DNA from: Hyaloraphidium curvatum
Lineage: Eukaryota; Monoblepharomycota; Hyaloraphidiomycetes; Hyaloraphidiales; Hyaloraphidiaceae
DNA: 64,000 nucleotides
Assembly (NCBI GenBank): GCA_025558095.1
Contig: JAIVFI010000027.1
Coordinates: 496,001-560,000 of the forward strand
Reading direction: 5' to 3'
Shown here one piece after another: positions 1 through 64,000 of the stretch; position 1 is the stretch's first letter; each line of letters begins with the position of its first letter. The notes beneath the pieces were generated by a model. The model was not told where the DNA came from. It did no database searches and was given only the letters and a program-made list of their open reading frames with translations. Made by a program: the position numbers and the translations under genes.

Positions 1-21
1 TCCATTGCCCGAACGGAACGA

Positions 22-793
22 TTACACCTTTGCCTTGACATCTGCCCCGCGCTCGCTGATGAAGGCGCTGTCCATCCCCATGCCGACCTTTTCCTTGTCC
101 AGCGGGAAGATGTGCCCGCCCTGCACCGCCTTGCGGAGCTTGCGCGCGGCCCCGACCTTGGAGAGGTGGGCGTGCGACGCCATGACGTCCGAGACTGAGA
201 AGGTGATCCCCCAAAGGCGGGGAATGGGGGATTGGGGCTTGACCTTGGGATCCGAGCCGTCCGGGCCGACGACTGGAAGGAGCGTGGCGATCTTGAGAAG
301 CAGAAAAGATCCAAAAGAAGGCAGACAGCCCACCTTCGATGATGCAGCCGTCGTCCAGGCGGAAGAAGGCAAACTCCAGCCCCGGCCTGTTCCGAACTGC
401 GCCCCTCCGCCTCGGCTTCAACCCCAGCTCCTTCGAAAAGGCATCGACGACCGTGCCGACGTGGGGCGTCTGGACGACGGCGTGGTCCACCCCCGTGGCA
501 TAGTTGGGGTGCTTCTCCGGGGCACGCGTGGGCATGGTTCCGGTGACGCGGACGTCCAGTCCTGCCACGTCGTGCCGCGTCTCGCCCGGTGGCGCGCCCT
601 CGCGGTACATCAGCCAGCGCAGCACGGGGTACGACGCGTCCGGGGCGGCAGAACGGCCCGCAAGGACAAAGTCCGTGTCGCCCACGCGGCACACGCCGTC
701 GGGCGAAACGGAGAAGCCGGCCGCGCGCCATGCCGACGCGTCGTCGGCGACGGCGATCGCGAGGAGCCGCGATGCGGGCGCCGTGCGGGGCAT
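22..793 (-). CDS. VOC / glyoxalase-like domain protein
   Basis: Two exons, 793-334 and 272-22, with a 61-nt GTGGGC...CAG intron, give 236 residues. Near residue 140 the segment LEFAFFRLDDGCIIEVVGP, followed after the splice by LWGITFSVSD, has the beta-strand pattern of VOC (vicinal oxygen chelate) proteins of the glyoxalase-like group. These normally bind a metal and act on small oxygenated substrates, but the substrate here is unknown. The ATG was chosen because it opens the frame and lies only 81 bp from the start of the divergent F-box-like gene, implying a shared promoter. Splicing phase is consistent and restores a Val codon. Family assignment is by pattern; a precise enzymatic role cannot be given. 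Confidence 0.72.
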
Positions 794-874
794 TATGGTT
801 GGATCGATGCGAGCCAGGTGCCGACGCGCGGCGGCGACGCCCGTCCCCACCCTTTCAACCTCACTCTTGCTGCG

Positions 875-2098
875 ATGTCGGACAACATGACCGGGTCGCC
901 GGGTGCTGCAGGCGTTGGCGCTGCTGCCGAAGAAGCCGCGCCTTTGCCGCCGACCGTCGCTGCGGACGCGGAGGCTCCGCTCGAAGACTCTTCCCCCGAC
1001 GACCTGGTCGTGAACGTTCCCCCGCTCCCCAACGAGCTCATTTCTTCGGTTATGGAGATCCTCGGCCGCCGCAACTGGAAGCACAGCCTGCTGGAGTTCA
1101 TGCTGGCTAGCAAGCGGTGCTACGTCCTCGGGCTGCGGGAGCTCGCGGGCGACCTCGTCCTCGGCCCGCGCGAAGGTTTCGGACCGGAAAAGCTCGAGCT
1201 GCTGGCCCGCGGATACGAGTACGCCGGCGAGCCTGTGCCGCGCCTCGTCAAGAAGCTCAAGATCGCGCCTGGGATCACCTGGTCGGCCAAGAGGCTGAAG
1301 GTGCTGCGAAAGATCCTCGTCGGTGTGGAGCGTTTCGAGTACGAGTCGCACGGGGCCAAGATCATGAAGACGATTTGGAATCTGTTGGAGGGTGCCCGGG
1401 AGCTCACATGGGTGAAGCTGGCCCTCTACCAGGACGCCGCAGAAGGTTTCGACGGCACTTCGCGGTTCCCACCATCCGTTCGCGACCTCGTGCTTTCCCT
1501 TTCTGACTTTTGGAACAAGGCGGCCCGGCAAAGGCGCTATGCTGACACGTCTGCGCTGCGGAATATGATCATGGAGCGGGCGCCGAACCTCCAGAGGCTC
1601 CACTTTGCGGGGGTTGAGCTGCTCAAAGATTGCGACTGGATCTCGTGCCCTGGTATCCGCAACAAGCTGTTTACGATCAAGAGCGGCTTCGACGATGTCG
1701 TACCATTCGCAAACGTACCAGGTTTCCGCATTCCTCATCTCCGTCTGGATTCCTGGTCAAACGTGCTCTTCAACTGGGACCTCGTCTTTCGCCTGGGAGT
1801 CGAGCATCTGGAGACCGCATCCTTATGGCAGCACGATTTTCAGAGCCTCATCTTTGCGCCTGGAACACCTCGTGCCGTGAAACGCTTCGTGATACGGCGC
1901 AACGAGTCCAGCACCCCACTTGGACTCGACGACATCTTTGCGCGGATCAGGACCCGTCTGGCAGCGGCGGACATTGGAGAGCTCATCGTAGTCTTCCGCA
2001 ACGAGGGGTTTTCGTCGGAGCGCGCGCACTGGGATTCCCTGGGCGTCAAGTGGGCAAACGAACAGGAGCTGGAGAGCTCGAGCATTTGGACCATCTGA
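875..2098 (+). CDS. F-box-like protein, group A copy 1
   Basis: Single-exon gene of 407 residues. After an acidic low-complexity N-terminus of about 45 residues comes PPLPNELISSVMEILGRR, an F-box-like helix pair, followed by a region of irregular leucine-rich strands. It is clearly paralogous to the gene at 15899-17065: both carry the PNEL...EVLGRR-type motif, LLEFMLA, GPEKL and a FPPSVRD motif in the same order. F-box proteins recruit substrates to SCF ubiquitin ligases through Skp1; that role is inferred from the motif only. The open frame extends upstream to base 5 without a stop, but the ATG at 875 is preferred because it precedes the conserved block and leaves a promoter toward the VOC gene. 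Confidence 0.75.
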   Translation: MSDNMTGSPGAAGVGAAAEEAAPLPPTVAADAEAPLEDSSPDDLVVNVPPLPNELISSVMEILGRRNWKHSLLEFMLASKRCYVLGLRELAGDLVLGPREGFGPEKLELLARGYEYAGEPVPRLVKKLKIAPGITWSAKRLKVLRKILVGVERFEYESHGAKIMKTIWNLLEGARELTWVKLALYQDAAEGFDGTSRFPPSVRDLVLSLSDFWNKAARQRRYADTSALRNMIMERAPNLQRLHFAGVELLKDCDWISCPGIRNKLFTIKSGFDDVVPFANVPGFRIPHLRLDSWSNVLFNWDLVFRLGVEHLETASLWQHDFQSLIFAPGTPRAVKRFVIRRNESSTPLGLDDIFARIRTRLAAADIGELIVVFRNEGFSSERAHWDSLGVKWANEQELESSSIWTI

Positions 2099-2218
2099 GC
2101 ACCGGAGCGGTTTGCTGGGCAGAACGCGAAGCTGCTTTCGTGGCGAAACGGGCGCAACATCACGATCGAATGCTTCTCTTCTTCGTTGATTGATTGTAGC
2201 TTCTAGAACACGAATCAT

Positions 2219-2560
2219 TCATTCGTCAACGACCGTCACTGTCTTGAAGCTCCCTATCCCCGTCGAGACAAGCTTTTCCGATTGAAATCGGGACGGCAGC
2301 ACGACCTCGACCTTCTCCATCCTCCCAAGCGCGGCCGACCTCCTGCGGAAGAGCTAGTCCACGGCGTGCCGCACGATTGAGGTCCGCTCGAAAGCCCTCC
2401 CTGTCCGCCGAGACGTTCACGCACCGGAGCCGCTTGCCGAAAACATTGAGCCGCTTCAGGAAACGAAAGAGCTGCATCCGCAGAGCACTTCGCTGTCTAT
2501 GTAGGAGAGTGATTCGAGGTGCGGGAGCCCAGCGACGGTACGTTCACTTGCTCCCCTTCC
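2219..2560 (-). pseudogene. Decayed tail of an F-box/LRR-like gene
   Basis: Three short reading-frame pieces in tandem look like one former coding region: GLPHLESLSYIDSEVL, then LFRFLKRLNVFGKRLRCVNV, then MEKVEVVLPSRFQSEKL ending at a TGA. The frame changes between them and an in-frame TAG occurs, so no intact protein is possible. The leucine/valine spacing resembles the C-terminal half of the F-box-like proteins elsewhere in the window, but I could not align it to one copy. It lies directly downstream of a glycosyltransferase remnant on the same strand. Confidence 0.4.
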
Positions 2561-3306
2561 CCACCTCAACCTGTGTAGAAGTTGGTAATGTCCACCCCGC
2601 GCTCCTCCATGTGGATTTCGAGTCGCTCCAAAAGCGGGCAATCGGTTCGACATGCCCGGGTAGGTCGTCAGGCTCGGAGCCAGGAGGACGACACTGTTGA
2701 CGTAGGGCGGGCGAGAGACAAGTCCCGCAGCTCGGCAAAGGCAGTCGAATTTGCCGCCCGGACGTCGGCGTGCACCGCGTACGTGTTGTCCGGGTGGTAA
2801 ACGGCGCGAAGCAGGCGTGGAACCGCGGCGAGCGAGGTCTTGTCCACTATCATGGTGTATCCGATGCCCCGCCGCGGGCCAGAGGTCGAGAACGGCGCGT
2901 CCGGCGCGGCATTCCGCCCACGAGAGACAGGGAATCCCACCAGCGGACCGATGACGGCGCCTGCCACGAACAAAAGAACAGCCCTTAGCAGCGAGGAGAG
3001 GCCCTGTATCGGTCCTGGGCCCGTCCTCTTCGCCCTTTGTTTGCCGGCAGCGTCGTCGTCCTGCAGGTGCGTCGACGGTGCGGCCCCTTGCCATTCCGCG
3101 TCCGTCGGCCGCACTCCGCTCGTGCGATGCCAAGTCGAGGCCATGGCTAGGCCTGATCCCGCGGGGGCGCGTAACCGTGGGCGGTTTTCTTCGGGACGCA
3201 AGGGATCAAGGGGGACGCATCGGCACCTGCGGACTTGCCGGCGGAGACCCGGATTCGCCGTTGATCTAAGAAGAAGTGAATGTGAATCTATCTTAGGCAA
3301 CGGCAT
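2560..3306 (-). pseudogene. Remnant of a Core-2/I-branching-type glycosyltransferase
   Basis: The frame starting at 3306 contains a single hydrophobic anchor (LLRAVLLFVAGAVIGPLVG) followed by GYTMIVDKTSLAAVPRLLRA and VYHPDNTYAVHAD, which match the start of the lumenal domain of branching N-acetylglucosaminyltransferases (Golgi type II proteins). The homology then continues only after frame changes (NSVVLLAPSLTTYPGMS in one frame, LLERLEIHMEERGVDITNFY in another) and stops. The catalytic C-terminal two thirds are absent. An undetected intron could explain one frame change but not the missing domain. Confidence 0.5.
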
Positions 3307-3434
3307 TCTCTATCGTCCTGGGGATTCGCCAGGACAGTGATTCGTATGGCAGAAGTTCGTCAAAAGGACGTTCTCGACGTGTCTCAACCAGAGTGAGTGA
3401 GTGCAGTCTCTCGCAAGCGCCAACAGTACCGGCG

Positions 3435-4325
3435 ATGTCGGTCCGGAATCCCGACGCTCACCGGGCCGGCACGGCCGTTCGGGCTCTCTACGAGCCCCAC
3501 TACGCGTTCCCCGCGTGGACGCTCGAGCCCGCCGTGTGGAACGACGCCGACTTTGCCGCGACGCGCGTGCTCCACCACGCGTCGGACGCCCTCCCCGACG
3601 TGGTGCGCGTGGCGACGGAGCGCGAGCCGTGCAACATCGGGATGGACCGACTTTACGACGAGGACGAGATGGCGGCGGCGTTCGGGTGGGCGCGCGGTGC
3701 GTACGGCGACTCGCTGCCGGGGAGGCCGATGCCCAACATCGCCGTGCTGTGCCGCGCGACGGTCCAGCTGAGGAGCAGGAGGGTGCGCGCCTGGGTTATC
3801 AGCCTCGTCGGGGTCGCGCACGATTCGCCAGAGCAACCCGACTCCCAGATCTTCACGACGCCGGAAGAGGTGGTGGCGGCCTACAAAAGAATGTGGAGCT
3901 TGTGCGCCGCTGCCGCCGTGATGCTGAAGAGGGAGCAAGGCGTTCAAACCCTGCAAGTGTACAACGTCGGCGGCGGTGCGTTCGCGGGCTCCCTGTTTGA
4001 TGACTTTGTCCGCGAATGCTTCGAGCCCGCGTTCCTGCCGCTCCTCCCCGAGCTGGAAAAAGCAGGGGTTACTGTCGCCGGTTACGATTTCCAGCAGCAC
4101 AGGTTCACCGGAGGGTGGATACCCAACGTGCTCGAGGCGCTCGACGACGTCACCCTGGAACGCACGCTGTGGGTCAATGCCTGGGATCCCTGGTCCCTGA
4201 TCGGCAATGGCAACGCCGGGGACGGCTCGCTGGATGGGTACTGGGGTCGATGCTCGAACCTCGCTATCTTGGGCTGGCCGTGCACCAATCCGCACGTGCG
4301 TTACGTGGCCGTTGACGACTCGTAA
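3435..4325 (+). CDS. Conserved-looking protein of unknown function
   Basis: Single exon, 296 residues, starting at the first ATG (the frame upstream begins only with GTG). No signal peptide or membrane segment. Notable segments are YNVGGGAFAG at about residue 177 and NAWDPWSLIGNGNAGDGSLD followed by a WGRCSNLAILGWPCTNP stretch near the C-terminus, so glycine/asparagine turns sit next to conserved tryptophans. The combination of GGGAF and GNGN turns is reminiscent of a macro-domain or nucleotide-binding fold, but I do not recognise the family and this is only an impression. Coding is supported by length, codon usage and lack of intron signals. Confidence 0.65.
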   Translation: MSVRNPDAHRAGTAVRALYEPHYAFPAWTLEPAVWNDADFAATRVLHHASDALPDVVRVATEREPCNIGMDRLYDEDEMAAAFGWARGAYGDSLPGRPMPNIAVLCRATVQLRSRRVRAWVISLVGVAHDSPEQPDSQIFTTPEEVVAAYKRMWSLCAAAAVMLKREQGVQTLQVYNVGGGAFAGSLFDDFVRECFEPAFLPLLPELEKAGVTVAGYDFQQHRFTGGWIPNVLEALDDVTLERTLWVNAWDPWSLIGNGNAGDGSLDGYWGRCSNLAILGWPCTNPHVRYVAVDDS

Positions 4326-4676
4326 CCATGGTGCTGCGACCAGTATGATGTCACCGTGAGTCGTGGAATTGACTCACTTCCTTGAAGTGGGCGGGATGCG
4401 GCACCCTTTGAAGTGCGTGGTGACGGCGACGCCAGGCGGCGCGCGAGGCGAATGTCACCTAATGGCACGCCGACGTGCCGTGGGGCCCGATAAAATGCAT
4501 TCGATCCGATAAGTGATTAAACTTGCGTCCCTCGAATGATGACACAAAAGAGCACAAGGGGGGGGGGTTCCCCACGTCCCCAATCCCTGCGGTCCGGTTC
4601 GCTCCCCGATCCGAACCACCAGCCGTCTCCACTGCGGCAACCGATCGATTGGATGCCCCTGCCGCCTGCACAGCAT
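4326..4676. other. Convergent intergenic region
   Basis: 3' flanks of two converging genes. It holds a nine-G run at 4560-4568 and no open frame with coding character. No terminator-like structure or RNA gene was recognised. Confidence 0.5.
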
Positions 4677-5722
4677 TCACATCTCGCCCGCAGCCATCTT
4701 GAGCACCGCTCTGGCCACGCTCAAGCTCCCGCTAGAGAACCATCCTGCAGCCTTCATCCGTGCTTCCAGGTCCTTCGCGTCCTTCTCGGTGAACTTATCT
4801 CCCAGCATGCGGACGCAGAAGGCGGTGCAGACCTCGGCGTATGGCGATCCACAGGGAATCTGCATCGGATAGGCACGATCAGATCTTTCGATCTCAACCA
4901 CGATCCCCTGGATGCCTACCTCGGGATGCCATTGCACCGTAAGACAGCGAATCTTATTATCAGGTCCGCGCAGACAGGCTGCCTGGTGCTCAGTGAGCGA
5001 GGAAGTCCCGAGCGGCTCGAAACCTGGAGCGAGTTCGAGAACAGCATCCTGTGAACACCAGTGCATCAATCACGGGTAAGATCGCTGCCAATCCAGACGT
5101 ACCCGATGGAATTGGATGGCGTCCAGGTGCTCCTGCGGCGCCCCGACCTGCGCAAAGATCGCCCGTCCTGCCGGCGTCGGATCCACCCTGATCAGGCCCA
5201 CTTCCCAGCCTTTCGGGTTCTCCTTGACCGCGCCACCGAGTGCATGGTGCACGAGCTGGCTGTAAGACACGGAATCCACCTCAGCTAACGACAGTGTCTA
5301 GTCGGCGTGCTTCAACCCACTGTCCGAAACAGACCGCGATCAGGGGGACGCCGCCCTCGCAATACGCCCCGTGCCACGCCTTGATGAGCTCCTCCTCCTT
5401 CTCCATCCACTCCTTGCCCTCGGCGAGCATCGATGTGCTGCCCGTTAGCAGCACAGCGTCGAACGACGCTAGCTCCGTTGGGCTGGGCAGCTCCCCCGCG
5501 AACCCGCAGTAGGTCACCACCTCGACGGCGCATCCCTCCTCCTCCGCCGCTTTCGAAAGGAGCCGGCCGAACACCTGGGTCGGCGTCAGCGCCGTCCGCA
5601 GGTCAGGAGATGGAGCCCACCTCGTCGAGCTCGAGCGCTTCGGTGCCGGCCCAGGTGGGCGATGAATGGTCCTCGTTCTCCACCACCGCTATCCGGCGGG
5701 GGCAGGCACCCGATACGGTCAT
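4677..5722 (-). CDS. Class I glutamine amidotransferase-like protein
   Basis: Five exons (5722-5621, 5574-5321, 5259-5103, 5048-4920, 4859-4677) give 274 residues. All splice phases agree. The intron 2 junction rebuilds the nucleophile elbow AVCFGHQ (Cys about 116), and exon 4 ends with the catalytic-dyad motif QWHPE (His about 212, Glu about 214). With LLTGSTSML and HALGGAV this is a complete GATase1 triad. Stand-alone proteins of this type hydrolyse glutamine or gamma-glutamyl compounds, or act as ammonia donors; the acceptor is unknown. The first intron (46 nt) is short but its removal gives a continuous helix. It is downstream of the PRXL2 gene on the same strand, so its promoter must lie in or beside that gene's 3' untranslated region. 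Confidence 0.85.
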
Positions 5723-5924
5723 GTTCGCGGCTGGGAAGCAGGGCAGCGCGCGTGGAGCGGGGATTGGGACAGGCGGAGGAACGAGCGGTGGAGCGCGACA
5801 ATCGGCACAGCCCGAAGTTGTTGCGGACACTCCGGTGCCGTTGCGAGATGGACCAACAGATCGCGCAGGATTCCCTAGATGGTTACCATCGTGTTGGCCA
5901 GCGGCGATTTGCCGCGCGCCGGTA

Positions 5925-6001
5925 CGTTCCTCGGTCCGATATCAGCCTCCGTGCCCGCGGCAGCGCCGCTTTCCGGCCCGTGGCTTCATAGTCGCAGAAC
6001 G
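5925..6001 (-). promoter_or_regulatory. Candidate SECIS element (type II-like)
   Basis: On the minus strand, about 64 nt after the stop codon of the PRXL2-like gene, the RNA would read ATGA (5989-5986), a 13-nt strand, AAA (5972-5970), a perfect 5-bp ministem (5969-5965 with 5961-5957), a returning 13-nt strand and GA (5943-5942). The base next to the quartet starts a clean 4-bp helix (5985-5982 with 5947-5944); the rest of stem II has about five further pairs with mismatches. A basal helix CGTTC/GAACG (6001-5997 with 5929-5925) closes the structure. Quartet, AAR bulge at the expected distance and ministem match the eukaryotic SECIS plan; stem II is imperfect. Seen by eye, not folded computationally. 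Confidence 0.55.
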
Positions 6002-6052
6002 CGCCTCGCAGCGCGACTCCTCATCCGCCCGCCTGCTCATACCAGTATGTCC

Positions 6053-6832
6053 TCATGAGGACGCCGCAATCCTCTGCAGCGTCGGCAGCACCTCGGCCTC
6101 GTAGGGCGCAAAGTCGCCGAAGATCTTCTCGAGGTACTGGTACTCGATCTTCTCGGGCTTGTTGCCGACGATGACTGTGCCGCCCATGACGTAGCCCTCG
6201 CCGATCATGTTGCCCTCGACGGCCTTAAAGGCCGCCTCGAGGTGGGCCTTGACGCCCTCGTCCTCGAGGTCCTCCTTGGTGCCCCGGTGGATCTCGCCGC
6301 CGCCGACGAAGCGATAGAAGATCTTGTCCTGGTCGAGGAAGAGCTCCAGGGGCCTTCGCGAGGACGGCAAGCGTCGATTAACACGCGAGTCCGTGTGGGG
6401 CAAGCCGCGGAGGGGGGACCCACCAGTACTTCTCCTTGAACTCCTCGGCACCGAGCTCCTCCTTAAGCACGGCGACGAGCCGGAAACCGAGTTTCTCGAT
6501 CTCCTCCTTATGGGAGGCCTGTCCGACGGAGTCAAGATAAGGCCCTGGACTGTCCCCCGGGCGGCCGCCCCGACACCCACGACCATTTTGGCCTCCTCCC
6601 GACAGAACCATCAGCCTGAATATCCGTGACGACGAAGAGCGGGCGAGAACCGGGATTGGCACGGCGCGCCGCGCCGCAGGTCCGGAAACCGCTCACCGGG
6701 TCGGCGAATCACGAGGACGTATGCCGGCTTGTCCTTCCAGAGCTCCTTCGCGGGGAACTCGACCTTGTCATCGCGGCCGAAGAAGTCAACCAGCGGCGAG
6801 GCGCCGAGCTCCTCGACCGTGATGGGCGCCAT
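6053..6832 (-). CDS. PRXL2/SelU-type peroxiredoxin-like protein, probable selenoprotein
   Basis: Exons 6832-6697, 6615-6581, 6518-6424 and 6353-6053 give 188 residues if the TGA at 6613-6611 is read as selenocysteine. Intron 1 (81 nt, GTGAGC...TTCAG) joins YVLVIRRPG to TGA-Trp-Phe-Cys-Arg-Glu-Glu, i.e. RRPG-U-x-x-C-REE, exactly where SelU/FAM213 (PRXL2) proteins have their redox CxxC or UxxC. Downstream EKLGFRLVAV, LFLDQDKIFYRF and YVMGGTVIVG follow the same family's thioredoxin-like fold. These proteins are AhpC/TSA-like thiol antioxidants. No other acceptor removes the TGA while keeping Trp-Phe-Cys, and the frame is open on both sides. Other splice phases agree. The alternative is a single nonsense change in an otherwise intact gene. 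Confidence 0.78.
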
Positions 6833-7010
6833 GTTTGTGGCGGCCAGGGCAGCGGGCCGGTTCCCTTGCCGCGCGCTCCCTCAACTCCAAACGTCTCCCA
6901 GCCTCCACTTCGCGTATATAGCGGTCCTGGATCAAGGACTGCTCCTTTTTTGGTTCCTAGACTCTGGTTCTTGAGGAAAAGGACCCTCGTCCCATCTTTT
7001 CCTCCCCAAA
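6833..7010. promoter_or_regulatory. Shared promoter of PRXL2-like and dehydrogenase genes
   Basis: Only 178 bp separate the two divergent ATGs. A TATA-like TATATA lies at about 6915-6920, roughly 90 bp before the dehydrogenase start. No other element was recognised. Co-regulation of the two redox genes is possible but inferred only from arrangement. Confidence 0.45.
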
Positions 7011-8341
7011 ATGGCTCCAAACGACCTCGTCGTCCCCTACTCGACCCTCCTCCCCTTCGTCGGCTCCATCTTCCGCTCCGCCGGCTGCTCCGAAGCCGAG
7101 AGCGAGCGCATCTCGCGGTACCTCATCTCGGCCAACCTCACCGGCCACGACTCGCACGGCATCATCCGCGTGCCGCGCTACGTCTCGAGCCTCAAGATGG
7201 GCATGGTGCAGAAGGACCAGCAGCTCACGGTGATCAGCGAGGGCCCGTCGCACGCGATGGTCAGCGGGAACTACGGGTTCGGGCAGACGGTGGCGCCGCT
7301 GGCGGTGGAGATGGGGATCAAAAAGGCCAAGGAGACGGGGATGGCGATCGTCGGGCTCAGGGAGGCGGGGCACGTGGGAAGGGTGGGGGACTGGGGCGAG
7401 ATGGCGGCCGAGCAGGGGCTGGTCAGCATCCATTTTGTCAACGTCGGCAAGGCCGAGGTGGGTTGCTTCGGTGCGGGGCCCCAAAGCGAGCCTGATCACT
7501 TTCATTCTTGGCGGTTCGTCCACCACGCTGGTGATCACCCCATTCAGCTCGTCGCGCCATTTGGGGGCACCTCCAAGCGCTTCTCCACAAACCCCTTCTG
7601 CGTTTGCGTGCCGCAGCCCGACGGGCGTCCGCCGCTGCTGCTGGACTACGCGACGTCGACCGTGGCCGAGGGCAAGATCCTTGTGGCCAGCAACGGTGGC
7701 AAGCCGGTTCCTGCGACGTCCATGATCACCAAGGACGGCCAGTACTCTGGCGACCCCGAGGTGCTCTGTGGGTAATCCGGCTGCTGTGTGTTGGATGTTG
7801 CTGACAAACACTCCAGACGGACCCCTCACGCCGGGCGGCCCGCGCAACCCCATGAACGGCACGGGCAGCATGACCGCCTTTGGCGAGCACAAGGGCTCCG
7901 CGCTGGCCTTCATGTGCGACGTCCTCGCGGGGTGCTTCATCGGCTCGCCGACCTCGGGGCCCGTGCCGCCGCCGTCGACCTTTGGTGGGCTCTCCCGATT
8001 GCCGGCGCACGGCGATCCCTGACCCCCTTTCGGCGACAGACAAGGCCGCGCCGTACCGCAGCTCATACTGCAACGGCATGCTCTCGATCTACGTCGACCC
8101 CGCGCGGATCGGCGCGCCGGCCGAGTTCGCGGCCAAGGCGGCCGATTTCGCGGAATACGTGCGCGCCTCCGAGCCCGCGGCGCCGTCGGTCAACCCCTCG
8201 CAACGGGTGCTGTGCCCCGGGGATGCCGAAGCCGAGACGAGAGCAAAGAGGATGAAGGAGGGGGTGCCGGTGCCCAAGGAGGTTTGGGATGGGCTGGTGA
8301 GCGCGGCGAAAGAGGTGGGAGCGGAGGTGCCGAGCCTTTGA
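7011..8341 (+). CDS. Malate/L-lactate dehydrogenase family (Ldh_2) oxidoreductase
   Basis: Four exons (7011-7457, 7548-7767, 7817-7984, 8040-8341) give 378 residues, close to the usual length of this NAD(P)-dependent family. The active-site motif GHDSHGIIRVPRY is at about residue 45; NYGFGQTVAPLAVEMG, LREAGHVGRVGDWGEMAAEQ, STNPFCVCVPQ and GGPRNPMNGTGSMTAFGEHK follow in family order. Members reduce 2-oxo acids to 2-hydroxy acids (malate, sulfolactate, ureidoglycolate, delta-1-piperideine-2-carboxylate); the substrate cannot be decided. Intron 1 is 90 nt and open in frame, so an unspliced reading exists, but its removal restores GKAE-LVAPFGG. No signal peptide, so probably cytosolic. Confidence 0.9.
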
Positions 8342-9083
8342 GGAAGGGATGGGAGGGGTATCGCCGTGGCTGCCGTAGCGGGTGTATGTGGTTCGACCGG
8401 GGAAGGATGGCAGATGGGCCACCACATGCGACGGATTTCAATCACAAGAGCCTACATAGCAGCCCGATTGTCCGCATCCGCACGCCGTGTGGCGGGGAGC
8501 GCAACGCCGGTGGCCGCCGGCCATCCGAGTCGGCCGACCGGCCCGCCGTCGGCCCTTCCAGAAAAGTCCCCCATCCGGCGCGGCAATTCCAGAAAACCCT
8601 CACTTGAGGCCCATGCTGCGGGGTAACGGGTCGGAACGGCTCTCACTGCCCGTCCTCGACCGTCTCCCACGGACCCTGGGTTGCGGAGGCCGATCCCCTT
8701 GCCACAGTTCGTTCGAAGGTCTCGGAACGCGGGCGAGAGGTCGGGGATATGGGGGAGGCGTGTGTGGGATTCGGCCGGCGCGAATTTTTGGCGGCAGGAT
8801 GTGTCGCGGACGGCCAGACGACTCTGGACGAGTTTTGGAGAGGGACGGAAGGGGTCGAAAGGCTCGAAGTACAACGGAGGGCGCAACATCCGCGACAGCG
8901 GCTTCGCTTGGATGAAGATCACTTACCGGGGATTACGAGTGCGGTACACGGATCGATGCAAGGATCGGTCGGTGCATGCGAGTGGTTTCCGCCACGGGCG
9001 GTTCGCCTCGCCGCCGCCGGTGGGGTCGGCCTTGCGCCAAAGTCCGGCACCGTCCTGCCCACGTCCCCCGCCGCTCCCCGCCG
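8342..9083. other. Intergenic region upstream of zinc-cluster regulator
   Basis: About 740 bp without a convincing gene. Open frames on both strands are long because of high GC and lack conserved motifs. It presumably contains the 3' end of the dehydrogenase transcript and the regulator's promoter. No repeat or RNA gene was recognised. Confidence 0.4.
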
Positions 9084-12000
9084 ATGACGCCGCTCGACGA
9101 GGCCGCCGACGCGCCGCCGGGCGTCGGCGACGACGGGGCGCCGGCGGTGTCGTGCGCGCCGTGCCGTGGGTGCCGTGTCCCCCGCGCCGCAACCCCCCTC
9201 ACCGCGCACCGTGCGGATTCGCAGGCCAGCGCAAGGCGCGCTGTCTCGGCAACGGCGCCGACCCGTGCCCGCCGTGCGTGCGCCGCGGCGCGCCCGGCGA
9301 GTGCTCGTACCCCAAGGCGGCGGCCAAGGCGCGCCGCAACTCGCAGGGCGCGGGAGACGCCGCGTTCGACCCGGCGACAAAGACGTACCGCTGCGAAGGC
9401 TGCAATGTGGGCTCATTTTTGGAGGCGCCGGCCGAGGCCCAACGTGGTGCGGAGGTGCTGATGTGGCCTCCTCCTCCGCTCCCCAATCCCTGGGCAACCC
9501 CATCCTGCCCGCCGTTCCGCCCCCAAAATAAATCGGTGCAACAGAAATCGTTCGGCAGGATCTACGAGCTCCGCAGGCGTGGGTATTTTGGCGATCGGCC
9601 GGTTCCGGCTTTCGGTCGACTAGTCGGCCCGAGCACCGCCGGCCGATGGATCGAGCACCGGACTCACTACCAACCCGCCGTGCAGACGAGAAATCGCACG
9701 ACAAGTCAAACCAGCATGCCTGTGAATTCTGCGGGAGCCTGTTCAGGTCGGACCGCCCGGCTGCCGTCCCGCGTCCGTGCTGATCCCCGCCTCGCCACCA
9801 AACAGCCGCTCCGATGCCCTCAAGCGCCACCAAAAGGGCGCCGGTCCCGACGGCGCGTGCCGCACCGCCCGCCCGCGGCGCCGCAGCTCGCAGTCGGCGT
9901 CGCCGACCGCCGACTCGGGTGTCTCCTTCTCGGCCGCCGGCAGTGCGGAATCCGCGCCCCTCTTTACGCCGCAGGAGGCGTTCATGCCCATCGATGCGCC
10001 CGCCGGGGGTTTCGTCGCTGCGGCCAACGGCCACGCGAACGGACACGCGAACGGCCATTCCAACGGCCATTCGAATGGGTACCCGGTTCCGGATGAGGCC
10101 GATGAGGACGAGGACGAGGACATGGGCTACGAGGAAGAGGACGAGGATGAGGACGAGGAGATGGACGGCGCCTTTGCCGGCTCCGCGCTCGCGTCCTACT
10201 TCACCGTCAAGCCCCTTGCCCCGCCCGGCCCCTCGGGCCCCGGGTCGCCGTTCGGCCAGCAGGCGCGCTGGGCGCACCCGACCCCCATGATTGCCCCCGC
10301 GGAGCCGAGCTACCCGATGCCGCTGCCAGCGCGTCGGCCCTCGAACGACGCTCGGGCGCCGATCGCCGAGCGTAGGGCATCGATGGCAGACATGCCGTAC
10401 CCCATGGACGACTACCCCGTGCCGGCCCCCCGCCGCATGTCGGCCCCCGACGCCGTGCGCCGCTCGCCCCCCACCGCAACCATCCCCATGGCTCCCTACC
10501 CCGCGGCGAACCAGCCCGTCCAGCCGGTGCGCCTGGACCGGCTGTACCCCTCGGTCCCGCCGCAGCTGCTCCCCGCCGTGCCCGTCGCGGACTCGCTGAT
10601 CGACCTGCACGGAACCTACTTCCACTCCAACATCCACATCGGCACGCACCTCCCCACCCTCAAGCATCGCATGCGCCGCGGCACCGCCGATCCAACCCTG
10701 CTCCTGGTCGTGATGTGGTCCGGACTGGTGATGGCCCGCGGCCCGCCGCCTATCGACGCCGCTATGCTCGAGGCCGAATGCCTCCGCCGGATGAAAGCCG
10801 ACGCCGCCGCGCTGCTCTCGTCGCGCGACTCGGACCCCCCGCGCGCGGTGCGCCTCCTCCAGGCCCTCCAGATCGCCCGCACCATCCTGATCGGCAAGGG
10901 CATCCCCGTCGACACCGAGGTACACTCGCTCGTGTACCGCCTCCAGCCGCTGGCCCGCTTCGGCGAGCTCCCCGAGGACCTCGGCCCGCGCGACCCTCGT
11001 GATCTCGCGGGCTGGCTGGAATCCGAGTCGCGCGCGCGGACCAACGTCACCATGCTCCTCTCGGACGCCGGCCTGTCGGACGTGCTCAAAAGCTACCCGC
11101 GCTTCCTCCCCGACCACCGCACGCTCCCCGCGCGGCTCCCCCCCAACGGGCCGCCGTTCTGCTCGCCGTACCCCAACCCCGGCGGCAGCGTGCGCACCTT
11201 CCCCTGGCTCGACATGGCCGCGCCCTGCCCCGACACCCTGTTCGACTCGCTCCCGCCCGCCCCCGAGACCCGCGCTGAGAGGGAGGCCTGGCTGGCGGGG
11301 GACTGCGAGTTGCTCGGGCAGGGCAACGAGCACACGATCCGCGACCTGTGCTCGTGGGTCGATCTGCCCGCCGGCCACCCGCGCCGCCTTGCTTTGGTGC
11401 GCCACGTGGCCGGCGGCATCCTCGAGAACGGGCTGGGCGTGCTGTTCGCCGTCAACTTCGACTTTTGGGCGCGCACGGTGCACTGCCAGGAGCTCTTTGC
11501 GGCCAGGGGCTACAGCGCATACGAGGAGCCGCTCGGCGACGGGGATGGGGAGAGGCTGTGCCGCGAGACGAGGAGGAGGCTGGTCGAGGGGCTGAGGGAG
11601 TTCTTCGAGAATTTGCCTGAGGAGGTGCGGGAGCTGGATGCCGCGGCGGACGGCAAGGGGCTCAAGGAGCTGGCTGGGAAGTGGTGGGGTTGGGAGCGGA
11701 GGCACAGGCTGTGAGTATCGCTGGGGGCCGGAACGTTTCGGTGTTGCGGGAACTCATCCGTGTCGTCGCATCCAGCACGCAGGTGCTCATCTTCCTTCAC
11801 TCGTTCGCGCTCATGCTGCACTCGCCGCGAGAGTTCCTCCCCCACGTCGAGGCCCCCGACTCGCCGTGGTTCGCCTCCCCCGCTTTCGTCCGCGCCGAGG
11901 GCGAGGCCATCGCCATCTCGCGCCTCGTGCGCTCGCTCATCTCGGCGCCCCCGGCCCCCGGCGCCGGTGTGGGCGCGGACGAGTACCGCCGCCGCGAGGC

Positions 12001-12334
12001 GCGCAGCCTGCCCCCCGCGTGGAGCATCGCCGTCCTGCGCTCCGCATGGACGCACTGCGCCACCATCCGCCGCCTGTGCAGCCTGCTGGACATGTCGGCG
12101 CCGTCGGCGGCCAACGCGGGCGCTCTGCAGACTGTCAGAGAGCTGGTCGAGGACGTGGAGGGGTGCCTGGACGGGCTCAAGGACTGCGGGGCGAGCTGGA
12201 AGCAGATGCACCAGGCGTACGACGTCATCACCCGCGTGGTGGGCAGGCTGCTTTCCGGGCCCGGGGGCTTGGGAGAGGGGTGGCTGCTTTCGGATGAGGA
12301 GCTGGGGGTGCTCAAGCAGGCGGGGTGCGTGTGA
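9084..12334 (+). CDS. Zn(II)2Cys6 transcription factor with added C2H2/C2HC-like finger
   Basis: Five exons (9084-9165, 9225-9406, 9715-9746, 9806-11710, 11776-12334) give 919 residues. The first splice rebuilds a perfect fungal zinc cluster, CAPCRQRKARC then CPPC and GEC (C-x2-C-x6-C spacing). Exons 3-4 join to CEFCGSLFSRSDALKRHQKG, a C2H2- or C2HC-type finger start. Then come NGHANGH repeats, an acidic run near residue 200 and a long helical region typical of fungal regulatory domains (SLIDLHGTYFHSNIH onward). The protein should be a nuclear DNA-binding regulator; target unknown. The 308-nt second intron is long for this genome and its donor is the least certain point. A long antisense frame (8919-11705) is a GC artefact. 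Confidence 0.75.
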
Positions 12335-12695
12335 CGGGCGGGGGCCGGCCCGTTGTACAGGTTGGATGTCGGCGCAGTGCCGTTTTTTGCGGGTGCGCGG
12401 GTGTTTCTTTTCCATTCTTCTTGGCCACGATGTAAGGAACTGTATCGGTAGTGGGTAGGCGCTGAGTTTCACGTTACGAACGCGACAAAAAGAGGGCTTG
12501 TTCCAAAAGGAGGAAGGAACGCGTCGAACTCAACATCCGTCGTGCGCTTTGGCCCCGAGCGCAGTGTCGGTTGGCCGGACAGGGTGGCAAAGGGGCGGAA
12601 GCGGGAGCAAGCCGCCCGGCCGCAGCACCCACCCCAGTCCCCCGTTGCTCACTCGCGCGAATCGCGATCCGGAGGTGCTATCCGGCCCTCCCACG
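12335..12695. other. Intergenic region, nothing recognised
   Basis: About 360 bp between two co-directional genes, with no coding signal, repeat or recognisable regulatory motif. Confidence 0.4.
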
Positions 12696-13481
12696 ATGCG
12701 GCTCTTTGCCATCGTCGCGGCCCTTGCGCTCCTCGGCGTCGGCCCCGCGGCCGCGCGCGCGCCCTGCAACATGCCGACGACGGGCGTCACGGCGCAGAAC
12801 ATCGTGCCCGGAACCGCCAATGGAACCGTGGCTAGGCTCGAGGCCGCCGGAATTCGCCTCTTCAACTGCTCCAACGGCACCGCGCAGCCGCTCTCGGGCG
12901 GCCTCGTCACCGTCGAGGGTGGCGCGCTGAGCCCGTTGTACCCCGAGCTGCGGGCAAACTGGTCCGGGATCGGGATCTACCCCGGCGACGCGGCGGGCAA
13001 CGGCGTGTTCGTGCTGAATAGCACGGGGCCCGAGGGGGCGTTCAACCTGACGCTCAACTACTCGACCGTGGGATGCGCCGTTCCCTGCCACGGCCTCCTG
13101 GAGTTGACGTGCCTCGCATCCGCACCAGGTCGTCTTTGTCGACTCGCCTACGGGACAGCTCACCTGGGCTCGTTGGAATGTCTTCACGGTGCCCGCAGGT
13201 GTCGCCGACCGGTACGGGATGGATCTGGGCGTGCGCATCTCGACCGAGGGCGGCGCGGTGCCGTCAAACTGCAGCGGTGCCGTCAACGGTGGGCAGTCGA
13301 CGCGGATCAAGGGACCCAGCCGCTGTTCTAACCGCACACTGCGCTTGCAGGGGTCAAAGAGGTGCCCTACGAGGCCGTTTACGACTTCTACTCGTGCCCG
13401 AAAGGGTCGCCGGCCGGAAGGCTCGTCCCTGGGATGGTGGTCGCGGCGATGGCTCTGCTCGTGACCATCTCCCTCTTGTGA
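12696..13481 (+). CDS. Secreted, probably GPI-anchored protein of unknown function
   Basis: Three exons (12696-13067, 13129-13288, 13351-13481) give 220 residues. An N-terminal signal peptide (LFAIVAALALLGVGPAAA) is followed by several Asn-x-Ser/Thr sequons and a few cysteines. The C-terminus is small residues then a hydrophobic tail (VVAAMALLVTISLL) with no charged end, the pattern of a GPI attachment signal. It is therefore likely a cell-surface or wall glycoprotein. No domain family recognised. Splice phases agree, and both introns are about 60 nt with GTGGG donors. Confidence 0.72.
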
Positions 13482-13573
13482 GGCACAACAATTGAAGCTG
13501 TTGGCACAGAACTTCTTCGTCCATTCCGCCATCTGCAGTCCCACCCAGGCCGTCGAGCCCTTTCCATCCTTCG

Positions 13574-14332
13574 TCAGGCTGCCAAAGCAGCCTTCGGCAG
13601 CTCCCCCTCCCACCCCGACTTGACCACCACCGCCCCGCCCTCCCCGTCGCACGCAGCTGTGACCCATTTCCCCGGCACGAACTTGGCCAGCACCTCCTTC
13701 CCGAACGCCCCCTGCGAGCTGGCGACGAACGTAGCGCCCCCGGGAGGGAACACCTCCATGAGCATCGTCGACCAGGGGTTGCCCCCGTTGACGCTGATCC
13801 CCGTCGTCCGGAACGAGAGCACCCTGGCGGGGGCCTGCACCCCCGAAGCGCGGACCTGCTTGTTCCGGGCTTCGATGGTCCTCAGAGCGGCGGCGGCGGC
13901 CTCCTTGTCGTCCGCGAACATTTCGCGCGTCGCCTCGCCGCCGGCGAAGCCGCCAAAGTTCCCGCCGAGGGAGCCGCCCGGGGAGGTGAAGCTCCGCACG
14001 GCGACTTTGGTCCTGGTTTCGGGGTCGTACGCGACCTCGCACCCCGCCCCGGGCGTGACGTAGGCTACCTGGAGCCGGCTAACGACGCACTTGGTCACCG
14101 CCTCGAACGGCGGCGTCCCGTCCGCCGGCGAGACGCGGAGCAGCAGTCCGAGCATCGGGTCCTCGTTCACCGTCGTGCCCGTGTCCCAAACTCTGAGGAC
14201 GGCGGCGGTGCCGGGCAGCCCGCTGGCGAGCAGCTTCGCGTCGGAGCGGAGGAGCACGTGCGCGGCGTCGGCGAGCATGGAGGCGAGCCCGGGCTTCGAG
14301 GACTTCGAGGACTTGGAGATGCCGTTGCCCAT
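13574..14332 (-). CDS. Duplicated-domain protein with N-terminal MG(N)xxxS motif
   Basis: Single exon, 252 residues from the ATG at 14332; the frame is open further upstream. The start MGNGISKSSKSS fits an N-myristoylation signal. Two copies of a beta-rich module can be seen: TAAVLRVWDTGTTVNEDPML with later PGAGCEVAYDPETRTKVAV, and PARVLSFRTTGISVNGGNPW with later PGKWVTAACDGEGGAVVVK. Modules with the ARVL...TG..VN.NP pattern occur in bacterial membrane-associated proteins of unknown function; that link is from memory of the pattern and unverified. A glycine-rich linker lies between the copies. Function unknown. Confidence 0.65.
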   Translation of the reverse strand: MGNGISKSSKSSKPGLASMLADAAHVLLRSDAKLLASGLPGTAAVLRVWDTGTTVNEDPMLGLLLRVSPADGTPPFEAVTKCVVSRLQVAYVTPGAGCEVAYDPETRTKVAVRSFTSPGGSLGGNFGGFAGGEATREMFADDKEAAAAALRTIEARNKQVRASGVQAPARVLSFRTTGISVNGGNPWSTMLMEVFPPGGATFVASSQGAFGKEVLAKFVPGKWVTAACDGEGGAVVVKSGWEGELPKAALAA

Positions 14333-14808
14333 TTGTCGGCGTGGAAGTTCGTTTTCGACGGGGCAGGGAACGGGCCGCGAGAACAGCTTTGAAGCAGTGG
14401 GGCGGGAGATCCTCATGCGAGACCCGCTGCACAGCGCGGGCCGGCCCGACCGGGCGGCCCACATTCCGCTTCTGAATATCCGCCGCCCAGTCTTTCTTGG
14501 CATGGCATGACCGTTGGGGTTTGAGAAACAGGGAACCTCACGGCGCCATGTGGGACGCCGCGTCCTCGATGATCGAGTCAGCTTAGGGTCCGTGGGGGAG
14601 CGGGGGACCTCGCTGACTGCGACCTTTTGCCCTCTGCGGCTGGTTTGAAACCACGCGGTCTCTTCTCGCTAATCCACCATCCACCGCGTCCGCCTGCTCT
14701 CGATGCCCGCATCAGGTTTTCCCGGCGGGGATTCGGTCGTCTCCAAAAGGTCAGCTCACCAGCCGAGGTGGCGCTTCACTTTCCCCTTGAACGACTCAGG
14801 CGCCAACC
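14333..14808. promoter_or_regulatory. Divergent promoter region
   Basis: About 475 bp between the divergent starts at 14332 and 14809. No coding signal; no specific element recognised. Confidence 0.35.
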
Positions 14809-15711
14809 ATGCCCCGCGCGCTCCCCATCGCGGCGCTCTGCGCGCTGCTGATCGTGCTCGTGGCAATGCTCTCTGCGGCCGACGCGGCGGCGGTCCGCGC
14901 GCTCGTCCCGCGCGACCCCGACCCCGCCTCGACCACGGGCGCCGCCGCGGCCCCCACGACGACAAAGAGGCGGCTGACGACGCGGCGGAAGACCACGTCG
15001 AAGCGCAGGACGACTTCGAAGCGCAAGACGACGACCAAGAAGGGCGTCGCGTTCCCCACGCGCCCCGCGACCGCGGAAAAGAGGGCAATCGCCGTCGCCG
15101 TCGTCAACGAACGGAAGTGGGACTCCGCGCCTTTTCGGCACCCTGATGGTCGCTAAACACTCCGCTTCCGCCCCAGCTACTGCATGATGTTCCCGGACGA
15201 CCCCTCGAAAGGCATCGGCGAGCAGGAGATGACCTCACACACCATGTGCACCTCCGCCCTGGCCCTGTACTTCGGGCGCCCCATCATCCCCGCCGGCTTC
15301 ATCATCTCGCTGCACTTTGCCCAGGGCCCCGGGTACATCCAGCTGACGGGCCTGTTCAACCTCAACACGAGGATCAACGGCAAGATCCTCAACACCGAGG
15401 ACGGGGGCGGGCAGTACGACAGCCACGGGGTGCCGGACGAGAAGTACCCGAACAGCCTGGGCAGCCCGCACGGCAGCTTCTGCGCGGGGTGGCAGCAGTA
15501 CGTGCACCTCTGGGAGGCGGACAGGAACCCCAGGCCCGGGGTGGGGCGGATCTGCATCAGGTGGGCCGCACAGCAGGGGCGGGGGCCGCGGGAGCTGATC
15601 TTTCCCGTGCCCTGCAGGTGCTGCAGCGGCGCGAACGCCGCCGCGCTTTGCAACTGGCACCTGTCTGGGAACGGGTGCCTGGCCGTCATCCCGGGCGACT
15701 ACTCCGGGTGA
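14809..15711 (+). CDS. Secreted protein, fungal family of unknown function
   Basis: Two exons (14809-15116 and 15177-15711) give 280 residues. A signal peptide (LPIAALCALLIVLVAML) precedes a Thr/Lys/Arg-rich linker with TTSKRKTTTKK-type repeats. The splice gives NYCMMFP, the start of a domain with GEQEMTSHTMCTSALALYFG and LPxGFI/SxHF-like PAGFIISLHFAQGPGYIQLTG, a pattern seen in secreted fungal proteins with a FCLFLPP-like N-terminal motif. Seven or more cysteines are likely disulphide bonded. Probably extracellular or wall associated; no enzyme motif seen. Confidence 0.7.
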
Positions 15712-15898
15712 AGACCAGTCGGTGAACGCAGAGGCGCGGGTCGAGATCATCGAGTAATCTTTGGCTCTACATGTACTCTTCGTCTTCATGTGGGCCCCGG
15801 CCGTGCTTCGTGCCAGTCCGTTCGAGCATCCGCGTGTCGTCGACACGGTAAGAGCCTCTCAAACGACTCCGACGCGCTTTCTCCACGATCTGCCGCCG

Positions 15899-17065
15899 AT
15901 GGCTGCTTCAAACGACCACCCGACCGATGATACCGAACCTTTGGCCTGCGCGGACCCTGCGGACGACGCTCCTGCGCTCCCAAACGAGCTGTTGTCGATG
16001 GTCACCGAGGTCCTTGGCCGACGCGGGTGGAAGGCCACGCTGCTGGAGTTCATGCTGGCCTGCAAGACCATGTTCGTCATCGGACTCCCTGCGCTCGTTC
16101 GGAACCTCGTGCTGGGACCGGGCAACGAACGCGGCCCCGAGAAGCTTGCGCTCCTGGCACGCTTTTGTGACCTTGGCCGGGGGGCAGCTCCCTGCTTCGT
16201 GAGGAGACTCAAGCTCCTGCCAGGCATCACGTTGTCAACGGAGAGGCTCGAGATCCTGGAGAAGGTGCTCGCCGGGGTGGAAGTGCTGGACTGGAAATGC
16301 CGCACTTCGATCTTGACCGCGCGGATCTGGAAGCTCCTCCGAAATGCCCCAAACCTGAGGTGGCTCCGGCTCTCCTTGTTGGCAGATGCTGCGCGTGGGC
16401 TCGACGACGCTCCAGACTTCCCGCCGTCCGTGCGCGATTTTACCCTCTCCTTGAACATCCCGGACTTCGAGTTTCGGCGGCTGCGCGACATGGGCCCTCT
16501 CAGAGAAATGCTCGCAGAGAATGCCGTGAACCTCGAGAGGTTCCACTGTGAAAGCATTTGGCTCCTCAGTTCCAGACCTACCTGGATCGGGGACGCGGGC
16601 ATCCGGAAGAAGCTCTTCAGCGTGGCCACCGATCAGATGAGCCAAGTCAAGCCGCTCCTTGGTCTCGACGTGCCAGGGCTGCGTATTCCAAGACTTGTAC
16701 TGCACCGCGCGGACGCGCCCCTCGATTGGGAGACCCTGCTTCACCTGGGAGTACAGCGCCTGGAGGTCAACGAGAGCGACATTTCCATGGCCACGGCCAT
16801 CCTTCGATCTTGGGTGGGCGCCTCCGCGCTGAAGCATTTCGTACTCCGCGGATACCGCTTTCCGACGAGCTGGGGCGCCCCGACGGGCTGGCAGGAGGAA
16901 GTCATCCGGACCAAGCTTCGAGAGATCGCGCTCGAGCGTCTGGTGATCCTTCCGGAGCAACCCGGGGACTTGGACGTCAACGTTTCGGAGGTCGCATTCT
17001 GGAGATCCGTGGGGGCCATCTGGTTGATCGGCGAGGACCTGGATGTTTGCACGACGGAGGTCTAG
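15899..17065 (+). CDS. F-box-like protein, group A copy 2
   Basis: Single exon, 388 residues. ALPNELLSMVTEVLGRRG at about residue 28 is the F-box-like helix, followed by LLEFMLACKTMFVIGLPALV and irregular leucine-rich repeats to the C-terminus. It parallels the gene at 875-2098 along its whole length, and its N-terminus matches the fragment at 20.6-20.7 kb. The frame is open upstream but the first ATG in it is 15899. Presumed SCF adaptor by motif only. It converges on the MYND gene with a 70-bp gap. Confidence 0.78.
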   Translation: MAASNDHPTDDTEPLACADPADDAPALPNELLSMVTEVLGRRGWKATLLEFMLACKTMFVIGLPALVRNLVLGPGNERGPEKLALLARFCDLGRGAAPCFVRRLKLLPGITLSTERLEILEKVLAGVEVLDWKCRTSILTARIWKLLRNAPNLRWLRLSLLADAARGLDDAPDFPPSVRDFTLSLNIPDFEFRRLRDMGPLREMLAENAVNLERFHCESIWLLSSRPTWIGDAGIRKKLFSVATDQMSQVKPLLGLDVPGLRIPRLVLHRADAPLDWETLLHLGVQRLEVNESDISMATAILRSWVGASALKHFVLRGYRFPTSWGAPTGWQEEVIRTKLREIALERLVILPEQPGDLDVNVSEVAFWRSVGAIWLIGEDLDVCTTEV

Positions 17066-17135
17066 TAGGTCGGTTTGGCTCACGATGGATCTTAGCAGTG
17101 ACATGAATGCATGTGAATGTTGGCTGTCGGTTCGC

Positions 17136-18067
17136 CTATCCCTGCTCCGTCGGCGGTGCCGCCGGCTTCTGGCCCGGCCTCGGCTGGCAGACCGGCTTGT
17201 GCGCGGTCCAGTGCTTCACCTGGCACTCTCTGGAGCAGTAGCTCACGGTTTTGCACCGCGAACACCTTTGCAGCGCACGATCCGTGCCGAGGACCAGCTT
17301 GCCGCACGCCTCGCAGCCGCGTCCGGGGAAGTGCGCGCCGTCGGCGGACCACTGCCTCGCCGACCGGTTCAGCGGCTTCAGCCGCGCCGTCACGAGGGAG
17401 CGGCAGGCCCGGCAGTGCGGGAACAGGTCGCCTTCCATGGTGTAAGGCTTGCCCCGGACTTCGAGCCGCCGGGTGCCGCTGTACCCGTCCGCGTCGAGGC
17501 CGCAGCCCAGGCAGCTCCGCGGCCGGGACGCGATGCAGTCCTGCTCGGCCGAGTCCAGCATTAGGGTCAGCACGTTGACGAGGCGCTCCGTGCGTTCGTC
17601 ATAGTAGGCCTCGGCAGAGACCTCGAAGTCCGGCACGGCGTACGCCTCGAAGTCGTCCGGCTCGCGCCCGTCGGGGCCTGGCATGGCGCCAAACACGCGG
17701 AACCGGCCGCGCACCGGGCACACGTCCTCGGGCGCCGGCTTGCTGAGCTCCCGCAGCGCGGCCTTGATGACCTCCCTGCACACATCGCGGCCGCACGTCG
17801 CCGCGGTCCACACGCGCGCGGCGCCCGATGTCAGCAGCGTCGGCGTCCTCAGGCGGTTCCGCTCGGTGGCCCGGCGGCACGAGTGGCACTTGCGGCGGGC
17901 CCGCGCCACATCGAGTCCTCGAGGAGGGCGATGGCCGCCTCGATGGGCTCCGCGCTCGCGGGCAGGAAGGCGGCGCCGGCGGGCACCGGGGCGGCGCGCT
18001 GGACCGCGATCGGGTCCGGGGAGGCGCCGTCGAGGATAGTGAGGACGATCTGTACGGGCTGCTCCAT
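17136..18067 (-). CDS. MYND-type zinc finger protein
   Basis: The C-terminus has a complete MYND finger: [31 protein letters not shown], then [10 protein letters not shown]. An upstream CHSCRRAT with CGRDVCREV may bind another zinc. MYND fingers mediate protein interaction. The preferred model has exon 1 18067-17987 ([14 protein letters not shown]...) spliced by a 98-nt intron to 17888-17136, giving 277 residues in phase. A second reading without the intron keeps exon 1 open to [15 protein letters not shown], which looks coding but needs a frameshift near 17905 to reach the finger frame. The 3' part is certain, the N-terminus is not. Confidence 0.65.
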
Positions 18068-18316
18068 GCTGAAGGCCTCCCAATATGCGGCCGCTGAGGA
18101 AGAGCTGGCCGAGTTGTAGAATTGTTTATTTTCGCTGCTGACCGGTTTCCGCTCAAGGGCTGCATCATGAGCTAGCGATGAGCAGAGAAGGATTTGAGAA
18201 CGATCTGTACAGTACAAGACATGAATTCATACGACAACCGAACATGCACTCGCGCAGGCCGATGCGCGGTCTATCACTCGACGACGACTCAACTCGTCCC
18301 ACTTCCGTCCCCCCTC

Positions 18317-19191
18317 TCAGAGCTTCGGGTTCTCCAGCACCCTCGGCAGCTCGTCCTCGTAAAACACAAACAGCCTCAGCTCGATGCTCTCCCTCGGCTT
18401 GTACCCACCCCCCTCCTTCCTCTTCTCGTCCGTGAACGCTGAATGCGGCGCGTACCGCAGCCTCCCCTCGTCAGAGTCGTACTGCTTGAACACGCACACC
18501 TCCTCGGGGGTCTGGTCGCGGAGGTAGTACCACCTGTGCTGCGGGTTCGGGCGGATGATGTAGTTGCCGCCCACGCGATCGGGGTAAACGATGTCGTAGG
18601 CGAGGAGGTCGGTGGCGGGGCAGGTGGTGGCGTCGATGACGCCGAGGGGGACGTCGACGACCTTGGGAACGTTGATCGGGCGCTGGAAATGGGGAGGTCA
18701 GGCGTCGAAGACACGGGAAGCGGCCCGGGCGTGCCCACCCAAACGTTGGCGATACCCCAGCGGCCCACGTGGTCGGCGTTGTTCCCAAAGAAGTCCTTGA
18801 GCCGCTTGGGAGCGCTAGAGTTCGTATAATCGAGATGGACGAACGCCACGGGATCCCTCGCGAAGGCACCGTCCCTCGCCGACGACCGCCGCAGCGTGTG
18901 GTCAAACACGACCGCCGCCTTGGCCCCCGTGGCGCGCAGCGCGACCTCGACGGCCTCGGGGTAGCACACCTTCCTGATCTCCTCCTCCGAGTCCCAGTCC
19001 TTCACCCTGCTGGCGTGGCGCAGGTACGTGAAGCCGTGCGACTCGAGGGACAGCGAGGCCAGGGCGGGGCGGGCGTCGTGCACGACCACGGGCTCGGCGA
19101 CGTACTCGAGGTTGGTCTTGCCGGTGGCCACGTCGTAGTAGATGCGGCCGTCGAGTTCCTTGCCGTAGTTGATGACGGCGTCGACCGACAT
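18317..19191 (-). CDS. CmcJ/NvfI (AsaB-like) family oxidoreductase
   Basis: Two exons (19191-18739, 18682-18317) give 272 residues. The splice rebuilds IANVWRPINVPKVVDVPLGV; C-terminal QHRWYYLRDQTPEEVCVFKQ, then HSAFTDEKRKEGGGYKPRES and IELRLFVFY are the signature of the fungal hydroxylase/desaturase family that includes AsaB and CmcJ-like proteins, often found in secondary metabolism but also alone. It probably acts on a small metabolite; the substrate is unknown. It is divergent from the GST at 19741 with a 549-bp intergenic region, which suggests possible co-expression. No biosynthetic backbone enzyme is nearby. Confidence 0.85.
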
Positions 19192-19740
19192 TTCGGGGTC
19201 AGGAGGGTGGTGCTGAGCGAGTGCTGCCAAAAGATGCGGTACCCGGGAGGCACCGAAGCCGACGAGTTCGAGGAACGGCGGCCCGGAGCGGGAGAGCGGG
19301 AGGGGCGCTGGCTTTTCCGCACGGAGCGGTAGTTGCCCGGTGGCGCGGCAGGGGGGCGGGCACTCGGCGAGCGCGGGGCCGGATGGTGCAGCGCTGTCCT
19401 CTGCCTCTGTAGCAGTTACGGCACCGGAAGGCGAATGCGGAAACCGGCCCTTTTCTTGTCGGTGGTGGCGGCGGCGGTTGCAGGCGGCGACCACGCACCG
19501 GGCGGAAATCGGTTCCCGCCGCTTCGATCGAATCGCCTGGGCCCTGTCTCCCACCCACCACGAGAAGCATCGCGGAAGCCCGTACTCCGAGCGCCCTCGC
19601 CTCGAAGGACACTCAATCGGCCCGCCGATCCCCCGTGCCGCCCGACTGCGAGGCCGCAGCCCCTGCCGCCCGCCCGGTGAACAAACCCCGGACCCTGGAC
19701 ACTCTCCCGCCCGGCGCCTTCCTCCACCCGCCCCCACGAA
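19192..19740. promoter_or_regulatory. Divergent promoter between oxidoreductase and GST
   Basis: About 550 bp with no coding signal. Contains a string of short CT-rich stretches just before the GST start. No specific element recognised. Confidence 0.4.
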
Positions 19741-20385
19741 ATGCAGCTCCACGCGGACCCCATTACCATCAACTGCCGCAAGGCCATCGCCGGCCTGAAG
19801 CTCATCGGCGCGCCGTTCGAGGTGGTCTTCGTCAGCTACTTCAACGGCGAGCAGAAGAAGGAGCCATACATCAGCGTCAACCCGATGGCGCAGCTGCCCT
19901 CCCTCGTGGACGGCGACCTCGTGCTCTCCGAGTCCAACGCGATCCTGCAGTACGCCGCCGAAAAGGTCGGCAACAAGGCCGCCTACCCCACCGACCTCAA
20001 GACCCGCGCCGACGTCAACCGCTGGCTCCTGTGGGAGGCCTCGGCGTGGTTCCCGTCGTGCTACGTCTACCTCGTCGAGAACTGCGTCAAGCCCCTCCTG
20101 GGCGGCCAGACCGACCCCGCCGCGCTCGAGAAGGAGCGGCCCAACTTCGACAAGCTCGCCGGGATCCTGGACGCCCGCCTGGCCAAGAGCAAGTGGATCG
20201 CGGGCGATGCGGAGCCCACCATCGCCGACATCGCGGTGGCGGCGCCGATGCACCTGCACGCGTGGTCCAAGCTGCCCCTGGAGAGCTACCCCAACATCGT
20301 GAGGTGGATCACCGAGGTGGAGAAGCTGCCGTGCTGGCTCGAGACGCACGTGGAGGAGGGGTTCGTGGCCAAACCCAAGAAGTAG
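19741..20385 (+). CDS. Glutathione S-transferase
   Basis: Intronless, 214 residues, the normal cytosolic GST length. The N-terminal thioredoxin-like domain ends in ISVNPMAQLPSLVDGDLVLS with ESNAILQYAAEK, the glutathione-binding cis-Pro and Glu-Ser motif. The C-terminal helical domain includes the capping motif region AGDAEPTIADIAVAAPMHLH. The protein conjugates glutathione to electrophiles or acts in redox handling. The N-terminal catalytic Ser/Tyr is not obvious (DPITINCRKA suggests Ser/Thr or Cys chemistry). Divergent to the CmcJ-like gene. Confidence 0.9.
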   Translation: MQLHADPITINCRKAIAGLKLIGAPFEVVFVSYFNGEQKKEPYISVNPMAQLPSLVDGDLVLSESNAILQYAAEKVGNKAAYPTDLKTRADVNRWLLWEASAWFPSCYVYLVENCVKPLLGGQTDPAALEKERPNFDKLAGILDARLAKSKWIAGDAEPTIADIAVAAPMHLHAWSKLPLESYPNIVRWITEVEKLPCWLETHVEEGFVAKPKK

Positions 20386-21359
20386 GCCTAGATGGTGGGG
20401 GTGGGTTTTCCAGGCGCACCGCTGGCAGAGTGCTGATCCCGTCGCCTGCTAGCAGGGAAAAAGCTTCCAGGGTCTCGGATCGTGGATGCGGGGATCGCTT
20501 GTCGGAAGATGCTGGGAATCAGGTTCCTTTGGGTTGTATTTATTGGGGATGCTGGAAGCCCTATCTTCAAGATCGCCCGCACGAATACGAGGTCGTTGCT
20601 ACACCGTCCCGGCGTCCGGGAGCGACCATCGAAAGGTGTTCGTTCGGAAGCCGGGGGGCGTTGTCCGCGGGATCGGGTTGAGCCAAAAGGTCGGCGTTGC
20701 GCGGCAGAGCGTGATTCGGAGCGGGCATTGTTGTCGTTCGCCGAGGGCGAGAGCTTTCGGGTCGTGTTCGGATGGCCGCGTCATCGATCTGCTTAACAAC
20801 TTGCGAACCCAGAAGCAGTACTGATTGAAACTCAAAAGGATGGCAAAGGCGGGCGCAGCAAGTCACTCTCGCACGGCTAGACGGCTCCAGACGCCCGGCG
20901 CTGTCGCTAGTTCCCCTCCTTTTTGGAAACTGCAGAAGGGGCCGTTTCCTGCCTCCAGCTCCACTAGCCATCGGCTGTTGTGTTGGGGTCGGGAGGAAAG
21001 CCTGGATGGACGATGATGTCGGCCGTTGCCGCACGATGACGTCGCCGACCCGTCCGCGCCGCACCCAGCCAGTGCAGCCCACGAACGGCGGAGACGGCGG
21101 CTTGCCGCCCCCTGCCATTGAAGGCTGCACATGAGAACGCATTTCGCTCATCCGATTCGACCCTCGACAGCGGGAACCGTCCGTTCTGCGGCAGGTGGTT
21201 CTCGCTATTCGAGGGCCGGGGTCTGCCCAGGGCTGTGCCGCTCCCATGGGTGTCCCCAAATTGGCGGCGGGGCGGGCCGTCGGGCGATGACAAACCGCTA
21301 ATCGAATCCATTCTCTGAAGGCGCTCCCTCCATTGTGCCTGTTGCTGAACCCTGACTCG
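20386..21359. other. Intergenic region with one gene fragment
   Basis: About 970 bp. Apart from the F-box-like fragment at 20567-20728 on the minus strand I see no coding signal, repeat or RNA gene. Confidence 0.4.
20567..20728 (-). pseudogene. 5' fragment of a group A F-box-like gene
   Basis: From an ATG at 20728 the frame reads DPADNAPRLPNEHLSMVAPG, matching DPADDAPALPNELLSMVTEV at the N-terminus of the gene at 15899. Similarity fades after the F-box start, with indels (GRRDG and then out of frame), and the rest of the gene is absent. It is an isolated and inverted piece about 3.7 kb from the intact copy. Confidence 0.6.
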
Positions 21360-23101
21360 ATGGCCAGGCGGCGCTCTCTCAACCCGCTTGCCCGCCTCGC
21401 CGCCGCGCTGCTCGCCGCCGCTGTGCTCGCGACTCTCTTCGCGACCTCCGCCGCGACCCCGATGAAGCCGCGGACGTCGACGCGCACGCGCACGCCCTCC
21501 CGCACTCCGACGACCCGCACTTCGACGGCAACGGCGACGCGGAGCCCCACGACAAGCTCGCGCCCCGCCACCGCCACGACCCCCGCGATGACCACAGCGT
21601 GAGTGAATCGCAATTCGCGTCTCCCTATCTCGAATTCTCATGTTCTTCGTTCAGCACCGCCGCCCCGACGCCCTCGCAGACGCGCACAGCAGGCACCGGC
21701 CTGCCCGGCGGGTGGTCCATCGCGCATTCGGCCTCGGTCAACGGCGCCCTCTTCGTGCACGCAAGAAACACCGACAAGGACGGCGCCATTGTCGCCGCCC
21801 GCGTCGCCTCGGCCCTTGGCGGCCTCGGAATCGCCGCCACCAGCGACGCGCGCGAGGCGCTCCTGAACCCCACCAAAATGGCCGATTCCAACTACGTCGA
21901 CAACGCCACGGCCTTCATCGTCGACGAGCTGTACGGCGCCCTGGCGAGGGCCGGGGACCCGGCCCAGCCGCTGATGTCGCCCAAGACCGTAGTCTTCTCG
22001 AGCGTGCACCGGCTTGGCCTCTATACCGCCGAGGTTCTGCACGGGCTGTACCTCCCTTTGCAAATCATGTCGTTCGCCGACTCTTGGACTCAGGTCGAAG
22101 CCGCCGCGCAGGCCGCGGCGCTGATCGTCGGCCACGATTTTGACTACGGCGGACTCTGGCTTTGGAACAAGATCGCTGCCGGCGCGCCCGGCACTCGCGC
22201 GGGCAGCCTGCCCCCGGCGTACGCTCGTGCCCTGGCCGCGGCCGACCAGGTCGTTGTCGTTCAGCCGAACGACAACTGGGTCTACTGTACACCTTCGTAC
22301 TGCTGGGACGCGATCAACCAGACCTACACGGGCGCCTCCAACGTCTTCCTGCACACCTCCCTCACCCGCAGCACCTTCGCCAACACGGCGACCCAGCTCT
22401 ATAACCAGGCCGTCGTCGCCGGCAAGATCGGGCTCGCGGCGAGCACCGACGTGGCCAACCTCAAGCAGTGGGAATGGGGCGTCCCGGACTCGGCGATTTC
22501 CAACATCCGATCGGCCTGGGCCGCACTGGGCAAGCCCGCATCCGCGCTCAAGGTGGTCCCGATAGGCGTCGTCGACGGTTTTGCGGCCGTGCCCAAGCTG
22601 TGGCAGGCGTACCTCTCCAAGAACGGCCTCGCCCCGCGTGGGATCCACGTCGAATCGTACTGGGCAGCCTTCCCCGCCCTCGAGCGTGCGGGCGCGGTGC
22701 TCCCCTTCCCTTCCTACACTTGGTACACGCCCGACTGGCACCCCCTGGACGACAACGCGCGGGCGATCCTCGCCTCCGTCTGCGGGGTTGGCCCCTGCAC
22801 CCCGGCGTTCGCAAACAACTCGCGCGCCTTCGCCAACGGGATCGGCTCCTCCGGCGACGACCAGGGGATCCGGCAGCTCATGGCCGACTTCGCCCTGGAC
22901 CCCGCGCACGGCGGCTTCTTCGGGTGGGGTATCAACGCCGCCAGCGCCGGGGGGTGGACGGGGTGGGGCGGCGAGGCGGTGCCCGCGGCGTGGGAGGTGG
23001 CGGCGGCGGATCTGCGGGACGGGGCGAAGAGCCCGTACGTCGGGAGGGCGTGGGTGCCGATGGACGTGGCGGGGCTGTGCGGCGTGGTGCCGTGCGTGTA
23101 G
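21360..23101 (+). CDS. Large secreted protein of unknown function
   Basis: Two exons (21360-21598, 21655-23101; 56-nt intron) give 561 residues. Signal peptide LARLAAALLAAAVLATLFA is followed by a Thr/Arg/Ser-Pro-rich linker (TRTPSRTPTTRTSTATAT). The mature part has alternating helix and strand segments such as GALFVHARNTDKDGAIVAAR, VVFSSVHRLGLYTAEVLHGL and VVVVQPNDNWVYCTPSYCWD, several N-glycosylation sequons and paired cysteines. I do not recognise the fold; the segment order suggests an alpha/beta barrel or Rossmann-like enzyme. Likely exported. Confidence 0.75.
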
Positions 23102-23167
23102 GGAAATCGAGGGGCGGCACTTTCTTCGAAACCATTTGCAGGCAACGATAACGCTAACCCCCTTTGG

Positions 23168-24928
23168 CTACCGCTTGGCATACGCGGTGTTGGGGACGAT
23201 CTTTTTCTTCCTCTCGACCTTGGGCTTCTCCTCCTGCTCCTCCTCATCGTCGTCGTCGTCGTCGTCGCCTTGGTTGTGGGAAACCGAATCCTCCCTCTCC
23301 AAGCGCAGGCACGCCTTCTCCTCGCTCTCGGTCGGCACGCCGCTCTGGTTGCAGTCCACATGCTCGTACTCGACCGCCGAGCCGTCGGCCTTGACCTTGC
23401 GCGGGTCCGCGGGCGGCTTGCCGTTCGCGGCCCAGGCGATCGCGTCGTTGTGCGAGCGGACGCTCTTGTACGCGTTTTCGAGGAACTTTTTGAAGCTGAG
23501 GCCGCTCAGGAACGGGTGCGACAGGACCGCGCGCCAGCCTGCAAGCGCACGGTGAGGGCGGACCACGGAGGAATCGTGCACCGCCCACCTTGGACCTTTG
23601 TCTTGTCCCGGCTGTACCGCCCGAGCCTCGCGTTCGGATCCGGATGCAGGAGGGCCTTGATGAAACTGGCGGCCTCGCGTGGCATCAGCTTGAACGCGGC
23701 CGGGTTCAGCAGCTCGTCGGCCTCGAGCTTGCGGCCGTCCTGGGCCGCCTTCTTGAGGTGCTTGGTCAGGACGTCCATGTTTCGGAACTCCTTCTTGTAG
23801 AACGAGCCCAGGTTGAACTTGTTGACGTTGCTGACAAACCCCTGCTCCCCTGCGAAAAGCCTGTAGGCGACCACGCCCAGCGCCCACCAGTCGACGCCGC
23901 GGCCATAGGGAGCCGTGTTCGGGCGGGCCTTTGCCGTCCCATCCCTTGTCCACCTTGGAAAGGGGGGGACGGTCAGAAGCGGCCAACCAGCCGCATCGCG
24001 AGCATGCAGTCACCATTCGGGCGCGGCCACGGTGATGTCGCCGCCCACGGGCTGCTGTTTCCAATTGGCAGTGATCTCGGCGGACTTGATCACGTTGCCA
24101 AAGTCGGCCAGCATGAGGTGGCCGTCGGCGTCGATGAGCACGTTCCCGGGCTTGATGTCCCTGTGGACGTATCCCTGCGGCAATGCAGATCGTGAGACAC
24201 CGCGCAGGAGGCGAGGTTGTGCCGAGGCACGCTGCCACCTTCTCGTGGAGGTACCCGATGGCGAGGGCCAGCTCCGCAATCCAGTGCTTCGCATGGTGCT
24301 CGTCGACCCCCATGTACTTGGAGTTTCGCTGGGAGGCTTTCTCGTCCCTGTACTGGTATGGGGAGGCGGAGCTGAAGAGCTGCGACGCCTTGTGGTTCTG
24401 CGCGATCTCCCTCTCGAGGTCCGAGGTCGCGAGCGTCATCGCAATGCCGTACATCTGCTTCATGGGGTCCTTCTTGTCCGTCTTGTGCGGCTCCCAGCTG
24501 CCCCAGAAGTGCGGGAAGAAGGGGCCCATGCTCAGGTCGGAGAGGGCGGCTGCCTCGGTCTGCCAGCCGTTGGCGCCGTTCTGCAGCTTGATGGCGAAGC
24601 TCCGTGGCGGGTCGCCGGTCCCCTTGAGTGCCGCGGAGAACACCTGGCCGTAGTTGCCGGAGCCCGTCTTGGCCTTTGCGTCGTAGGCGAAGTAGTCCAG
24701 CGGCGAGAGCGGCGGGGTCCGCGCGTCTCGCAGGACGCGCTTGTTGAGCAACAGGGGTTTGAGGGGGCCGTTCGGGTCGGCGATGACGGCGTCGACGGGA
24801 ATATTGCGCCGCGACATGTTGTGCGGCGCGGCGGCAGCCGCGGCGACGAGGAGGAGAAGCGCGCCCGCGACGGCGAGCAGCGGCGCCGGGCCGCGGCGTG
24901 GCGCCCCGGCCGCCATGTCGCCGGGCAT
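23168..24928 (-). CDS. Signal-peptide-bearing serine/threonine protein kinase (AGC-like)
   Basis: Four exons (24928-24239, 24174-24014, 23953-23589, 23538-23168) give 528 residues. A strong N-terminal hydrophobic segment ([18 protein letters not shown]) precedes an intact kinase domain: [13 protein letters not shown] loop, FAIKL lysine, [13 protein letters not shown] catalytic loop, [39 protein letters not shown], and an AGC-like HPDPNARLG followed by HPFLSGLSF. The tail is acidic (seven Asp in a row) then basic. All splice phases agree and each junction restores a conserved block. The topology suggests a lumenal or secreted kinase, unless the hydrophobic segment is a membrane anchor. Convergent with the previous gene (66 bp). 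Confidence 0.82.
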
Positions 24929-25971
24929 AGTTGATCCCTCCGCGCTCGGCAGCAGAGGTTCCCGACAGCCCGCGCGTTCGCTGGGGAGCTGGGGACGACC
25001 CGGAGTGCGACGGGTCTTTCGCGGGTCCACCGCAACCAATTTCCGCCAAAACAAAACGTGGGACAGTCGGACATAGAGATTCAGTCCGAACCCGCCATGG
25101 ATGCTTCTGGCCGTGGCCTGAAGGCCCTGTGCCTTGCTGAGCTCGCCTCGTAGAGGCGATTGGGGGCGCGTTCTGGGCACGGAACGTATAGTCGGCCCCG
25201 CCGGATCTGCAGTTCGACCAGCGCCCCTCCCTACGCGGCCTCAATGTTTGGTTCCAAGTGAGCCAGAAAGCTTGTATGGGAGCTTTTAAGGTCTCGAGTC
25301 GAGGCGGGGAACGAGGGGCCGTGTATCGCGCAGGTTTGGGGACCTCGGTACCAGCCCCGAAGCTCGGCCCTCGAGTTCAAGGTGCAGGCTACAAAGTGAA
25401 TCTATTGGCAAGACTCCTTCTACACGCTCGAAAATCTGTCCTAGTCCCTCTCCTGCACCTCCTGTCCTTCCGGGCACGCTCGTCTGAGCTACTCGTAGCT
25501 CGTCAATCCGCGGCCCGCGTTCACTCGACGTATCCGTCTTCCGCCAACGCGCAGCATTTCTCGTTACTTGGCAGCGCAAAATACGCGTTATAGCCACCGG
25601 GTGGCGGCGCGGTCGGCTGATATCGGCGACCGCCGGGCACATGGCCGGCTGCCGGCCCCGAAGGCAGCGCTTCCTTGCCTTCTCCCGGGCCCAGGAGTTT
25701 CCTCAACGCAGCGCGGCAACCGACAATCATGGCGGCACCCAACCTAGTGGGATCCGCCGGGACGCGCGAGTGTCTGAGTGCCCGAGTGTCCGCGCGGAAA
25801 CTGGTTTTCGTAGTCCAGCGCTCCGGTTCGAACCGCATCGTCATCACCCCCAACCGATGCTAAAGAATTGAGGGGTTAAAGACGTCAGACACCATTGATC
25901 CGACCTCCGCGTCCAACCACGACCGCGCGTCCGCTGGGCTCCTCGCTTGTTCGCAAGTCAACGGTACCGCT
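24929..25971. other. Long intergenic region
   Basis: About 1.04 kb upstream of the kinase, lower in GC than the genes around it and with no convincing frame. A palindrome CGGTTCGAACCG near 25830 resembles a tRNA T-arm core, but flanking stems do not pair. No other feature recognised. Confidence 0.4.
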
Positions 25972-25976
25972 CTCGT

Positions 25977-26310
25977 TGGAAGGAGGTAGTGGAAGGAGGG
26001 GCAAGCCCCACGTCTTGCTCCGCTAGTCGTCCCACTGGACTGAAGTCCAGCGGGGCTACTCTGCTTTGTGCTTCGATCTTGTCCACTGGCCTCACCTGCT
26101 CCTGCTTTGTGACTTCTCCCGCTACTTGCTTGCTAAGCACTTTGCTTAGCAAGTAGGTGAGGGGACCGGCAAAGCAGGGGTAGGCAAGGCAGTCAGACAA
26201 AGTGGAAGCACAAAGCTCGTGAGCGAGGCCGATACGGAGCGGAGCGGAGCGGAGTGGGCCTCCATGGACGTAAAGACAGCAGGGCTTGCCCCCTTCCACT
26301 ACCCCTTCCA
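25977..26310. mobile_element. MITE-like foldback element, 334 bp
   Basis: The ends are imperfect inverted repeats of about 30 bp: TGGAAGGAGGTAGTGGAAGG at the left and, on the other strand, TGGAAGGGGTAGTGGAAGGG at the right, both continuing into a GGGCAAGCC block. The whole element folds on itself: GCTTTGTGCTTC at about 26060 pairs with its complement near 26210, and the centre is a hairpin around CTTGCTAAGCA...TGCTTAGCAAG (about 26130-26152). It is flanked by an exact 5-bp direct repeat CTCGT (25972-25976 and 26311-26315), the expected target-site duplication. No transposase frame, so non-autonomous. Confidence 0.8.
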
Positions 26311-26484
26311 CTCGTGACCAACCGGGCGATGCGGGCAGGTTCGTCACGATCTGCATCGTGCTCACCGCCGCCAAAATGGGGGCCAAAAGTCCCGCCTTGC
26401 GCGAGATCCGGGAGCGGTTGTGTAGCGTCAAGCCCTTTGCTGCGCGTGTGCCGTTTCTCGCGTTCCGCCGAGGAGGCTGCCGCG

Positions 26485-28296
26485 ATGTCGCTGAAGCTGT
26501 ACATCGGCAACATCGCCGAGGCGGTCAGCGACGACGCGATGGCGCGCGTGTTGGCCTCGTGCGGCCCGCTGGCGTCGTTCAAGCGGCTGCAGGACGCCGC
26601 GACAAACCGCCCAAAGACGTTCGGCTTCGCGGAGTTTCACACGATCGACGCCGTCGCCCGCGTGCTGCGCGTTGTCGGCGGCGGCGACGGGACCGGCGAG
26701 GCCGGCGAGTCGGTGGAGGGCGTGGAGCTCGCGGGGAAGCGACTCATCGTGGGTGTCCTGCCTGGAAAACGCCCTCCCACTCTTCTGATCTTGTAAAATC
26801 ACCCTGCTCTGACTGTTGGCGTCACTGGCGTTGCCCTCCCGCCCGTGCAGGTCAAGGCGGATTCCAAGCTGCGCGCCCAGCTCGCCGCCAACCCCCTCCG
26901 CCCCGACCCAGCCGCGGACGACCATGCGCGCTACGCCATCGCGCAGATCGCCGCGTCCCTCGGCCTCTCCCTCGCCGGGCAGCAGCAGAAGTCAGCGCTG
27001 AGCGCCGAGACCGCCGCCGCGCTCGCAGTGTTCCCCGGGCTGGACGTGCGCGAGCTGGACGACCTGCCAGAGGACTTTCCCGCCGAGTCGAGGGAGGTCG
27101 TGACGACCGAGATCGCGAAATTCAGGGAGTCGCAGGCGATGAACGAAAAGCGCAAGCGGGAGGCCAAGGAGGCCGAGGAGCGCAGGCGGGAGGAGGAGGA
27201 GCGGAGGAGGAGGGGCGAGTGGGAGCCGCCGGCCGGCCCCGCACCTGGAGGATACGGCAGGGGACCGCCGCAGAGGTTCGACGGGCCGCCGGCACGGCCG
27301 GGCTTCCGCAGGGGAGGGTCGGCGCCGCGGGACGACGAGGACTCGGACGGGGAGGAGGAGAAAAGGAGGGAGGAGCGTAGGAAGCACGAGGCCGAGCTTG
27401 CCTTCCGGGAGCGGGAGCGGCGCTGGGAGGCCAAGGAGTACGACCGGGCGCGGCGGGTGGAGCACGAGGCGAGGCGGGAAAAGGAGGAGGAGAGGAGGGA
27501 GGCGGAGGACAGGGAGAGGCTGCTGCGGAGGCTGGCTGAGTTTGACGACGACTACGAGGCGGACAGGGGGACGGAGGAGTACTTCCGCGATAGGTGGGTT
27601 ACGTGCTGGCCCCCCCGTCGAGGCACGAGTTGACAGTGCCACCGATGGGTTTCCAGGGACCGGTACTGGGCCCGGCGCTTCGCCTACCGCGCCCGCGAGC
27701 GCGAGTTCGACGAGCGCGACCGCCGCGAGGAGGCCGCCGAGGCCGCCGCGGAAGCCGCCGCCGAGGCCGCGGCCCTCCGCGAGGCCGAGCGCGCCGGGAT
27801 CCTGCCCGAGCCCGCGGCCGCGCCGGCGCCGGTGCCCGTGCGGATCGAGGGGCTGCCGGCGGTGCGGAGGGACGAGAATGTGGGGAGGATCATGACGGCG
27901 GAGGAGAGGAAGAAGGCGCAGAGGGAGCTGGCGGAGTCGCTCCCGTCGGACCAACAGGCGCTGGCGGCTTGGAAGATCAAGTGGGAGGCGGTCGACGAGG
28001 TGAGCCTGGAACGGGCGGCCGTCGGTTTACGACGCGGCTGACCGTCGCACGCCTTGCAGAACATGCTCTCGTCCAAGATCCGCCCCTTTGCCGCCCGGAA
28101 GATCTCCGAGTACGTCGGCGAGGACGCGCTGGACATGGTGGAGTTTGCCGTGGGCGTGGTGCGCGACCGCGGCCGCATGGGCGACATCATCGACGAGCTC
28201 AAGGGGGTCCTCGAGGACGACGCGGACGCGTTCGCGATGGTGCTGTGGCGCATGCTCATTTTCGAGAGCGAGTGCATGGCCAGGGGGTTGGCGTGA
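26485..28296 (+). CDS. RBM25/Snu71-type splicing factor (RRM + PWI)
   Basis: Four exons (26485-26748, 26851-27593, 27657-27999, 28060-28296) give 528 residues. N-terminal RRM: LKLYIGNIAEAVSDDAM (RNP2) and TFGFAEFHTIDAVARVLR (RNP1). Then VKADSKLRAQL, an arginine/glutamate-rich coiled coil of about 200 residues, and a C-terminal PWI domain (LSSKIRPFAARKISEYVGED to MLIFESECMARG). This order is that of RBM25, a U1 snRNP-associated alternative splicing regulator in the nucleus. The first splice restores the LIVKAD sequence that follows the RRM in the family. The intron between the charged region and PWI uses GTGAGC. The foldback element lies about 175 bp upstream. Confidence 0.9.
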
Positions 28297-28545
28297 AGGT
28301 TGTGCGTGTCACGCCGAAATAGTAGCCTCTTGCTCTTGCCGTGCATGGGGCGCCATCCCGGAGAGCTTTGCCACCCGTCCAACCGTCAACGGCGCTGCCC
28401 CCTGCCAACCTCCGGCGCGCCTTCACCGCTGCCAAACTCCCGCTCCACTCTAAAACCGTCGACCTCCGCCGATCTCCGTGGCGATTCTCCCGTCGGAGCA
28501 CGCGGGAACCGGCAGACGCGCGTGCCTCCGGTCAAACGCGGAGCG

Positions 28546-30094
28546 ATGGACGCCATACTACGCGGCGTCAGGGTCATCGAAATCGCCGGCATCGGGGTGG
28601 GTCGTCCTCCCTGTTGGAAGGTCCCGGAGCGCTGACTTGCTGCTGTGCCAGCCCGGCCCGTTCTGCGGCATGGTGCTCGCGGACTGTCGGTCCGCTGCCC
28701 GCCTCCCTTCCGTACCTGCCTGACGACCTCCCCCACCTTCGCAGACGGCGCCGACGTCGTCCGCGTCGAGCGCCTCGTCGGCTACGACGCCCGGCCCAAC
28801 ATGCAGCGCGGCAAGCGGTCCGTCCAGGTGGACCTCAAGTCGCCGCGGGGGGTCGAGCTGGTCCTCCGGATGTGCGAGAGGGCGGACGTGATACTGGAGC
28901 CGTATAGGCCGGGAGTGATGGAGAAGCTCGGGCTGGGGCCGGAGGTGGTGATGAAGCGGAACCCCAAGATCATCTACGCGAGGATGACGGGCTTCGGGCA
29001 GGAGGCGAGTCCCCGTTTCCCGTTGCCGAGCCGTCCCCTCACCCACGCGACGAACAGGGCAAGTACGCCAACATGGCCGGCCACGACATGAACTACGTCG
29101 CCACCTCGGGCCTCCTCTCGGTCCTCGGCCACCCCTCGGGGCCGCCGTCGACCTCGCTCAACCTCATCGGCGATTTCGCGGGCGGCGGGCTGATGATGGC
29201 CTTCGGGATCACCATGGCGCTGTTCGAGCGGGACAACAGGAAGACGGGGAGCGGGAAGGGCCAGGTCATTGATTGTGCCATGTGCGACGGTGCGGCGGTG
29301 GGTAACTCTCGGACCCGGCGGGCACGGTGTGAAGCTCACCGCGCGTTTCGAGCAGTACGTCGCCACGGTCGTGTACCAGATGCGGTACAACGGGCAGTGG
29401 GGCCCGCGGGGGACAAACTTCCTGGACTTCGGCCCGCCGTGGAAGTGAGCCCCTGCCCCGTCCCAGCAACGCGCGCTGATGCATTGCCCCCCGCTCCACG
29501 CCAGTCAAACGTACGAAACCGCCGACGGCAAATGGATGTCCGTCCAGGCCCTCGAGCCGCAGTTCTACGCCGAGCTGCTCCGCCTGCTCGGCCTCCCCGA
29601 CTCGATGCGCGCCACGCAGAACCACCGCCCCTCCTGGCCCGAGACCAAGCGGCGTATCACCGGTGCTTTCTTGTTGAAAACGCGGGACGAGTGGGAGAGG
29701 GTGTTCCTGGGGAAGGACGCGTGCTGCGTGCCCGTGTTTGGGCTGGAGGAGGTGCTGCCCATCAGGGGGGCCAACGGCCGGGACACGGAAATGGCGACGC
29801 ATGCGGCGGAGAGGGGGTTGCTGGGGAAGAGGGAGGGGACGGACGGGAGCCAGCCTGGGCACGTGGGTCGCCGTCGTTTGCGGGCTGCCGATCGGGAGGC
29901 TGACGGTGCCGTCCCTTCCCTTGCAGTGGGAACCCCGTGCGGCGCCGAGGTTCTCCCGGTCGCAGCACATGCCCATCCGGAGCGCGCCGCCGACGGGGGC
30001 GCACACGCGGGAGGTGCTCGGGGAATGGCTCGGGATGGGCGAGGGCGAGGTCGGGGAGCTGCTGGGGAGCAAGGTGGTGGCGGCGCGGTTGTAA
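28546..30094 (+). CDS. CaiB/BaiF family III CoA-transferase, AMACR-type, copy A
   Basis: Seven exons (28546-28596, 28652-28685, 28745-29004, 29058-29297, 29356-29444, 29505-29862, 29927-30094) give 399 residues. Family motifs: RVIEIAGIGPGPFCGMVLAD, GADVVRVER, RGKRSVQVDLKS, PGVMEKLGLGPE, YARMTGFGQ, GKYANMAGHDMNYVA (with the catalytic Asp region) and GEVGELLGSKVV at the C-terminus. Such enzymes epimerise 2-methylacyl-CoA or transfer CoA, in peroxisome or mitochondrion. Intron 3 needs a GC donor (GAG|GCGAGT), while the same intron of copy B has GT. The copy on the minus strand at 32863-34416 has the same seven-exon layout with identical exon lengths. Confidence 0.9.
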
Positions 30095-30252
30095 ACTTTC
30101 GGAGTGGGACCGCTTCTGTGCTCTCGAGGACTGTGTTGCAGGTTGAGGAGGTCCCAGGACGCGTCCCCGTCGCAGATCGCAGGGTCGCCCTCCGAGGTGA
30201 TCCGTTCCGCACGGCTGCTACCGCGTCCACCACACTCCATCCCTTCGCAACC

Positions 30253-30625
30253 ATGGGCGGCGGCCACGGCCACGGCATCAAAACGCCCTTGCTGGACCCG
30301 CAATACCCGTCGTACAACGTGCACCACCCCTCGTGGATCCCGCGCCCGCCGCGGTGGCAGGTGGCCGTCGGCAAAGGGCTGGGCGCCTTCTGCTTCTCGT
30401 GGATGATGATATTCATCTACCGCGAGTTCGACCATATGCGGGTACGTTGTACGGTGCCGGCCGACGCCGGAGGAGGGCGACTGACGGTGTTTTCCGCGCG
30501 CAGGGCATCCACCCATGGGACCGGTGCGCGCCGCCGCGCCGCCCGCGGCATCCCGTCCTAACCGCGCCCGTAGGCATCCCGAGCACTACGAGCACCTCTA
30601 CCCGTACAAGCTCAAGAAGCACTGA
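30253..30625 (+). CDS. Complex I accessory subunit, NDUFB2-like
   Basis: Three exons (30253-30441, 30504-30523, 30574-30625) give 86 residues. PPRWQVAVGKGLGAFCFSWM forms the single membrane helix, and the micro-exon supplies GIHPWDR, matching the HPWDH motif of small NADH:ubiquinone oxidoreductase B subunits such as NDUFB2. HPEHYEHLYPYKLKKH ends the protein. It would be an inner mitochondrial membrane accessory subunit. The assignment rests on size, single helix and the HPWD motif, so a neighbouring small complex I subunit is possible. The middle exon is only 20 nt. Confidence 0.7.
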
Positions 30626-31488
30626 GCGCGGGGCGCGGCGGGGGCTGCTGCGGGCTGGGCGGGTTGAGGGCGGGCGGTGGGGGCGCATGGCGGCGGCGGG
30701 GTGATGGGATGGCGGCGGCACGGGGGAGGGGGTGTACGCGGCAGAGGAGGGGTAATGGAGGGTGTGGGCGGGAGATGCACGCGGGGCGACAGGTGCGGGC
30801 GGTCCGAGGGGGGGTGGGGTCGTCGGAGGGGAGGGCGCGTCGGGGGCGTGCTCCGGGCACCCTCGGTGCCGCTTCTTCGTCTGCTTCCGGGTCTTTGGCA
30901 TTCGGTTTCGGGATTCGCGGGGTTTCGTGGTCACTTCGGAGCGGTCCGAGGGGTCGGGATGTGCTTTTCCGTCGCACGGGCTTCCTTCGCACTTTCTCCG
31001 CCACAGAGGCCGCCCTATGCCGCTTCGTCACCATCTGTGGACTGCTTGTGGACGGCTCGCGGCCGAGGAACCCTCCGATCCTGTGCCCAACCTATCCGAA
31101 GCTTTCCTGTCCTGCAATCTGCATTCCGCGGAACCGAGTCCATCCTCATGGGCGCTACTGAAAAACAGCATCCCATTAACACCTGCCCACTGCGCGACGT
31201 CCGTGCATAAGCTCTCGACTGCTGCATGGTGGGCTGCATGGTGGGCTGCATGGTGGGCTGCATGGTGGGGACACCGAAGCACCTTCCGCCTGGATCCTAG
31301 CATGTTTTGGATCTGCACGGACGCGCCAGACACCGCCTGGTCGAGCCCGAGCCAATGAAGTGAGCGACAAAGCAGATCGTAGGCGGAGGAACAGCGGCCT
31401 CCATCCCTGGAACGCTGATAAGAGCTGGAGAGGTCGAACGGGGACTTGGGTCCCGGGCATCCGGACGCTTCCTCGCCACCCCGCGAGG
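30626..31488. other. G-rich intergenic region
   Basis: About 860 bp. The first 250 bp of the plus strand are strongly G-rich (runs of GGGGG and GGCGG), and a 12-bp tandem repeat lies at 31222-31269. No coding frame on either strand is convincing. Confidence 0.45.
31222..31269. repeat. 12-bp tandem repeat, four units
   Basis: Four consecutive units of GCTGCATGGTGG differ only at the last junction. It lies about 220 bp upstream of the acyltransferase-3 gene start. Confidence 0.8.
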
Positions 31489-32838
31489 ATGGCGGACCCC
31501 GCGCCTTTCCGCGCGGTTGCGCACGCGCGCGTGTTCCTGACGTCGCTCGTCCCGCTGCACCACTCCAACGTCTCGCACGGCGCCGCGGGGTTCTGGCCGT
31601 TCCGCGACCCGTCGCTGCCGGCGGCCTTCGCGTCCCCCGGGCTGTCGGCCATCGCGGGCGTCAACCAATCCTTCTTCATGGGCGAGTTCTTCCTGCTCGC
31701 GGGGCTGTTTGCCCGCCGCGGCGCCGAGAAGCGCGGGAACGGCGGGTACCTGAAAGACCGCGCGCGCCGCCTCGCCCCGCCGGCAATCATCTACTTCGTC
31801 CTGGTGCGGCCCGCTGCATTAATTATTGCCGATGCCGAGCGCGCGGTGCTCGCCGCGCCGTCGCCGGGGCTGGTGCGCTTCGACCCGCTGCGCGAATGGC
31901 TGCCGGGATTCGCCGTTGCGCTGCCTGCGGCCGCCCGGCGCGTCTGGGACAAAGACCGCGCGACGGCGGGGCCCATGTGGTTCTCGTTCGCGCTGATGGC
32001 CTTTTCGGCCGGCTTCGTCGGCATCCGCGCGCTTTTCGACCGCGAGGACGCACCCGAGGCGAAAGCGCCTTCCCCGAGCCCGACACGTACCTCGCTCGTC
32101 CGCACCGGAGCCCTCGCATACCTCCTCATCGTGCCCCCCGCCACCCTCCTCACCCGCCTCGTGTTCCCGCTCGGCCTACCCCCGGCGCCCTGGGTCGCCG
32201 CCTGGCTCGCCAACGCGCGCTCCCGCCTGGAGTGGCAGCTCGGCTACTTCCCCGGCTTCATCACCGCGTACGCCCTTGGATGTATCGGCGGGCGGCACCT
32301 CGACGTCCTCTTCCCCGCTGGGCCGGACGCCGACCCCACAACATCGGCCCTCGCATCCCGCCTGCTCCTCCTCTCCCTCGCCGCCTTCCCCATGCTCCCC
32401 CTGCTCGGCCTCCTCGGCTACGCAGGCGACCTCCCCCGCTTCACCCGCCTCTCCTTCGGCGGGCTCAACCCCGCCGCCGCCGCCTACGCCGCATGGGAAC
32501 CCTTCCTCGGCGTGGGCATCGTCACCTGGTCGCTCTTCGGACGATGGCCCACCCCGCTCGCGCGGGCATGGGAAGCGCTCCCCACGAGCATCCGCACCGG
32601 CATATCCCGTCTCCTATCCGCCATGGACCGCTCCTCGATGGCCACGTACGCGCTGCACGCCGTCCCGACGGTGCTGGCATCGGTGGTGCTCCCCCACGCC
32701 GTCGCGAGCGCGGGGTGGGATTGGAAGGGCTTGTCGACGGGGATGAGGGCGGGAATGGCGGGCGTAACCAGCATTCTGGGCAGCTGGGCGGTGGGGATTG
32801 CTGCGGGGGCGGTCCCGGGGGCCGGAAACGTGTTCTGA
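31489..32838 (+). CDS. Acyltransferase 3 (OafA/YrhL-like) membrane protein
   Basis: Intronless, 449 residues, starting at the first ATG of the frame. About ten hydrophobic segments are visible. The N-terminus RVFLTSLVPLHHSNVSHGA carries the family's conserved region with histidines in the first helix; SFFMGEFFLLAGLFARRG and YLKDRARRLAPPAIIYFVLV match the second helix and the basic loop after it. These enzymes acylate sugars or lipids at a membrane. Substrate unknown. The gene ends 24 bp from the end of the converging CoA-transferase copy B. Confidence 0.82.
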   Translation: MADPAPFRAVAHARVFLTSLVPLHHSNVSHGAAGFWPFRDPSLPAAFASPGLSAIAGVNQSFFMGEFFLLAGLFARRGAEKRGNGGYLKDRARRLAPPAIIYFVLVRPAALIIADAERAVLAAPSPGLVRFDPLREWLPGFAVALPAAARRVWDKDRATAGPMWFSFALMAFSAGFVGIRALFDREDAPEAKAPSPSPTRTSLVRTGALAYLLIVPPATLLTRLVFPLGLPPAPWVAAWLANARSRLEWQLGYFPGFITAYALGCIGGRHLDVLFPAGPDADPTTSALASRLLLLSLAAFPMLPLLGLLGYAGDLPRFTRLSFGGLNPAAAAYAAWEPFLGVGIVTWSLFGRWPTPLARAWEALPTSIRTGISRLLSAMDRSSMATYALHAVPTVLASVVLPHAVASAGWDWKGLSTGMRAGMAGVTSILGSWAVGIAAGAVPGAGNVF

Positions 32839-32862
32839 CGGCCGGGCACGTTTCCGGTGACA

Positions 32863-34416
32863 CTACAACCTCGCCGCGAGCACCTTGCTCCCCAGCAGCT
32901 CCCCGACCTCGCCCTCGCCCATCCCCAGCCACTCCCGCAGCACCTCGCGCGTGTGCGCCCCCGTCGGCGGCGCGCTGCGGATGGGCATGTGCTGCGACCG
33001 CGAGAACCTCGGCGCCGCACGGGGCTCCCACTGCGCGAACGGCGCGGCGACGGTCAGCCCTCAATAGATCGGCCGGCATGCAGCGGTGTACCCACGTGGC
33101 TGGGCTGGCTCCCGTCGGTGCCCTCCCTCTTGCCGAGCATCTGCCTCTCCGCCGCGTGCGTGGCCAGGTCCATGTCCCGCCCGTTCTTGCCCCTGACGGG
33201 GAGCACCTCCTCCAGCGAAAAGATCGGCACCGTGCACGCGTCCTTCCCCAGGAAAATCCGCTCCCACTCGTCCCGGGTCTTGCCGAGGAACGCGCCGGCG
33301 ATCCTGCGCCTGGTCTCGGGCCAGCTCGCGCGGTCGTTCTGCGCCGCCCGCATGGATTCGGGGAGGCCGAGCAGGCGGAGCAGCTCGGCGTAGAACTGCG
33401 GCTCGATGGCCTGCACGGACATGTACCGGCCGTCGGCGGTCTCGTACGATTGGCTGGGAGAAGGTGTCGGGATCGGATCGATGCAGGGCGGGCCGCCGCG
33501 GGCCTACCTGTAGGGCGCGCCGTAGTCGAGCACGTTGGTCCCCCGCTCCCCCCAGAGGCCGTTGTAGCGGGACTGGTAGAGGAAGGTGGCCACGTACTGT
33601 CCGGAAGGAGGCGTCAATCCGCGGCCTGGAAGGTATGGGCGGTCGGAAACCCACCGCGGCACCGTCGCACATGGCGCAGTCGATCACCTGCCCCTTCCCG
33701 CTCCCGTTCTTCCGGTTATCCCGCTCGAACAGCGCCATGGCGATGCCGAAGGCCAGCATGAGGCCGCCGCCGGCAAAGTCGCCGACCAGGTTGAGCGAGG
33801 TCGCCGGGGGGCCGGCGGGGTGGCCCAGGGCCGAGAGGAGGCCCGAGGTGGCGACGTAGTTCATGTCGTGGCCGGCCATGTTGGCGTACTTGCCCTGTGC
33901 GAAGCCCAGGATCAGCAGCGACAAGGGGGGGGGCTCGAGGACCGACCTCCTGCCCGAAGCCCGTCATCCTCGCGTAGATGATCTTGGGATTCCGCTTCAT
34001 CACCACCTCGGGCCCCAACCCGAGCTTCTCCATGACCCCCGGCCTGTACGGCTCCATGATCACGTCCGCCTTCTCGCACATCTGCAGGACCAGCTCGACC
34101 CCCCGTAACGACTTGAGGTCCACCTGGACGGACCGCTTGCCCCGCTGCAGGTTGGGCCGGGCGTCGAACCCGGTCAGGCGCTCGACGCGCACGACGTCGG
34201 CGCCGTCTGGAAGGGGCGATGGGGGGTCAGCTTGATCCGACGGGGATCGCGGGAGGACGACCAACAGTCGGCGAGCACCATCCCGCAGAACGGCCCGGGC
34301 TACCCAGAAGAAACAGACGATGAGCAAGATCATTCCTTCGAGATGACGGGGAGGAGCCGGCCCACCCCGATGCCCGCGATTTCAATGACCCTGACACCTC
34401 GCAGGATCGCGTCCAT
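32863..34416 (-). CDS. CaiB/BaiF family III CoA-transferase, AMACR-type, copy B
   Basis: Seven exons (34416-34366, 34299-34266, 34206-33947, 33894-33655, 33596-33508, 33453-33096, 33030-32863), each exactly the length of its counterpart in copy A, give 399 residues. Protein motifs are nearly the same (MDAILRGVRVIEIAGIG, RGKRSVQVDLKS, GKYANMAGHDMNYVATSGLL). Introns differ in sequence and slightly in length, so the duplication is not very recent. The two copies are inverted relative to each other with the complex I subunit and acyltransferase genes between them. Same predicted activity as copy A. Intron 3 here begins GTCGGT. Confidence 0.9.
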
Positions 34417-34667
34417 TTCTCCGAGTTTCGGGGGGTCCAGGCACCTTCGGAGGAGGGAATCGCGGGTGCGTTCGACCAGAAGCGATCGACGGTTAGCGCA
34501 GCCGAAGTCGCGCGGTGGCAGGGACGCGGTCCGAGGGGTTTGGCGCGCGCACTTCGGGGGAATGTCCGGCCCGCACGGGACCGAGTGGCAAGTGCACTCC
34601 TTGGACACCCCCGGCAGATCATGAGCTCGTGCCAAGGCGACGCCAACAACTGGTTCAGAAAGGTCGT

Positions 34668-35819
34668 TCAGCGGGCTCCCTGCAAGTCCAACGGGCGGGG
34701 CTCGGGCGGTTCCTCATCGTCGTCGTCGTAGAACCGCACGAACTCCCAATCTTCCCTCTCCAACCTCTTCCCCCATGCGATGTCGTGACCCCCGGACACG
34801 CGGCAGAGCAGCGACTCTAGCGCGGGGCGCGAATCAAGGAGCCCCCCCGCGAGCCAGCCCAGCCTGTCCTCCCAGATCCTGCCGCCGTCGTATCCCAACC
34901 TGAGGACGCGCAGGTTCGGGCACGTCCCCGGATCCCGCGCCAGCCGGCGGATCAGGCCCTGCCGCTCCGCGGTCCGCACGTCCAGGCCGAGCACCTCGAG
35001 CGCGGGCAGGGAGCGCGCGAGGTGGACCATGTGCAGGTCGCCGTAGACGATGCAGAATCCGGAGAGGGAGAGCATGCGCAGGGAGGGCATGGCCAGCCGG
35101 GGGAGGTGTTCGAGGGAGGAGGCGAAGCCGTCGCTCCCGGGCTCGGGTTGGAGCTTGAGCTTGGTGAGGCGGCGGTGCCGCAGGACCATCTGGTGCTCTT
35201 TCGGATCCGGGAGCGCCGAGTCGAACTGGAAGGTCACGCTGTCCAAGTTGGGAGCGCTCCCCAGGAGACGGTGCACCGCGACCCAGCCCATGCCGGCCTG
35301 CCACATGTTCATCCCAGGACTATTGGCATAGTGGTGCTGCAGGTCCCCGTCCTCCTCTTCGTCGTAGTCATCATCCTCCGGTATGTTGAACAGGACGTTG
35401 ACGACCCCGACTCTGGCCCGTTTCAGTGCTGGAAAACCAACCGTTCCGAGAAAGGCCGCAAAGGACACGTCGAGGTTCCACATTTTGAGCTCCTCGACTG
35501 AAGTTCGGTTCTTTCGGATGAGCTCGAAACACGCGTCACCCGCGTCCTCGAGGGCCGCGCGCCGCACGGCACTCCTCGGTAGCCGCAGGGCCAGCTCGCG
35601 CGCAGCGGCGCGCGCATCCAAGTAGTCGGGTCGCTCCAGACCCCAATCTGTCGGCCAAAGAGCGAGGGAGGTCCACGCGCCGGGTATCCGCGCGAGGGTT
35701 TCGAAGGCCTCGCGCCAGAGCCGGGAACACTGCCGCGCCGCGAAACGCGTGCGCGCGTCCGAGTGCAAAAGGATGTGGACGATAATGTCCAGTGGCCGCG
35801 TGGCCTCGAGAGGATCCAT
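34668..35819 (-). CDS. F-box/LRR-like protein, group B copy 1
   Basis: Single exon, 383 residues from the ATG at 35819. RPLDIIVHILLHSDARTRFA then CSRLWREAFETLARIPGAW is an F-box-like start; later LRMLSLSGFCIVYGDLHMV and CPNLRVLRLGYDGGRIWED are leucine-rich strands, and the tail ends in DWEFVRFYDDDDEEPPEP. It is paralogous end to end with the gene at 39306-40519. The same reading frame is open upstream through the neighbouring secreted-protein gene to 37121, so automatic annotation could fuse the two; the ATG before MDPLEATRP marks the start of paralogue similarity. Confidence 0.78.
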   Translation of the reverse strand: MDPLEATRPLDIIVHILLHSDARTRFAARQCSRLWREAFETLARIPGAWTSLALWPTDWGLERPDYLDARAAARELALRLPRSAVRRAALEDAGDACFELIRKNRTSVEELKMWNLDVSFAAFLGTVGFPALKRARVGVVNVLFNIPEDDDYDEEEDGDLQHHYANSPGMNMWQAGMGWVAVHRLLGSAPNLDSVTFQFDSALPDPKEHQMVLRHRRLTKLKLQPEPGSDGFASSLEHLPRLAMPSLRMLSLSGFCIVYGDLHMVHLARSLPALEVLGLDVRTAERQGLIRRLARDPGTCPNLRVLRLGYDGGRIWEDRLGWLAGGLLDSRPALESLLCRVSGGHDIAWGKRLEREDWEFVRFYDDDDEEPPEPRPLDLQGAR

Positions 35820-35872
35820 CTTGGCGGCGAACGCGTTCAGCCGTCGGGATCTGCTTCGCGCGAACGGGCATC

Positions 35873-36059
35873 GCGCGCGGCGCTCGAATCCGTCCTCTGC
35901 CGGGTGCCTTGCCCGAACCGCGAGGACACCATCGAACTCGATGCACAGTATTACGGCCGCGACCTTGCTTGGGGCAAGAAGCTGACGATTGCGGATTGGA
36001 AGTTTGTGCAGTTCTACAGCGATTTCGACGAGGATGTCCCAGAGCCCGGCCCTGTATAG
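35873..36059 (+). pseudogene. C-terminal fragment of a group B F-box/LRR gene
   Basis: The plus strand reads RAALESVLCRVPCPN, then GRDLAWGKKLTIADWKFVQF and DEDVPEPGP before a TAG. This matches the C-termini of the group B proteins (LESLLCRV..., AWGKRLEREDWEFVRF..., EPPEP). Nothing upstream in this orientation matches the rest of the gene. It lies head to head with the intact copy, 54 bp from its start codon. Confidence 0.65.
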
Positions 36060-36283
36060 CATTCTCACGCAGGCGAGGGCGGAGGAGGGCATGTACAAGA
36101 CCAGCTTCGTCGAAAGCAAAGATCGACGTCGGTGTTCCGTGGCAAGCAGCAGGATCCTTGAAGACTTGAAACATCCATAGAATATCGTTACCTGCCTGCG
36201 GGATGCGACTTTTCTCGCCATCAGGCCACATGCATATTGTTCGACCTTTGCAAGGCGATCCGGTCCCGCGCGGCCCCCCGCGG

Positions 36284-36908
36284 CTACGCGTACGGGTTGG
36301 TCGACGTGAACATGAAGCTCAACCCCCCCCGTGCACGCCAGCTTCCCCTCCCAGAACCTCAGCTGGTTGCAGTTGTTCGTGAACAGCTGCGCCGACGTCG
36401 GCATGTCCTTGTAGAAGCACTTGCCCAGCGTCTGGCCCGGCAAAGGAAGCCACTCGAACGGTTCCGTCGCGCACGCAGCGTCCGAGTGGTAGTTGAGCCA
36501 CCAATTCCCCGCGGTGCCGTTCACGGAGAGGCAGCGCAGGTTGTCCAGGCCGCCGGAACCCGTGCCGGTCCAATGCCTCTGGTCCAGGTCGCTCCGCTGC
36601 GTGCATTCGGTGGTGGGGTCGTAGGCGTAACGGCGGTAGAGCTCCCGCCGGGAGGAATAGCGGGAGCAGCTCACGGAGCCGGAAGAGGAGAGGGGTCGAG
36701 CTCGCTGCACGGGGGCGGGGAAAGCCGTCAGCGGGGGTTTCGGGAGCAAAGGAGGGCAGACGGACCAGAATGACTCTTCTGGGCATTCCGCGCAGGAGCG
36801 GGCCAGCAGGCGGCCGGTCGGGGTGGCGTCTCCACCGGGCAATAGTGCACAGGATAGAAGGGAGGCGAGCAGCAGCAGGGCGACGAAGGTCCGCGAGCGC
36901 CGCCGCAT
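36284..36908 (-). CDS. Secreted protein, end uncertain
   Basis: From the ATG at 36908: signal peptide (FVALLLLASLLSCALLPGG), then a cysteine-containing region with CPPLLPKPPLTAFP, RRYAYDPTTECTQRSDLDQR, SVNGTAGNWWLNYHSDAAC and QLFTNNCNQLRFWEGKLACT. No family recognised. At 36323-36330 there is a run of eight G (minus strand). With seven G the protein would end naturally as LSFMFTSTNPYA at TAG 36284-36286, 207 residues; with eight the frame stays open for another 550 codons into the F-box-like gene. I take the shorter reading as the probable gene. Confidence 0.55.
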
Positions 36909-37183
36909 AGCGTTCTCGTACGCAGGTGGCGCAGGTCTGTCACTCCCGCCGGCACTCCGCCTGGGGAGTAACAGGGCGGGAGAGGTGGTCCACAGTATCG
37001 ACAGCGTGATAAGAAGGCGGTGCCGCGAGCGCGGCGGACGGCGATGACTCCGGGGACGCGGCGGATTGAGGTATCTCGGAGGGACGGCCGCGGCGGACGA
37101 CTTGGCGCTCCCACCCAACACCGCTTACGAAAGTCGCGAACCCGGAGCGGGAACGCGTCTCCCTTCCCTATTGGTAATCGGCG

Positions 37184-38092
37184 ATGCGTGCGCCGGCCGT
37201 CTTTGTCTCGCACGCCACGGCGCTGCATTCGATGGACACCCAAAGCGCCATGTTCCGCGCGCTGTCGAAAGCGCTGGCGGACGTCCCCCGGCCGCGCGGG
37301 ATCGTCGTCGTTTCCGCGCACTGGGTCCACCGGCCGTCTTCTTTGCAGGATCTCACCGCCACCGTCGCGACGGGGCCGGAAGCAGGCTCCTGGGGGACCA
37401 CGCACGACCACCCGGCTTCGGGCCTGTACGGCTTCACCTACGACGCGCCCACCTCCTCGGACCTTGCAGAAGAAACCAGAAACGCACTCACAAAGGCGGG
37501 CATCGCGACGCGCGACGCGAGTGGCCGGACGGGGCTCGACCACGGCGCGTGGATCGCGCTGCATTCCCTGTTCCCCGACAGGAGCCCCGCACCCGTGGTG
37601 CAGGCCTCCCTCCTCCGGCTTCCCTCTCTCGCTGATTCGGTGGAGGCCAACCTCGCCCTGGGACGCGCCCTCGGATCCCTGCGCGGCAGAGGGATCGCGG
37701 TCGTCTCGAGCGGCGGCGCCACGCACAACCAGGAAGAGTTCAGGCGGTCCTACCTGGCGAGCGGGCTGTCCCTTGCCGAGGCCGCGGACTGGAGCGAGGC
37801 CGCCCGGGAGCGGAGGAGGACGGCGGCGGGGCGGGCGGTGCCGTTCCGCGAGAGCGCCGAGTTCGACGACTTCCTCGCGGGCTGCATGGAGAAAGGCGAC
37901 ATGGACGCGATCGTGCGGTTCGACGGCCAGCCTTCCGCCCTCAAAGCGCATCCGGATCCGCTGGACGGCCACCTGCTCGCGCTCTTCGTCGCCCTCGGGG
38001 CCGCACAGGGGGATCCCGCCATAAGAATCCATAGTGGATTCCAGCACGGGCTGTCCGAGGCCGCGTACGCGTGGGGGCTCCCTCTTGATTGA
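37184..38092 (+). CDS. LigB / DODA-type extradiol dioxygenase
   Basis: Intronless, 302 residues. SHATALHSM, GIVVVSAHWV, THDHPASGLYGFTYDAP, GLDHGAWIALHSLFPD and SSGGATHNQEEF are the family's blocks, including the metal-binding histidines (in SAHW and in GLDHG) and a substrate-binding His. DODA-type enzymes cleave aromatic diols such as DOPA with non-haem Fe(II), though many fungal members have unknown substrates. The usual SHG motif is SHA here. Divergent from the secreted-protein gene. Confidence 0.87.
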   Translation: MRAPAVFVSHATALHSMDTQSAMFRALSKALADVPRPRGIVVVSAHWVHRPSSLQDLTATVATGPEAGSWGTTHDHPASGLYGFTYDAPTSSDLAEETRNALTKAGIATRDASGRTGLDHGAWIALHSLFPDRSPAPVVQASLLRLPSLADSVEANLALGRALGSLRGRGIAVVSSGGATHNQEEFRRSYLASGLSLAEAADWSEAARERRRTAAGRAVPFRESAEFDDFLAGCMEKGDMDAIVRFDGQPSALKAHPDPLDGHLLALFVALGAAQGDPAIRIHSGFQHGLSEAAYAWGLPLD

Positions 38093-38244
38093 TAAGATGG
38101 ATGGATGGACGGATACAAGCTAGACTGGCCCTGCAGTGTTTCTGCCTTAACTTCGCCGCGTCCCCGCGAACCCCCGACCGAATCCCCGGCCGACGCGTCA
38201 GCCCGCGGCACGAGGCAATCCTCCTCTCCGCCCGCCGACCCGCG

Positions 38245-39237
38245 ATGGGCATCCCGTCGGCCGACATCGAGGCCGCGGTCGCCGCCGCCCACGCGGCCGC
38301 CCGGACCGCCACCGGCGGCGCCAACGCGTCGTACATCCCGTTCCTCGCCAAGGTCCCCGCGGACCTGCTCGCCGTGTGCGCCGTGACCCCCGACGGCCGC
38401 GTCTTCTCCGCCGGCGACGCCGATTTTGCCTTCGCCGTCGAGTCGGTCAGCAAGGTGTTCACGTGCGCCCTCGCGATGGAGCAGCGCGGGCCCGACGCCG
38501 TCCGCGACAAGATCGGCACGCGGCCGACGGGGATGCCGTTCAACTCGGTCGTCGCGCTCGAGATGCACGGGGACAGGCCGATGTCGCCTTTAGTGAACGC
38601 CGGGGCCATCGCCACGGCGAGCTTCGTCGAGGCGTCGTCGCCCAAGGAGAGGTTCGACCTCATAAGGGGCAACATGTCGGCGTTTGCCGGGCGCGAGCTG
38701 GCCGTCAGCGAGGAGATATACTCCTCCGAGTCGGCCACCAACCTGCGCAACCGCGCCATCGCCTACCTCCTGGCATCGGCGGGGACCTGCTACTCGGAGC
38801 CCATGGAGGCGCTGGACGTCTACACCCGCGCGTGCTCCGTCCTGATCACCTGCACGGACCTGGCCACCATGGCCGCCACGCTGGCCAACGGCGGGACCAA
38901 CCCCGCCACGGGCAAGCGGTGCGTCGGCAGGGACGTGGTGCCCCCCGTGCTCGCCGAGATGGTGATGGAGGGCATGTACGACAGCTCGGGGGACTGGGCA
39001 TTCAGGGTCGGGCTGCCGGGCAAGAGCGGGGTCGGGGGCGGGGTGATGGCCGTCGCGCCGGGGAAGCTCGGGATCGCGGCGTTCTCGCCGCCCCTGGACG
39101 AGGTGGGGAACAGCGTCAGGGCGCAGGTGGCGGTGGCAGAGGTGGCGAAGCGGCTGGGGCTGAACCTGTTTGCGGTACCCGAGGAGAGCGCGCCTGCGGG
39201 CGAGCAGCCGGCCGTGACCCTTCAACCGGACTCGTGA
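38245..39237 (+). CDS. Glutaminase (serine-dependent, GlsA/GLS type)
   Basis: Intronless, 330 residues, the length of bacterial GlsA. ASYIPFLAKVPADLLAVCAV is the substrate pocket start; VESVSKVFTCALAM contains the catalytic Ser-x-x-Lys; LEMHGDRPMSPLVNAGAIA carries the conserved Asn-Ala-Gly-Ala-Ile; SESATNLRNRAIAYLL and GLPGKSGVGGGVMAVAPGKL follow in order. It converts glutamine to glutamate and ammonia. Absence of a targeting peptide suggests cytosol. Single-domain form without ankyrin repeats, so closer to the bacterial type; transfer cannot be judged without a tree. Confidence 0.93.
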   Translation: MGIPSADIEAAVAAAHAAARTATGGANASYIPFLAKVPADLLAVCAVTPDGRVFSAGDADFAFAVESVSKVFTCALAMEQRGPDAVRDKIGTRPTGMPFNSVVALEMHGDRPMSPLVNAGAIATASFVEASSPKERFDLIRGNMSAFAGRELAVSEEIYSSESATNLRNRAIAYLLASAGTCYSEPMEALDVYTRACSVLITCTDLATMAATLANGGTNPATGKRCVGRDVVPPVLAEMVMEGMYDSSGDWAFRVGLPGKSGVGGGVMAVAPGKLGIAAFSPPLDEVGNSVRAQVAVAEVAKRLGLNLFAVPEESAPAGEQPAVTLQPDS

Positions 39238-39305
39238 TCGCCGGGATGCGCATATACAAACTCTTACGGTATCAATGATCTAGCTGGTACGTACTACCGA
39301 TGAAT

Positions 39306-40519
39306 CTATGTTTGGGTCGTCCCTCCGCCCGCTCCCGAGTGCGGCGCCGGCCCGGGCTCGGGCGCCTCCTTGTCGGAATCGTAGCAGAGGCGCACGAACC
39401 GCCACTCCGAAGGCGCCAGCTTCCTGCCCCACGCCACATCGTGCGCGCCCTCCTGGGGATCTGCCCAAAGGTCCGCACCGCGCGGATGCTGCACCCGGCA
39501 CAGGACGGACTTGAGCGCGGGTCGCGAACCGAGGAGCGTTTCCGCGAGGTTGTCCAGCTTGTCGTCCCCGGATGTGCCGCCGTCGAAGCCCAGACGGAGG
39601 ATCCGCAGGTTGGGGCAGACGCCCGGCTGGGCTGCGAGCCGCTGGAGCAGTGCAGGGCGCCGCCCGGTGCGGACGTCCAGGCTGGCGACCTCCAGCGATG
39701 CCAAGGCGCGGAGAAATGCGAGGATCTCAAGCTCGTCGTTCGCGAGGCAGAAGCCCGTCAGGGAGATCATGCGCAGGCACGGCATGGCCAGGCGCGGAAG
39801 GTTGGCCAGCGGGGATTCGAAGCATTGTAACGCGAGATCGGGTCCGAGCTTAAGCTTGACCAGACGACCGTGCCTGAGAACCATGAGGTGGTCATCGGGC
39901 ATCGGCAGCTCCGTATCGAACTTGAATTCGAGGCGTTCAAGGTTTCGGGCGCTGCGCAGGAACCGGTGCAGCGCGACCCATCCCGTGCCGGCCTGCCACA
40001 TGTCCATCCCGGGCTCGTGCACGTCACGGTCTTCCAGGTCGGCGTCTTCGGCTTCGTCGAAATCGCTGTCGCTGTCGCCCGTCACGTCGAACCAGAGGTT
40101 GCTAATCCCGAGGCTGGCCTCCTTGAGCGCCGGGAATCGCCACTTGCCGAGCAGCGCGCAGGACGACACGTCGACTTCGTAGATAACGAGTTCGTCGAGG
40201 ACGGCGGCGTTGGGTTTGAGGAGGCCGAAGCAGCCCTCCGCCGAATTGGAGAGGTCCGCGAGGCGCACGCACCCCCGGGGCATCCGCAGTGCCAGCTCGC
40301 GCGCGGCCGCGTACGGGTCGCGGTACGCCGGGTGCACGATGCCCGGGTACCGCGGCCAGATGACCAGGGTCGCCCACGCGCCGGGCATCCGCGCGACGAG
40401 CTCGAAGGCCTCGCGCCACAGGCGGCTGCATTCCCGGGCCAGGAACCGCGTGCGCGCGCCCGAATGGAAGAGGATGTGCACGATGATGTCGAGGGGCCGG
40501 GATGCGGGGCGTGCTCCAT
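39306..40519 (-). CDS. F-box/LRR-like protein, group B copy 2, apparent frameshift after start
   Basis: A 390-codon frame encodes RPLDIIVHILFHSGARTRFL, CSRLWREAFELVARMPGAW, leucine-rich strands (CLRMISLTGFCLANDELEIL) and the tail SEWRFVRLCYDSDKEAPEPG, parallel to the copy at 34668-35819. The only nearby ATG (40519) is one nucleotide out of frame: the spacing from ATG to the conserved GACAT is 26 nt here and 27 nt in copy 1. No in-frame ATG lies between the upstream stop and the conserved block. Either one base has been lost (gene or assembly) or a different start is used. Confidence 0.6.
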
Positions 40520-40648
40520 ATCGTTGCCGGGGAAACGTGTCTTCGATTCTAGGTGACCGGGGGTTGGGGACGAAGGTCCCGAATCGTCGTCGGTGCTTCA
40601 GCTAAATCACAACGAATCCCCTTCAAACATCCATGCAATAGATCCCCG

Positions 40649-43365
40649 TCATCCCGGCAGGAACGCCTCCGCCGGAACCCCCGCCCTCGCCGCCCCGAAC
40701 ATCTCCATCGCCCTCCCCGCGTCCCACGCCGACTCCGCGAGCAGCTGCACCGCGAACGGGTAGTTGAGCCGCGTGGCGAGCTGGATCTGGATGACGATCG
40801 CGTGCTGCGCGTCCGTCTGGCAAACAGGTTAGACGAAATGGTGGTGGCGGGGGAGAGGCGCGGACCCACCAGGTTGTTGGCGGCCTTCATCTGCAGCGCT
40901 TGCTCAGCCGTCTGCCCCGGCACCTGCGGTTCCTGGGGCTGCTGCACCGCCGGCAGCGGGACCGCCGCCGGCGGCGCGACCACAGGCACGGTGCTGCTCG
41001 CCACGGGCGCGGGCACCTCGGCGGCCTTTGCCACCGCGTCCCGCCACGCGCGATTGGTGCTCCAGAACCGCACGTGGAGCTCGTCGTTGAGGATGGTGTA
41101 GCCCCAGCCGGCCTGCGCCGCGGCGGAGCCGGGGGCCGCGGGGGCGATGAGGAAGGTGCGGGAGAAAGATTTGCGGAGGTTGAGGGAGACTGTGGGTGGG
41201 AAGGCGGTTCAAACCAGGACCTTGGTGCGCACGAACGCCCCGACACCCACGTTCGATGAACTCCCCATGGATGGTAAGGAACACGGCCTGGATCGGCTCC
41301 TGCCCCTCGGGCCCCGGCAGCGTCACCATCCACGCGTCCACGACCGAGCTGTCCAGCGACCCCGGCGCCGGATGCCGCGTCGCCGGCAGGTGCCTCAGCG
41401 CGTCGACGATGGCCCCGGGCCCGCGGTGCAGCTGCGCGGCCTTCTTGGCCGCGCCACCGGCCTTGAGCGACCGCGCGCGCGGGTTCCACGCGCTCATGTC
41501 GTCCCCGCGCGTGCGGCCGGACATCCTGTAGCCGGGGACGGGGTTGATGCTGGTGGTGAGGGAGAAGCAGGCCTCGGGGTGGTAGAGGGGGGCGAGGGCG
41601 TTGCGGTTGACGTCGAAGAGGGGGAAGAACCTCCGCGAGGGTGAGCAACGGGGGAGCAGGAGGTCGCAGAGCAACCCACTTGGCGACGAAATCGTCCGCC
41701 ACGGCCTTGGTCTCCTCCATGTCCACGAACCCCGGTCTGACCTCGAGCGGCAGCCCCGACGCCTTTGCCGGCCCGGCCGTCGCCTCCTCCTCCATCTCCT
41801 CTTCCGCGTCCTCGACGGGGGCGTCGTCCAGGATCCGCAGGGTCGGGAAGATCTTGCGCACGTCGTTGCGCCATTTCGCGCTCTCGGTGCGGTTCTTCTG
41901 CACCTCCCGCTCCCGCACCGGGTTGCCCACGAGGATGAGCTCGTTCAGGGGCGCGTTGCGGAGGGCGACGAGGGCGTCGAGGTTCTGCAGGCGGTTGTGG
42001 GCGACGCTGAGGTTGACGACCTTGGGGCAGCGCTGGAGGAGGGTGGCGAGGGGCTGGAGGGTTGACATGCCGAGCTTGTCGGCGCGAAGCGAGACCAGCT
42101 GTGGGCGGAGAGAAAGCTTGACGTCAGCAGCCTGGAAGAGACCGCGACGGAGCCGCTAGACACCCACGTCCGGGCACTCCTCCCCCAACAGCGCGCAGAT
42201 CGCCTCCCCCGTCCTCCTCCCGTCCTCGATGTTCCGCACCCCCGTCCTCCTGACCTCCGGATCCTCCCCCATCGACGAAATGTCGCACATCCCGATGGAC
42301 GGGTTCCAACCCTTGCGGACGAAGCTCCGCAAGGCGGCCAGGACCGACTGCAGCCCGGCGCCGCCTCCGCCGCCGCCTTCGCGGGCCTGCGGTTGGAGGG
42401 AGATGACGAGCTTCTGGCCGCGGAATTTGAGGCCGGAGATCTTGCGCAGGGCGAAGGCTTCCTTGGCGGGGAGGCGGGAGAGGAGCAGGGGGCCGGAATA
42501 GGAGATCTGTGGGTTTCGAAGATCGCCAATATTCGGTCAGCAACACAACAGTCGACCGGTCTCGTCCGACACCCACGTTCCGCAGCCTTACGACCGGGTT
42601 CGTCTTGGACTGCACGAAGCTGATGAGATCGGCCTCGGAGCCCTTGTCCCAGCCCGTGATCTCGGCGACAATCTCGCCCGCGCTCGCCGACGGGCCAGAG
42701 GGGCCGGCCACGGTGGGGTTCTCGACGAACTGCACGCGTTGCTTGCCGCGCGAGGGGCGCGCGGCATACGGGGTGCTGAGCATTGAGGGAATCGTGGGCA
42801 AAAGAGAGGCAGTGCCGAGAGGCGGGGGGAAGAAGGGGATCCGGGAAGGCCTGGTGAGCAACGGTCCGAGAACAAGGAGGAGGGGCCGCAAGAGACCCTA
42901 GATCAAGAGATCCAGTGCCCCGTATGCCCATAAACATTCCCAATGCGTGTCCCAGACGGCGCAAGTCCAGCAAGAGGACGGCCAAGGTTCCGCAAGGTCC
43001 CCCTCTGGCCCCTTCCCCTCCTCCCAAAAGACCAGAAGGGGCCCGTCGGAGCTGCTCCGCCGTCCCAGCAATTCAACTCACAATCGCTTCTTGTGCGAGT
43101 CCTCCTGCTGCTCGCCGCCCATGCCCACGTCGCCGTCCTTGTCGTCGAACACGACCTCGCCGGGCTCCGGCTGGCGGGCGCCGCCGCGCCCGCGGCCCCG
43201 ACCCCGCCCGCGCCCGCGGTTCTGCTGCCCGCCGCCGCGCGTCCACCGCCCGTCGGGCGCGCCGCCGCCGCCGCCGCCGCCCGCGGCGCCCTGCACCTGC
43301 CGGCCGAGCCGCGACTGCAGGAAGTTCGCGAAGCCCGTCGGCCGCCGCTCCGCGTCCGAATACAT
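40649..43365 (-). CDS. mRNA export receptor NXF1/TAP (Mex67)
   Basis: Seven exons (43365-43082, 42775-42577, 42506-42168, 42098-41680, 41630-41251, 41189-40870, 40816-40649) give 702 residues. The N-terminus is Gly/Arg-rich with a DKDGDVGM motif as in NXF1, then a cargo-binding region, an LRR (LVSLRADKLGMSTLQPLATL, NLSVAHNRLQNLDALVAL), an NTF2-like domain (FFPLFDVNRNALAPLYHPEA to HGEFIE) and a C-terminal UBA-like TAP-C (NYPFAVQLLAESAWDAGRAM). It should carry mRNP through the nuclear pore as a heterodimer with p15/Mtr2. The first splice (306-nt intron) joins KKRF to TPYAARPSRG, matching the family; five of six donors are GTGGGT. Confidence 0.88.
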
Positions 43366-43560
43366 GGCGGCGCGCTGCTGGCCACTAAACGGACGCGGTT
43401 CGAGGCCTCCTCTCCGCCGCAAGCCCCGAAGGCGGTTCGAGGTGTGTGTGATTTTTCTGGTACTGGGCCTCTAATGTCTGGCCGTCTTCAAGGTCGATCT
43501 CTAAGCAGCCAACCCCGAAACCAATCCGTCCATTCGACGTGTCTCCAGGCGGCTACTGCC

Positions 43561-45171
43561 ATGGGTCCGCGACGCAGAGCAGTCCATGGTGGATCTGCGC
43601 ACTTCGCCGGGGCGAATGAGCCGTGCCTGCTGGAGCAGCTGCCGCCGGAACTGCTGGACCTCGTCCTGCGATGGGTCCTCCGGCCGTGCCTCACCGACAA
43701 CGCGGAGTTTGCCGATGCGCTGCTCGATATGGACGGCGATTTCGCGTACTCGTGCGAGTTCCGCCGGGTGGCGACTGTTGCCGCTCATGACGGCTTCGCG
43801 GGCGCTGTTTGCCGCTGTCGCCCCGCGATTCTGGCGTCACATCATGCTCTGGGACACGCGGGGCACCGGCGACGTCCGTGGGATTCTCGCAGCGCTCGAG
43901 TCACCTCGGGGCGCGTTCTACTCGTCCCTGGTCCGCAGCCTTTTCTTCTTGTGGCCCGGCTCGGGCTCGGAGGAAGGCGGCCCGGATCCGGCTTTCCCGC
44001 AGCGGCTGGCGACCGTGCTGCCGAAAATGACGGGGCTGTCGTCGATCAACCTGGACTTTGGACTCGGCAGCCGCAGCCACGAGCTAGAGGCTCTGCTGCT
44101 GGCCACACGCCGCTGCCCGATGCGCGCCGTCGGCAGCGCCCCTGCCCCGGCGGTCGCCGTGCTCGCCAAGTGCGTTCGGACCTGGCCGCAGCGGGAGTGG
44201 CTCGAAGTGGGGAGGATGAGACTTCAGCAGGAGACGCCCGCCCTCGGTTTTGGGAGGGACCTCGCCAAGGCCCTGCCGCAGGGGCTCAAAGGCCTGGCTT
44301 TCGATGGCCGCATGCCAGTGCAGGAGCTGGCCCGCATCCTCGGCCGGGCATCCGGACTGGAGCACCTCAAGCTCGCCGTCGCCGACACCGTCTCGGCCAA
44401 GGAGTGCGCGGTGATCGCCCAGTCTGTGCAGCGGCTCCACGTTGCTGAGCTACACCTGCTCCCCGAGGTGCGCTTCGCACCCCGGGTGGTGTCCCAGGCA
44501 AGGCTTCTCGACTCGGTTGGCGGAGAGCTGCTTTCCGAGCTCCACCTCGTCGGCTTCCCTCTGACCGTGGAGTCCGCTTCCGCGCTCAGCTGGTCCTTTG
44601 CCCGCTCCCCGGGCCTGGTCACGCTGTTCCTGGACATCGATGCCGACGTGAGTGCGCGGGGCGCATGCAACTCTTCCCCACTCTCCTCCTTGCCTTACCC
44701 CCGACCGCAAACAGGAACCGTCCCTCGCCGCCCTCCGCTTCCGTCCGGAGCTCCTCAACCTCCACCCCACCGGTCGCATCCCGGACCGCTCCCTCGCCCC
44801 GATCCTCTCGCAGCTCCCCCTCCTCGCCGAGCTCCACCTCGACCGGCTCACGGTGCGCACGGCCGACCTCGCCGCCGCCGCCGCGCACCCCGCCCTCTCG
44901 GTCCTGGGCGTTGCGAGGGGCATGTGGCCCGCGGCAGGTGCGCGCGATGTTGCGCGCCACCCCACGGATCCGCGACGTCGAGGTCGGGGGGGGATCGGAG
45001 GAGTGGGAGGCGTTCGAGAAGGAGAGGGGGGGGAGGACGCACATGCTCTGGGAGGACGACGACGCGCCGGCGGAGTCGCCGCCGTACGACGGCCTGTCGT
45101 CGGAAGAGGACCCAGACGAGTGGGAGTTTTCGGGCCGGGAGGGGGGCGGGAGCGAGGAGGGCGGAAGCTAG
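43561..45171 (+). pseudogene. F-box/LRR-like gene, group C copy 1, with two frameshifts
   Basis: EQLPPELLDLVLRWVL begins an F-box-like domain, and long leucine-rich stretches follow (GLKGLAFDGRMPVQELARIL, LLSELHLVGFPLTVESASAL), with one clear intron (44648-44714, GTGAGT) placed as in the paralogue at 56052-57938. The frame must change near 43770 (between FAYSCEFRR and LLPLMTASRALF) and again near 44930 (before VRAMLRATPRIRDVEV) to keep the match to the paralogue. No intron signals explain these. Recently inactivated copy or two sequence errors. Confidence 0.6.
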
Positions 45172-45358
45172 GAGGGCGAAAGCTAGGAGGGCGAAAGCGA
45201 GGGGGACGGGGTCGAGGAGGGCGGGAGCGGAGAGGAGGGAAGCGGGCTCGGGGTTCCGGCGGCGGGGTATGACAAGTAAACCTAGTGCGCCGAACGTTTC
45301 AAGGTCGTTGAACATGATTTCCACGAGATCTACATGTTCCGTGTCACCAACGCCGTCC

Positions 45359-47864
45359 TCAAAGCCTCGCCTTGCCAACGGGTTCCGCGAGCCCTTCGGT
45401 CTTCGTCCCGTCCTTGTGGAGGATCTCCAAGCCCTGCATCTTCCCGTCCTTGCGCCAATCCTCCAAGCACTGGATGAAGGCGTTGATGCCTGTCCCGCCA
45501 CGGCCCGTCAGCAAAACTCAACGACCGACGCGGAGGGCCGGACTCACCCTTCCCGTACGCCGAGTATGCCCGCCCCTTCTCGCTGATGCCGGCCCCCTCG
45601 CCGTTGAACCGGCTGGGCGTGCACTCCTCGAGCCACTTGGTCCTCATCTGGCTGAGCTTGGTGATGGTGTCCACCCACTCCGCCTCGCCCTTCTCGCTCG
45701 GCTCCACAGCCTTCCACCCGTTGTCCCTCGCCGCGGCGATGATCCACGCCGCGTGCCCGACCTGGGCATCGGTGGTGTAGAGGAAGTTGATGCTCGCCCC
45801 GCTCTGCGCGTTCTGCACGAAGAAGAGGTTGGGAAGCTCCCGCGTCGCCAGGCCGTGCAGCGTGCGCATGCCGCGCTTCCAGCGCTGCTCGATGGTCACA
45901 CCGTTGCGGCCGTGGATCTTGCACTGGATGCGGCGCTCGTAGCCCGTGGTGGCCTCGAAGCCGGAGGCGTAGACGATCAGGTCGACCTGCGAGCAGGAAT
46001 CCGAAATCAGAACCGCAGGTTGGCCTCGCTCCGGGACGGAGCAGACGGACCTCGTAAAGCTTGCCGTCCACGACGACCCCCTTCTCCTCGATCCGCTCGA
46101 CGCCCTTGCCGTCGGTGTCCACCAGGTGGACGTTCGGACGCTGCCGGCGGACCCCTGAGCACCCCGACAAAAAGGCGGCGACCCGTGGGACCCACGTTGA
46201 AGGTCGGAAGGTACTCGTCGTGGAAGCACGCGCGCTTGCAGCCCTGGTTGTACCACGGCTTGAGCAGCTCCGCCGTCCGCTTGTCCTTGACGATGCTGTC
46301 AACCCGCGCGCGGATCTGCTCCATCTTCTGGAAGTCCGCCAGCTGCCCAAGCGCGACGGATCAGCCGTGAAAGGGCGCGTCGGGCCCGGCATATCCCACC
46401 TGCGCGATCTCCTCGGCGCTGAGGTTGGTGTCCCCCTTTGCCACCGCCAGCCGGATGGACCTCGCGATGTCGGTCCACCCGTCCTGCACAAGATCGCCCT
46501 CTGGTGCGAGCAGTCCCGCCGCGCTGGCCTCGAAGTTGCCCATCCGGTGCCGGTGCCAGCCCGGCTTGAGCGACTTGACCCATTCGGGATCCGTCGGCTT
46601 GTCGTTCCGCACGTCCACCGAGCTCGGCGTCCGCTGGAAGACATACAGCTCCTTGGCGTCCCGACCCAGGTGCGGCACGATCTGCACAGATGTGGCGCCC
46701 GTGCCGATGATGGCCACGCGCTTGTCCTTGAGCTTGTGCAGGTTGCCGTCCGAGTCGCCGCCGGTGTAGGAGTAGTCCCACCGGGACGAATGGAAGGCCT
46801 TGCCCTTGAAGGTCTCGATGCCGGGGATGCCCGGGAGGTGCGGACGGTGGAGGGGGCCGCCGGCGGAGATGACGAAGGTGGCGGTGAAGTTGTCGCCGCG
46901 GTCCGTCTTGACGTGCCACAAGCACGCGCCCTCATCCCACCGGAGCTCCTTGACCTGAATGGCGGGGTAGGGAGGGGGCGAGGTTAGGAGTGCCGTGTGG
47001 AACGGCCGGAGGAAGCCCACCTCAGTCTGGAAGTACGAGTTGCCCCAAAGGTTCCACATGTCGGCGATCCGCTTCGTGTGGTCCAGCATCTCCTTGGCGT
47101 CCGAATACTTCTTACGCGGCATGTAGCCGGTTTCCTCGAGCAGGGGAAGGTCTGGCGCAGCAGGCGGTGAGCGCGGATCAGAGCGCAGGCAAGAGGGACC
47201 AACAGATGTCTGGGGAGGCTGGGGGTCAGCGGGAGCGGACAGGGCGGAGCGCAGCTACTCACAGCTCTCCGTGTCACATGCTGCTCCTGGGTACTGATTG
47301 TACCACCAAGTCCTTCCAGAGGTTAGTTGGCGGTCCCAGGATGTTTGGGTGATGGTTGGGAGGCGTGCCGGGGACACGTCCGCGGCCATCGGCGCAGCAG
47401 GAGTGGAAGACAGGGCCAAACCCGCAGACGCAGAGATGCCAAGACTTGTCAGCATCGCTCCGAGGCGAGGAGATAAGAATCTCACCCTCCGTAGCCCCCT
47501 GCCTTCTCCAAGATCCGCGTCTGCTCAGGCGCGAACCCGAGCTGGCGGAGCCTCACGGCGGCCAGCATCCCACCGAAACCCCCGCCGAGGATGCAGACAT
47601 AGACGTGGTCGGTCAGGGGAGCGCGGGCAGGGGGCGGCCCGGCGACGTGGGAGTCGTGCATGAGGGCGGCGTGCTTCCCGGCAATCTCGACATACTGCGG
47701 GCGCCGGTCAGGCGGGCCCCATTGCGGCAAAGGCGACGACCTGCCTGGCGGGCGCCCTCCTTGCGGATCCGCTTGTCGCGCTCGATTTTGTAGCGGGCCC
47801 GCAGGGCCTCGGGGTCAAAGGGCAGGTTCGCGGGGTCGATGACCGCGACCCCGCGGGACGCCAT
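45359..47864 (-). CDS. Flavin-dependent Baeyer-Villiger-type monooxygenase
   Basis: Nine exons (47864-47745, 47694-47486, 47312-47263, 47151-47021, 46954-46400, 46342-46196, 46140-46051, 45986-45548, 45489-45359) give 623 residues. [20 protein letters not shown] is the FAD Rossmann motif; [17 protein letters not shown], the BVMO-type [17 protein letters not shown] fingerprint, and [16 protein letters not shown] (NADPH site) follow, then [17 protein letters not shown]. The enzyme would insert oxygen into ketones or oxidise heteroatoms. Intron 1 uses a GC donor (CAG|GCAGGT). Intron 5 (46399-46343) removes an in-frame TGA and joins EEIAQ to LADFQKMEQ. Cytosolic or peroxisomal; substrate unknown. 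Confidence 0.88.
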
Positions 47865-48066
47865 TGCGGCACAGGGACGGTCGGGGGAAGGCGGTCTGCG
47901 CGCAGGGGGCCGTGGAAAGCGGCGCTGGCGGTCGCAGCCTCGGGGCGAAGGCGGAACCGGGCCTTTGTGTGGGTGTCCCCCGCGCACGGATCGTGTGTGG
48001 CGAGCCCCGGCTGAACTCGGTTTAACTGCGTGTGGCGAATGATGGCGCCGCCAATCAGGAGCAAAG

Positions 48067-49480
48067 TCAACGCGGAACTGATGGTGGATGCCGGCGGGGG
48101 CCACCCACTAGGTTCAGAACGATGAAGGGGATCTCCAGGAGGCCGAGTCTGAGGATGTCCCGCTTGCCGCTTTCCAGCGCAGCCACCCGCGCCCTCCAGC
48201 TCTCCAGGAGCTGGTCTTGGAGGCGCACCAGAAGCTCCAGCTTTGCTTGATACGAGTCCGGGGAGTCGAGGGAAGCGAGGACGTCCGAGACCGCCAGAGC
48301 CAGGCGCGGCGTTGCAGCCGCAGGCTGATCTCGACGGCTTGCGGTACCGAGAAGGGTTGCGCTAGTATCGTGGCGAGCGGGTAGAAGAGCACGACCATGG
48401 CGGCGTCCTCGGCGATGCCGACCACATCGCGGGGATCAGCATTCCCATTGTGCCCGGCAGCGCAGCGGTCGCTCGAAGGGGAGATCCCCAGCATGTCTTC
48501 GCAGCGCCCGAGGAAGGACGACAGCGCGATTTGCATGGCATGATGCTGCAACCGCACTGCAAGATTAATGGATGCGACGTTGACTTCGATCCCACACCAG
48601 AAAAAAGGTGCGAAATTGGCCGTCGTGAGGCAGGGCGATCAGGAAGATCCCCCACGGCGCGGCGGCGAGCTGCGGGCCGAAGTACACGAGCGGCGTCCAT
48701 ACGATCAGCACCTGCACCAGAGTGGTGACGACGGCGAGGGTGCCGCGGTACAAGACCTGGATCCAGGCGGCCCTGTCGGGGAGGTTGCCGGCGCACGAAG
48801 GCAGGGGGCAAGGGCAGAGCGGGTCGTCGGGATCGTGCACAGTCAGAGGAGAGGGGGCGGACCCGCGTTCGCCGTCCTCCTCTGAATGAGATGGAAGCAG
48901 CTGAGCCCAGCGCGCGAACCCTGACCAGGGGTGGAGATCAAGATTCGAAGAGTGCTCCTCGACCTCTTTGGGGCCTCCCGCAGCCCCTATAATCAAAAGG
49001 GACGCAACGGCCCCAACAAGATAGCCGAACGCCACGGCCGTCGTCGCTTTCGGGACACCGAATCAGACGTTGCTTTGCTCTTGCGGGTACGGACTACGCA
49101 CCGCCAAGCATCTGCCGCAGCCCGAACGCGGCCGCCCAGTCAAAGGCCCACATGCTGCCGAACAGGGCAAAGACGGCGGCTGTGTGAGCCGTCCCGCGCA
49201 GAAGGCCCTTTCGCGCCCACGGGTCTGTCAGCCGCTCGATGCGGAACACGGCGAGGGGGAGCGGGTGCCGCGCCAGGACGACGGCGAGCGCCGTTGCCGT
49301 CAACGGATCAGCTTCGCGGGCGGCGGCTGCGGGATCGGCTACGCGGCGCGCCGAGGGTGCCAGCGGGCGCGCCGTCTTTGCTTGGAAGGGGAGGATCGCG
49401 AGCCATTCCCGCGGGGCAAAGTCGCGGACCGGGGGGGCGATCGGCGCGAGTTCCGCGCCGAGGAGAGCGCCGTCCGCCAT
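48067..49480 (-). CDS. Multi-pass membrane protein of an undescribed family (copy 1), model incomplete
   Basis: Exon 1 (49480-49102) and exon 2 (from 49046; 55-nt intron, GTGCGT) encode LRRLT-like RIERLTDPWARKGLLRG, helices AAVFALFGSMWAFDWAAAFG and VAFGYLVGAVASLLIIGAAG, then WSGFARWAQLLPS and a Cys motif DDPLCPCPLPSCAGNLPD followed by another helix ending YFGPQLAAAPWGIF. Further downstream the reading continues in two other frames: AAMVVLFYPLATILAQPF, and the helical YQAKLELLVRLQDQLLESW with LGLLEIPFIVLNLVGG. The shared blocks with the gene at 49603-50734 show common origin. The 3' half may need extra introns or be frameshifted. Confidence 0.5.
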
Positions 49481-49602
49481 CGGAGTCACGCCGCGGCAAG
49501 GAGCGGCGCCTGCTGGCGCGAGGAGATCGCCGAGTGTCTCCCGGCCGAAACCAGCCCTTCTGAGAACGGTTCCTCCGCCGATTGCCCGCTGATACGGCGC
49601 CA

Positions 49603-50734
49603 CCCGACTTTCAACGACCTCCGCGCCGCCGAGCCGCTGGACAAACGCCGGTTCCTCCGCGCTCTGGCGCCGTGGCCGTCGTTGAGGCGCCTGGTGGCCG
49701 TGCGTATCGCCGCGTTCCCCGCCGTGCGCGGGTCGTTGTCGGCGAGCTGCGTGCTAATCTGCACCGCGAACGCGGCCTGCGGGGCGTCCCTCTTCTACCT
49801 CAACGACGGCCGCTTCTCCACCGGCCGTGTGATCGGCGTCCTCGTTGCCCAGTGGACCTTCCTGCTGCTGACGATGGTGAGCGTCGTCCAGAGGGTGGAC
49901 TCAGTCTACGACGGCTTCGCGCCGCTGGTCCTCGCCGGCGACGACAACACCTTCGCGGGCTTTGCGCGATGGAGCGAGCTGCTAGCTGCGGCCGACCGCA
50001 GCAAGGAGGGGGGCGCCCTGGTGGAACACGTGGCTGCGGATGGGCAATGCCCGTGCGCGCTACCCTCTTGCGCGGGGAACCTGCCCGGCAAAGCGACGAG
50101 GTTCGCCGTCGTCTCGCAAGGAATCATTTCCTTTGCCGGCGGGATGAATTGGGTTTTCTTGTGCTACACGGCGATCGTTACTTTCGGGCCGTCCCTGTGG
50201 ACTTCCGCCTGGGCCGTCGCTGGCGCAGCCTACTGCGCAATGGTCGTGCTCTTCTACCCCCTATTCACGATGCAGGCACAGCCTGTGCTCCTCGCCCTCG
50301 AGCGCGGGCCGGCAAAGGGCATCCCGCTTGGCCTCGCGGTGGGCTTCAAGTCGCTCTTCACCAAGCCGTTCGCGGGCGCGCTGGACTGCGTGTACCAGCT
50401 CGCCAAGGGGTGCAAGCACGACATGCGGTACCTCTTTGCGCCGGCGTCGGAAAGGAGGAGGCGCGCGGCGGCGAAGGTGCCCGGGGGCGTCGGGGACGCG
50501 GCGGGCGAGGACGGCGCGGGGCTGACGCCCGAGGAGGAGGAAACCGTCGTGAGACGGTTTCTGGAGTTCAGGGACTCGGATACGTGGACGGTGGGCGAGG
50601 TCATCCGCGCCGAGGCGCAGGAGGAGGCGGAGGAGACGGCGGGATTCGAGGCCGGGAGGGAGGCCGGCAGAGCCGCGAGGAGCCTGGTCTGGGATGCCAA
50701 ACTGGCGCAGAAGCAGTTCAAGAATGCAGCATAG
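49603..50734 (+). CDS. Multi-pass membrane protein of the same family (copy 2), start unresolved
   Basis: The frame encodes LRRLVAVRIAAFPAVRGSLS, four or five hydrophobic helices (VLICTANAACGASLFYL, VIGVLVAQWTFLLLTMVSVV, WVFLCYTAIVTFGPSLW, AMVVLFYPLFTMQAQPVLL), the family motif FAGFARWSELL with DGQCPCALPSCAGNLPG, and a charged cytosolic-looking tail rich in Glu/Arg (residue pattern EEEETVVRRFLEFRDSDTW). No in-frame ATG occurs upstream before similarity begins, so a first exon or alternative start is missing. The region upstream is shared with the divergent copy 1. Function unknown. Confidence 0.6.
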
Positions 50735-51000
50735 CTAATTGTATCGTCCAGGGTCGATCACGCATCGCGAGATCCGCCAATCGAGGCCAACCTCTTAGGT
50801 GGCAAGACCGTGCAGTTGCCGCTCGTCTGCGTACGCTGGAACAGCGCACCCTAAAGCGAACGAGACCGCGCCATTAAGCAGGCGCAGGCCCCGGGCAACG
50901 CGCCCGATAGGAGATCCGCAAACTCCCACGTACCGTCGTCGCGTCGGCAGACCCGCGACCCGACAAGCAAACATCGGTTCGAGGGTTTCGTGCCAACTCG

Positions 51001-52131
51001 ATGGCATCCCAGCCCCTCCCCACGTCTGAGGCACCCCATTCCACCCCCCGAGAGGTCCTCTTCATCGGCACCGGCGGCACCCTTGCCTCCTTCGCCCCCT
51101 CTCCCCTCCAGCTCCACGACTACGAATCCTCCCTGCTCCCTTCGTCTGCGCTCGTCGCGCGCTTCACCTCGCTGTCCCTGCTCCCGGGCGTCGCGGTAGT
51201 GCCGATCGACGTGCCACCGCTGATTTCGGACGCGATTGGCCCGCGGGAATGGAGTTCCTTGTGCCGCAAACTGTCCGACGCGCGCGCGGGGCACCCCGAC
51301 GCGGCGGGTATGGTCGTGGGGCACGGGACGGCGACGATGGAGGAAACCGCGTACCTCTTGGATCTCTTGGTGGACAATGCCGGCTGGGGCACGGTGGTGC
51401 TGACGGGCGCGATGCTGCCGGCTTCGGCGGCGGGGGGCGACGCGGAGGGGAACATCCTTGCAGCGTGCACGGTGGCTGCCGACCCGCGATCCGAGGGCAG
51501 GGGGGTGTTGGTGGTCATGTACGGGGAGGTGCATGCCGCGCGGGACGTTTCGAAGACGTCGGCCGAGGGGAGGGGGGCGTTCAAGTCGCCCGGCAAGGGG
51601 CCTCTCGGCCTGGTCGACGCCAGGGGCGTCGATTACTTCCGACGAGCCGAGCCCAGGCCTTCCTTCGGATTCCTACCAGCTCTGCTGGACAGCTGGCCGC
51701 GGGTCGACGTGAGCTACGCGTACGCGGGCTGCGACGGCACCGCCGTGCGCGCGTTCGTCGCCGCCGGGGCCAGGGGCATAGTGTCCGCGGGTTTCGCGCC
51801 GGGCGGCACGTCCCCCGCCGAGGAAGAAGCCCTGGACGAGGCTGCAAATGCGGGTGTTATCGTGGTGCAGTCCACACGGACAGGCGGCGGACGGGTCGTC
51901 CCGACGAGGCGGATGGCAGAGCGAGGGTGGATCCCGGCGGGCGACCAGCCGCCATGCAAGGCGAGAGTGTTGTTGGCGATGGCGTTGGTGGCAGCAAAGT
52001 CGCACGACGAGGTATCGGGGATGTTCGCCACGGCAGGACGGGGACCGCGGATCGCGCGTGGCGACAATCCGGGCAGACCGGCGGAGCAATGGGACGACGG
52101 CTTCCCCCGGAGCTCGGATGTCCCGCGATAG
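51001..52131 (+). CDS. L-asparaginase-like protein with altered active-site motif
   Basis: Intronless, 376 residues. EVLFIGTGGTLASF carries the first catalytic Thr (about residue 24). The second signature is GHGTATMEETAYLLDLL: family members have Thr-Asp-Thr at this position, and here the Asp is Ala (residue 111). VVLTGAMLPASAAGGDAEGN with later VVMYGEVHAARDVSKTSA follows normally. Asparaginases hydrolyse asparagine to aspartate and ammonia; losing the Asp that positions substrate should weaken or change activity, as an inference from known structures. No signal peptide, so cytosolic-type. Confidence 0.87.
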   Translation: MASQPLPTSEAPHSTPREVLFIGTGGTLASFAPSPLQLHDYESSLLPSSALVARFTSLSLLPGVAVVPIDVPPLISDAIGPREWSSLCRKLSDARAGHPDAAGMVVGHGTATMEETAYLLDLLVDNAGWGTVVLTGAMLPASAAGGDAEGNILAACTVAADPRSEGRGVLVVMYGEVHAARDVSKTSAEGRGAFKSPGKGPLGLVDARGVDYFRRAEPRPSFGFLPALLDSWPRVDVSYAYAGCDGTAVRAFVAAGARGIVSAGFAPGGTSPAEEEALDEAANAGVIVVQSTRTGGGRVVPTRRMAERGWIPAGDQPPCKARVLLAMALVAAKSHDEVSGMFATAGRGPRIARGDNPGRPAEQWDDGFPRSSDVPR

Positions 52132-52807
52132 ACGACAGCAGAGCGCTCTCGTGCGCCCGCTCGAGACCAAATGAATTTCATGCACGGCCGGTGCGCACTT
52201 GCGGCCGGGGAAGGCGGCGGGTGAGGGCGAACCGCGCGCTGGGTGCCAAGGTTTGGGTCTGGAATTCGATACGTGCGGGCGTGATGTCCGCCCGCGCGGA
52301 AGCCTTCGATTCGCCCCGCAAGGCCCGAAGTTGCACCGTCACCAGCCACGAACCTCTTGCTGCCGATCCTGCCGTCTCGTCCGCACGGGGCAGAGGTGAT
52401 CCGGCCATTCGGTTGGTGAACAGACCGTGCGAGCTCGCCGGGACATTCGGCCGATGGCCGGCGGAGAGACCGCGGAGGCGTGGGCGGTTTTTCGCACGGG
52501 TGGAAACAATGGCGGCTGGGAAGGGACCACTTTGCCGCCGCGCCGACAAAATCGCATCCAGCGTCATGTGCGGTGCCTCCAGAGCGGCGACGAAGCTTGC
52601 GAGTCGAGGGTGCATGTGACTTGAGTGGCGGCGTACCACAGGTCAAGCAACTTCGCTGGCCGGATACGCATGGCAATCGGGCCGCCGAGGCGGCATGCGG
52701 TGCGGCTCGTCAACCGCAAGGCCCTGAACCAATTGCGCCGCCATCAGCTTTCCGGGCCTCAACCGCCCCCGTCGCCCTCCCACGCCCGCCGAGCCAACAC
52801 CGAGACA
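52132..52807. other. Intergenic region, nothing recognised
   Basis: About 675 bp between two plus-strand genes. No coding frame with conserved character, no repeat and no RNA gene seen. Confidence 0.4.
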
Positions 52808-53497
52808 ATGAAGCCCGTCGCCTGCCTGATCGCATTCGTCCTGGCGGCGCTCGCCACGGCGTCGCCGGCCCTCGCGTGGGGACTGCGCCGCCGACGACCC
52901 TGCCCGCCGCGGCACTAATCCCTGTACCATCGCAGCGCCCCCGCCGCCGTGTCGTCCCCCGCGGGCAGTGACGTCGCCGTGGTGTTCAAGCGGAGCTGCG
53001 GGGAGTGCGCGGAGGACCTCTACTGGTATGTGGATCCTCCACGCCGCTCTCCCTCGTCCCCTCGTTGATGGACGACCCTCCGACGGCAGCGAGTTCGCCT
53101 ACCCCGGCGCCCCCGTCGAGCACGTCGCCTGCGTCTCCCACACGTCGCGCAAGGGGCTGTACCGCAGGGTGCGTTCACCCTATGTTCACGCTGATCCGCA
53201 GCCCCACTCACGCCCGGGGACCCGCAGTACGCCGCCACCCTGTGCGACAACGACCTGAGCGCCACCAGGTGCGACGGCCAGGTACTCAGCTATGGTGTCC
53301 CCTCGTCGTACGACTTCTTCGGGAGCCAGTACGCCAGCCTCGACGCTTGTGAGGCGGCGTGCGTGGGAGCGGGCAAGACGAGCGACTCCTACATAGTGGG
53401 CCTGCCGTACTACTGCAAGTGCTTCACAGGGACGTGCACGCCGACGACGCAGTTCGCGTCCAACTATTTCGTCAGGCAGAAGGTCGATTGCAACTGA
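52808..53497 (+). CDS. Small secreted cysteine-rich protein
   Basis: Four exons (52808-52875, 52936-53025, 53090-53168, 53228-53497) give 168 residues. Signal peptide LIAFVLAALATASPALA. The mature protein has about 12 cysteines, including SCGECAEDLYWC, LDACEAACVGAG and YYCKCFTGTC; the YASLDACEAAC...YCKCFTG arrangement resembles a WSC/PAN-like small disulphide domain, but I am not sure of the family. Four exons for such a small protein is notable. Likely extracellular. Confidence 0.72.
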
Positions 53498-53803
53498 TCC
53501 TGGGCGGGTTCCGAGGTGCCGTGGGTACGGGTCCTAGCGACGGGTCGTTGCATGGCGATCTCAAGCGTACGTGCCGACAAGTCCCGCAGGCGCGACGGAT
53601 GGGGGCTATAGATGTGTTTTGGTCTCCGAGCGGCTATCACCAAGAGCGAATGCGCTCCAGGTCGCGCGCCGTTTTCCGCAAAGATCTTGATCCTGTTTGC
53701 TCGTGAGGATCGCCCACAACCTCCGTGGTCGGCATCCTGAGCATCGAACGTGCGGGCGGGCAGACGTAAACATGACCACAAACACCGGCCCGTGGTGAAC
53801 CCC
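53498..53803. other. Intergenic region
   Basis: About 305 bp; nothing recognised besides presumed promoter of the glycosyltransferase. Confidence 0.35.
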
Positions 53804-55384
53804 ATGCGCCGCCTGAGGGGGCTGCTCGCGGCGATACTGGCAGGTGCCCCAATTATTGGAGCCGCAACGATCGTGCTGGGGCGGATGCGGGCGCCGGACG
53901 TCCCCCCGGGGGAGCCCGGCGGGGGGTCCGCCGGCCTGCCGATGCTGCGCGCGTGGGCGCCCCACCCGCCGTGCGTGCGGCCTATCGCGCTGGCGAACGT
54001 GTGCATAGGCGCGGCCGGCTCGGCATCGCGGCCGCGGACGGTGTTTCCGGCGGCCGGGTCGCCGCCGGCGTGGGCGGCCCCGGACGTACGCGCCGCGCTG
54101 GGCGGCCTGCGGAACCCGTCGTTCGCGCAGTTCTGCAGCGACCTGGGCGAGCACAACCCACTCGGCCTTTTCTTCGAGTTCGGCAGCCCGCCGCCGCCCG
54201 GCTCCTCCCCTCCGCCCGGGATCCTGCCGGCACTCGCCGTCGCCCAGGCCTCGGCGCTGCAGAACACGTTCCATGCGGTGCACGCCGCGATCGCACTGCA
54301 CCGCACCGTGCGCAGCCATTTCCCCGAGGTGCGACTCCCCGCAGACCCCGCCGACCTGCGCGTGCATCTGCTGAACCGCGCAGACCATTCCCTGCGGAAC
54401 ACCTGGTTCCGCCACATGAGCTTCCTATTTTCGGCCGTGGCCCGCGACCCCGGCAGGAACATCCTCGTCGACGAGGCTTCGCCGTTCAACAGGTCTGCGG
54501 GCATCGACCGGTACGTCCCGCCCGACGTGCCAGACGCCCCGGCCTGTTTCGCCCACTCCGTGTGGGGACTCTACCCGACCATGCGGCATCATAACCAATA
54601 CTTTCCCTCCGACTTTGTCGCGTACCGCAACGCGATGCTGGTGGAGCACTACCGCGGGCTGGTCTTTGGCGAGGGACCGTTCCCCGCGGAGCCATTCCCC
54701 GACGGCCGAGCCGTTCTGCACCCTTCCCTGCGCAGGCCCTTCCGCCCTCTCCCTGGACCCCCGCCCTCCCTCCCGTCAGGGACCGTTTTCGAACCGCCCC
54801 CCGGGTCCCCACTCTCCCCGCCCTTCCGATACCCGTGCCACCCGAGTCTGATACCCCTCACCCTCCTCCTCCGCAACCCCCTCAACCCCGACCGCAACCT
54901 CACCAACCCGCACGACGCTCTGCGCTGGATCTCGGAGCTCAACCCGGCCCTTGAGCAGCGATACGGCGCCCGCGTCGTGCCCGCTCTTGCCTCGTTCGAC
55001 CCCCCCTTCCCCCCGGACCGGCAGCTCCTCACCGCCTTCCGCTCGCGCATCTTCGCCGGTGTCCACGGCGCCGGCCTCTCCTGGGGCCTCTTCCTCCCGC
55101 CGGGCTCGGTGCTCCTCGAGATCACCGTGCCGTGGATGATGCGGCACCAGCTCCCCGGGTGGGAATTCGGCAAGCCGGTGGAGGGGTTCAGCGGCAACGG
55201 GAGCGAGGGGATGTGGTTCGCCCAGTTTGCCGCTGCGGTGGGGGCGGCGCATTACAGGACGAGGATGTACGCGGGGGCGGGCGGGAGCGTGACGCTGGAG
55301 AGGGCGGATTGGGAGGAGGCGGTGGACAAGGCGGTGGAGTACGTGGTGAGGGAGAGCAAGGGCACGTGTTCTCTGGACCGTTGA
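53804..55384 (+). CDS. GT61-like glycosyltransferase, type II membrane protein
   Basis: Intronless, 526 residues. One N-terminal hydrophobic anchor (LLAAILAGAPIIGAATIVLG) and a long lumenal region. Near the C-terminus FRSRIFAGVHGAGLSWGLFL followed by PPGSVLLEI is the GT61 (DUF563) signature shared with EOGT and plant xylosyltransferases; NPHDALRWISELN sits where the donor-binding region begins. Probably Golgi or ER, transferring a sugar to a glycan or protein. A central Pro-rich insertion (RPFRPLPGPPPSLPSG) is unusual. Its last about 20 codons and 3' flank are duplicated in inverted orientation at 62473-62690. Confidence 0.8.
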   Translation: MRRLRGLLAAILAGAPIIGAATIVLGRMRAPDVPPGEPGGGSAGLPMLRAWAPHPPCVRPIALANVCIGAAGSASRPRTVFPAAGSPPAWAAPDVRAALGGLRNPSFAQFCSDLGEHNPLGLFFEFGSPPPPGSSPPPGILPALAVAQASALQNTFHAVHAAIALHRTVRSHFPEVRLPADPADLRVHLLNRADHSLRNTWFRHMSFLFSAVARDPGRNILVDEASPFNRSAGIDRYVPPDVPDAPACFAHSVWGLYPTMRHHNQYFPSDFVAYRNAMLVEHYRGLVFGEGPFPAEPFPDGRAVLHPSLRRPFRPLPGPPPSLPSGTVFEPPPGSPLSPPFRYPCHPSLIPLTLLLRNPLNPDRNLTNPHDALRWISELNPALEQRYGARVVPALASFDPPFPPDRQLLTAFRSRIFAGVHGAGLSWGLFLPPGSVLLEITVPWMMRHQLPGWEFGKPVEGFSGNGSEGMWFAQFAAAVGAAHYRTRMYAGAGGSVTLERADWEEAVDKAVEYVVRESKGTCSLDR

Positions 55385-56051
55385 ACGTCACGGACTACAT
55401 GCTCTTGGGGAGGGCTTTGTCGGCACAGCCTCCTCCCGGGACCGATGAGTGGGCGGTCGAACGACAATTCGAGCGCGAGCTGGAATCGGCCTGCGTCGTA
55501 CCCGGGCACTCTTGGCTGTTGGTCAGACATGTGCCGGAGTGTGCTTGCCCCGGAGAGGTGCGATGCCCCGCCATCACGCGACAACGCTGTTTGGCCTCCC
55601 TCCCCCCCCCCCGGATCACCGGCCCGCCGCACGCCCGCGCGCCCTCCCGCCCTCCGTTCCGCTCTCACTAGTTCATTCTCCCCGCCCCGCGCGCGCGCGC
55701 CCGCCGCCCCGCCGCCTGTCGCCCTCCGTCGCCGCACCGGACTAAGCGCCCGTTGACTTCCGCACTCCGCGCGAACCCACGGCGGGGACTGCGGGGCACG
55801 AGGAACCACACTCCAACCCGCTCCCTGCGTCCGCCACGCTCTCCCGGCCCGGACCCGCGGTCGGCGTGACGGATGCGCGAGCGGGACACCCGCGGGTTCT
55901 AGGTGGAGGCGCAACGAGTTGTGCGGGGTGGGAGCCGTGGGTGGGATACTGGCGAGGGACGGGGGTAGGACTGAATCGAGTCAATATAGTCAACACCGTT
56001 CTGACTCCAACCGCCCCTCGATCCGCGTCCGCTCCGCTCTACGGAAACTTC
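55385..56051. other. Convergent intergenic region
   Basis: About 665 bp. The first 130 bp are the part of the glycosyltransferase 3' flank that is also found at 62.5 kb. Long C runs (about 55604-55612) and CG-rich simple sequence follow. No gene seen. Confidence 0.45.
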
Positions 56052-57938
56052 TCATTCGTCCTGCTCCGTCTCGTCTCCCCCCAGCATCCCCTCCGCCGCT
56101 TCCGCCGCCTGCACCGCCGCGGGCAGCCCCAGCGGTGCCTGCGCGGCCTGCGCGGCCGCCTGCAGCCCGTGCAGCGCCTCCTGCAGCCCCTCCCCCCCTC
56201 CCAAATGCGGAAGCTCCAGCAGCTGCGCCACCAGCCCCACCAGTGCCTGCGTCGCGTTGCCGAGGGCCTGCACCGCCCCGCCGAGCGCGAGCACGCCCTC
56301 GGCGAGGCCGCCGTCGGACAGGTGCCATTCCTCGGGGAGATCGCCGGGCGGCGGGTCGGCGAGCGGCGGCCAGGGCTCGTCGTGGTCGTGGCGGACCGGG
56401 AGCCGGAGGACCTCGGCGGCCCCGCGGCGTTCCCGGCGGAAGGCGTCCCAGCGGTGGTCCCATGCGGCGAGCGCGACGCGGGTGATGCGGGGGGTGGCGC
56501 GGAGCATGGCGCGGAGGTCGCGGCCGCGGAAGCGGGTGCCGGCGTGGAGGCCGAGGGAGGAGATGGTGGGGTGGGCGGAGAGGGCGACGAGGTCCGGGGC
56601 GAACAGCGTGGAGCCGGCGAGGTCTAGGCAGGCGAGGTCCGGGAGCTGGGCCAGGATGGGGGGCAGGAGGCCATCGGGGAGGGGGAGGCCGAGATAGAGA
56701 GAGGTGAGGGTGGGGGGCAGCGGCGGCACGTGGAACGGGACGAGCTGGCGGGGGGGCGCTGGGGGTCAGCACACCTGATCCGGACCGGGACGGAATAGAC
56801 TACCCACCAACGGCTTGGTCCGGTGCAGACGGAGCTCAGTGAGCCTCGGGCACCGCACCAGCGCACGCCCTAGCGCGTTCGCGAGCTCTTCGTCCAGCGG
56901 AAAGTGCGTCACCGTCAGGCTCTCGAGCCGCGGCCCGCAGAGCGCCTCGAGGATCTCCTCGCGCGGCATCTCGGGCGCGTAGTCGTGTTGCACGATCATC
57001 ACCAGCGAAAGGCTGCGCAGGCGGGCGGCGGCCTTGGCGACGGCGGCGCATGAGGCGGGCGTGACCCAGTCAGGCACGCCGAGGGAGAGGTGGTCCAGCA
57101 GGGGGAGGCGGTCGATCAGCTTGGCGAGGTCCGACCCCGGGATCCGGCCGTCCAGTCGCAGGGACCGCAGCGAAGGGGGGGCGGCTGCCGCGAGCGCCTT
57201 GCCGAACCCCTGCTCGGGTACCAGCTGTGCCGGCACGCTGCCGTCGGGCAGGTGCAGCGCCTCGAGCTCGGGCCACGACCGCAGGCCGCGGGCAAACACG
57301 GCGGCGGGCGGCAGCGCGGGGATTCGCACGCCCCTGAGGCCGGGCAGCGAGCGTGCGGCGACCCAGATTCGCTCCAGGTCCGGGTTGGCGCCCCACAGCG
57401 TGGCGGTCGACCTGACGGCCAGGAAGACGAGGAGGTGGGAGAGGTGCTGCATGTGCGGCAGGGCGACGGCCAGGCGGCGGGCGAGGATCGAGGCGCCCTC
57501 GGGCAGCTTGAGTGAGAGGCGACGCACCAAGCCGCCGTACGTGGCCCCCCTAGGCGACTCCAGAGCCCGCAGCACCATCTCCCCGCGTTCCACCGTCCTC
57601 GCGTCTTCTTCAGAAATTGGCTCCGACAGGTTTTCCGCACTGTTCAGGGCGAGGTCCTCCAGCGCGAGATGGCCCCACAGGCGTGCCGCGACGTGGCCAA
57701 ACAGTGCGCTCGACGTCCGGAGCAGAGGCAGCAGCGCCGCACGACCGCCGCCGCACGAGCAGCCGCGCTCAGGGAACCCGTCTGCTAAGGGGGCGCGGCC
57801 CGCGGCGCACGGCGGGGACAGGAAGTCGAGCACTCGCGAGAGGACTTCGGGAGGGAGGTCCGCCAGCCCGGGGCCAGCATCGGTCGGGGAGGCGCCCGAT
57901 GCCCGCGAGCGGCGTTGGGCACGTTGTCCTCTGGCCAT
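56052..57938 (-). CDS. F-box/LRR-like protein, group C copy 2
   Basis: Two exons (57938-56808, 56744-56052; 63-nt intron, GTGGGT) give 607 residues. LADLPPEVLSRVLDFLSPPC is an F-box, followed by repeats such as SLRSLRLDGRIPGSDLAKLI, RLESLTVTHFPLDEELANAL and TLTSLYLGLPLPDGLLPPIL, then LRAMLRATPRITRVAL. The C-terminus is Ala/Gln/Leu-rich (helical) and ends acidic. It matches the frameshifted copy at 43561-45171 including the intron position. Likely an SCF substrate adaptor. Confidence 0.82.
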
Positions 57939-58192
57939 TTATGATACGGGAAAAGCGGGCGACGGCGGGAAATGGGGGTTGAGACGGAAGCAATGTGTGT
58001 TGTTTGCCGGGGCGAGCCCGCTGGCGGCGCGGCCGCCTACACCAAGCTCGGACCACCGGATTGACCTTCGTCCGAAAGGTCTTTGTCAATTAATCAAAGG
58101 TACGCCGAGGATACATGACGACGGATTCCATTAGGGCACCCCTACCCATCGTCAGCACAGCACCCCGGCCCCATTCGAGAAGCCTCCCAACG

Positions 58193-58800
58193 TCAAGCGG
58201 GAGGCGGACACACGCTTTGCAGGGTGAACACCACGCCTACTCCCCCGAGCACCCTCCACAGCGCCACCCCAAGAATGACCAGCGTGACGACCAGCGAGAC
58301 CACCAGCGTGACGACCAGCGTGACGACCAGCGTGACGACCAGCGTGACGACCAGCGTCTTGGCCAGTCACCACGTTATCTGAACCCCCACGAAGGTCGCC
58401 CGCCACCCGCCGGCGCCAGAGAAGGTGGCCAGAAACGCGGCGTGCGCGTGGAGCTCGTCCTCGATCGCGTGGCGGGCGGGGATGCTGGTGGGGGCTCCTC
58501 GCAGCGTTAGAGCTTCGATCTGCGAATTGACCGAGGGCAGCACGGCGAGTCCACAACGAAAGCATCCACACACACGTAGAGCAGCACGGTCCCACATGCA
58601 GACGCAGCCGGTGGTGGCCAGGTTGGCGGCCAGGCCGACCAGACCGATGGCGGGAACGGGGAGGACGACAAGAGCGATCCAGGTGTTGGCTGAGAATACA
58701 CCGGCGCCTGTAAGATAGGTGGAGGGTGACGTAGAGCTCGGGGGCAGGGACGGGTTCCGCGACGGTGTCGGGCCCGCCGGGTCGGTGCGAGAGCCCTCGG
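58193..58800 (-). pseudogene. Decayed copy of the membrane family (copy 3)
   Basis: Matches the C-terminal half of the gene at 62725-64000: PELYVTLHLSYRRRCILSQ, then GLVGLAANLATTGCVCMWD, LAVLPSVNSQIEALTL, ARHAIEDELHAHAAFLATFS, GWRATFVGVQITW, and GVALWRVLGGVGVVFTLQSV at the end. The frame shifts at least twice, about 20 codons between ALTL and IPAR are missing, and ITW is followed by TGA where the homologue has Gly. A 12-bp repeat has expanded inside the last membrane segment. Confidence 0.7.
58277..58356. repeat. 12-bp minisatellite inside a former membrane helix
   Basis: Units of GTGACGACCAGC, about six to seven copies with two variant units. On the minus strand each unit reads Leu-Val-Val-Thr, in the same frame as the transmembrane segment of the homologue (LAKTLGVTLITLGVALW), so the repeat lengthened a hydrophobic helix. 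Confidence 0.8.
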
Positions 58801-59393
58801 TCGGGGCGGTTGCGGGCGCGGCGACTTTCCCGCGCTGCAGACGTCCGAATGAAGGGAATCCGATGGAGAAATTCTCCGGCAGCCCTACTTTTGCTAGCCC
58901 CATTCGGTCGGGCCGCGCTTTAGTCCCGCCCGAAAAAGCCGTCAGCACAGCCATCCGTTCGGAGCCGATCCCCCGCACCGCGGAGGCCGAAATGAGGAGC
59001 GGATTGGGGTTAGCCGCGTGGAATCCGAAGCACGGACGCCCCTTGGAGGTCCAGTCGGCCGGCGCCTCCCGGAGGTTCGGATGGGGACGGCGATGGGGCC
59101 GACCCCAGATGACCCGCTTCCGCCGCTTTGCCGAAGGTCGGCTCTAATTGGAGTTGGAAGCTGCGGTTCCGGCGCAAGTGCCCATCGCACTGCAGGAAGC
59201 ACCGTCTTCCGATCGTAAGCCGGACAGCCCGGCGCCGCTCCATGCACGCCAGTGCGTCCGATCCGTCGGGAAGTTTGCCGCACCCTTGGTTGAAGTCTTT
59301 CCGCCCCCGTCGATTCCCGCCTCCGGGTGGCGAATCGCCCCAACCCGCGACACAGCAATGTGCCTCCGTGAAGGAAACCGGGGCCCCGCAGAC
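58801..59393. other. Intergenic region
   Basis: About 590 bp upstream of the kinase. The kinase frame is open back to 59148 with two further ATGs, so some may be coding; no conserved motif is present. No repeat or RNA gene recognised. Confidence 0.35.
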
Positions 59394-60499
59394 ATGCACG
59401 GCGCTTCGGAGGGGTCCTGCTGCTGCGGGGACTGCGGCGCGTGCCGCTCGCTGGTGGTCGCCGAGGGCCGCGCTCGCCGGAAGGAGTTCACGCTGGTGCG
59501 CGCGCTGGGCGCCGGCGCGTCCGGCACCGTGCACGCCGCCGTGTGCAGGCGCACGGGCGCGGCCGTCGCCGTCAAGTCGTGCCGCAAAGCCGCGCCGGGG
59601 GTGTCGGCGGCCGGCTGCGACCGGGCGGCCCTCCGGCGCCGGCTGGCCGCCGTCGCCGCGCTCCGCCACCCCAACCTGCTCCGCGTGTACGATTTCTTCG
59701 AGACCAGCGGGACGTGCTACGCCGTCATGGAGCTCGCCGAGGGCGGCGACCTGGACGCGTACCTCTCGTCGGTGGGCAGGCTGCCGGAACGCGACATCCG
59801 CTCCGTGCTGCACGGACCGTGCTGCACGGAATCCTCTCGGGCCTGGCGCACCTCCACTCCCGCGGCATCGCCCACAGGGACGTGAAACCGGCCAACGTCC
59901 TGCTCCGAAGGAAGGACGATCCCTCGTCGGTGGTGCTGGCGGACTTTGACGGCTGCTTCGTTTCCAACCCCGGGGAGGACGCTCCCGGCATGAAGACCCT
60001 CGTCGGCACCCCGTACTTCCTGGCCCCCGAGCTGGTTTCCGGGAAGGGGTACGGCCCCGAGGTCGACGTCTACGCCGCAGGGTGCATCGCCTTCCTCCTG
60101 GCGTGCGGCCGCACCCCATTCGGAGACTCTTCCTCCTTTGGCGAGCTCTACTCCCGCATATCCAGCGGGGGCTGGCTGTTCCCCAGCAGCGCGCGCATCT
60201 CCCGCTCGCTCGAGGACCTCATATGCAGCATGCTCCGGACGGATCCCGCGGGGCGCCCTTCGGCCTCCGCGGCCCTCGCGCACCCCTTCGTCGCCCCCTG
60301 CGCCCGGCGCAGGTCGGCCAGCGGGGTCCGCGTGCGGTTCGACGAGATGACGGGGGAGCTGGTTCCCGAGGAGGGCGGGAGGCGCGGCACGGGGTGGGGG
60401 GAATCGGGGGCCGAGGCGGTGGAGCTGGCGTTGGGGGCAAGGGCGGCGATGCTCCGGGCGGGACGGGGGATCCACGTGGGGGAGGCGTCGTCAGTCTAG
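59394..60499 (+). CDS. Serine/threonine protein kinase broken by a 14-bp tandem duplication
   Basis: N-terminal Cys cluster (SCCCGDCGAC), glycine loop GAGASGTVHAAV, AVKSC lysine and DFFETSGTCYAVMELAEGGD in one frame. Then HLHSRGIAHRDVKPANVLL, LADFDG, GTPYFLAPELVSGKGYG and VDVYAAGCIAFLLACGRTPF lie in another. The switch point is an exact duplication CCGTGCTGCACGGA at 59803-59816 and 59817-59830; with one copy the protein reads DIRSVLHGILSGLAHLH without interruption. The activation segment has DFD instead of DFG. Looks like a CAMK/CBL-type kinase otherwise complete. Start could be 59358 or 59394. Confidence 0.7.
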
Positions 60500-60584
60500 T
60501 TCTGCACGGCAGCTGCCGTGCGATGCAATGCCAAATCGTACCCTGCAAAACTTTCGCCGGTCTCTTCATCCCGAGGGGATGGGC

Positions 60585-61677
60585 TCACATCCTGGCGGCC
60601 TGGACCGGAACCCTGCCCACCGCCGCCCTCGTCTGCCTCTCCACCAGCACGAGCGTCCCGTCCGGCGCCCACACCTCTGCCTCCATCCCGCCCACCGCGC
60701 CGCCTCGCGTGGCCCACGCGTGCTCCCTAAACCGCAGGTAGAGGTGCCGGCAGCCGGCGGGCACGGCGCCGTGGAAATGCAGGGAGACGGAGGTGGTGGC
60801 GGTGAATAGGGCCGAGGCGGCGAGGAGGCGGCCCGAGTAGGAGGCCGGGCCGCGGTCGGATAGGTACGCTGCGTCCTGCGGGAGGGGGCGGGGATTGAAG
60901 GGTCAGGGGATGCGAGGTGGGGAGCAGGCGGGAGCGCACGATGGCGTCGAGGCCGCGGGAGGCGGAGATGGGCGGTTCTGTAGCCATGCGGGGTTCAGAC
61001 CGATGCGCGGCGCAACGGTCGCTTTCGGTACCTGCGATCCACGGCGCCTCGTTCACCTCCTCCCACCTCTCCGCGCCGCACTCCCCCTTGACGATCTTTT
61101 CGGCCAGCCCGAGCGCCTCATCCGACATGGCCACGAAACCGTTGTAGTGCATCACCCCCGCCGCTACCCGCGGGATCCCCTTGGCGTCCGCCAGGCGGTC
61201 GAGCCAGCCGCGCACGCCGGACCCGGGCCCCTTGGTGAGCGAAGGTGCGAGCTTCAGCGCGCTCTCGAGCGACAGGTCGCGGTCCAGCGCGAGGCCGCCG
61301 CGTGCCGGGGGCTCGCTCTGGCACAGGCCCTGGAACAGCGCCAACACCTTGCCCGTCCGCACCGACGCCATCGTCGCGCGCACGACGCACTGCTTTTTCG
61401 ACCGGAACGCGACCTCCGCGGCGATCTCGCCCTCGTCGCCCGCCAGCGCCGCGCCCACGAGGTCCGCCTGCACCGCCACCGGATGCGCGAAGGCCGGCCC
61501 GGCGGCCGCCAGGATCGCGCGCAGACCCCACGCGACCGTCAGGCCGCCGTAGACCGGCTCGCCCGCGCGGCCGGTGCTCGCGAGCGCGGCGGGGAAGCGC
61601 GCGCGGAGGGCGGGACGGGCGCCGCCGGGGGAGGGCTCGAGCGCAAGGAGCGCGTCGAGCGTGGGTGCAAAGGCCAT
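60585..61677 (-). CDS. Acyl-CoA thioesterase-like protein (double hotdog)
   Basis: Three exons (61677-61032, 60977-60940, 60875-60585) give 324 residues. EPVYGGLTVAWGLRAILAA matches the first hotdog helix of TesB/ACOT8-like thioesterases, with FRSKKQCVVRATMASVRTGK as following strands; the second half has ATTSVSLHFHGAVPAGCRHL, TRGGAVGGMEAEVWAPDGTL and VERQTRAA, the typical second hotdog. It hydrolyses acyl-CoA to free acid and CoA, often in peroxisomes, though the C-terminus (AARM) is not a standard PTS1. The 38-nt middle exon model is the least certain part. Confidence 0.8.
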
Positions 61678-61938
61678 ACGTTTGTCGCAGGAGGGTCGTA
61701 AAGCGCGACAATGGAACGCGATGCGGTCGGGGGACACTGGAACCTTCTTCGTGGATCGAACCTTCGCCGGAAGTCTCGGCGAACAAAAGCCGCCCGCAGC
61801 GACAGGATGGGTGCCGGCGATCCCCGACAAAGTCCACCGCCAGGACAGGTTCCAATCATCTCTCAGTCTCAACGAGTCCTGTCCTCCCTCCGCTCCGCAT
61901 CAGTACCCGTCCTCCCATATCGGCGCGCCGAACACACA

Positions 61939-62343
61939 TCACCGCCCCATCCCCGCCCTCCTCTCCCTCTCCTCCTCCTCCCTCTCCCTCCTCGCCCCGT
62001 CCCTCGCCCGCATCCGCACCCAGCGTTTCCACCTCGCGTCGTTCCTCCGGAACGCCGGGCCGCGGCGGTGCAGCTTGGCGATCGTCTTCTTCAGCGGGCC
62101 GAGGATCGGCGAGCGGAGGGGGCGCGGGGCGTGCGGAAGACGAGGGGGGGTGCGGGGGCGGGAGGGGATGGGGCTGCTGGAAGGGTTGTCGGTGGTGGGG
62201 GATGCGACGAGGGGGTTGGCGGGCGTGGGAAGGTTGGTCAGAGGGCTTGGCGTGGTAGGCGGGATTGGCCGGGAGCTGCACGCCGCCGGCCCGGCCCAGG
62301 CGTCGTGCGAAACCGCCGCGGGACCCACTCCGTGCGCGCGCAC
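61939..62343 (-). CDS. Hypothetical protein, weak support
   Basis: 134-codon frame. A Pro/Ser/Thr-rich N-terminal half (PTPANPLVASPTTDN) is followed by a basic segment LGPLKKTIAKLHRRGPAFRR and a charged coiled-coil-like end. Upstream on the same strand another frame (LLEQYGHFGKHNEVEGAGKE) also looks protein-like and could be a first exon. No family recognised and no clear splice partner, so the gene call is tentative. Confidence 0.3.
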   Translation of the reverse strand: MRAHGVGPAAVSHDAWAGPAACSSRPIPPTTPSPLTNLPTPANPLVASPTTDNPSSSPIPSRPRTPPRLPHAPRPLRSPILGPLKKTIAKLHRRGPAFRRNDARWKRWVRMRARDGARREREEEERERRAGMGR

Positions 62344-62472
62344 ACCGCGTTCTCCTTCCCAGCCCCCTCCACCTCATTGTGCTTCCCGAAGTGACCGTAC
62401 TGCTCGAGCAGGTCGCCGGTGGTGGGTTCCGCCCCCTGGGGGGTCCGCTCGCTGGCCGCCTTGGTCGCACCC

Positions 62473-62690
62473 AGCTTCCACCAGCTCGAGTGCCCGGGCA
62501 CGAAGCTGGCCGATTTCAGCTCCAGTTCGACCGCCCAGTCATCGGTCCGAGAGCAGGCTGTGCCGCAAAGCCCTCCCCAAGAGCAGGCCGTGACGCTCGA
62601 CGGTCCAGAGAACACGTGCCCTTGCTCTCCCTCACCACGTACTCCACCGACTTGTCCACCGCCTCCTCCATTCCGCCCTCTCCGGCCTCC
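62473..62690 (-). pseudogene. Inverted duplicate of the GT61 3' end
   Basis: The minus strand reads GGMEEAVDKSVEYVVRESKG then TCSLDR, nearly the same as the last codons of the glycosyltransferase at 55.3 kb (EEAVDKAVEYVVRESKG...). The similarity runs on through what is that gene's 3' untranslated region to about 55515. Here the stop TGA has become CGA, and several small indels are present. No other part of the gene is nearby. Confidence 0.7.
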
Positions 62691-62724
62691 GCCCAAGCAC
62701 TGTCCGGCTCCCAAACCCGGCAGA

Positions 62725-64000
62725 TCATCCCGGGCACACGCTCTCGATCGTGAACACAACCCCAACACCCCTCAGTACGCTCCACAGCGCCACACCGAGG
62801 GTTATCAGCGTAACTCCCAGCGTCTTTGCCAGCCCCCACGTGATCGGCACCCCGACAAAGGTCGCCCGCAGCCCGCCGGCGTCCGAAAACGTAGCAAGCA
62901 GCGCCGCGTGCGCGCGAAGCTCATCCTCGGCCGCCAGACGGGCCGGAATGCGGGGGAGGGCAGCAGATTCGGCGAGCATCGCGCGCAGGGCGTACCGCGC
63001 CTCGGCATACAGCAGGGTGAGCGCGTCGATCTGGGTATTGACCGCCGGGAACACCACGAAGTCCGCGACGATGGCGTAGATGACCATCACGAACAGCATT
63101 ACGGTCCACAGGCACACGCAGCCGCCGGTGGCGAGGTTGGCCAAGAGGCCTACCAGGCCGGCGGCGGGCATGGCCAGGCGGCGAGCGAGATGAAGGGGTT
63201 GGAGCCGAAAGCGAAGCGACGGTGGAGGATCCAACGGCGCTTGTAGGACAGGTGGAGGATGGCATACAGCTCGGGTGCGCCCACAGCAGGGCCAGAAGGG
63301 TCCGAGCTGGCGGGGATGGTGCCCGCGAGGAGGCGCCTCTGTGACCGCTGCAGAAAGTCGCGGAGGGCGCGCGAGCTGGCACGCAAGTAGATCCGTGTCG
63401 ACAGAGAAGTCTCCGCTGGGCTGGGCCCCGCGCAGCGATAGAGCACCGAGCTCAGATTGTAGAGAACGCCGGCGACCATCGCGACGGTGCCCACGAGGAT
63501 GCCCCACCACGCTCCCCAGAACACGGGACCAAAGTGCACCACGGTGGTCCAAGTCATGGTGACGAAGAAGAAGGTGCCCAACATGTGCAAGGGCACAATG
63601 CGGAGAATGCGCTCCCAGAACATCCACGAAACAACACCGGAGCAGCACGAACGGCAAGGGCAGGCGGGGTCTCCGTCCACATGATCCAGCAAGGCCGAGC
63701 CGGCCTTGATTGCACGCGCCCAGTTGCGCGCGCCCGCCAGGTTTGCGGCCATCCCGTCGCCAGCGGTTCTTCTCCACTTAGGAGGGGCGAAGGCGAGCAA
63801 GATTGCGATCTGAATAACCACTGTCACGACCCAGAAGACAGAGACGCCGCTGACCGAAGCCGCAATGTTGCGCTCGGGGAACGTTCCGTCATTGACCTTG
63901 AAGGCGAGCGCGGCAGCAGCGGTAATGGAAATGGAGGTCGCTAGGCTGAACATGGCGGCTGCCCGGAGGTCCGCGAGGTTCAAACGACCCGCTGTCCACG
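62725..64000 (-). CDS. Multi-pass membrane protein of the undescribed family (copy 4), runs to window edge
   Basis: The first frame (ATG at 63983, possibly preceded by more coding sequence outside the window) encodes RAAAMFSLATSISITAAAAL, FKVNDGTFPERNIAASVSGV, VFWVVTVVIQIAILLAF, the family Cys motif DGDPACPCRSCCSG, a helix pair around TFFFVTMTWTTVVHFGPVFW, and LYAILHLSYKRRWILHRRF. After FGSNPFISLA the similarity to the pseudogene copy continues in another frame (GLVGLLANLATGGCVCLWTV, DFVVFPAVNTQIDALTLL, ITWGLAKTLGVTLITLGVAL) to the stop at 62725. Either an unseen intron or a one-base shift near 63165-63190 joins them. Function unknown. Confidence 0.6.

Follow-up and report, generated by a model that had tools for sequence, protein, structure and literature searches.

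The analysis of a 64,000-nucleotide stretch of contig C27 of Hyaloraphidium curvatum (hereafter, the window; the whole assembly comprises 31.9 Mb in 55 contigs) leads us to propose, with high confidence, that one of its genes, SelU1, encodes a PRXL2/SelU-type thioredoxin-fold oxidoreductase in which selenocysteine (Sec) would serve as catalytic residue through SECIS-directed recoding of UGA. SelU1 is one of seven genes of this genome (SelU1, SelU2, SPS2, deiodinase-like, SelW-like, SelH, and SelK) that carry both a TGA at a known Sec site and a downstream SECIS-type element, the sites in question being those that we take to be the established Sec positions of the respective families. Taken together, the seven TGA codons and a SelU1 hairpin whose criterion is reached in only 2 of 300 shuffled sequences amount to more than chance would be expected to produce.

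The SelU1 gene and its in-frame TGA

On the minus strand of the window, four predicted exons with consistent phases (table 1) join into a single 567-base reading, the sole internal stop of which is the TGA at 6613-6611 and which closes on its own terminal TGA (6055-6053). The context of the internal codon, RRPG-TGA-WFCREEA, is an instance of the SelU/PRXL2 redox motif RRPG(U/C)xxC, with Sec or Cys in first position, and this TGA occupies the established Cys/Sec site of the family. With a Cys typed at the TGA, the predicted protein matches the Pfam family AhpC-TSA_2 (PF13911; E 1.8e-14, 54.5 bits for a cut-off of 27). An earlier, sequence-only reading of this locus had placed an in-frame TGA at the Cys/Sec site of a SelU/PRXL2 gene, had described the rest of the gene as intact with consistent splice phases, and had guessed an early-branching fungus: The motif and the Pfam match bear out the first point, the 567-base reading with its single internal stop agrees with the second, and the NCBI taxonomy (Fungi, Monoblepharomycota) is in line with the third. 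Judging from the letters of the locus, SelU1 is probably spliced as drawn, and its product may display a peroxidase- or reductase-type activity. Next to SelU1 and divergent from it lies an ORF that reads as malate/L-lactate dehydrogenase-like (7011-7775, plus strand), the two starts being 179 bases apart.

Table 1. Features of the SelU1 locus, given as positions in the window.
Feature	Position	Strand	Basis and remarks
SelU1 exon 1	6697..6832	-	Start codon 6832-6830, end ...VIRRP-G; sequence reading, 41% identity with SelU2
SelU1 intron 1, 81 nt, GTGAGC..TTCAG, phase 1	6616..6696	-	Inferred from sequence
SelU1 exon 2, bearing the TGA as well as the motif of the resolving Cys, WFCREEAKMV	6581..6615	-	Sequence reading
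SelU1 in-frame TGA, proposed selenocysteine codon (RRPG-U-WFC)	6611..6613	-	Reading; position matches the SelU2 TGA
SelU1 intron 2, 62 nt, GTGGGT..ACAG	6519..6580	-	Sequence reading
SelU1 exon 3	6424..6518	-	Sequence reading
SelU1 intron 3, 70 nt, GTGGGT..GAAG	6354..6423	-	Sequence reading
SelU1 exon 4, terminal stop TGA 6055-6053	6053..6353	-	Sequence reading
SECIS-type hairpin of SelU1	5921..6005	-	Core scan, 2/300 shuffles, constrained fold; no match with Rfam or model R1
Intron of public model P0001, taken as an annotation artefact	6596..6712	-	Deposited model versus reading

According to the mechanism that we propose, Sec is probably inserted at the SelU1 TGA, where the UGA would be read by a tRNA-Sec(UCA) delivered by eEFSec, and where insertion would be licensed by the SECIS hairpin of the 3′UTR (~6005-5921) once bound by an SBP2-like protein. 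Sec itself would be built on its tRNA through the successive action of SerRS, PSTK, and SecS, with selenophosphate supplied by SPS2, whose own gene contains a TGA.

Selenocysteine machinery and further candidate selenoprotein genes

The sequence-only reading had called for a look at the Sec machinery of the genome, and every component of the animal-type system (tRNA-Sec, PSTK, SecS, SPS2, eEFSec, SBP2, and SECIS) turns out to have a candidate in the Hyaloraphidium genome. The tRNA-Sec (C14:445030-445115, anticodon TCA) scores 78.2 bits with RF01852 (cut-off 47), SecS (SepSecS) on C8 scores 287.7 bits with neighbours against TIGR03531 (cut-off 224.85), and SPS2/SelD on C2 scores 169.8 bits with neighbours against TIGR00476 (cut-off 125), a figure that becomes 200 bits with our own spliced model (Cys typed), in which the TGA stands in KG-U-GCK. 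The eEFSec locus (C1:404810-406025, record P0002) encodes the eukaryote-specific Pfam domains euk_SelB_III and eEFSec_4th (PF21131 and PF21208), both above cut-off. The PSTK and SBP2 candidates, which diverge from the animal-type system, are weaker than the preceding four. The PSTK-like protein (C2:720164-720465), in which the motifs DDNMYYSSMR and PLETCLERN can be read, matches the NCBIfam model TIGR03575 with an E of 2.5e-20, at 73 bits that fall far under the curated cut-off of 382. As for the SBP2 candidate, recognised by its L7Ae domain only, it consists of an SBP2-type L7Ae domain in two exons (C31:198377-198713; PF01248, 7.2e-9) with an E of 5.7e-5 against the typed human SBP2 domain.

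The best TIGR00475 match of the genome (C3:473603) reads as an organellar IF-2, and those at L012, L013, L014, L015, L016, L018, and L073-L076 look like other translation-type GTPases rather than eEFSec. Further L7Ae matches were found on C34, C21, C36, and C32, and the one on C10 reads as ribosomal eL8 and was not retained as SBP2.

A second SelU gene is informative with regard to the TGA of SelU1. SelU2 (C20), 41% identical to SelU1, reads RRPG-TGA-LLCREEA within a single uninterrupted exon and matches the family (PF13911, E 3e-16; structure 9us9, E 3.8e-19). The first redox position is thus TGA in SelU1 and SelU2 and Cys in a third copy, SelU3 (L032, C30:527668-528700, minus strand), which has a TGC in RRAG-CCLCREDA. 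Of all Rfam SECIS matches in the genome, the highest-scoring one (36.2 bits) follows SelU3, with its ATGA 46 nt past the likely stop of a gene model whose C-terminal exon junction is tentative, and might be either a fossil or a retained element. Rather than the random nonsense pattern contemplated in the sequence-only reading, we find a paralogue whose TGA coincides with that of SelU1, and the Sec sites of five other families are likewise occupied by a TGA. The deiodinase-like gene (SECIS match at C3:1123310) reads GSHS-U-PPF (PF00837, E 1.2e-23), and SelK (SECIS match at C3:598032) reads GGGGS-U-GR (PF10961, E 5.1e-9). The SelW-like gene (C41) reads GVK-U-G, hence without the Cys of CxxU, and its match to Rdx, at 21.6 bits, is slightly below the cut-off of 22.6. 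A Pfam search of the SelH protein (C22) gave no match, and its probable assignment comes from reading its CNS-U motif. The SelW-like, SelH, and SelK gene models are our own splice readings.

Among the relatives of the deiodinase-like protein, seven short unnamed proteins of 131-155 aa (P0123-P0129) were also encountered; six of them start downstream of the Sec-codon place, and in P0123 a start without a match lies immediately ahead of that place; these models look as though a TGA there had truncated them. Separately, a thioredoxin reductase tail pattern, G-C-U-G-TAA, was observed on the minus strand of C15 (697059-697073, GGTTGCTGAGGATAA), followed at a distance of about 140 nt on that strand by a SECIS-core pattern match (the two spanning 696899-697073). 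Genome-wide, this tail pattern gave 22 matches versus 15 in the control, and 10 of the 22 end in TGG, which is not a stop.

SECIS elements and alternative explanations of the TGA

The SelU1 hairpin starts 63 nt 3′ of the stop codon, with an ATGA from 5989, an apical AAA, and a 3′ TGA ending at 5942, and its constrained fold comprises a helix II of 8 pairs, irregular, and a helix I of 13 pairs. Our scan (TGA quartet, apical AA/CC, 3′ GA, single hairpin) retained one place each 3′ of SelU1, SelU2, and SPS2; in its stricter form, applied to both strands of the 64-kb window, it gave three matches, the strongest being the one located 63 nt after the SelU1 stop. In dinucleotide shuffles of the 600 nt that follow the stop, the stricter criterion was reached in 2/300 cases for SelU1, and likewise in 4/300 for SelU2 and 1/300 for SPS2. 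The SECIS search suggested in the sequence-only reading yielded this candidate, though the hairpin is not among the Rfam SECIS matches, nor is it recovered at E up to 10 by R1, a model built from six hand-aligned elements of this genome. R1 recovers its six source elements and, weakly, that of SelK (18.2 bits, E 0.081). As for the whole-genome search with RF00031 (SECIS_1; 133 of 229 candidates scored), it returned, at E up to 10, five matches of which one exceeds the cut-off, all five lying 3′ of genes that read as selenoprotein families (C30, C3:1123310, C3:598032, C41, and C22); it found five of the eight elements described here and missed those of SelU1, SelU2, and SPS2. Among 14 control genomes, matches were obtained in four and none exceeded the cut-off.

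By core and fold, all seven predicted selenoprotein genes have a SECIS-type element in their 3′UTR, the case of SelU1 being weaker. These seven elements and that of the Cys-containing SelU3 share ATGA-(A/C)G, an AAA 10-11 nt further on, and (T/C)GA; in constrained folds, helix II has 8-10 pairs in all eight and helix I has 7-15 pairs in seven, no helix I being obtained for SPS2. Helix II is less regular in SelU1 than in any other member of this set. Since MAFFT misaligned the raw elements, a hand-padded alignment of six of them was used instead. In this alignment, from which bulge letters were removed, 54 of the 54 helix II cells are paired, a value reached by none of 500 shuffles, and the covariation score is 1.015 versus 0.27 +/- 0.08 in shuffles (0/500 as high; at most 0.24 when slid); seven of nine helix II pairs show changes at both partners, a figure that 23 of 500 shuffles attain as well. 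Since the alignment was fitted by hand to this structure, these statistics are biased in its favour. The pattern YATGAMGN{9,10}BAAA has 135 matches in the genome versus 90 for its reversed control and is weak when used alone, because only 3 of the first 30 loci, those of SPS2, the deiodinase-like gene, and SelK, have an R1 E below 0.1. Elsewhere in the window, two very similar ORFs in inverted orientation (29073-29903, plus strand, and 33061-33924, minus strand; MAGHDMNYVATSGLL...) read as CoA-transferase-like duplicates, and near-identical background matches of the SECIS scan (28951 on the plus strand and 34000 on the minus strand) adjoin both.

The public annotation carries another reading of SelU1, in which the TGA is spliced out and a shorter ordinary protein results. 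The only protein found for this gene, the deposited model P0001 (DFJ74DRAFT_734466), indeed bypasses the TGA via an intron at 6712-6596 with acceptor TTCTGTCGGGAG. However, this intron deletes VIRRPG-U-WFCRE, i.e., the redox motif, so that both redox residues of RRPGxxxCRE would be lost, and its acceptor ends in GAG, compared with CAG in our intron 1, although our intron 3 ends in AAG. Moreover, the TGA held by SelU2 at the same position lies inside one exon, so that splice choice plays no part there, and the deposited deiodinase-like model, P0122, similarly skips the stretch around its TGA. We consider genuine splicing of the P0001 intron very unlikely and judge it to be an annotation artefact, the excisions in P0001 and P0122 fitting the usual misannotation of selenoprotein genes.

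A nonsense mutation or a sequencing error in a decaying, unrecoded SelU1 could be invoked on the grounds that TGA is one base from the Cys codons TGC and TGT and that SelU3 has TGC at this site. Yet the remaining frame is intact, the genome has Sec machinery along with SECIS-type elements, and decay, against which the sequence-only reading had already argued, is made unlikely by the presence in seven genes of a TGA exactly at known Sec sites; we accordingly regard this explanation as highly improbable. It appears extremely improbable that UGA codes for an amino acid throughout the genome: Such a reassignment would account for the TGA codons read through inside several genes, but SelU1, SelH, and the deiodinase-like gene terminate at TGA in the usual way, and the UCA-anticodon tRNA that was seen is, from its RF01852 match, tRNA-Sec. 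A last scenario grants Sec to the organism and supposes that SelU1 in particular is no longer recoded, its SECIS being in decay. Its irregular helix II, missed by R1, and the Cys of SelU3 despite a strong remaining SECIS would fit this scenario, which we nonetheless hold to be distinctly unlikely in view of the ATGA/AAA/TGA core, the 13 pairs of helix I, the scarcity of such hairpins in shuffles (2/300), and a coding frame that is intact except for the TGA.

Probable selenocysteine use in Hyaloraphidium and its fungal context

To our knowledge, most fungi are devoid of a selenocysteine system. The 2019 survey of Mariotti et al. reportedly found selenoproteins in nine early-branching fungi, with Gonapodya prolifera as the chytrid among them, and most fungal selenoproteins are said there to be without a consensus SECIS; as far as we know, Hyaloraphidium is not one of the nine. 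Like Hyaloraphidium, these are non-Dikarya endowed with Sec machinery and TGA-containing selenoprotein genes, but a consensus-type ATGA/AAA/GA element is found in seven of seven selenoprotein genes in Hyaloraphidium, in contrast to what is reported for most fungal ones. With the SelU/PRXL2 family, of which prostamide/prostaglandin F synthase (9us9) is a solved relative, SelU1 and SelU2 have the RRPGxxxCRE motif in common.

Recent papers mention nine Sec-using fungi and credit fungal selenocysteine to one 2019 survey (PMC10778597, PMC10386755, PMC11378755), and others, from 2021, state on the basis of U searches in annotated proteomes that fungi do not encode selenocysteine (PMC7988114, PMC8559351). 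In this regard, the annotated models of SelU1 and of the deiodinase-like gene excise the Sec codon, and a proteome search consequently misses such genes. Our literature search found no paper pairing Hyaloraphidium with selenocysteine or with selenoprotein, and the one paper that combines selenoprotein with Monoblephari- deals, judging from its title, with the mitochondrial genome of a mushroom.

With regard to descent, the joined Hyaloraphidium eEFSec shares 44-51% identity with the named animal proteins that figure in a list of 120 matches. Both Gonapodya prolifera and Gonapodya sp. JEL0774 possess an eEFSec as well. In an unrooted tree of 15 rows chosen from these 120 matches, without outgroup, Hyaloraphidium and two Gonapodya proteins are separated from animals and Opistho-2 with a support of 99/98, the Hyaloraphidium branch being long (1.36). 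Because of this long branch and of the missing outgroup, the tree may be called compatible with vertical inheritance, and is not proof of it.

If SECIS-directed recoding, our preferred reading, holds for SelU1 and the other genes, Hyaloraphidium can be rated as an addition to the known Sec-using fungi with an unusually full gene set. By a narrow preference, we lean toward the view that it has preserved, almost in full, an ancestral fungal selenoproteome of animal-like type, with at least seven genes and consensus-type SECIS elements; the set includes the deiodinase-like gene, SelK, SelH, the SelW-like gene, SelU1, and SelU2, and a thioredoxin reductase ending in GCUG may belong to it as well. 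Were this view correct, the fungal ancestor would have had a multi-gene, SECIS-directed Sec system, other fungi, if they have lost consensus SECIS elements, would have done so secondarily, and SelU3, which has a Cys codon yet keeps a strong SECIS, would represent an ongoing conversion from Sec to Cys. Uniting Sec machinery, several selenoprotein families, and consensus-type SECIS elements in a single fungal genome, Hyaloraphidium may thus offer a monoblepharomycete case in which to test the function of fungal SECIS elements and the composition of the ancestral fungal selenoproteome.
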